DNA of 33,534 nucleotides. It comes from Candidatus Delongbacteria bacterium. Its GTDB lineage: Bacteria; UBA4055. Both the position numbers and the translations under genes were made by a program. The notes beneath the pieces are model-generated. The model saw only the letters and a program-made list of their open reading frames with translations, ran no database searches and was not told the DNA's origin. Each line of letters begins with the position of its first letter. The stretch's first letter is position 1. This document shows positions 1 to 33,534 of the stretch, in pieces. The stretch is taken from NCBI GenBank assembly GCA_027858225.1, contig JAQIDB010000029.1, positions 1 through 33,534 on the forward strand, read 5' to 3'.

Positions 1-242
1 GTAGGTATTGTAGAATTCATAATATTATCTTTGATCTCAGTAGCAGAATCTACCCTACCTCCAAAAGTGTTGATTTCAAAAATGATGAAATCAGCTTCGT
101 CAGTTTTAGCACTTTCAATACTTCTTTCGATGTAAGAAGAAACACCATTGTCGATCATTCCGCTAACATTTACCCAATAGAGTTTTTCAGCAAATAAAGA
201 GAACGTTAGAATCATCAAAAAGAATAATATTGTTTTTTTCAT
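1..242 (-). CDS. NfeD-family membrane-bound ClpP-class serine protease, N-terminal part (runs off window start)
   Basis: Manual reverse-strand translation MKKTILFFLMILTFSLFAEKLYWVNVSGMIDNGVSSYIERSIESAKTDEADFIIFEINTFGGRVDSATEIKDNI...; signal peptide, I-x-G-x-I-D and NTxGG motifs of NfeD proteases; GGAGG upstream of ATG. Confidence 0.8.
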   Translation of the reverse strand, partial: MKKTILFFLMILTFSLFAEKLYWVNVSGMIDNGVSSYIERSIESAKTDEADFIIFEINTFGGRVDSATEIKDNIMNSTIP

Positions 243-284
243 AGTTCCTCCTAAATTATGTCAATTCAGTTATAGTTTATTGGC

Positions 285-313
285 AAAGTAAACATAAAGT
301 TGACAAATGTCAA
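285..313 (-). promoter_or_regulatory. Predicted sigma70-type promoter of the nfeD-like gene
   Basis: Minus strand TTGACA-N17-TACTTT; the -35 lies in the palindrome TTGACAtttGTCAA. Confidence 0.5.
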
Positions 314-327
314 GCGATTATTGACAT

Positions 328-1278
328 CTAATATTTTATTATCTTAACTTTATTTGTTTTTGTATCCCAATCAAGCTTTATTTCAGTCTCAATTGTTAGT
401 GGTACCATTTCAGATATTTCATCAATTTTTTCCAAATCTGCTGATATAATAAAATCTTTAGCTGTAATTTTTTGAAGTTCGTTAACAGGTCCAGATATCT
501 CGATTTCGACTGCAACAGGGTTAATAATAGTATTTTGTCCCACAGGTTCGTTCAGTATTTTCACAGGAACTTTGAAAGTATAAAAACCTTTTCTCACTAT
601 TCTTTGATATAAAGATACTGATCGAATGGAATATTTAACTGAATTAGTATCTCTTAATATTAAACCTATATCTTTAGAGTAATCTGTTATTAAATCGCTT
701 GCTATATCTCGGTGAGACTGTACACTATTGATCAATTCAACCTTCCTTGCCGGCCCGGATATTATTAATGAATCCGGTATTTGTATAAGATCACCTGATG
801 TAACATATCCTGGTGCTAAAGTATATCTCGAGTTAGAAATAATAGGTACTCTTTTCTCTAAAAGATCATCTAATACTACAACTATTTCCTGGGGATAGAA
901 AATGAAAAGAGGTTCAAGTTCATTGGAGGTTAAATTTACAAAAAGGTCTGAATTTAGTCTTTGAACTACGGTATCACTTTTTGAAGATAAATCAATTTCG
1001 AAAAATAAAGAATTCTTTGTATCTGTCATTAAGAGTGACTTACCTTTTGATCTTACTTTTATCTTCGCAAGTTGGGGAATTGGACTTAATAAAGTTTTAT
1101 TTGCGGGTAAGTTAGTTATTCTTATTGGTATAATTATATTTGTTTCAAAGTCTTTTTCTAAATTAATATTTAACCATAGAATAATCCCAATTATAAAAAA
1201 GATGAATTTAGTTCGGATATCTTTTCTGAATGATGCATAAATATATTTAAATATGTTGAAGGTCAGTTTTGAGTTCAT
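328..1278 (-). CDS. YbbR-like domain protein with N-terminal TM helix (start trimmed from ORF start 1356 to the MNSKLTF Met)
   Basis: N-terminal TM (FIFFIIGIILWLNI) followed by repeated YbbR-like segments; ATG at 1278. Confidence 0.75.
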   Translation of the reverse strand: MNSKLTFNIFKYIYASFRKDIRTKFIFFIIGIILWLNINLEKDFETNIIIPIRITNLPANKTLLSPIPQLAKIKVRSKGKSLLMTDTKNSLFFEIDLSSKSDTVVQRLNSDLFVNLTSNELEPLFIFYPQEIVVVLDDLLEKRVPIISNSRYTLAPGYVTSGDLIQIPDSLIISGPARKVELINSVQSHRDIASDLITDYSKDIGLILRDTNSVKYSIRSVSLYQRIVRKGFYTFKVPVKILNEPVGQNTIINPVAVEIEISGPVNELQKITAKDFIISADLEKIDEISEMVPLTIETEIKLDWDTKTNKVKIIKY

Positions 1279-1367
1279 TCTATTATATTCTCTAAGTTTT
1301 TTAAAATATACAATTAATATATTTGTTTTACAACTACTAACAAAACCAGGAAACAAATTACAATATT

Positions 1368-3563
1368 TTAAAAACGTCCACCATCATAAGAATCCATGTT
1401 CCTTGGTGTGTGAATATCACATTTTTCAGATGGAATATATTTCTTATTAAATATTTCTTTATATGTATTCGGGCAATAAGGTCCGGCAGGTTTCATGCTA
1501 TCCTTACAAATTTCTACTTCAACGATTCCATCAGGAACTTCAAAATCCTCAACAGGCCAATTTAATTCTGAATATAATCTCTTAATGAATTTTCCCCACA
1601 GAGGCAGAGCAGTATTAGAACCTGTAGCTCCGGCACCTAATTTGTAATAAGGATCTTGCAAACCGACCCAGACAACTATTGCAATCTGAGGAGTAAACCC
1701 ACAGAACCAGGCATCTGTAAAATCATTGGTCGTACCTGTTTTACCAGCAACAGGTCTTCTGAAATCATACATAAACCTAAGCCTTCTAGCTGTTCCATTA
1801 TTTACGACATCTTCCATCATATTTGTAATCATGTATGCAGTTTCTTTTGATATAGCTACATTTCTGTTAGGCTGATATTCAACGATTTTATTACCATTCT
1901 TATCGTTTATTTTGAGAATATCGAGTGGTTTTATATGTGTTCCTTTATTAGCTATAGTTGCATAAGCGGTTATAATATCTAAAGGTCTAAGAGATCCTGC
2001 TCCAAGTGCTATAGAGCTGTATGCCATGATATATTTAGTATTAACTCCTAATTTTCTTGCATAAGTGATAACCTCTCTTGGGGTGATCAACTCCATTATC
2101 AATCTTACCGAGATCAGATTCAATGATTTTCTTAGTGCTTCTCTCAGTGATATATATCCACCAATATTTGTTTTATCATAGTTTCCCGGTTGCCATCTGG
2201 ATCCATCAGGCATTGTTACTACCACAGGTTGATTTATCAAAGTAGTGGCTGGGGAATATCCGTTATCCAAGGCTGTTAAATAAACAATAGGTTTAAATAT
2301 CGAACCGGGTTGTCTCCATGCTTGGGTTGCAGTATTGAATTTAAACTCCTTGAAATCGGTACCACCGACCATTGCCAAGATATTGCCGTTCTTAGGATTT
2401 ATAGCCATGAGGGCCATCTGAGGTTTTAATTTTGCCTCTGCAAGTGAGTCTATCATCAAGCTATCAGTCATTTTAAATTGCCATCTTGTAGAGTCATAGT
2501 TTACGTGAACATAGTTTCTTAATCCTTTTCTGCGATCTCTTATAAAACGTCTTTTAGTACTTGCCGTTACGATAGGTATATAATCATTAACACAACTGTC
2601 TGCAATAGCCTGGATTCTAGAATCTAAAGTTGTATAAACTTTTAATCCATCTCTAAGGTATTCAAAGTCATATTCATCCTGCATATCTCTTAATTTTTTT
2701 CTGATATTTTCTGTAAAATATGGAGCGATACCGATTTGTCTTTTCTTATTATCGTTTAATATAATAGGCAGTTGTTTTAATGAATCATAGTGATTTTTTT
2801 CGATATATCCCATTGTAAGCATATTATAAAGTACAAGGTTTCTTCTGTTAAGAGCTCTTTCAGGTTTTTTAAAAGGGTTATAGTGAGCAGGAGCTTTTAA
2901 TTGTGCAATCAATAATGCAGATTCTTCTACAAGTAATTCAGAAGCATTTTTCCCAAACATTTTTTTTGCACTGGATTGAATACCATAAGTACCTTCTCCG
3001 AAAAGACATTGGGTTAAATACATTTCCAAAATTTCTTTTTTTGAATACATTCTCTCTAATTGAACAGATGTAAGGAGCTCTTTGATCTTCCTCTCGAGAT
3101 TTTTTTTAAACCCGATCTCGTTATAAAGATTTCTTGCCAGCTGTTGAGTTATTGTAGAAGCGCCATGTACATTTTTACCTACAAGTTTCCTGGGAACTGC
3201 CATCATTGCAGCTTGAATTGTTCTTCGGGTATTGAATCCCCAATGTTCTCCAAATGATCTGTCTTCAGTAGAAGTTAAAGCTTGAATTACATGTCTTGGA
3301 ATACTGTCAAGATTTACAGGATTTCTATTTTCTGAGTATAGCTCTTTTATAAGGACACCATCAGCTGAATATATCTTAGTAATCAGGTTTGGTTCATATT
3401 TTTCCAGTTTCTTAAACTCCGGAAGATCAGCCATTAAACTTGATATATATAAGTATAGTACTAATATTGATAATCCTGAGATAAGTATTGTCCCAGTGAA
3501 TAAGATTACTAATGCTTTAGTTACATTGGTCTTTTTTTTATTTTTCTTCTTTTTCTTTGCCAT
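1368..3563 (-). CDS. Penicillin-binding protein 1A (GT51 transglycosylase / transpeptidase)
   Basis: EDRSFGEHWGFNTRRTIQA, GASTITQQLARNLY, ALMAINPKNGNILAMVGG, RQPGSIFKPIVYLTAL, VAGKTGTTNDFTDAWFCGFTP; poly-Lys cytoplasmic N-terminus plus TM; AAGGGAAATAATG start. Confidence 0.95.
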   Translation of the reverse strand: MAKKKKKNKKKTNVTKALVILFTGTILISGLSILVLYLYISSLMADLPEFKKLEKYEPNLITKIYSADGVLIKELYSENRNPVNLDSIPRHVIQALTSTEDRSFGEHWGFNTRRTIQAAMMAVPRKLVGKNVHGASTITQQLARNLYNEIGFKKNLERKIKELLTSVQLERMYSKKEILEMYLTQCLFGEGTYGIQSSAKKMFGKNASELLVEESALLIAQLKAPAHYNPFKKPERALNRRNLVLYNMLTMGYIEKNHYDSLKQLPIILNDNKKRQIGIAPYFTENIRKKLRDMQDEYDFEYLRDGLKVYTTLDSRIQAIADSCVNDYIPIVTASTKRRFIRDRRKGLRNYVHVNYDSTRWQFKMTDSLMIDSLAEAKLKPQMALMAINPKNGNILAMVGGTDFKEFKFNTATQAWRQPGSIFKPIVYLTALDNGYSPATTLINQPVVVTMPDGSRWQPGNYDKTNIGGYISLREALRKSLNLISVRLIMELITPREVITYARKLGVNTKYIMAYSSIALGAGSLRPLDIITAYATIANKGTHIKPLDILKINDKNGNKIVEYQPNRNVAISKETAYMITNMMEDVVNNGTARRLRFMYDFRRPVAGKTGTTNDFTDAWFCGFTPQIAIVVWVGLQDPYYKLGAGATGSNTALPLWGKFIKRLYSELNWPVEDFEVPDGIVEVEICKDSMKPAGPYCPNTYKEIFNKKYIPSEKCDIHTPRNMDSYDGGRF

Positions 3564-3578
3564 TATTTCCCTTGTACT

Positions 3579-3625
3579 CCACAGGTTGAAACCTGTGGTT
3601 AATGTTGTTATATCCCGTTGGGATA
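3579..3625. repeat. REP-like double palindrome (CCACAGGTTgaAACCTGTGG and TATCCCgttGGGATA)
   Basis: Perfect 9-bp and 6-bp inverted repeats in the pbp1A/lpxH intergenic gap. Confidence 0.6.
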
Positions 3626-3626
3626 A

Positions 3627-4352
3627 TTATTTATAATATTTTAATTCCAGTTTTTCCCCGTCGAACACGCCATAAGAAAAATGATTTATCCAATCACCTG
3701 TGTTCAAGTATAAATTACCTTTATCTTCCTCAAGGACAGGATCATGCAAATGTCCCAGAATAACGTAGTTGTAATTCTCTTTAAATTTTGTTTTAGCAAA
3801 ATCAAAGTATTCACCTCTCCACTTAGACCTGTCGATAGAACGATATTTCCTACTTGAACCCGAAGTCAATTTTGCGATCTTTATCCCAAGATCGGGATGA
3901 ATGAATGTTTTAAAAAGGAAGTTTGATATTTTACTTCTGAATATTTTCTTAAGTAATCTATAACCAGAATCAATTTTAGCATATCCATCCCCGTGAGCAA
4001 CAAAGAATTTCTTTTCATTTGTATCAAAACAATAAGATTCATCAATACATTTTATACCTACTTCAATAGTTAAGAAATCACTTAAATGAAAATCGTGATT
4101 TCCAGTTATATAAATTATCTCAATGCCGTTTGTAATCATTTCCTTTAGTTTTACAAATAGATCAAAATGATAACCGGGGATTACGTAATACCATTCGAAC
4201 CAGAAATCGAAAAGGTCTCCTACAAAAATAATTTTTGAAGCCTTGTCTTCAATGTTTTTTAGAAAATCAATAAGATGTTTCTTACGTTTTTCAGTATAAT
4301 CTTCTCTGTCTAATGCTAAATGTACATCAGATATAAAGTATATATTTTTCAT
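3627..4352 (-). CDS. lpxH: UDP-2,3-diacylglucosamine diphosphatase-like metallophosphoesterase
   Basis: ISDVHL, FVGDLFDFWFEW, YITGNHDFH, VAHGDGYA, ILGHLHDP motifs. Confidence 0.88.
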   Translation of the reverse strand: MKNIYFISDVHLALDREDYTEKRKKHLIDFLKNIEDKASKIIFVGDLFDFWFEWYYVIPGYHFDLFVKLKEMITNGIEIIYITGNHDFHLSDFLTIEVGIKCIDESYCFDTNEKKFFVAHGDGYAKIDSGYRLLKKIFRSKISNFLFKTFIHPDLGIKIAKLTSGSSRKYRSIDRSKWRGEYFDFAKTKFKENYNYVILGHLHDPVLEEDKGNLYLNTGDWINHFSYGVFDGEKLELKYYK

Positions 4353-4359
4353 ATTTTTC

Positions 4360-5601
4360 TTATTTTGTTAATAATTCGATTACTTGTATGAATAATTTAT
4401 TGGCTGATCGTTCCCGAATTGCAGTTCTATTTCCAAAGGTACTATGTAATTTTACTATCCTTTTATTGTTTTCTCTCAGAGCAGTACCAATATAGATTGT
4501 ACCTACAGGTTTGTCAGGAGTTCCACCGTCAGGTCCAGCTATACCGGATATTGCACAAACAACATCAGCATCAGTTACAGCTAACAAACCATCAAGCATC
4601 TCATCAACAGTTTCATAACTGACTGCACCATTCTGTGATAAAGTAATTGGATTGACAGATAACTGTTTAAATTTACTATCATTGGAATAAGTTACAAGAC
4701 TTTCTTCAAACACTTTACTCGAACCGGAAATGTCAGTGATCTTTTTGGCTACCAGACCACCAGTACAACTTTCAGCGAAAGATATTTTTAATTTTCTTTT
4801 AAGTAAAAGCTCGAATACTTTTTCAGCAGGATCAACTATATCATATCCAATTATATTTTCAGGTATTTTCTCAGCAATAATATTAATAACTTTGTCAACT
4901 TTATCGGTCAATTGTTTTTCATCAGTTCCCATAGCTTTGATACGTACAGTAACTCCGTATCCTTTTGGAAGAAAAGCTATCTCTGTATCATAAGGAAAAT
5001 TTTTATCAGAGGATAATATTTCATATAGGTTACTTTCTGGAATGTTGTAAGTGTTAATATCTTTAAAAACTATTGAATTTTCATTGCTTCGACTGAGAAA
5101 AGGAATAATATAATTTGTTACCATTGCTTTCATTTCAGTAGGAACACCAGGCAGTGCAAATATCTCAGAATTATTAATTGAATAATGAATTCCCGGAGCT
5201 GTACCATAAATATTCTTGATCGGTTTGGCATTATGTGGAAACAAAGCCTGTTCTTTATTGATATCTGAAAATTTTATATTTCTATTTGAGAATAGCCTTT
5301 CAATATTTTTCCAAATTTCATCATTAAACTTTAGTTCAGAAGAAAAAAATTCACAGAGAATACCTTTAGTTTTGTCATCGTGGGTAGGACCAAGACCTCC
5401 ACTTATTATGATCGAAGAAAATACATCTACAGTTTCTTCTAAAACTTTCAAAAGCGCTTCTTTAGTGTCAGGAATAACTCTTGTTTCAGATGTTAGGATA
5501 CCGCTGTCATATAGTTTTAAGCTTATAAAAGAAGCATTTGTATTCACTGTGTGCCCTGATAATAACTCGTCGCCAATATTTATGATAATTGTATTTTTCA
5601 T
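4360..5601 (-). CDS. cinA: CinA family (competence/damage-inducible) nicotinamide-nucleotide amidohydrolase
   Basis: IINIGDELLSGHTVNTNASFIS, IISGGLGPTHDD, LPGVPTEM, ESCTGGLVAKKITDISGSSKVF, AISGIAGPDGGTPDKPVGTIYIG. Start set to MKNTIIINIG. Confidence 0.92.
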   Translation of the reverse strand: MKNTIIINIGDELLSGHTVNTNASFISLKLYDSGILTSETRVIPDTKEALLKVLEETVDVFSSIIISGGLGPTHDDKTKGILCEFFSSELKFNDEIWKNIERLFSNRNIKFSDINKEQALFPHNAKPIKNIYGTAPGIHYSINNSEIFALPGVPTEMKAMVTNYIIPFLSRSNENSIVFKDINTYNIPESNLYEILSSDKNFPYDTEIAFLPKGYGVTVRIKAMGTDEKQLTDKVDKVINIIAEKIPENIIGYDIVDPAEKVFELLLKRKLKISFAESCTGGLVAKKITDISGSSKVFEESLVTYSNDSKFKQLSVNPITLSQNGAVSYETVDEMLDGLLAVTDADVVCAISGIAGPDGGTPDKPVGTIYIGTALRENNKRIVKLHSTFGNRTAIRERSANKLFIQVIELLTK

Positions 5602-5611
5602 GAATTGATTT

Positions 5612-7567
5612 CTATTTTTGAGCATAGGATGTTTTTCGATACTCTTCAATACCTTTCAATATTCCTTTAAATAATTTATTCTGACCTTTTTTAGAAGATA
5701 GGTATTTAACAGTTTTGTTATTAATTATAAATCCGGTTTCGATTAAAGCATGGGGGATAGTCATTCCTGAGAAGATACTCAAGTTCTTATATTTGATCCT
5801 TCTTTTTTTGTTGAATGGATGGTCAAGTGAAGCAGGTATTGTGCCATTAAATATATTTGAAAGTTTTTTGTGAGCTTTCAAAGCTTTTGATCTTTTCTTC
5901 TTCCATTCTTTTTTACTTACATTCTCAAAATTAATGAACTGTGGTTTAACACCTGTTGTATTTCTAACGATCATTTCACAGCCGTAATATCTGTCACTTT
6001 GCCAATGTTTTCTATTCTTTCGATGAGCTGAATTTAAATGAATTGAAATAAACATATCAGCATTTCTGTTCTGTGCAATTCTTCTTCTTTCGTGCAGACT
6101 TGGGTAATAATCTTTATCTCTTGTAAGAAAAACCCTATAACCTTTATCTTCAAGGTATTTTTTGAATTCTTGACACAATTCAAGATTCATTTCTTTTTCA
6201 TTATACTTTTGACCATTTTTTTGTTTTAAAACTCCCATTGCACCGTAGTCATCACCACCATGACCGGGATCGAGTACTATGGTATATCTGTCATCACCTT
6301 GATAAACAGGATCAAGTGAGCCTGCATAGTTCATCTCAGGAAGTTCAATACTCAACTTTAAAGCAAATTTATCTGAAGCATCTTTTCGCTCCTCAAAATA
6401 TCCTGATAATGGGAGCAGGCTCATCCCTGAATTTTCTGAAAGATCTATCTTAAAAACGATGAGTCCATTTTCCTCTGTCCAAGTGAATTTAGTTATACCT
6501 GAACCTTCAGGAGGAGTTATAAAGTTTTTATCAGAAAATATATCTTTATTCTTCAATTTTAGAGTAAGTGTTTTACCATCAAAATGTGGAGGGTTAACAT
6601 AATTTATCGTATCATTCGAAGCGAACATTACTGTTGTATAATCCTTATCGGTATATATTCTTATCTTTGATATCAGAGAACGGTCAGATTTCTTAACTTT
6701 CGTTTTAGTTTCAAAAGAAACAGAAGAATTTTCCAGAATATTAATAGCTCTGATAATTTTATTTTTGAAAGTAATATTCGATTCTGATTTAGCAGCTATT
6801 AAACGATATGTATCAGTGATCCTTCCTTGCCATTCCTCTAGAAAATAATCTGTAGAATTATTAACGATAGTATCAAGAAGTCTTTTTGATTTTTTTAAGT
6901 ATTTACCTTTCTTGTCATTACCTATCAGATAATCAATATTATCTAGTGATTCAATGTAATTGTTACTTTTTAGCTCAGAATCAGCAAGTATATAATATAA
7001 ATTTAGCTTAAGATTCCTATTGACGGATTTTTTGGATAATATGTTTTTAATTTTCTCTGAAATATTTGCGTATGATTCTGTCTTATAGTCCAATTCTATA
7101 AGAAGAAAATTGTATTTAACTAAATTTTCTTCATTTAAAATTTCAACATTGATATTATCAAAAAGGTGCTTCCGTGCGGTATTGTATTTTCCCAATCTAA
7201 TTAACGACGAGGCAAAACAATAAAAATGGTCAAAGTTCTTTTGAGGCATTGAGATATCAAATATGGAATTATCCTTGTTGTAGAGTGACTGAAATAATTT
7301 CATGGAGGTGTTATAATTGCCTTTCTTGTAGTATAACATGCCAAGTTTTTTCCTGATCTCTAGATTTTCAGGATCTTCTTTCAGTGATAAGAGTAATGTT
7401 TTTTCAATTCCGTTAGATCCGTTCTTTTTGACTATATCTCTTGAATTTTCTTTTTGGATTTCAATTTTGTTTTTCTTGTAAAAAGGTCTTTCCCCACTCA
7501 TTGGAGTACAGGATACAACTACAATTGAAAGGAGTAGAAAACTTAATAAAAATGTTATAAATTTCAT
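5612..7567 (-). CDS. N-acetylmuramoyl-L-alanine amidase (Amidase_3) lipoprotein with N-terminal TPR-like region
   Basis: Lipobox-like VVSCTP; TPR-like helices; IVLDPGHGGDDYGAMG, MFISIHLNSA, PHALIETGFIINN. Confidence 0.88.
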   Translation of the reverse strand: MKFITFLLSFLLLSIVVVSCTPMSGERPFYKKNKIEIQKENSRDIVKKNGSNGIEKTLLLSLKEDPENLEIRKKLGMLYYKKGNYNTSMKLFQSLYNKDNSIFDISMPQKNFDHFYCFASSLIRLGKYNTARKHLFDNINVEILNEENLVKYNFLLIELDYKTESYANISEKIKNILSKKSVNRNLKLNLYYILADSELKSNNYIESLDNIDYLIGNDKKGKYLKKSKRLLDTIVNNSTDYFLEEWQGRITDTYRLIAAKSESNITFKNKIIRAINILENSSVSFETKTKVKKSDRSLISKIRIYTDKDYTTVMFASNDTINYVNPPHFDGKTLTLKLKNKDIFSDKNFITPPEGSGITKFTWTEENGLIVFKIDLSENSGMSLLPLSGYFEERKDASDKFALKLSIELPEMNYAGSLDPVYQGDDRYTIVLDPGHGGDDYGAMGVLKQKNGQKYNEKEMNLELCQEFKKYLEDKGYRVFLTRDKDYYPSLHERRRIAQNRNADMFISIHLNSAHRKNRKHWQSDRYYGCEMIVRNTTGVKPQFINFENVSKKEWKKKRSKALKAHKKLSNIFNGTIPASLDHPFNKKRRIKYKNLSIFSGMTIPHALIETGFIINNKTVKYLSSKKGQNKLFKGILKGIEEYRKTSYAQK

Positions 7568-7587
7568 TGATAAATTCTTTTAATTAT

Positions 7588-7650
7588 TTTTTAGTAAACG
7601 ATAGCATAATATAGACCAAGGTGTTTTTAGTAAACTATTGCATAATAAAT
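7588..7650 (-). repeat. Imperfect tandem duplication (36-nt period) of the small-ORF 3' end and stop codon
   Basis: ttttagtaaactattgcataata and ttttagtaaacgatagcataata; minus strand both read YYAIVY*. Confidence 0.65.
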
Positions 7651-7782
7651 TACATATACCCATGAGAATATTCCGTGAAGAATAGCCCATAATATTGATT
7701 TGTTTGCAGTGAATGATATGACGATCGCTAAGGCTGAACCAAAGCTGATGCCGGTCTTGATGGTTTCTCGTCTGTATGACAT
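7627..7782 (-). CDS. Small 51-aa membrane protein, unknown function (not in supplied ORF track)
   Basis: Minus strand GGAGGGAATC-ATG then MSYRRETIKTGISFGSALAIVISFTANKSILWAILHGIFSWVYVIYYAIVY*; two hydrophobic segments and a strong Shine-Dalgarno. The 74-aa track ORF is in another frame. Confidence 0.7.
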   Translation of the reverse strand: MSYRRETIKTGISFGSALAIVISFTANKSILWAILHGIFSWVYVIYYAIVY

Positions 7783-7970
7783 GATTCCCTCCTATTGTTG
7801 TCACTTAAGTAGAATATATATATAAAGTATATAATACGAAAGAGTAAAAGACGAGATATTTAAGTCTTTTTTCTTTGTATAATCCTCAAAATTACTATAT
7901 ATTATGCGAACAACATTAAATTATTTGAGTTCAATACAAAAATTAAATTAAGAATAATTGGAGAAAAAAA

Positions 7971-9452
7971 ATGAGAAAAATTTTTATTGGAGCAATACTG
8001 TCACTGATGCTTATAGTAGTCATGATAGGGTGTTCAAAAAAAGAACCACTTACAACTGAGCAATTCATTGAGAACCTTACCGCTGATATTGAAATTGATC
8101 TTTCAAAGATCAATACAGAGTTGATGGTGGTTCCTGAAGATCAAAAGATCTTTGAAAGTTACAAAGATGATTATGCTAAATTAGACAAAGATTTGGATTC
8201 TCTTCTTATAAAATATCCAAATTCTTATATCTTTAAGGTTGTAAAATTACAATTTCTAAGTAGAATGGGTGATGAGGCAGTAAAGAGTTTCACTAAGGAG
8301 ATTTACGCAAAAGACAGCACAAATTCAATCAACAAATATCTTCACGGAATGAGCTTAGGTTACGATCTTGGTAAAGAATATTTTGTTGAGCAAATTAAGC
8401 TTGATAAAGAAAATGCTTACAATTATTTAGGACTTGCTATGATCTATCTTGAAAACGAGAAAGATGATATGTTTACTCCGGCAAAACTGATCTACTTGTC
8501 AATAATTAAAGATCCGTCAAATAACTACAGTTTTGATATCTTAAGTTACTTATTCAAGATGTTGAATAAACCTGAAGAATCAGCACTATTGAATGGTATA
8601 ATTCTTGTGAAAAATCCTGCAAACGCTAATTCATTTGCAGCTTTATTCGGTTACTATATTGAGAGAGAAGAAAACCCCAAAGCTCAAGATCTTCTAGATA
8701 CTTTCATTAAGAACAACCCTGATGTTTTAGCAAATTCAGATATTGCAGAATATTATGTTGATCTTAACTTACCTGAAAAAGCAATAAACTATATTGATCA
8801 AGCAAGAGCTAACAATGAAATGAATCCACTTATTGATTACGTTGATGCTAAGATTCAAGTATCAATCGGTAATATTAAAAAAGGATTAGCTTCTTTAGAA
8901 AAATATGCTAATCAATCAGCCGAAGATAGATATTTATCTTATAGAGTTACAGAGGCTATTTTTGCAGAAAATCTTTATAAAGAAATGAAGTATATCAATA
9001 TCTTGAAAAAGATTGAAAATGGTGCTCCAACGATTGGTGAAAAAGTACCTACTCTTGAAGGGATGCTTTTAGATTCTACTAAATTCGATGTTAAGAATTT
9101 TGAGAATAAAGTTTATTTGATTGATTTCTGGGCAGCTTGGTGTGGTCCATGTAAGATGGAAATGCCAAATGTTATTGAGGTTTATAATCAATTGAATGCT
9201 AAAGGTTTTGAAGTAATAGGTGTTAATCTTGATAATGCAAAAGCAGATGCTGACGAATATATTGCTTCAAGCGGAATTAAATGGAGTCATATTTTTAGTG
9301 GTGATGCCTGGAAAGATGCAAATGTTTCTAACTTTAATGTTCAGGGAATTCCATCAACTTTCTTAGTTGATAAGAATGGAATTATCAGATATAAAAATAT
9401 TAGAGGAAAAAAATTATTACTTGATAGTGTAACAAAACTTTTAAGTGAATAA
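7971..9452 (+). CDS. Lipoprotein with TPR-like region and C-terminal TlpA/thioredoxin-like domain
   Basis: Lipobox VVMIGCSKK; C-terminal VYLIDFWAAWCGPCKMEMPNVIEVYNQL, GIPSTFLVDKNGII. Confidence 0.85.
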   Translation: MRKIFIGAILSLMLIVVMIGCSKKEPLTTEQFIENLTADIEIDLSKINTELMVVPEDQKIFESYKDDYAKLDKDLDSLLIKYPNSYIFKVVKLQFLSRMGDEAVKSFTKEIYAKDSTNSINKYLHGMSLGYDLGKEYFVEQIKLDKENAYNYLGLAMIYLENEKDDMFTPAKLIYLSIIKDPSNNYSFDILSYLFKMLNKPEESALLNGIILVKNPANANSFAALFGYYIEREENPKAQDLLDTFIKNNPDVLANSDIAEYYVDLNLPEKAINYIDQARANNEMNPLIDYVDAKIQVSIGNIKKGLASLEKYANQSAEDRYLSYRVTEAIFAENLYKEMKYINILKKIENGAPTIGEKVPTLEGMLLDSTKFDVKNFENKVYLIDFWAAWCGPCKMEMPNVIEVYNQLNAKGFEVIGVNLDNAKADADEYIASSGIKWSHIFSGDAWKDANVSNFNVQGIPSTFLVDKNGIIRYKNIRGKKLLLDSVTKLLSE

Positions 9453-9475
9453 TTTATAATAAATAATTGAATCAC

Positions 9476-9508
9476 AAAAGGCAGAAAATATTTTTCTGCC
9501 TTTTTTTA
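9476..9508 (+). terminator. Rho-independent terminator
   Basis: AAAAGGCAGAAAAtatTTTTCTGCCTTTTTTT. Confidence 0.85.
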
Positions 9509-9562
9509 TTTTTATATAAAGTATTATTGTTATCTTTCTAACATCAAATAATGGAGAATAAA

Positions 9563-10729
9563 ATGAAAAAAATATTGATTACTATAAGCATAATAGCATT
9601 ATTGATGAGTTGTAGTAAGACTGACAAGCAAAATAAAGAAGATGAAAATATTACCAACGATGTTCAGGTAATTAAAAATAAATTTAAACCTGCTGATCCT
9701 AATCTTCAAATAATTCCTAAATTAGTGCTGAGTATCAATGATATTGCTGACGATGGAACAGAGAATTTCCAAAGATTGCAACAGATTAGTGTTGCGGATG
9801 ATGGAAACATATATGTATCAGATGGAGGAACTTTTTCAATAAGGAAATTTGATAGTAGTGGTAAATTACTTGCCAGTTTTGGTAAGCAAGGGAATGGACC
9901 TGGAGAATTTTCGATGATAAGTGCAGGTATAGCAGCTGGAGTCGATAAGATATACATACCTGATCCAATGACACAAACTGTAAATATATTTGATAATGAA
10001 GGAGTTTTTATTGAAAAAATCAATACGATGGCAATAGGAGTTGGTATGATAACAATGCCATCAATTATGGGTAATGGTGATTTTATAAGTTATGTTACAC
10101 AGGTTGAACAAAAAGATAGTAAAATAATTTTAAAAAATTCTTTAAAAATATTGGATGATAAATTTAGTAAAAAAAGTCAAATTTGGTCTTTAGACCTGTC
10201 ATTTGATCCTACAGATATTTCAAAAATGATGTCTATGGGAAATGATTTTCCGGCTTTAGCTTTTAGTAAAGGCGAAGTATTTGTTTCAAAAAGTGGAGTA
10301 GATAGATTTGAAATTACTGCATATGATTTAACAGGTAAGGAAAAATATAAAATACAATTACCATATAGAAAATTAAAATATTCTCAGAAAGAATTAGATA
10401 CAATCAACGAAAAAATGAAGTCATTTGGTGATGATAATGTTCAGCATTATATGGAAGGGTTTAAATTTGAAGAAACTTATAAGAAAGTAATAAGTGCTAT
10501 GTATTTTGATGGGAAGGGAAGATTGTGGGTTGCAAAAGCAAATGAGATTGATGAGAATGAGGATATTGAACTGGTTAAGTTGGATATCTTTAAAGATGGT
10601 ATTTATCAAAACACTATAGAATTAAAAGATTCTGATGGAAATTTAATAAACGGAATGATACAGGTAAAAGGTAATAGGATCTATTCGTTGAGCCAAGATG
10701 ATAATAAGATCAAGATTTACGAATTTTAG
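9563..10729 (+). CDS. 6-bladed beta-propeller (NHL-like) lipoprotein
   Basis: Lipobox LLMSCSK; ISVADDGNIYVSDGGTFSIRKFDSSGKLLASFGKQGNGPGEF is a propeller blade signature; start at MKKILITISI after GGAG. Confidence 0.8.
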   Translation: MKKILITISIIALLMSCSKTDKQNKEDENITNDVQVIKNKFKPADPNLQIIPKLVLSINDIADDGTENFQRLQQISVADDGNIYVSDGGTFSIRKFDSSGKLLASFGKQGNGPGEFSMISAGIAAGVDKIYIPDPMTQTVNIFDNEGVFIEKINTMAIGVGMITMPSIMGNGDFISYVTQVEQKDSKIILKNSLKILDDKFSKKSQIWSLDLSFDPTDISKMMSMGNDFPALAFSKGEVFVSKSGVDRFEITAYDLTGKEKYKIQLPYRKLKYSQKELDTINEKMKSFGDDNVQHYMEGFKFEETYKKVISAMYFDGKGRLWVAKANEIDENEDIELVKLDIFKDGIYQNTIELKDSDGNLINGMIQVKGNRIYSLSQDDNKIKIYEF

Positions 10730-10830
10730 TTGATTAAAAGATGCATATTTTGTTTAAAATATTATTGATTAATATGTAATATGAATTTATATTCATAGTT
10801 CTATGAATTATAATTAATTTAGGAGTTATC

Positions 10831-11946
10831 ATGATAGATCTTAATAGAATGTTTGCTGCTCTGATTGAAAGCGGTGGATCTGATATACATTTAAAAGTTG
10901 GGATCAAACCAATTTTTAGGGTAAATAGTGAGCTTGTTGACTGGGGCGAAGAGAGTATCAATATGGATGACATGATCACTATTGCAAACGAATTGATGGG
11001 TAAGAAAGAGAAAGAAACATTTGCAGAAAAAAAAGAAGCTGATTTTGGATTTGGTGTAAAGGGTGTAGGTCGATTTAGAGTAAATGTCTATAAACAAAGA
11101 GGAACAGTTGCAATTGCTATTAGAGCAATACCTTTTGATATAAAAACTATTGATGAATTACATTTGCCAGATGTTCTAAAAAAAATATCAATGAATAATA
11201 GAGGGCTAGTAATTGTAACAGGTACTGTTGGTTCAGGAAAATCTACAACAATTGCTGCAATGTTAGAGTATGTGAATCAAAATAAAAGAGCAAACATCAT
11301 AACAATTGAAGATCCAATCGAATTCTTGTTCAGGGATAAAATGTCAATTATCCATCAGAGAGAAGTTGGTAGTGACACAGAGTCTTATTCAGGTTCATTA
11401 AGATATTTACTTAGACAAGATCCTGATATTATAATGATCGGTGAGATTAGAGATAGTGAAAGTATGTATACTGCAATTAGAGCGGCTAACACAGGACATC
11501 TGGTTTTTACGACACTTCATACTACAGATGCTGCTCAAACAATAGGTAGAATATTATCTTTCTTCCCTGGTGATCTTCAGAATGAGATCAGAAACCTTTT
11601 ATCTGTAACTCTTCAAGCTATTATATCACAGAGATTGATCCAAACCAGAGATGGTGAAGGTCGAGTTCCAGCAACAGAGATCTTAATTATAAATGAAACA
11701 ATTAAAGAAGCAATTATTGATACTGAAAAAGCCTCAGATATAAAAATGTCTATTGAAAAAGGTGAAACTATCTATGGTATGCATACATTTGATCAAAGTG
11801 TATTTAGGCTTTATGATAAAGGTTTGATCTCCCACGATGAAGCAGTAAAAGCAGCTTCAACACCGACAGACTTTGAAAGAAGATTAAAAGGTCTTGATTC
11901 TTCAGATGGAAATAATTACGAACTAGGCGATTACGGTTCTAAGTAA
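10831..11946 (+). CDS. PilT/PilU-like twitching-motility ATPase (T2SS-E family)
   Basis: GGSDIHLKVG, VTGTVGSGKSTTIAAM (Walker A), IITIEDPIEF, LRQDPDIIMIGEIRD, TGHLVFTTLHTTDA. Confidence 0.92.
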   Translation: MIDLNRMFAALIESGGSDIHLKVGIKPIFRVNSELVDWGEESINMDDMITIANELMGKKEKETFAEKKEADFGFGVKGVGRFRVNVYKQRGTVAIAIRAIPFDIKTIDELHLPDVLKKISMNNRGLVIVTGTVGSGKSTTIAAMLEYVNQNKRANIITIEDPIEFLFRDKMSIIHQREVGSDTESYSGSLRYLLRQDPDIIMIGEIRDSESMYTAIRAANTGHLVFTTLHTTDAAQTIGRILSFFPGDLQNEIRNLLSVTLQAIISQRLIQTRDGEGRVPATEILIINETIKEAIIDTEKASDIKMSIEKGETIYGMHTFDQSVFRLYDKGLISHDEAVKAASTPTDFERRLKGLDSSDGNNYELGDYGSK

Positions 11947-11998
11947 TAACAAAACTTTGTTATTACCCAGGCGACTATGGATCAAAATAATAACAATT
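11926..11998 (+). repeat. Tandem echo (44-nt period) of the pilT-like 3' end and stop
   Basis: GGC GAT TAC GGT TCT AAG TAATAACAA (11926) and GGC GAC TAT GGA TCA AAA TAATAACAA (11970): both GDYGSK*, all five differences at third codon positions. Confidence 0.8.
11944..11965 (+). other. Perfect inverted repeat spanning the pilT-like stop codon
   Basis: TAATAACAAA-ac-TTTGTTATTA; no U-tract, so not a classical terminator. Confidence 0.55.
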
Positions 11999-12027
11999 TA
12001 AAAGATAATTATATTAGGAGCAACAAA

Positions 12028-12405
12028 ATGAACTTTCCAAAAGAACTTCTTTACACAGACGATCATGAATACTGCAGAGTTGAAGGAAATGTAGTTGTAA
12101 TAGGTGTAACTGAGTACGCTCAGGAACAATTAGGCGATATCACTTACGTAGAACTTCCTGAGATTGGTGATACTTTCAGTAAAGGTGATAGTCTTGGAGT
12201 TATCGAAGCAGTAAAAGCAGCTTCAGATATATATTCACCTGTATCTGGTGAAGTTGTAGAGATCAATGAAAACTTGGAAGATAATCCTGAACTTGTTAAT
12301 AGCGAGTGTTATGAAGGTGGATGGATATTAAAAATAAAACTTTCAGATACCTCTGAACTTGATGGATTGATGAAACCGGATGCTTACGAAACAACAATAG
12401 ATTAA
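12028..12405 (+). CDS. gcvH: Glycine cleavage system H protein
   Basis: LLYTDDHEYCRVEGNVVVIGVTEYAQEQLGDITYVELPEIG..., lipoyl-Lys region GVIEAVKAASDIYSPVSGEV; start MNFPKEL after AGGAG. Confidence 0.95.
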   Translation: MNFPKELLYTDDHEYCRVEGNVVVIGVTEYAQEQLGDITYVELPEIGDTFSKGDSLGVIEAVKAASDIYSPVSGEVVEINENLEDNPELVNSECYEGGWILKIKLSDTSELDGLMKPDAYETTID

Positions 12406-12448
12406 TTTAACTTTCGTTACAAGGCAATAATAGATTAATTTAACTTTC
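12384..12448 (+). repeat. Imperfect tandem duplication (33-nt period) of the gcvH 3' end and stop
   Basis: TTACGAAACAACAATAGATTAATTTAACTTTC and TTACAAGGCAATAATAGATTAATTTAACTTTC; the last 20 nt are identical and include the TAA stop. Confidence 0.8.
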
Positions 12449-12466
12449 ATAAAGTAGGTAAAAGAA

Positions 12467-13813
12467 ATGCCATATATTTCAAACACAGATAAAGACAGAA
12501 AAGAAATGCTGGAAGCTATAGGAGTATCAGATTTTCAAGAATTATTGAAAGATATCCCTGAAGAATTTAAAGCTGAATGTAGAATCAATTTACCTGATGG
12601 TATAAGTGAATATGAATTAACAAAAGAAATGAGAAGATTAGCATCTAAAAATTTAAACACTGCTAATATTACATCTTATCTGGGTGCTGGATCTTACGAT
12701 CACTATATTCCTTCAATAACAGGCTTTTTGGCTAGTAGACCGGAATTTCAAACTGCTTACACACCTTATCAGGCAGAAGTTAGTCAGGGAACTTTGCAGT
12801 CAATTTATGAATACCAAACAATGATATGTAATCTTACAGGAATGCATGTAAGTAATGCTTCAATGTATGACGGAGCTTCTTCAATGGCCGAAGCCGCAAT
12901 ATTAGCTTGCAGACAGACAAAAAAGAAAAAAATATTAATAGCATCTACAGTTAATCCTGCTAATATTGAAGTTGTTAAGACTTTTACAAATTCAATAGGA
13001 TATGAGGTTGAGTTAATAAATGAAGATAACGGAACAGTTTCTATAGCAGAATATGAAAGTAAAATAGATGATACAACAGCTTGTGTTATTGTACAAACTC
13101 CTAATTTTTACGGTAATTTAGAAGATCTTGAAGGATTGGCTGATCTAATTCATTCAAAGAAAGCTTTATTTATTGTATCAATAGATCCGATCAGTATAGG
13201 ACTTTTCAAAAAGCCTGGTGAATATGGTGCTGATATTGTTGTAGCAGAAGGTCAGTGCTTGGGATTGCCACAAGGATTTGGTGGACCTTACCTAGGAATA
13301 TTCGCGTCTACAAAGAAACTGATGAGAAAGATACCAGGAAGAGTAGTTGGTGTAACAGAAGATATCGATGGTAAAAGAGGATTTGTTCTTACATTACAAA
13401 CACGTGAGCAGCATATCAGAAGAGATAAAGCAACTTCTAATATTTGTTCAAACCAAGCTCTTTGTGCTTTAACAGCTGGCATATATATGAGTACAATGGG
13501 AGAAGAGGGATTTAAAGAAGTAGCAGAAAATTGTTACTGGAGAAGTCATTATTTAGCAAAAAACATCTCAGAAGTCGATGGTTTTGAAATTAAATATGAC
13601 AAACCTTTCTTTAAAGAGTTCGTAGTTAAGACAAAATATCCTGTTAAACCGTTAATTGCTAAGATGGTGGAAAAAGGTATATTTGCAGGAATCCCTATGG
13701 AAGATTTCAAAGTGAACAATGATGAATTCCTTGTAGCTGTGACTGAGAAAAGAAGCAAAGAAGAAATGGATGATTATATAACTGTCTTGAAAGAGATATC
13801 TAACAAACTTTAG
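12467..13813 (+). CDS. gcvPA: Glycine dehydrogenase (decarboxylating) subunit 1
   Basis: MPYISNTDKDRKEMLEAIGV, SYLGAGSYDHYIPS, YTPYQAEVSQGTLQSIYEYQTMIC, REQHIRRDKATSNICSNQAL. Confidence 0.95.
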   Translation: MPYISNTDKDRKEMLEAIGVSDFQELLKDIPEEFKAECRINLPDGISEYELTKEMRRLASKNLNTANITSYLGAGSYDHYIPSITGFLASRPEFQTAYTPYQAEVSQGTLQSIYEYQTMICNLTGMHVSNASMYDGASSMAEAAILACRQTKKKKILIASTVNPANIEVVKTFTNSIGYEVELINEDNGTVSIAEYESKIDDTTACVIVQTPNFYGNLEDLEGLADLIHSKKALFIVSIDPISIGLFKKPGEYGADIVVAEGQCLGLPQGFGGPYLGIFASTKKLMRKIPGRVVGVTEDIDGKRGFVLTLQTREQHIRRDKATSNICSNQALCALTAGIYMSTMGEEGFKEVAENCYWRSHYLAKNISEVDGFEIKYDKPFFKEFVVKTKYPVKPLIAKMVEKGIFAGIPMEDFKVNNDEFLVAVTEKRSKEEMDDYITVLKEISNKL

Positions 13814-13822
13814 TCTAATTTC

Positions 13823-13850
13823 AGAGCAGGTATTAATTACCTGCTCTTTT
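13823..13850 (+). terminator. Rho-independent terminator after gcvPA
   Basis: AGAGCAGGTAttaatTACCTGCTCTTTT. Confidence 0.8.
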
Positions 13851-13868
13851 AGTATAATAATTAACTAT

Positions 13869-14783
13869 ATGAAAAAACCAAAAATTTCCCACTATATTGA
13901 ATATTACATTATGTTGGCATTTCAGCTGATGATAAGGATATTACCATTGAGTATTGTTGTATATGGTGCAAGAATTTTAGCAGCTACAATTTCAGTATTT
14001 AGAAAGGTAAGAAATAAGATCGTAATGGATAATCTGAAAACAGCTTTTCCAGATATGGATATACCTTCAAGAGAAAAGATTAGAAATGAGATGTATCAGC
14101 AAATCCTAATGTCAATGTTCGAAAGCTATAAATACATGTATTTGTCAGATGAAAAAAAATCTAAATATATTATTACTGACGAAGAAAGCATCTTAAGTAT
14201 TGATAAAGCTTTAAAGAATGACAAAGGATGTATAGTTGTTGGAGGACATTATGGTTTTTTTGAGGGTGGAGCACATTATGGAGTATCTATCAATTTGAAA
14301 TCAGCTGTGGTTGTTGCCAATCAAAGAAATAAGTTAACTGAGAAATTGATCGATATACCAAGAACAAAGTCAGGTTTCTTAGTTATCCATAGAAAAGAAA
14401 TGAGAACTTTAATCAAAGCTATAAAAGATAACTATTTTATAGCACTTCTTTCGGACCAGAATGCTGGAAGTAAAGGAGTATTCGTACCTTTCTTTGGGAA
14501 ATTAGCCGCTACACATCAAAATCCTGCAATACTAGCAATCAAATATTCTATGCCGATACTGCTTTCGGTAACAAGAAGAAGAAAAGATGATCTTTTAAAA
14601 CATGATCAATTTTTTATTGAAGTGAAATACGATGATATTTTAGAAATGGATATTGAAAAGGATGAAAAGATATTGAAAGTTGTCGAACGATATACTAAAA
14701 TGATAGAAACAGAAATAAAAAAGGATCCAACACAATACTGGTGGATCCATAAAAGATATAAAACTCGCCCTAACAAGGACTAA
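13869..14783 (+). CDS. LpxL/HtrB-like lipid A biosynthesis acyltransferase
   Basis: GGHYGFFEGG (H-X4-E), VVANQRNKLTEKLI, LLSDQNAGSKGVFVPFFGKLAATHQNPAILA, YWWIHKRYKTRP. Confidence 0.88.
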   Translation: MKKPKISHYIEYYIMLAFQLMIRILPLSIVVYGARILAATISVFRKVRNKIVMDNLKTAFPDMDIPSREKIRNEMYQQILMSMFESYKYMYLSDEKKSKYIITDEESILSIDKALKNDKGCIVVGGHYGFFEGGAHYGVSINLKSAVVVANQRNKLTEKLIDIPRTKSGFLVIHRKEMRTLIKAIKDNYFIALLSDQNAGSKGVFVPFFGKLAATHQNPAILAIKYSMPILLSVTRRRKDDLLKHDQFFIEVKYDDILEMDIEKDEKILKVVERYTKMIETEIKKDPTQYWWIHKRYKTRPNKD

Positions 14784-14789
14784 GTAGAA

Positions 14790-15026
14790 TTATTTAACTA
14801 CTATAGTTTTTCCTGCCTTGATACAACTTGTACATACATTTAATTTAACTTTTCCTTCACCGGCTTTTTGTTCAACTCTAACCGTTTGGATATTTGGATA
14901 AAAAACTCTTTTTGATCTTCCAGTGATGTTAATACCAACTCCACCTTTTTTCTTTGCCATACCTCTTCTGGCTACTGAACCACCGAAAACTGGTCCTTTT
15001 CCGCAGATGTCACATATACTTGACAT
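14790..15026 (-). CDS. rpmB: 50S ribosomal protein L28 (Cys4-type)
   Basis: MSSICDICGKGPVFGG...SRRVFYPNIQ-like core (GRSKRVFYPNIQTVRV), CTSCIKAGK. Confidence 0.93.
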   Translation of the reverse strand: MSSICDICGKGPVFGGSVARRGMAKKKGGVGINITGRSKRVFYPNIQTVRVEQKAGEGKVKLNVCTSCIKAGKTIVVK

Positions 15027-15314
15027 TTTAAAACCTCGTTTATTGAAATTATTAATTACATTTTAGATGAATTTTATGCCTAAGTCCATCGAGCGTGTAA
15101 TATAATATATGAAGCAATTAAATGCAAGACTTATTTAGTACATATTCAAAACATATTAAATTTTGTACTTCTACGTCAAAAAATAATTTACTGCATTCAT
15201 TTACAATAATGTAAACTCGTTTATAAATTATGATTTTCCTTGAATTACTTCATTTAATCTATCTTGAATTAATAATAAGTTATATAGAAAAATATTCAAT
15301 TACGATTTATGTTT

Positions 15315-15343
15315 TTGACAGTGAGTACTAAAATAAGTATATT
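15315..15343 (+). promoter_or_regulatory. Predicted sigma70 promoter
   Basis: TTGACA-N17-TATATT upstream of the 15377 ORF. Confidence 0.6.
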
Positions 15344-15376
15344 ATTAAAAAAAAGTATTTTATTGTAGAGGAAAAT

Positions 15377-16036
15377 ATGTTTGAAAAAATAAAACAAGCC
15401 TTACTTCGTGGAAGAGAGAAGGCAGTAATTGATTCTTCTAGATTTGCTGATCCAATTGCTGATGGAACTGAATGGGGACCTGCAAAAAGAGGAGGAACAA
15501 ACTTTCGAACTCATAAACTTGTTAATTTGGGTGGACAGAGAGTTGAGTTTAAGGGTTCTATTGGAGGTATTATCTTTGGTTTGATATTTGCCATGGTAGG
15601 AATAGGAGTTCTTGTCGGGTTTTCTGTATTTATGTCAACAAGTGAAAATTTAGAATTCGAATTACCAATGATACTTCCATATATTTTCGGTACTGTTTTT
15701 ACGTTGGTGGGATTTTTCATTTATAGATCCATGACAGCTCCAATAGTTTTTGATAAAAGTCAGGGTTTCTTCTGGAAGGGAAGAAAGAACCCAAGAGAAG
15801 TTTTTAATATTGATTCCATTAAAGTTCATGCAGAGGTGGATCAAATTCATGCAATTCAAATATTATCAGAATATTGTCATTCAGATAAAAGTCACTATTA
15901 CAGTTATGAATTAAACCTTGTTCTTAAGGATAACAGCAGGATAAATGTGATCGATCATGGAAATCTTAATAAATTGAGAGAAGATGCAAATACTCTTGCT
16001 GATTTTCTTGGAGTACCAATCTGGGATGTGGTTTAG
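15377..16036 (+). CDS. Hypothetical membrane protein (two central TM segments)
   Basis: Coding-like composition; TMs GGIIFGLIFAMVGIGVLVGFSVFM and PMILPYIFGTVFTLVGFFIY; promoter upstream and GAGG near ATG. Confidence 0.75.
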   Translation: MFEKIKQALLRGREKAVIDSSRFADPIADGTEWGPAKRGGTNFRTHKLVNLGGQRVEFKGSIGGIIFGLIFAMVGIGVLVGFSVFMSTSENLEFELPMILPYIFGTVFTLVGFFIYRSMTAPIVFDKSQGFFWKGRKNPREVFNIDSIKVHAEVDQIHAIQILSEYCHSDKSHYYSYELNLVLKDNSRINVIDHGNLNKLREDANTLADFLGVPIWDVV

Positions 16037-16120
16037 AATAATTTACAATGGACAATTGATAATGAAGATGTAGGGTTGAAAGAGTGATCTGCGTACCTTA
16101 CGAATAATTTATAAAGATAC

Positions 16121-16945
16121 TTAAAAAGTGTAACTCAAAGTTAATCCATAAGTGTTTTGGTCAGCGACAATAGGGTAGATTTCTGTAGTTTTATCTGAGT
16201 ATCTATTCATAATAATAGAGGCAGTGAAATATCCGATAGCAGCTCCGGTGAGAACATCGGAAGCCCAGTGTTTTTTATCATAGACACGTGATAAAGCTGC
16301 CATAGTCGCAATAGGGTAAGTTATATAAGGTAAATATTTTTTATCAGAGTAACATTCATTTATTATCTTAGCAGTCGAAAAGGCAAAAGTTGTATGTCCA
16401 GACGGGAATGAAAGTTGTTCAGTTTTAAAAGAAGCTCCATCATTTACATAAGGACCTTCTCCATCCTCAGGTCTGTGTCTATGAATAAGAAATTTTAACG
16501 ATTGTGTTATAAAAGCTGAGAATAATGCACTTTCAATTGCAAGTAATGAAGTTTTTCGAAGTCTTACATCGTCAGTGAAGATTGAAGTTACATAAGAAGC
16601 TATATAAACAGATCCCATGAAATATTTATCTCCGAAAAGCATAAATGTCTCAGCTATAGCATTGTTTGATTTACTGTAGTTAGATGAAATGTTTTTAGTG
16701 ATAATTTTATCGTTATTGAAAAGTATAAGTCCTGTACCAACTACTGCTGCAGTTGTAAGATAACCTTTCCATGTAGAAGTAAAAGGGGATAGAGCAATCT
16801 TTCCGGCATCTTGAAAACATCGTGTATAGTATTTTTCTGAGAATGCTGCATTCTTGTGAGTAAGCAAGCTGTCTCTTTCAGAAGAATATAACTTCAAAGA
16901 AAACAGGATGATAATTACAACGAGTATTTTGATTGAATTATTCAT
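16121..16945 (-). CDS. PAP2-superfamily phosphatase (membrane or exported)
   Basis: KFLIHRHRPEDG, SFPSGHTTFAF, SRVYDKKHWASDVLTGAAIGY. Confidence 0.9.
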   Translation of the reverse strand: MNNSIKILVVIIILFSLKLYSSERDSLLTHKNAAFSEKYYTRCFQDAGKIALSPFTSTWKGYLTTAAVVGTGLILFNNDKIITKNISSNYSKSNNAIAETFMLFGDKYFMGSVYIASYVTSIFTDDVRLRKTSLLAIESALFSAFITQSLKFLIHRHRPEDGEGPYVNDGASFKTEQLSFPSGHTTFAFSTAKIINECYSDKKYLPYITYPIATMAALSRVYDKKHWASDVLTGAAIGYFTASIIMNRYSDKTTEIYPIVADQNTYGLTLSYTF

Positions 16946-16952
16946 AATATTA

Positions 16953-16984
16953 TAAAAAAGGCAGGTTATAACCTGCCTTTTTAG
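16953..16984 (-). terminator. Rho-independent terminator downstream of the ammonia-lyase gene
   Basis: AAAAAGGCAGGTTATAACCTGCCTTTTT symmetric hairpin between two minus-strand genes. Confidence 0.8.
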
Positions 16985-16998
16985 ATTGATTATAGATT

Positions 16999-18528
16999 CT
17001 ACCCTAATGAACCGGTAACCTTTTCAACTTCTTCAAGTATTTCAGCTGTCTTAACGAGTTCTTTCATGTTAGTATGATCAGTATATAAAGGTCTGTCAAT
17101 TTCTAGGAAATCAACATATTTTCTGATAACATCTTTAGCCTTTTGAGTTCCTACACCGAAAGAATATTCTTCTTTTCTGAAATCAAGAGCTTGAGCAGCA
17201 GCCATAAATTCAATACCAAGAACACCGTAAGCATTGTCAAGGATCTGGAAGTTCTTAATTGCAGTATTCATACCCATAGAAACGAAATCTTCCTGATCAG
17301 CAGCAGCAGGTATTGATTGAATAAAAGCAGGAGCAGATAATATTCTTTGCTCTACGATCATCATATCAGCTGTGTATTGACTAAGCATTAAACCTGAGAA
17401 CATTCCAGCACCTTTTGTAAGGAAAGCAGGAAGTCCAACGCTTAAAGCAGGATTGTTTAATCTATTCATTCTTCTTTCTGACATTACTGATACCATAGTG
17501 ATACAAGCACCTGCCATATCAACCGGAACTGAAACAGGTGTGCCTTGAAAGTTTGCTCCTGAAATTTGCATATTTTTTTCAGGGAAAAAGATAGGATTAT
17601 CACCAACACCGTTTAATTCTATTTCAACTTGAGATTGAGCGTAAGCAAGTGCATCATGAGCAGCTCCAATAACCTGTGGAGTTGATCTCATTGAATAAGC
17701 ATCTTGAACTTTACATTTTACTTTTTCTTCTTTTAAATCTCCACCGGAAACGATCTTGTTAATTGCCTCAGCAGATCTTACAGCACCTTTGAAGCCTCTA
17801 ACTTGATGAAGAAGTTTTGTATAAGGTTTCATGTTTGCTTTTAAAGCCTCTAATGACATTGCTGCTGCGATCTCAGCTTGTTTTAACCACTTCTTCGCAT
17901 CGAATAGGAATATTGCACTCATTGCAGTTAAAAGGTTTGATCCGTTGATAGTTGCCAATCCGTCTCTTGCCTTAAGACCTGGAATAGTAATTCCTGCTTT
18001 TTCCATAGCGACTTTTGATTCCATTAGCTCACCTTGGTAATAAGCTTTTCCTTCACCCATCATAAGTAAAGCTACCTGAGACATTGGTGCTAAGTCACCT
18101 GATGCACCAACAGAACCTTTTTGACAAACAAAAGGAGTAACACCTTTGTTTAAAAGATCTACAAGAGTTTGAGTAATAACTAATCTACAACCTGAATTAC
18201 CATGAGCATGAACATTGATTCTACCAAGCATTGCACCACGAACATACTCTAACGGTGCAGGATCGCCAATACCAGCTGCATGATTATAGATCAAATACTT
18301 TTGAAAGTCTTCAACCTGATCATCATCAAGAACAACTTCAGAGAATTCTCCGATACCGGTATTTACACCGTACATAATTTCATGAGCATCAATTTTTTTT
18401 TCCAGCATTGCTCTACATACATTGATTCTTTCAACTGCATCGGGGTGAAGTTCGATCTTCTCATTATTTCTTGCTACACTTACTATCTTATCGATAGTTA
18501 AACCTGAACCATCAATTATTAAAGCCAT
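16999..18528 (-). CDS. hutH: Histidine ammonia-lyase family (MIO aromatic amino acid lyase)
   Basis: YGVNTGIGEFS, GSVGASGDLAPMSQVALL (Ala-Ser-Gly MIO), QDAYSMRSTPQVIGA, GVGDNPIFF. Confidence 0.88.
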   Translation of the reverse strand: MALIIDGSGLTIDKIVSVARNNEKIELHPDAVERINVCRAMLEKKIDAHEIMYGVNTGIGEFSEVVLDDDQVEDFQKYLIYNHAAGIGDPAPLEYVRGAMLGRINVHAHGNSGCRLVITQTLVDLLNKGVTPFVCQKGSVGASGDLAPMSQVALLMMGEGKAYYQGELMESKVAMEKAGITIPGLKARDGLATINGSNLLTAMSAIFLFDAKKWLKQAEIAAAMSLEALKANMKPYTKLLHQVRGFKGAVRSAEAINKIVSGGDLKEEKVKCKVQDAYSMRSTPQVIGAAHDALAYAQSQVEIELNGVGDNPIFFPEKNMQISGANFQGTPVSVPVDMAGACITMVSVMSERRMNRLNNPALSVGLPAFLTKGAGMFSGLMLSQYTADMMIVEQRILSAPAFIQSIPAAADQEDFVSMGMNTAIKNFQILDNAYGVLGIEFMAAAQALDFRKEEYSFGVGTQKAKDVIRKYVDFLEIDRPLYTDHTNMKELVKTAEILEEVEKVTGSLG

Positions 18529-18555
18529 TTTTTACTCCGTTTATTTTCGTTATTG

Positions 18556-18610
18556 CAAGGGGCTAAAGCCACCTTGTTCCAAATCCGTTATTCTGAACTT
18601 AGTTCAGAAT
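18556..18610. repeat. REP-like palindromes upstream of the ammonia-lyase gene
   Basis: CAAGGGGCTaaAGCCACCTTG and ATTCTGAACTtAGTTCAGAAT (10+1+10 perfect). Confidence 0.55.
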
Positions 18611-18769
18611 CTTTTTTTATTTAAGACACTGCATCAAGTTTAGGGTGATACTATTCATTAAAACAATATTAAAACGTAATATTTAAGGATATCTAATCTT
18701 TTTAAGTCGACGTGACTTTTTGACGGATGAGCGGTATGTTGAGTTACCTTTTATCATAATACGCTCTAA

Positions 18770-18800
18770 ATAAAAGAACCGCTCACTAAGTGAACGGTTC
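18770..18800 (-). terminator. Hairpin terminator of the 18815-20020 gene
   Basis: Minus strand GAACCGTTCACTTAGTGAGCGGTTCTTTTATTT. Confidence 0.65.
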
Positions 18801-18814
18801 ACATAAGTAAAAAT

Positions 18815-20020
18815 TTATTTTACAGTTACTTCAATTTTATCAATATTCTTAACAACTTCTCTTGCTACAGAAGGGAAGTAAATATTAGATTGACGTTTAT
18901 CGTTTTTAATAAAATCTTTAATGTTGACAATATTAGTTAAATTGAATGCAGTTCCAAAAGATCTTTCTGATTTTAGTATAGCATTACCCTTTTTATCAAT
19001 CAAAGTAATAGTGATCTTAGCAGCAGAAATGTTTTTAACAAACATATCTGTTTCATTACTTACATTCCCTGCATTAGGATTATAAACACCATCATCTATC
19101 TCACTTGAACCGCCTGAGAAATTCTGAATAGTTGTCTTTGCCATTTGATAAGCATTCGGAGATAGGTCAAGTCCTACATTAAGCTCAATATCAAAATAAG
19201 TAGCTCCACTTTTTGGGATCAAGTTTGAACTTTTTACATAAGCTTCAAATCCTTTAATAATGTTATTTGATAGTAAAAATTGTTTACTAAATCCAGATGC
19301 TTGTCCACCATCAGCAGCATGAAGATCAGAAGCAAAAAAACCGGTTCCATAAGTTGCACCTAATGCTTCAGTATAGTATTGTTTAGCTAGTGTACTATTC
19401 GGATTCTCTTTATATGCATTTTCAAAGAAAGACATAGCTACTTGAGGTTGATTTTGTCTCATAGCCATTTTACCTTTGTAAACATTTGAAAGGTTCATAG
19501 TATTAGATGTAAGGTCAATCGTTTTCAACTTAGCAACTTGAGCTGGATTTAAGGTCATTTTCAAGTTTCTACCTATTGGCTGCACAACGTAAGATACTAT
19601 GGTAAATAAATCATTAGAGTAACCTTGAATCACTATAGGTGAAGAAGTTGTTGTATCTTGAAAACTGTGAACTATAATATTAACAGGAAGGCTTTGGTCA
19701 GGGTTTAGTTTATAGTTACCTGTAACAATAAAGTCTAGATTGAATTTTTCTTTTAGTGTATTAAAAGAAGCAATATTTCCGGTATTCAAGAATGGATTTC
19801 CATTTGCTTTCATGTAAGCATAAAGGTCATCATCTTTTACTATATTAACTTCCTCAAGTTTTGAAAACTTCTCAGAGATTATATCCATTAACGCATAACC
19901 CATCCATTGTCCATCAGGGCTTCCTGAAGATTGTGATAAGGAGTAAAATCCTACATTTACTTTTGCGAATACGATTGAAGTTGTGATCAACGCAAAGAAT
20001 AATATTCGTTTCAACATCAT
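18815..20020 (-). CDS. Exported protein with CsgG/FlgO-like N-terminal region and TPR-like segment, unknown function
   Basis: Signal peptide; NIVKDDDLYAYMKANG...FIVTGNYKL... TPR-like GKMAMRQNQPQVAMSFFENAYKENPNSTLAKQYYTEAL; GAGGG before ATGATG. Confidence 0.7.
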   Translation of the reverse strand: MMLKRILFFALITTSIVFAKVNVGFYSLSQSSGSPDGQWMGYALMDIISEKFSKLEEVNIVKDDDLYAYMKANGNPFLNTGNIASFNTLKEKFNLDFIVTGNYKLNPDQSLPVNIIVHSFQDTTTSSPIVIQGYSNDLFTIVSYVVQPIGRNLKMTLNPAQVAKLKTIDLTSNTMNLSNVYKGKMAMRQNQPQVAMSFFENAYKENPNSTLAKQYYTEALGATYGTGFFASDLHAADGGQASGFSKQFLLSNNIIKGFEAYVKSSNLIPKSGATYFDIELNVGLDLSPNAYQMAKTTIQNFSGGSSEIDDGVYNPNAGNVSNETDMFVKNISAAKITITLIDKKGNAILKSERSFGTAFNLTNIVNIKDFIKNDKRQSNIYFPSVAREVVKNIDKIEVTVK

Positions 20021-20047
20021 TTTTCCCTCTATTTCTTTTTTAGTTAT

Positions 20048-20105
20048 TTTATGCCTGTAGCTAGTAATTCATACCTTGCAACTTTATGCCTGTAGCTAGT
20101 AATTC
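20048..20105. repeat. 23-nt direct repeat, 35-nt period
   Basis: tttatgcctgtagctagtaattc at 20048 and 20083, exact. Confidence 0.85.
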
Positions 20106-20214
20106 TTACTTTACTTTGACAAAAATAGTTCAATTTTGCTTTTTTAGCAAGAAAAAACTAAATGGTAATAAACTTCAAAAATAACATTCAAACATATTAA
20201 CTTAACATCAGTTT

Positions 20215-20272
20215 AAATAATAATTGACTTGAATTCATAGTTCGTATAGTTATAAATAATAATTAACTTGAA
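20215..20272. repeat. 19-nt near-exact direct repeat, 39-nt period
   Basis: aaataataattgacttgaa at 20215 and aaataataattaacttgaa at 20254 (18/19). Confidence 0.75.
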
Positions 20273-20316
20273 ATAAAGATGGGTTAATTATAAATTCTAT
20301 AGTATCAGAATATAAA

Positions 20317-23300
20317 TTGAGTTACAGGCTTTCATTGAGAAGAACCTTAATCATCAACATATTAGTAATAGCTTCGATATTGTTTTCCGGAGAAATTGAC
20401 TTTGACAAGATTTATAGAAGATATGAAATAAAGGAAATAATGTTGAATGATTCCGTATCAGCAGAAGAATATTCAATTTCTCAGGATAAAGCAGTTCCCG
20501 AAAGTAAATTAGCCCACTCAGGTTTGATTTACAGAGGAATTAAGCTTAATGCAGATTCCGGTGTGGATATAGTTTCAGGATTTAACTTGAATCTTCAAGG
20601 TGAGATCAGCAAAAACTTAGAAGTAACAGCAGTTTTAAGTGATGATAATCTTGCTTTAACAGAGGAAGGGACTAGCGAATCATTATCAGAGATAGATAAT
20701 ATATATATTCAATTTAAACATCCGCATTTTCTTTCCAGGATGGGAAATTACGATATAAAATATACCAAAAGGGGAGAGTTTGGTGATTTTAGTAAGGACT
20801 TATCGGGTGTGTTATTGAAGACAAACTATAAAAGTAATCATCTGGATGCATTTATATCTTCGGAAAGCTCATCTTACAAAAGCATTGAGATCAATGGGAT
20901 CGAAGGAATTCAGGGTCCATATATTTTAGACTCGGACATTAAAAATCTTAATGAAATAATTCCAGGAAGTGAAGATGTTTATTTTAATGGTATTGAGCTA
21001 TCCAAAGGGAAAGATTACTATATTGATTATTTCAGCAACCAAATTTTCTTTACAGCATCAAAACCGATATCTCAAGATGATAAAATAATAGTAGATCTGG
21101 AGTACACGAATAATGATTACAAAAAGTATGTTTATGGTATATTTTCTGAGAATAAATTCTTAAATGATAAATTGATTTTTCAGGCAGATTATTATACTGA
21201 GACCGATGATGACGAAAATCCATTATCTTTCGATGGAACGAATGAAGAAATGCAAATAATTACAGATGCCGGTGAAGATAGTAATAATTCATATATCACT
21301 GGTGTTTCTTTCTTAGGAATTAATGAAGGAGATTATAATATTTTACCGGATTCGCTTCATTATGAATATATAGGTAGGGATCTTGGAGAATATGATGTAG
21401 TATTTTCTAAGTTTGAAGGAACAGGTGAATATATTTTAGAATACGATAGTTTAGGTTCGATATATTATGTCTACGATCCTATTAGCGGTGGAGATTATTT
21501 ACCATTGAAATATCTGCCATTGCCAACAAATCTGAATATTATTCATTCAAATTTAAGTTATGAAGGAGAAATTCTTTCCTTTTCAGTTGAAGGAATTACT
21601 TCGAGTTACGAAAATAATAAAATTGCAAAAAATTCATCCAAAGATTTTGGTGGATTCGGTGATCATGAAAAGATCTCTCTAAAAACCAAAGATGTTAAAT
21701 TATTCGATATAAACACAGGAAAGTATAAATTTTCAATTTCAAGAAAATACTATAATGATAAGTTAGTGCTAGCTGAAAGATTGTCAGATTCAAATTTCAG
21801 TGATAACATTGGTATTGATGTTGATCAAGATTCAACCAGCTATGAAAAATATTTATTTTCAGTGGAACATAAACTGTACAGGTATCTTACAAATAGGGTC
21901 GATCTATCATATTATAAATTATCTCCCGGAATAGAAACTCAAAGATCAGATGTTGGCCTACTCGGAGATTTTAATTCATACGGCTATAAATTAAATTACA
22001 GCAATAGGATCAGCGATTCCGATATAGAAGAAAGCAGGTTTGAAAGCTATTATGCTAATGTTTATCTAAAATTTTTAAAGTTGAAAATATCTCCTTTCAT
22101 TGCAAAAGAAAAAAGAATTAATACTATCATAGGTCTTGAGACCGGAAAAATGGAAGATAAGTTCGGATTAGCGATGGATTATGTCCAGGGTTCTCACAAT
22201 CTAAAAAATACTGCCGGTTATAATGTTTTCAGCGATTTTGATGAACATTGGGAAGAAAGTAAATACCAGCTGTCGAACTCTTTGGAGTATAAAGGCAGAT
22301 ATAGTACAAATTTGACTTCAGAATTAGTATGGAACTGGATATCAAATACAGTTGTAGATTCTTCTGACAATTACTATAATCTTATCAGTGCAAAATCAAA
22401 TTATAATTATAAAAGGAATTATAGAGTCTTTGCCAGCTATGAGACAGAAAGAACTTTAGAGTATAATAAGCTTAAATATTTCTATAAAGTGGAAGAGGGT
22501 AGGGGGAACTATAGATTGGTGGATGGAGAATATATTCCGGATGAATTTGGAGACTATAATTACTATATCGTAAATATGGACGATCCAAGAAGTGCTACAG
22601 GTGTTAAACTCGACCTAAGAACTTATATTGACATTCCTGATATGAAAAATAATGAAAATATTTTATACTGGCTTTCAAGGATCGATATTGAAGAGAATAT
22701 CAGAATAGAAGAAAGATCTTTAACAAAGGATCCATTAGATTTGATATTACTAAATTTACCGACTTTTCAAAATGATTCGACAATAATTGGTACGATAGAA
22801 TCAGAGACAAAATTGTATTTCTTAAAAAAAGGTAATACAGGACTAAATTATTCTTTAAAGCTCATAGAAAGATTGAGGAATGATTATATTTTCTATGGAG
22901 AGAAGGATGAGAATACAGAGCAATATTTAGAATTTAGAACAAAATATAATGCAATTAGGACAAAATTTGGCTACAAGAATTCTCGATCTTTGAAATATCA
23001 AGTAAATCCAACTTTTGTTACTGACGATTTAAATAAGAATAATGTAAACCTAGATGTCTCTTATGATTTTAACAAGAACCTTAAATTTACTATAAATGTT
23101 GGATATGGATTGGAAGAAGAGATCGTAAGAAATATCAATTCTAAAGAATTAAGTATTATGCCCTCATTTAGTTTTGCTTTTTTAAGAAATGGTATTTTAA
23201 GATCAAGTTTCAAATTTATCAATGTAAGCTCAAATGCAGATGATATTCCATATTCTATGAATGCAGGTTTGGGAAAGGGACAAAGTTATAAATGGAATTC

Positions 23301-23421
23301 GACAGCAAATTATTCATTTAGTAAAAGTATTAAAGGAAATCTTTATTACACCGGACGATATTATTCTTACGACTCAAAACCTTTTCACGAATTAAGGTTA
23401 GAAGTCCGAATGGAATTTTAG
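20317..23421 (+). CDS. Large outer-membrane/beta-barrel-like exported protein (TTG start)
   Basis: Signal peptide; GIEGIQGPYILD...VIPGSEDVYFNGIELSKGKDYYIDYFSNQIFFT-type block (here EIIPGSEDVYFNG); long alternating Tyr/Asn-rich strands; terminal aromatic ...LEVRMEF. Confidence 0.7.
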   Translation: MSYRLSLRRTLIINILVIASILFSGEIDFDKIYRRYEIKEIMLNDSVSAEEYSISQDKAVPESKLAHSGLIYRGIKLNADSGVDIVSGFNLNLQGEISKNLEVTAVLSDDNLALTEEGTSESLSEIDNIYIQFKHPHFLSRMGNYDIKYTKRGEFGDFSKDLSGVLLKTNYKSNHLDAFISSESSSYKSIEINGIEGIQGPYILDSDIKNLNEIIPGSEDVYFNGIELSKGKDYYIDYFSNQIFFTASKPISQDDKIIVDLEYTNNDYKKYVYGIFSENKFLNDKLIFQADYYTETDDDENPLSFDGTNEEMQIITDAGEDSNNSYITGVSFLGINEGDYNILPDSLHYEYIGRDLGEYDVVFSKFEGTGEYILEYDSLGSIYYVYDPISGGDYLPLKYLPLPTNLNIIHSNLSYEGEILSFSVEGITSSYENNKIAKNSSKDFGGFGDHEKISLKTKDVKLFDINTGKYKFSISRKYYNDKLVLAERLSDSNFSDNIGIDVDQDSTSYEKYLFSVEHKLYRYLTNRVDLSYYKLSPGIETQRSDVGLLGDFNSYGYKLNYSNRISDSDIEESRFESYYANVYLKFLKLKISPFIAKEKRINTIIGLETGKMEDKFGLAMDYVQGSHNLKNTAGYNVFSDFDEHWEESKYQLSNSLEYKGRYSTNLTSELVWNWISNTVVDSSDNYYNLISAKSNYNYKRNYRVFASYETERTLEYNKLKYFYKVEEGRGNYRLVDGEYIPDEFGDYNYYIVNMDDPRSATGVKLDLRTYIDIPDMKNNENILYWLSRIDIEENIRIEERSLTKDPLDLILLNLPTFQNDSTIIGTIESETKLYFLKKGNTGLNYSLKLIERLRNDYIFYGEKDENTEQYLEFRTKYNAIRTKFGYKNSRSLKYQVNPTFVTDDLNKNNVNLDVSYDFNKNLKFTINVGYGLEEEIVRNINSKELSIMPSFSFAFLRNGILRSSFKFINVSSNADDIPYSMNAGLGKGQSYKWNSTANYSFSKSIKGNLYYTGRYYSYDSKPFHELRLEVRMEF

Positions 23422-23478
23422 ACTTGAAAAACATATTAATGTTAGATATATTTGAACAAAACTAATAGGAGTTTAATT

Positions 23479-24606
23479 ATGTATAAGAATTTGTTGATAA
23501 TTTTTACTATTACAATGGCATTATTGATATTGTCATGCTCAAAAAAACCTAATTATACTGTCAAAGAAATCGATGGAGTAAAATATTACTTCAATAAATC
23601 GGAACCTTCTACAGTATTGAATATAAATCCTGTTGAATTATTTGAGATAGATGGTGTGAATGCCAGTATGCCAGATTCAGTAAAAGGCTTTGAAAGTATC
23701 ACTAAGATACTTACAGATTATAATGATAATATTTATATCTTAGACGGAAATAAAGCTGTTATAAAAAAATATAACAATAAAGGTGAATTTGATAAGCTAA
23801 TTGGTGAAAAAGGGAAAACTGTAGAGCTTTTTACAGCTCCTAGAGAAATTGCACTGATGTATGACACTCTTGTTGTATACGATGAGAATCCCAAAAGATA
23901 TACCAGATATCTTACAAATGGAACTTATCTTTCCTCTCAAATACTTATGTCTACGAACCCTCCTCAATACTTAACTTCAGACGGTAAGACAAACCTTGCT
24001 GCATTTCAATTTGTAAAGTACATAGATAGAATTGACAGTGTGAAATATATGAATAATGATATTTGTTTACTTTCAGATAGATTTAAAGTTACTAAGGTAG
24101 TAAAACAGATAAAATATTCTCCTAATGCACCTGATTTTTTCATTCCTGATATGTTTACGACATATTGTCAAAAAGACGGAAATTTCTATATTGCAAATAA
24201 TGAAAGCGATAAATATTCTATTGAAGTAAAAAACTCCAGGGCTAATTTAAAATATGTTATTGAGAAGGAATATGAGAAATTACCATACAATTCATACGAA
24301 ATAGGACAGGTTAATCAGTTTATTAAAAGAGTAAGTGGTTCTTCTGTTGATACTACTAAAGTATTTTATAAAAAAGCTGTAAATATGGTTTATGTAGATA
24401 AATATGACAGAGTATGGGCATTACCTTCAGTACAAAGAACTACTGAGAACGAAGCTACACATTATGTTGATATTTTTAAAGATGGAATCTTTTTAGATAG
24501 GATCATTCTTGATGTTGTAGGAAGAGATGAGTCATTCCTATTATCAGGGAATCGTATATATGTGACCAATTCTGTTACTAAAAAGATTACCGTCTATGAG
24601 TATTAG
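23479..24606 (+). CDS. 6-bladed beta-propeller lipoprotein, paralogue of the 9563-10729 product
   Basis: Lipobox LILSCSKK; blade motif [28 protein letters not shown]-terminal [10 protein letters not shown]...GNRIYV...[13 protein letters not shown] before ATG. Confidence 0.78.
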
Positions 24607-27600
24607 AAAAGAAATAAAGAAGAGGATACTTGTTCTTGATGGTGCTATGGGAACAATGATTCAATCTTATAAATTGACAGAACAGGACTTTCGTGGTTCT
24701 GAGTTTATAGGTAGTACAGTTGATCAAAAAGGCAATAACGATCTTTTATCTTTAACCCAGCCTGATATAATTGGTGAAATTCACAGTAAATATTTATCTG
24801 CAGGTGCTGATATAATTGAAACGAATTCATTCAATTCAAATAAAATATCATTAGTTGAGTACAAGGTTGAAGATCAATGTTATCGACTAAATTATGAATC
24901 TGCTGTATTAGCTAGGAAAAAAGTTGATGCCTATCTGAATGATCATCCGGAAGAAAGTAAATTTGTAGCGGGATCAATTGGACCTTCAAGTAAATCATTG
25001 TCTATTGCTTCAGGTAGTGATGATCCAAGCAAAAGAGAACTTACTTTCGATGAAGTAAAAGATGCTTATGCAGATCAGATCAAAGGTCTAATTGATGGTG
25101 GTGTTGATGCACTCCTTGTTGAAACAGTCTTTGACACACTGAATGCTAAAGCAGTACTGAGTGTCATCAATGACATTCTTTCAGAGAAAAATATAGATAT
25201 ACCTATCATGGTATCTGGTACTTTGACCGAAGGTAGAACACTGGCAGGTCAAACCCTTGATGCATTTTATTATTCACTGGGACATGCAAATCTTTTAAGT
25301 ATAGGACTGAATTGTTCAACCGGAGCTAAAGAGCTCCGGTCTCATATAGAAGAACTTGCAAAGATCGCTGAATGCAATGTAAGTGCTCATCCTAATGCGG
25401 GATTTCCAGACCAGTTTGGTGATTATAGCCAGAGTGGAAGGGATATGGCAGATATAGTTGAAGATTACATACAGAATGATTTTGTTAATATTATCGGTGG
25501 CTGCTGTGGAACCAGACCTGAGCACATAAAAGAGATAGCAGCTGTTGCAAAAAAATATAAACCTAGAGAAATTCCAAAATTTTATAAGGTCAGCAGATAT
25601 TGCGGACTTGAAACTTTAAATGTTACTTCTGAAAGTAATTTTATAAATGTAGGCGAAAGAACAAATGTTGCAGGATCTAAGAAATTCCTTAGATTAATCT
25701 CCAAAGGGAAATATGAAAAAGCAATTTCAGTTGCCAGAAATCAAGTAGAAGGTGGAGCGCAGGTCATTGATGTTTGTATGGATGATGCAATGCTTGATTC
25801 TGAGACTAAAATGGTTGAATTCTTAAACCTTATAGCTACAGAACATGACGTGTCAAAACTGCCGATCATGATAGATTCATCAGAGTGGTCTGTGATAGAA
25901 GCCGGCTTAAAATGTGTTCAGGGAAAATCGATCGTAAATTCTATCAGCTTGAAAGAAGGTGATGAAGTTTTCTTAGACCATGCAAATAAGATCAATAATT
26001 ACGGTGCTTCAGTTGTTGTAATGCTTTTCGATGAACAGGGGCAGGCAACCAGTTTTGAAAGAAAAATAGAAATAGCTAAACGTTCATATAAATTGTTAAC
26101 GGAAAAGATCAATTTTCCACCAGAGAATATAATATTTGATCCGAATATTCTTTCAATTGCAACTGGGATGGAAGAACATGATAATTACGCAGTTAATTTT
26201 ATAAATGCTACGAAATGGATCAAAGAAAATCTTCCATTCGCGAAAGTAAGTGGCGGAGTCAGTAACTTGTCATTCTCGTTCAGAGGAAATAATGTTGTCA
26301 GAGAAGCTATGCACTCAGTATTTCTTCATTATGCTATAAAAGCAGGTTTGGATATGGGAATTGTAAATCCAGCGACACTGGCTATTTATGATGATATTCC
26401 CGAAGAATTATTAGATCTTGTTGAGGATGTTATTCTAAACAAACGAAAAGACGCTACAGACAGGCTTGTAACTTATGCAAATAATATAGATATTACTGCT
26501 TCCACTGAGGAAAAGATAAAGGAATGGAGACTGCTTTCTGTCGATGATAGAATATCCCATTCTGTTGTAAGTGGTATAACAGACTATATTGAAGAAGATC
26601 TTGATGAAATATATAAGAAACTAAACGATTCAACTGCTGTGATCGAAGGACCTTTGATGGCCGGCATGAATAAAGTGGGTGATCTTTTCAGAACTGGTAA
26701 AATGTTTCTGCCTCAGGTAATCAAAAGTGCAAGAGTTATGAAACAAGCAGTAGCATACTTAACTCCATTGATCGAACTGGAAAAGACTTCTACAAAAACT
26801 TCTAATTTCTCCGGTAAGATATTGATGGCTACGGTCAAAGGTGATGTTCACGATATTGGAAAGAACATTGTGGGTATCGTACTTTCCTGTAACAACTATG
26901 AGATCATTGATATGGGAGTTATGGTCGCTGCCGATAAGATAGTTGAAGCTGCGATTAAGGAAAAACCTGATGTTATAGGTTTAAGTGGATTGATATCACC
27001 TTCATTAAATGAGATGATCCACCTTGCGTCAGAACTACAAAGAGCAGGTCTTAAAATTCCTTTAATGATAGGTGGAGCAGCTACATCAAAGATACACACC
27101 GCAATGAAGATAGATCATGAATATGATGCTCCGGTTATTTATGTAAGAGATGCAACTCAAGCAGTAAATGTTGTTAACGAGCTGATGTCGGCTAAGACAA
27201 GAGATTCTTTCGTTGAAAATTTATCTGCTGAATATCAAAGAACAAAACAACAGTATCTTGCAACACAGGACCAGAAATATATCAGCATTACAGAAGCTAG
27301 AGAGAATAAATTTAAAATAGATTGGAATAATTTCTCAATAAAAGCACCTCCTTTAGTAATAGAAATACATAAGAATTATAGTTTGGCAGAAATTTCAGAA
27401 TATATCAATTGGACACAATTCTTATATGCTTGGGAGATTAATGGGAATTATCCTCAGGTGCTTAACGATGAGAACAAAGGGGAAGAGGCTACTAAGCTTA
27501 TTTCTGATGCACAAGATATGATCAATGATATTATAGAGAAGAAAATGATTTCAGCTGATGCGGTTTACGGATTGTTTCCTGCAAATTCGGCTGACGATGA

Positions 27601-28132
27601 TATAAATATTTATGAGAATGAGAATAGAGAAAGAGTGATCGCTATTCTAACAAATCAAAGGAATCAGGAATTATTGGAAGATAGTAAGGCTAACTTATGT
27701 TTATCAGACTTTATTGCTCCAGTTGACTCAGAGAAGAAAGATTATGTTGGTGCATTTGTAATTTCTACAGGAGTTGGATTGGATAAATGGATCAGTAAAT
27801 TCAAAGAAGATAATGACAGCTATAAAGCTTTATTGTTGCAAACTTTAGCTGATAGATTTGTAGAAGCATTCTCGGAGTTACTTTTCAAAAAAATCAGAAC
27901 AGATATATGGGGTTATTCTGTAGATAAAGAACAGGGAATCAAACCTGCTTACGGTTATCCAACTTGTCCAGATCACAGTGAAAAGAGAAAAATATTTGAT
28001 ATACTCAGTGTTGAAGAGAATTTAGGAGTGAAATTAACAGAGAATTTTGCAATGGATCCAGTGTCATCAGTTTGTGGTTTATATCTTGCAAATAAAGCAG
28101 CAACATATTTCTCTGTAGGGGACAAACAATGA
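24596..28132 (+). CDS. metH: Cobalamin-dependent methionine synthase
   Basis: [77 protein letters not shown]-terminal AdoMet activation domain [11 protein letters not shown]. Confidence 0.97.
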
Positions 28133-29085
28133 AAGTTATAGATCTTATAAATAATAATAAAACCGGTAAACCGTTATTTACATTTGAATTACTACCTCCA
28201 GTGAAAGGTCATAGTATTGAAAAGCTTTATAAATCAATCGACCCGTTAATTGAATTTGATCCTGCATATATAAATATTACTTATCATCAATCTGAAATGA
28301 TGGAGGTAGTACAGTCAGATGGTTCTCTTGCTAATAGACTGGTAAGAAAACGACCTGGAACAGTAGCTATTGCTGCGGCTCTACAGAATAAGTACAATAT
28401 ACCTGTTGTTTCTCATTTAATCTGTGGTGGAACAAATAAGGATGAAACAGAAGATACTCTTATCGATTTGAATTTTCTCGGAGTTGACAATATCTTAGCT
28501 TTGAGAGGTGATTCTAAAAGAAGTGCAGAGTTTATTCCTGAAAAAAACGGTTATTCCAATGCAAGTGAGCTTGTTGAGCAAATCGTTAATATGAATGCGG
28601 GGAAATATCTTACTAAAGACATTTTTGATATGCTTAAGACTGACTTTAGCATTGGAGTTGCAGGTTATCCTGAGGTGCATAAGGAAGCGGTGGATATGAA
28701 GTCTGATCTTGAATTTCTAAAGATGAAAGTTGATAAGGGTGCTGATTATATAGTAACTCAGATGTTCTTTGATAATAAATATTATTTCGATTTTGTAAAA
28801 GCTTGCAGAGAGGTAGGGATCACAGTTCCTATAATACCGGGAATTAAACCGATTTCAGCTATGAATGATATTAACTTACTTGAACCAACTTTTAAGATAC
28901 ATTTACCTGAAGAGCTTGTTGCTGAGGTAAAGAAGTGTAAGACTAACCGTGAAGCAAGAGCTGTAGGAGTTGAGTGGTGTATCAAGCAGTCGAAGGAACT
29001 TGCAGCTGCAGGTGTTCCAGGATTGCATTATTATACTTTGGGGATGAGTCGGAATATAAAGCGTATTGCAAAGGAAGTGTTTTAG
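28129..29085 (+). CDS. metF: 5,10-methylenetetrahydrofolate reductase
   Basis: [74 protein letters not shown] overlap with metH. Confidence 0.95.
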
Positions 29086-29126
29086 AACTTCGTGTTTCTG
29101 CGTTGAAAATGTTGTAAAGGAAAAAT

Positions 29127-29606
29127 ATGACAAAATTTGAAGATAGTTATATAGGTAATCTTCGTAAGAAGATCGGAAAAGATAAGATAATTGTACCCGG
29201 AGCAAGGGCTGTTATTAGAAATGAAAAAGGTGAAGTTCTTCTAATTAAACGTAAAGATACAGGTCGATGGGGAATGCCTGCTGGAGCAGTAGAACTTGGG
29301 AATAGTGTTACGGACACGTTGAAAAGAGAAGTATTTGAAGAAACAGGGCTCAGAGTAATTTCTTTCAGACCTTTATCGGTTTATACAGATTCTAAATACT
29401 CTTTTGAGTATCCAAATGGTGATAAAATTCAGATGTTTGCTTTAGTGTTTTTGGTAGATGAATGGGATGGGGATCTTGTTTCTGAAACTGATGAAACGAG
29501 TGATATTGGATTTTTCTCATTAAACGATCTTCCTGATACACATGAAGTGTATTTGGAGACATTAGAAGATTTGAAGAATTTTAATGGTGAATTGATTGTG
29601 AAATAA
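29127..29606 (+). CDS. Nudix hydrolase
   Basis: Nudix box GAVELGNSVTDTLKREVFEETGLRV (GX5EX7REUXEEXGU). Confidence 0.93.
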   Translation: MTKFEDSYIGNLRKKIGKDKIIVPGARAVIRNEKGEVLLIKRKDTGRWGMPAGAVELGNSVTDTLKREVFEETGLRVISFRPLSVYTDSKYSFEYPNGDKIQMFALVFLVDEWDGDLVSETDETSDIGFFSLNDLPDTHEVYLETLEDLKNFNGELIVK

Positions 29607-29609
29607 TAT

Positions 29610-30092
29610 CTATAATTTATACCCAATCGTTCTCAAAAATTCCTTTCTCCACTTTTTCCCGTCTTCATCTTCAATTCCTTTCGAAGCAAAACCATCAATA
29701 ACTCCCATAATACCACGACCTTGCTCAGAAGTAGCTACAATAACTTCAGTAGGATTTGCTGTTGCACAGAAGATTCTGCAAACTTCAGGTACATCTTTGA
29801 TTCTACCAAGAACATTGATAGGGAATGCTTCTCTCATTACAATAATAAAAATATGACCGGCTGATATCTTATAGGCATTATCTGTGGCTATCTTAGTAAG
29901 TTCTTCATCGTTACCATCATATCTGACAAGTTGCTCACCAGATGCTTCACAAAAAGCCAGACCAAATTTTACGTTCGGTACAGTATTAACCATTGCTTCG
30001 TAAATATCTTCGATAGTTTTAATAAAATGGGATTGACCAAGAATGATATTTGCATCTTCAGGGAAATCGAGTTTTACAAGTTCAGTATTCAT
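29610..30092 (-). CDS. Adenosine-specific kinase (DUF355-like)
   Basis: NIILGQSHFIKTIEDIYEAMVNTVPNVKFGLAFCEASGEQLVRYDGND...GHIFIIVM...VCRIFCATANPTEVIVA; start MNTELVKL after AAAGGAG. Confidence 0.85.
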   Translation of the reverse strand: MNTELVKLDFPEDANIILGQSHFIKTIEDIYEAMVNTVPNVKFGLAFCEASGEQLVRYDGNDEELTKIATDNAYKISAGHIFIIVMREAFPINVLGRIKDVPEVCRIFCATANPTEVIVATSEQGRGIMGVIDGFASKGIEDEDGKKWRKEFLRTIGYKL

Positions 30093-30112
30093 TTTTTTCT
30101 CTCCTTTGCAGT

Positions 30113-30173
30113 AAGAGACGCCCAGGTTGGACATCTTTACGGATTACGTATAGACCTCTACACGAGCGTCTCA
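30113..30173. other. GC-richer intergenic element bounded by GAGACGC/GCGTCTC inverted repeats
   Basis: GAGACGC at 30115-30121 pairs with GCGTCTC at 30166-30172; internal TACG-gatta-CGTA hairpin; lies in the leader of the kinase gene. Confidence 0.5.
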
Positions 30174-30176
30174 GCG

Positions 30177-30677
30177 CTACCAGTTAGAGCTTAGTGCGAT
30201 GACTGCGTTTTCTCCGATTCTTTCAAGTAGTTCTACCATTGCTTCATCTCTTGAAGTTCCACCGCCTGATTCATCGTAATTCTCAGAGTAACTTACTGAG
30301 TATGCTTTAACAATAAATTCTTCTTTGATATTATCGTAAAAATTTATAGATAATCTTAAAGTTAAAGTTCTTTGCTGGGCAACCTCATCATCAGATTGAG
30401 AAGCGATAGATTCTGTAAATGATTGAATTGTACCAAAAGCTTTCGAATCAGCATCTTTTGAATCATCAATATCCATTAATCTGTAATCATCAATGTAGTA
30501 TAAAATTTTTTCATTGATCAACTGAGGAAGGGAAAGGTCATATCTGCTCGTATTATCATCAAAAAGTAAAACCTGAACGGTTTTAACATGCGGAGGAATA
30601 CTTTTACCTGTGAATGAGTAATATGCGCAGGATTGAAGCAGAATAATAAAACATATTGTTAAAAGTACGGATCTCAT
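30177..30677 (-). CDS. LptE-like LPS assembly lipoprotein
   Basis: Lipobox LLQSCAYYSFTGKSIPPHVKTVQVLLFDDNTSRYDLSLPQLINEKI. Confidence 0.75.
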   Translation of the reverse strand: MRSVLLTICFIILLQSCAYYSFTGKSIPPHVKTVQVLLFDDNTSRYDLSLPQLINEKILYYIDDYRLMDIDDSKDADSKAFGTIQSFTESIASQSDDEVAQQRTLTLRLSINFYDNIKEEFIVKAYSVSYSENYDESGGGTSRDEAMVELLERIGENAVIALSSNW

Positions 30678-31828
30678 AATTCAATCCCGTGTTTAGTAAT
30701 CTTACGGTATAACGTTCTCTCAGAAATATTCATTTCTTCAGCAGTTTTTCTTCTGTTGCCTCTATATTTTTTCAGAAGATCAATAATTTCTTTTTTCTCT
30801 CTGTCACCATGTTCATACGGAGTAATTATTGCCTGGTTTGGATCAAGTCTTTCAAGTGCTTCTTCAATTGAATAATCAGAGATTATTTCTTTCTTACCTG
30901 TACTGAAAAGATATCTTTTAATTAAGTTAATATCATTCTTTATTTCGAGCAATGTTCTGAAAATGAGTTCTCTTTCATTTTCCTCTCCAAGGCGTTCGAA
31001 TTTAACAGGTAAATGTGATGTATTCGGTTTTCCTTTGAGATATTTTCTAACAGTACTTCCAATTATAATCTTTCCTGTTTCCATAACAGTAAGCATATCA
31101 ATAAAATTTTTAAGCTCTCTGATATTGCCTTTCCATGGGTGATTTACTATCTCTAAAATTGCATCTCTATCAAAATTTAATTGTGAACGTTTATGTTTTT
31201 CTGCAGAATTTTTGGCAAATAATTCAACAAATTGAGGTATGTCTTCCAATCTTTCTCTTAGTGAAGGTAATTCTAATGAAACAGCTTTCAACCTAAAATA
31301 TAAATCTTCTCTAAAAGTACCCTTGTCAACCATTCGTGCAAGATCTTTGTTAGATGCGGCTATTATCCTGACATCCACTTTAATGTTTGTAGATCCTCCA
31401 ACACGCATGAAAGTTCCGTTCTCTAATACTCTAAGGAGTTTCACCTGGCTTGGAAGAGGTAGCTCACTTATTTCATCAAGTAAAATTGTTCCATTATTTG
31501 CAGACTCGAAATATCCTTTTCTTTTATCCGATGCACTTGTAAAAGATCCTTTCTCATGTCCGAATAATTCACTTTCTATCAATCCTTCAGGTATCGCACC
31601 GCAGTTAATTGGTATGAACTTTTCATTTTTACGATCACTCAACTTGTGGATCAAGTTTGCAAATATTTCTTTTCCTGTTCCACTTTCACCGGCAATTAGT
31701 ACGGATATATCTGTTGGAGCAATAGTTTTTATAATAGTAACTACTTCATTTATCCTTTCAGATCTTCCAATAATATCAAGTTCTTCGTAGTTTGGACCAA
31801 AATCCATATTTATTTGACCGTTGGACAT
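30674..31828 (-). CDS. Sigma-54-dependent transcriptional activator (AAA+ core plus Fis-type HTH)
   Basis: VLIAGESGTGKEIFANLIH, GAIPEGLIESELFGHEKGSFTSA, GTILLDEISELPLPSQVKLLRVLE, C-terminal YRGNRRKTAEEMNISERTLYRKITKHGI; no N-terminal receiver domain. Confidence 0.93.
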   Translation of the reverse strand: MSNGQINMDFGPNYEELDIIGRSERINEVVTIIKTIAPTDISVLIAGESGTGKEIFANLIHKLSDRKNEKFIPINCGAIPEGLIESELFGHEKGSFTSASDKRKGYFESANNGTILLDEISELPLPSQVKLLRVLENGTFMRVGGSTNIKVDVRIIAASNKDLARMVDKGTFREDLYFRLKAVSLELPSLRERLEDIPQFVELFAKNSAEKHKRSQLNFDRDAILEIVNHPWKGNIRELKNFIDMLTVMETGKIIIGSTVRKYLKGKPNTSHLPVKFERLGEENERELIFRTLLEIKNDINLIKRYLFSTGKKEIISDYSIEEALERLDPNQAIITPYEHGDREKKEIIDLLKKYRGNRRKTAEEMNISERTLYRKITKHGIEL

Positions 31829-31911
31829 AATGTATCTCTAATTTATTAAATAATTCAAGCAATCTAATATAATTATATTTATCGTTAAACTCAAGTACAT
31901 AATAGGGGATC

Positions 31912-32005
31912 GGTACTAAGGGCTTATTCCCTACCTTCAAGGGACTGAAGTCCCTTGTCCCAAACGCTCGGAGGGTAGCTTGGAACACGGTACTTTAGTG
32001 CCGTG
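31912..32005. repeat. REP-like palindrome cluster
   Basis: AAGGGACTgaAGTCCCTT (31939-31956) and CACGGTACTttAGTGCCGTG (31986-32005), plus flanking half-site GGTACTAAGGG. Confidence 0.6.
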
Positions 32006-32040
32006 CAATTTGGGTATTTATTTAAAATAAATCACCCAAT

Positions 32041-32056
32041 TGTGATTTATCTCACA
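32041..32056. promoter_or_regulatory. CRP/FNR-family-like operator
   Basis: TGTGA-TTTATC-TCACA, perfect match to the TGTGA-N6-TCACA core. Confidence 0.5.
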
Positions 32057-32116
32057 GTATTATGATGTGGAATTGTGTAAGTTACCTTTGTAAACGAAAA
32101 CAAGGAGTAAAATAAA

Positions 32117-32281
32117 TTGAAGAGAACACAGAAGACTAACGAATTAGAAATAAAACTGGAGATACTTGATTCTATCAAGATTTCTTCAGAAGATGAAAAA
32201 ACTAAGGCGCAAGATCTTCAGAACAGTGTTTCTGACAATTTCACCTATGCCGCTGTAAGGCAAGTTGAAAAATTCTATTAA
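32117..32281 (+). CDS. Small 54-aa acidic/basic helical protein with TTG start, unknown function
   Basis: AAGGAGTAAAATAAA-TTG; (M)KRTQKTNELEIKLEILDSIKISSEDEKTKAQDLQNSVSDNFTYAAVRQVEKFY*; flanked by operator-like site and terminator. Confidence 0.6.
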   Translation: MKRTQKTNELEIKLEILDSIKISSEDEKTKAQDLQNSVSDNFTYAAVRQVEKFY

Positions 32282-32303
32282 GCGTATTAAATATAGTGTA
32301 GAG

Positions 32304-32336
32304 AAAAAAAAGGAGCTGATTGCTCCTTTTTTTTTA
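32304..32336. terminator. Bidirectional rho-independent terminator
   Basis: AAAAAAAAGGAGCtgattGCTCCTTTTTTTTT between convergent genes. Confidence 0.88.
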
Positions 32337-32765
32337 TTAATAATTATTATAGAGCTTTCCTAATTTGTCCATCAATAATTTTTGTTCTTTCTGATCAAAA
32401 TCTTTAAAAGCTGTTTTGATCATCAATCTTGCTATTCGGGTAAAAGTAGGTTTTAACTCTAGCGCTTTTTTGGTTAATACAATGTAAGTGATCCTAGAAT
32501 CTTCATCAGATCTTTCTCTTTTTACATATCCTAATTTTACAAGTTTGTTTACCAATACAGTAAGTGTAGATTTATCACGTTGAATTTGTTCAGCGATATC
32601 CACCATTCTGAGTTTTATTTTTGATTTATATAAGAAATTTAGAATTGCTGCATGACTTGGTGCAATGCCTGTAATATTGTTCTTTTTAAATTCAGCCACG
32701 ATCATGTTGTTCGCTTTTGAACGGATCATGGTCATAAATGTTATTATGTATTCTGGATCGGTCAT
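32337..32765 (-). CDS. MarR-family transcriptional regulator (start trimmed to MTDPEYI)
   Basis: LRMVDIAEQIQRDKSTLTVLVNKLVKLGYVKRERSDEDSRITYIVLTKKA winged helix; track start at 32786 lies inside a predicted promoter. Confidence 0.88.
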   Translation of the reverse strand: MTDPEYIITFMTMIRSKANNMIVAEFKKNNITGIAPSHAAILNFLYKSKIKLRMVDIAEQIQRDKSTLTVLVNKLVKLGYVKRERSDEDSRITYIVLTKKALELKPTFTRIARLMIKTAFKDFDQKEQKLLMDKLGKLYNNY

Positions 32766-32771
32766 GACGAA

Positions 32772-32800
32772 AATATAGTTTGACATAAAACTAATGTCAA
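32772..32800 (-). promoter_or_regulatory. marR promoter with operator-like palindrome in the spacer
   Basis: Minus strand TTGACA-TTAGTTTTATGTCAAAC(17)-TATATT-TTCGTC-ATG; palindrome AGTTTTATGTCAAACT. Confidence 0.65.
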
Positions 32801-32889
32801 GGAAAATATTAATAAAAAGATAATTTTATATTAAGCTAGTTAATCTCTTGTAACGTTGAAATGATTATTTTATTTTTTTAAATTATCTA

Positions 32890-32955
32890 TTGACATTCTA
32901 TTAAAAAAGTTGTTTTATGTAAAACAGTTTTATGTAAAACAGTTGGACGTAAAAC
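32890..32955 (+). promoter_or_regulatory. Promoter with tandem 15-nt operator-like repeats
   Basis: TTGACA-N17-TTTTAT; GTTTTATGTAAAAC at 32912 and 32927, degenerate GTTGGACGTAAAAC at 32942. Confidence 0.65.
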
Positions 32956-32994
32956 TATATAGGGAGAATTAAAATTAGAATAAGAGGAAAAATT

Positions 32995-33534
32995 ATGAAA
33001 AGAGTATTTGTAGCAGTACTAATTATATCAGCTATGATCTTTGCCTACGCACCCAAAGATGAAAGTTTGAAGGATATGCCTAAATTTTTTCAAGGCAAGA
33101 TAAGAGTGAGATTAACCGAGCAGGCAAAGAGTTCTAAAGCTCTGATTGTAAAGGAACGAGATGTTCAATACTTAAAAACAGGAATTGCATCGCTTGATTC
33201 TAAGAACGAACAGGTTAAGGCAAGTAGCATCAAAATAGATATAATTGAAGCAAAAAATAAAGTCCTTGCAAAGAAATTAGGTCTTGATAGATGGTTTACC
33301 ATTGAATTTCCTATGGATGCTGATGTTTTAGAAATCGTTGAACTTTACAAGTCGGATCCTAATGTAGATATCGCTCAACCTGAAATATGTTACTATATAA
33401 TGGCAACTCCTAATGATGGTACTGTCAAGAAAATTGTGTCTGAGATCATTCTAACATCATATCAAGTTTCTCTCTACTGGATGAAAAAGCTGTTACAGGA
33501 TACGAATAAGTTTTCTCTTCAAAACCCATTAAAT
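32995..33534 (+). CDS. Secreted protein, N-terminal part; resembles subtilase propeptide (open at window end)
   Basis: Manual translation MKRVFVAVLIISAMIFAYAPKDESLKDMPKFFQGKIRVRLTEQ...ADVLEIVELYKSDPNVDIAQPEICYYIMATPND; no stop before the window end. Confidence 0.55.
   Translation, partial: MKRVFVAVLIISAMIFAYAPKDESLKDMPKFFQGKIRVRLTEQAKSSKALIVKERDVQYLKTGIASLDSKNEQVKASSIKIDIIEAKNKVLAKKLGLDRWFTIEFPMDADVLEIVELYKSDPNVDIAQPEICYYIMATPNDGTVKKIVSEIILTSYQVSLYWMKKLLQDTNKFSLQNPLN

Follow-up and report, generated by a model that had tools for sequence, protein, structure and literature searches.

The repeated end of a pilT gene in a Candidatus Delongbacteria genome is probably an aged short tandem duplication across a stop codon

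In the window (the whole stretch of DNA that was analysed, 33,534 nt from a Candidatus Delongbacteria bacterium), the end of a PilT-family gene, together with its stop codon and the nucleotides that follow, is repeated before the next gene of the operon, gcvH. We consider this echo to be probably an old short tandem duplication across the stop codon and operon junction, which would have occurred in this lineage after the split from its same-genus relative and was most likely harmless. The echo is absent from the relatives that were compared, and the bacterium's own genome carries a class of short repeats with a narrow size band, an excess at stop codons over start codons and no in-gene members that shift the reading frame.

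Results

The pilT end and its echo

The features of the junction are listed by their positions in the window.

10831 to 11946, plus strand: PilT/T2SSE-family ATPase gene, 371 aa (Pfam PF00437, T2SSE, E = 5.6e-45), ending in ...NNYELGDYGSK, with its stop codon at 11944-11946
11925 to 11952, plus strand: echo copy 1, in-gene (AGGCGATTACGGTTCTAAGTAATAACAA), read as GGC GAT TAC GGT TCT AAG, then TAA, then TAACAA
11943 to 11966, plus strand: perfect 10-bp inverted repeat across the pilT stop (GTAATAACAA-AACT-TTGTTATTAC)
11953 to 11968, plus strand: 16-nt spacer between the echo copies (AACTTTGTTATTACCC)
11969 to 11996, plus strand: echo copy 2, noncoding (AGGCGACTATGGATCAAAATAATAACAA), read as GGC GAC TAT GGA TCA AAA, then TAA, then TAACAA, and joined to the native gcvH junction
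12028 to 12405, plus strand: gcvH, glycine cleavage H protein, the next operon gene (Pfam GCV_H, E = 6.8e-46)

The two copies lie in the same orientation at a spacing of 44 nt and are identical at 23 of 28 nt. The description in the earlier note, of six codons, a stop and TAACAA recurring 44 nt downstream with five third-position differences, was confirmed in the sequence: the differences are GAT/GAC, TAC/TAT, GGT/GGA, TCT/TCA and AAG/AAA, all of them synonymous, and the AT-rich post-stop segment TAATAACAA is without any mismatch between the copies. Upstream of the core the likeness fades, an ungapped 37-nt match reaching 76%, and the codon preceding GGC is CTA in copy 1 and CCA (Pro) in copy 2. 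Since Leu is kept before GDY or GDF in all family relatives (LGDY/LGDF), copy 2 is unlike a maintained pilT end.

The echo consists of the 28-nt core and a weakly matching 16-nt spacer, so the copies do not form a clean direct tandem of the kind seen in most other class members, which are directly adjacent. The spacer probably represents the opening portion of the second unit in a heavily changed form, its likeness to the corresponding portion of the first being weak. Together with the stop region it also makes up the 10-bp inverted repeat; this hairpin is missing from the sister genome (G002, of the same genus) and possibly arose when a quasi-palindrome was later corrected by template switching. 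Stable RNA structure was sought over the echo region and nothing unusual was found (z = -0.76), and a search for the spacer and hairpin elsewhere in the own genome returned short AT-rich matches only, with no second copy of the spacer.

Copy 2 also contains an ATG in frame with gcvH, which would extend that gene by 17 codons (11977-12030). This is probably a coincidence, because an AGGAG ribosome-binding site precedes the ATG at 12028.

Comparison with relatives

The adjacency and order of pilT and gcvH are conserved across the family. The pilT protein is 93% identical to its orthologue in G002 and at most 84% identical to those of other genera; among broader relatives the best was 53% identical and uninformative on the junction. 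When pilT ends were compared, as the earlier note had proposed, G002 was found to carry the end once, with the gcvH ribosome-binding site soon after and no echo, and a single pilT end was also present in nine other family genomes, from which we conclude that the insert is an acquisition of this lineage. Nucleotide identity to G002 stays level along pilT, gcvH and gcvPA, at 0.73-0.88 per 100 nt, and dips only at 11942-12041 and 12342-12441, which are the positions of the pilT echo and of a second echo at the gcvH end. At the five differing sites copy 1 matches the G002 codons at four and copy 2 at one; parsimony against G002 assigns four of the five differences to copy 2.

Under one alternative, anticipated in the earlier note as a residual native tail, pilT was overwritten as far as its stop by incoming DNA of a diverged strain, and the recipient's own last codons remain as copy 2. 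The five exclusively synonymous differences and the closer match of copy 1 to G002 would fit such a replacement, and its product would resemble a known case from fungal mitochondria (Allomyces, Glomus), in which mobile endonuclease ORFs duplicate the C-terminus and a second end with many synonymous differences lies downstream (PMC3630166). The pilT echo shares with that case a synonymously different second gene end downstream of the working one; in the mitochondria, however, the two ends lie on either side of an endonuclease ORF and the working one is of foreign origin, whereas the pilT copies are separated by 16 nt with no ORF and no foreign signal. A mobile ORF of the mitochondrial type was accordingly rejected, the spacer being too small for an ORF and identity to the sister being flat. 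Against replacement in general, identity to G002 shows no step within pilT or between the end of pilT and gcvH, and the values of 93% within the genus and at most 84% outside it leave no donor outside the genus. Copy 2 has Pro where all relatives have Leu, and the other 17 stop-spanning repeats of the genome (below) and their size band would go unexplained. We regard a foreign tail as unlikely.

Short direct repeats across the genome

The own genome was scanned over about 1.24 Mb, which is about half of the draft (204 contigs, 79% complete) and includes the window, for local direct repeats with an ungapped score ≥15 and a spacing of 15-130 nt. ORFs were called by length (≥100 aa), and starts by a simple ribosome-binding-site rule. 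The class of stop-spanning repeats that the earlier note had suspected was borne out: 18 repeats contained a stop codon (those covering both a stop and a start, such as that at locus L198, being counted here), 39 lay inside ORFs, 23 were intergenic, 2 were otherwise at a gene edge and none contained a start only. The score of 15 was reached at 17 of 877 stop codons as against 1 of 877 random in-gene anchors. Extending the scan down to a spacing of 12 nt gave 22 stop-spanning and 26 intergenic repeats; those gained repeat every 13-14 nt, in several cases with a sub-unit of 7 nt, and are of a separate kind. Tandem repeats with 7-nt sub-units (e.g. GTTGACA, ACTGACC) were likewise seen near gene ends at L171:1846-1895, L115:10315-10381, L193:13212 and L105:6150, apart from the 30-39 nt class.

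Spacings of the noncoding repeats peak at 30-39 nt, a band picked after inspection of the data, with 23 repeats as against 3 at 20-29 nt and 5 at 40-49 nt. No noncoding repeat of 30-39 nt reached the threshold in 320 kb of G002 (about an eighth of that genome, in which about 6 would be expected at the own-genome rate) or in 389 kb of diverse loci. The frequency of the 30-39 nt class, counted per kb of positions that a unit could occupy, is 0.36 where the unit spans a stop, 0 where it spans a start, 0.06 in the interior of intergenic regions and 0.003 in genes; the difference is significant for stop versus intergenic (p = 8e-5) and stop versus start (p = 0.0015) and not for start versus intergenic (0.38). 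Three effects may contribute to the excess at stops: slower decay of repeats with one coding copy, tolerance at operon junctions, and an intergenic total inflated by unannotated genes.

In most members of the class the copies follow directly on one another, with a gap of 0-3 nt, and no shared motif or family relation was found among the duplicated units. At L108 and L176 the arrays run on into a third, more decayed unit. The unit at L198 spans an overlapping TAATG stop/start: in copy 1 the stop survives and the ATG has been lost, and in copy 2 the ATG survives and serves as the start of the following gene. A clean 59-nt tandem duplication (L226:8580-8697; 95% identical, with a stop codon at its end) is apparently among the younger members. 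Separately, at L158:4570-4853 the sequence CCAGCTTGGTGAGATTAAAAG is repeated at a spacing of about 65 nt; this is probably a CRISPR array, as the contig that carries it (C44 of the own genome, G000) also has Cas1.

Several further repeats lie in the window.

12384 to 12415, plus strand: gcvH-end echo copy 1, stop-spanning
12417 to 12448, plus strand: gcvH-end echo copy 2, spacing 33, 88% identical
20048 to 20112, no strand assigned: intergenic tandem duplication, spacing 35, 93% identical; the sister has a single unit
20214 to 20272, no strand assigned: intergenic direct repeat, spacing 39, 95% identical over 20 nt
7588 to 7647, no strand assigned: intergenic direct repeat, spacing 36, 92% identical over 24 nt

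The gcvH echo is absent from G002, whose gcvH-gcvPA junction lacks the length of about one unit (33 nt); in this comparison of orthologues, which covered some of the stop-spanning repeats, the sister was also short of about one unit at L198 (37 nt) and at window position 20048 (about 35 nt). With a spacing of 33 the gcvH echo falls inside the 30-39 nt band, and the pilT echo, at 44, falls just outside it, so that its place in the class rests on structure and context.

An assembly artefact, in which two strain variants were joined head to tail, was among the explanations offered in the earlier note; the draft is fragmented, and strain variants would differ mostly at synonymous sites. Such joins would be blind to location and would be expected mainly in genes, where they would shift the frame, but only three in-gene cases of 30-39 nt were found in 988 kb, with spacings of 30, 36 and 39, all multiples of three, as against 23 cases at stop-spanning and intergenic positions, which together make up about 226 kb. 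Spacing in multiples of three points to selection on real duplications, and neither the third decayed units nor the reciprocal stop/start decay at L198 resembles the product of a join. On these arguments, which concern the class and not the pilT instance itself, we consider an assembly join improbable.

The earlier note had further proposed the scar of an element that is aimed at gene 3' ends and restores the C-terminus; this would have been an integrating element, since deleted. The enrichment at stop codons over intergenic DNA and the synonymous differences between duplicated gene ends would suit such an element. The units, however, have no sequence or motif in common, and the 16-nt pilT spacer holds no element or remnant and has no other copy in the genome. 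The direct tandems, which make up most cases, leave no room for an element, and purely intergenic cases exist as well. An element scar is therefore highly improbable in our view.

Ageing of the copies and codon-position bias

When 17 stop-spanning repeats were pooled, mismatch rates at codon positions 1, 2 and 3 were 0.054, 0.077 and 0.194, and the post-stop rate was 0.168. Third positions accounted for 24 of 39 coding mismatches (0.62) with pilT included and for 19 of 34 (0.56) without it. Relative to an expectation of 0.44 for one coding copy, which is a rough assumption, the share is marginally high with pilT (p = 0.035) and compatible without it (p = 0.17). Constraint on the in-gene copy alone thus largely explains the bias. 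The third-position bias described in the earlier note stands, while its suggestion of two copies evolving under coding constraint is unnecessary: the bias, with mismatches at positions 1 and 2 less frequent than after the stop, matches one coding and one drifting copy, and copy 2 need not have been coding. Besides the 44-nt spacing and the short core with its poorly matching spacer, two observations count against the tandem reading, namely that four of the five pilT differences fall on the supposedly unconstrained copy 2 and yet all are at third positions, and that the pooled third-position fraction lies slightly above the assumed 0.44.

As a control for chance, each gene tail was also paired with the region downstream of some other gene in this genome. 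The possibility raised in the earlier note, that such repeats occur at chance frequency with no codon-position bias genome-wide, does not describe this genome: no control pairing among 17,943 reached ≥23/28 identity, as against 5 of 898 real gene ends, and the third-position share is as given above. Chance resemblance within AT-rich intergenic DNA, for which a genome of 32% GC and the AT-rich post-stop segment might speak, is thereby largely refuted and deserves almost no credence, phase and stop being preserved as well.

Related systems and enzymes

In mammalian cells, staggered breaks followed by fill-in and Ku-dependent joining give small duplications (PMC8355091). The repeats described here share with those short tandem duplications the head-to-tail copies and the lack of a foreign insert and of a common motif, but differ in their narrow 30-39 nt band, their enrichment at stop codons, the lack of a detected Ku and their absence from the scanned part of G002. 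No Ku was detected in 13 family genomes (a Bacillus subtilis control was positive; the own genome is 79% complete), and Ku-dependent joining was rejected on this ground. Duplication linked to Cas1 was also rejected, as Cas1 is present in both the own genome and G002 and its presence alone cannot explain the difference between them. A literature search on bacterial short tandem duplications at stop codons returned nothing relevant.

Discussion

Under the reading that we favour, a local segment of roughly 44-47 nt spanning the pilT stop would have been duplicated after the split from G002. Both genes would have been left intact, copy 1 completing pilT and copy 2 retaining the native link to gcvH. 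Copy 1 would thereafter have altered only synonymously, while copy 2 drifted, its first part most; a template-switch correction of a quasi-palindrome perhaps altered that first part and left the 10-bp hairpin. The tandem origin of the pilT case, whose spacing is outside the band, would make it part of a population of short tandem duplications, mostly of 30-39 nt, that are intergenic or lie across stops.

Because the units neither share a motif nor belong to one family, local duplication is favoured over insertion of an element. The most likely mechanism, and the ordinary one, is slippage or template switching. Paired-nick fill-in is an alternative that would account for a narrow size, but its known mammalian form requires Ku, of which none was detected in the 13 family genomes. 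In a specific form of this alternative, which we think quite unlikely, a lineage-specific enzymatic process would nick twice about 35 bp apart, preferring gene 3' ends or operon junctions, and Ku-free fill-in and joining would yield stop-spanning tandems; if so, these duplications would move closely packed genes apart little by little.

That the copies of a duplicated gene end differ only synonymously is weak evidence for two coding copies. The narrow size band in one genome, absent from the examined part of G002, points to a lineage change in DNA repair or replication, and the duplication shows a harmless way to pull overlapping genes apart, with one job for each copy.
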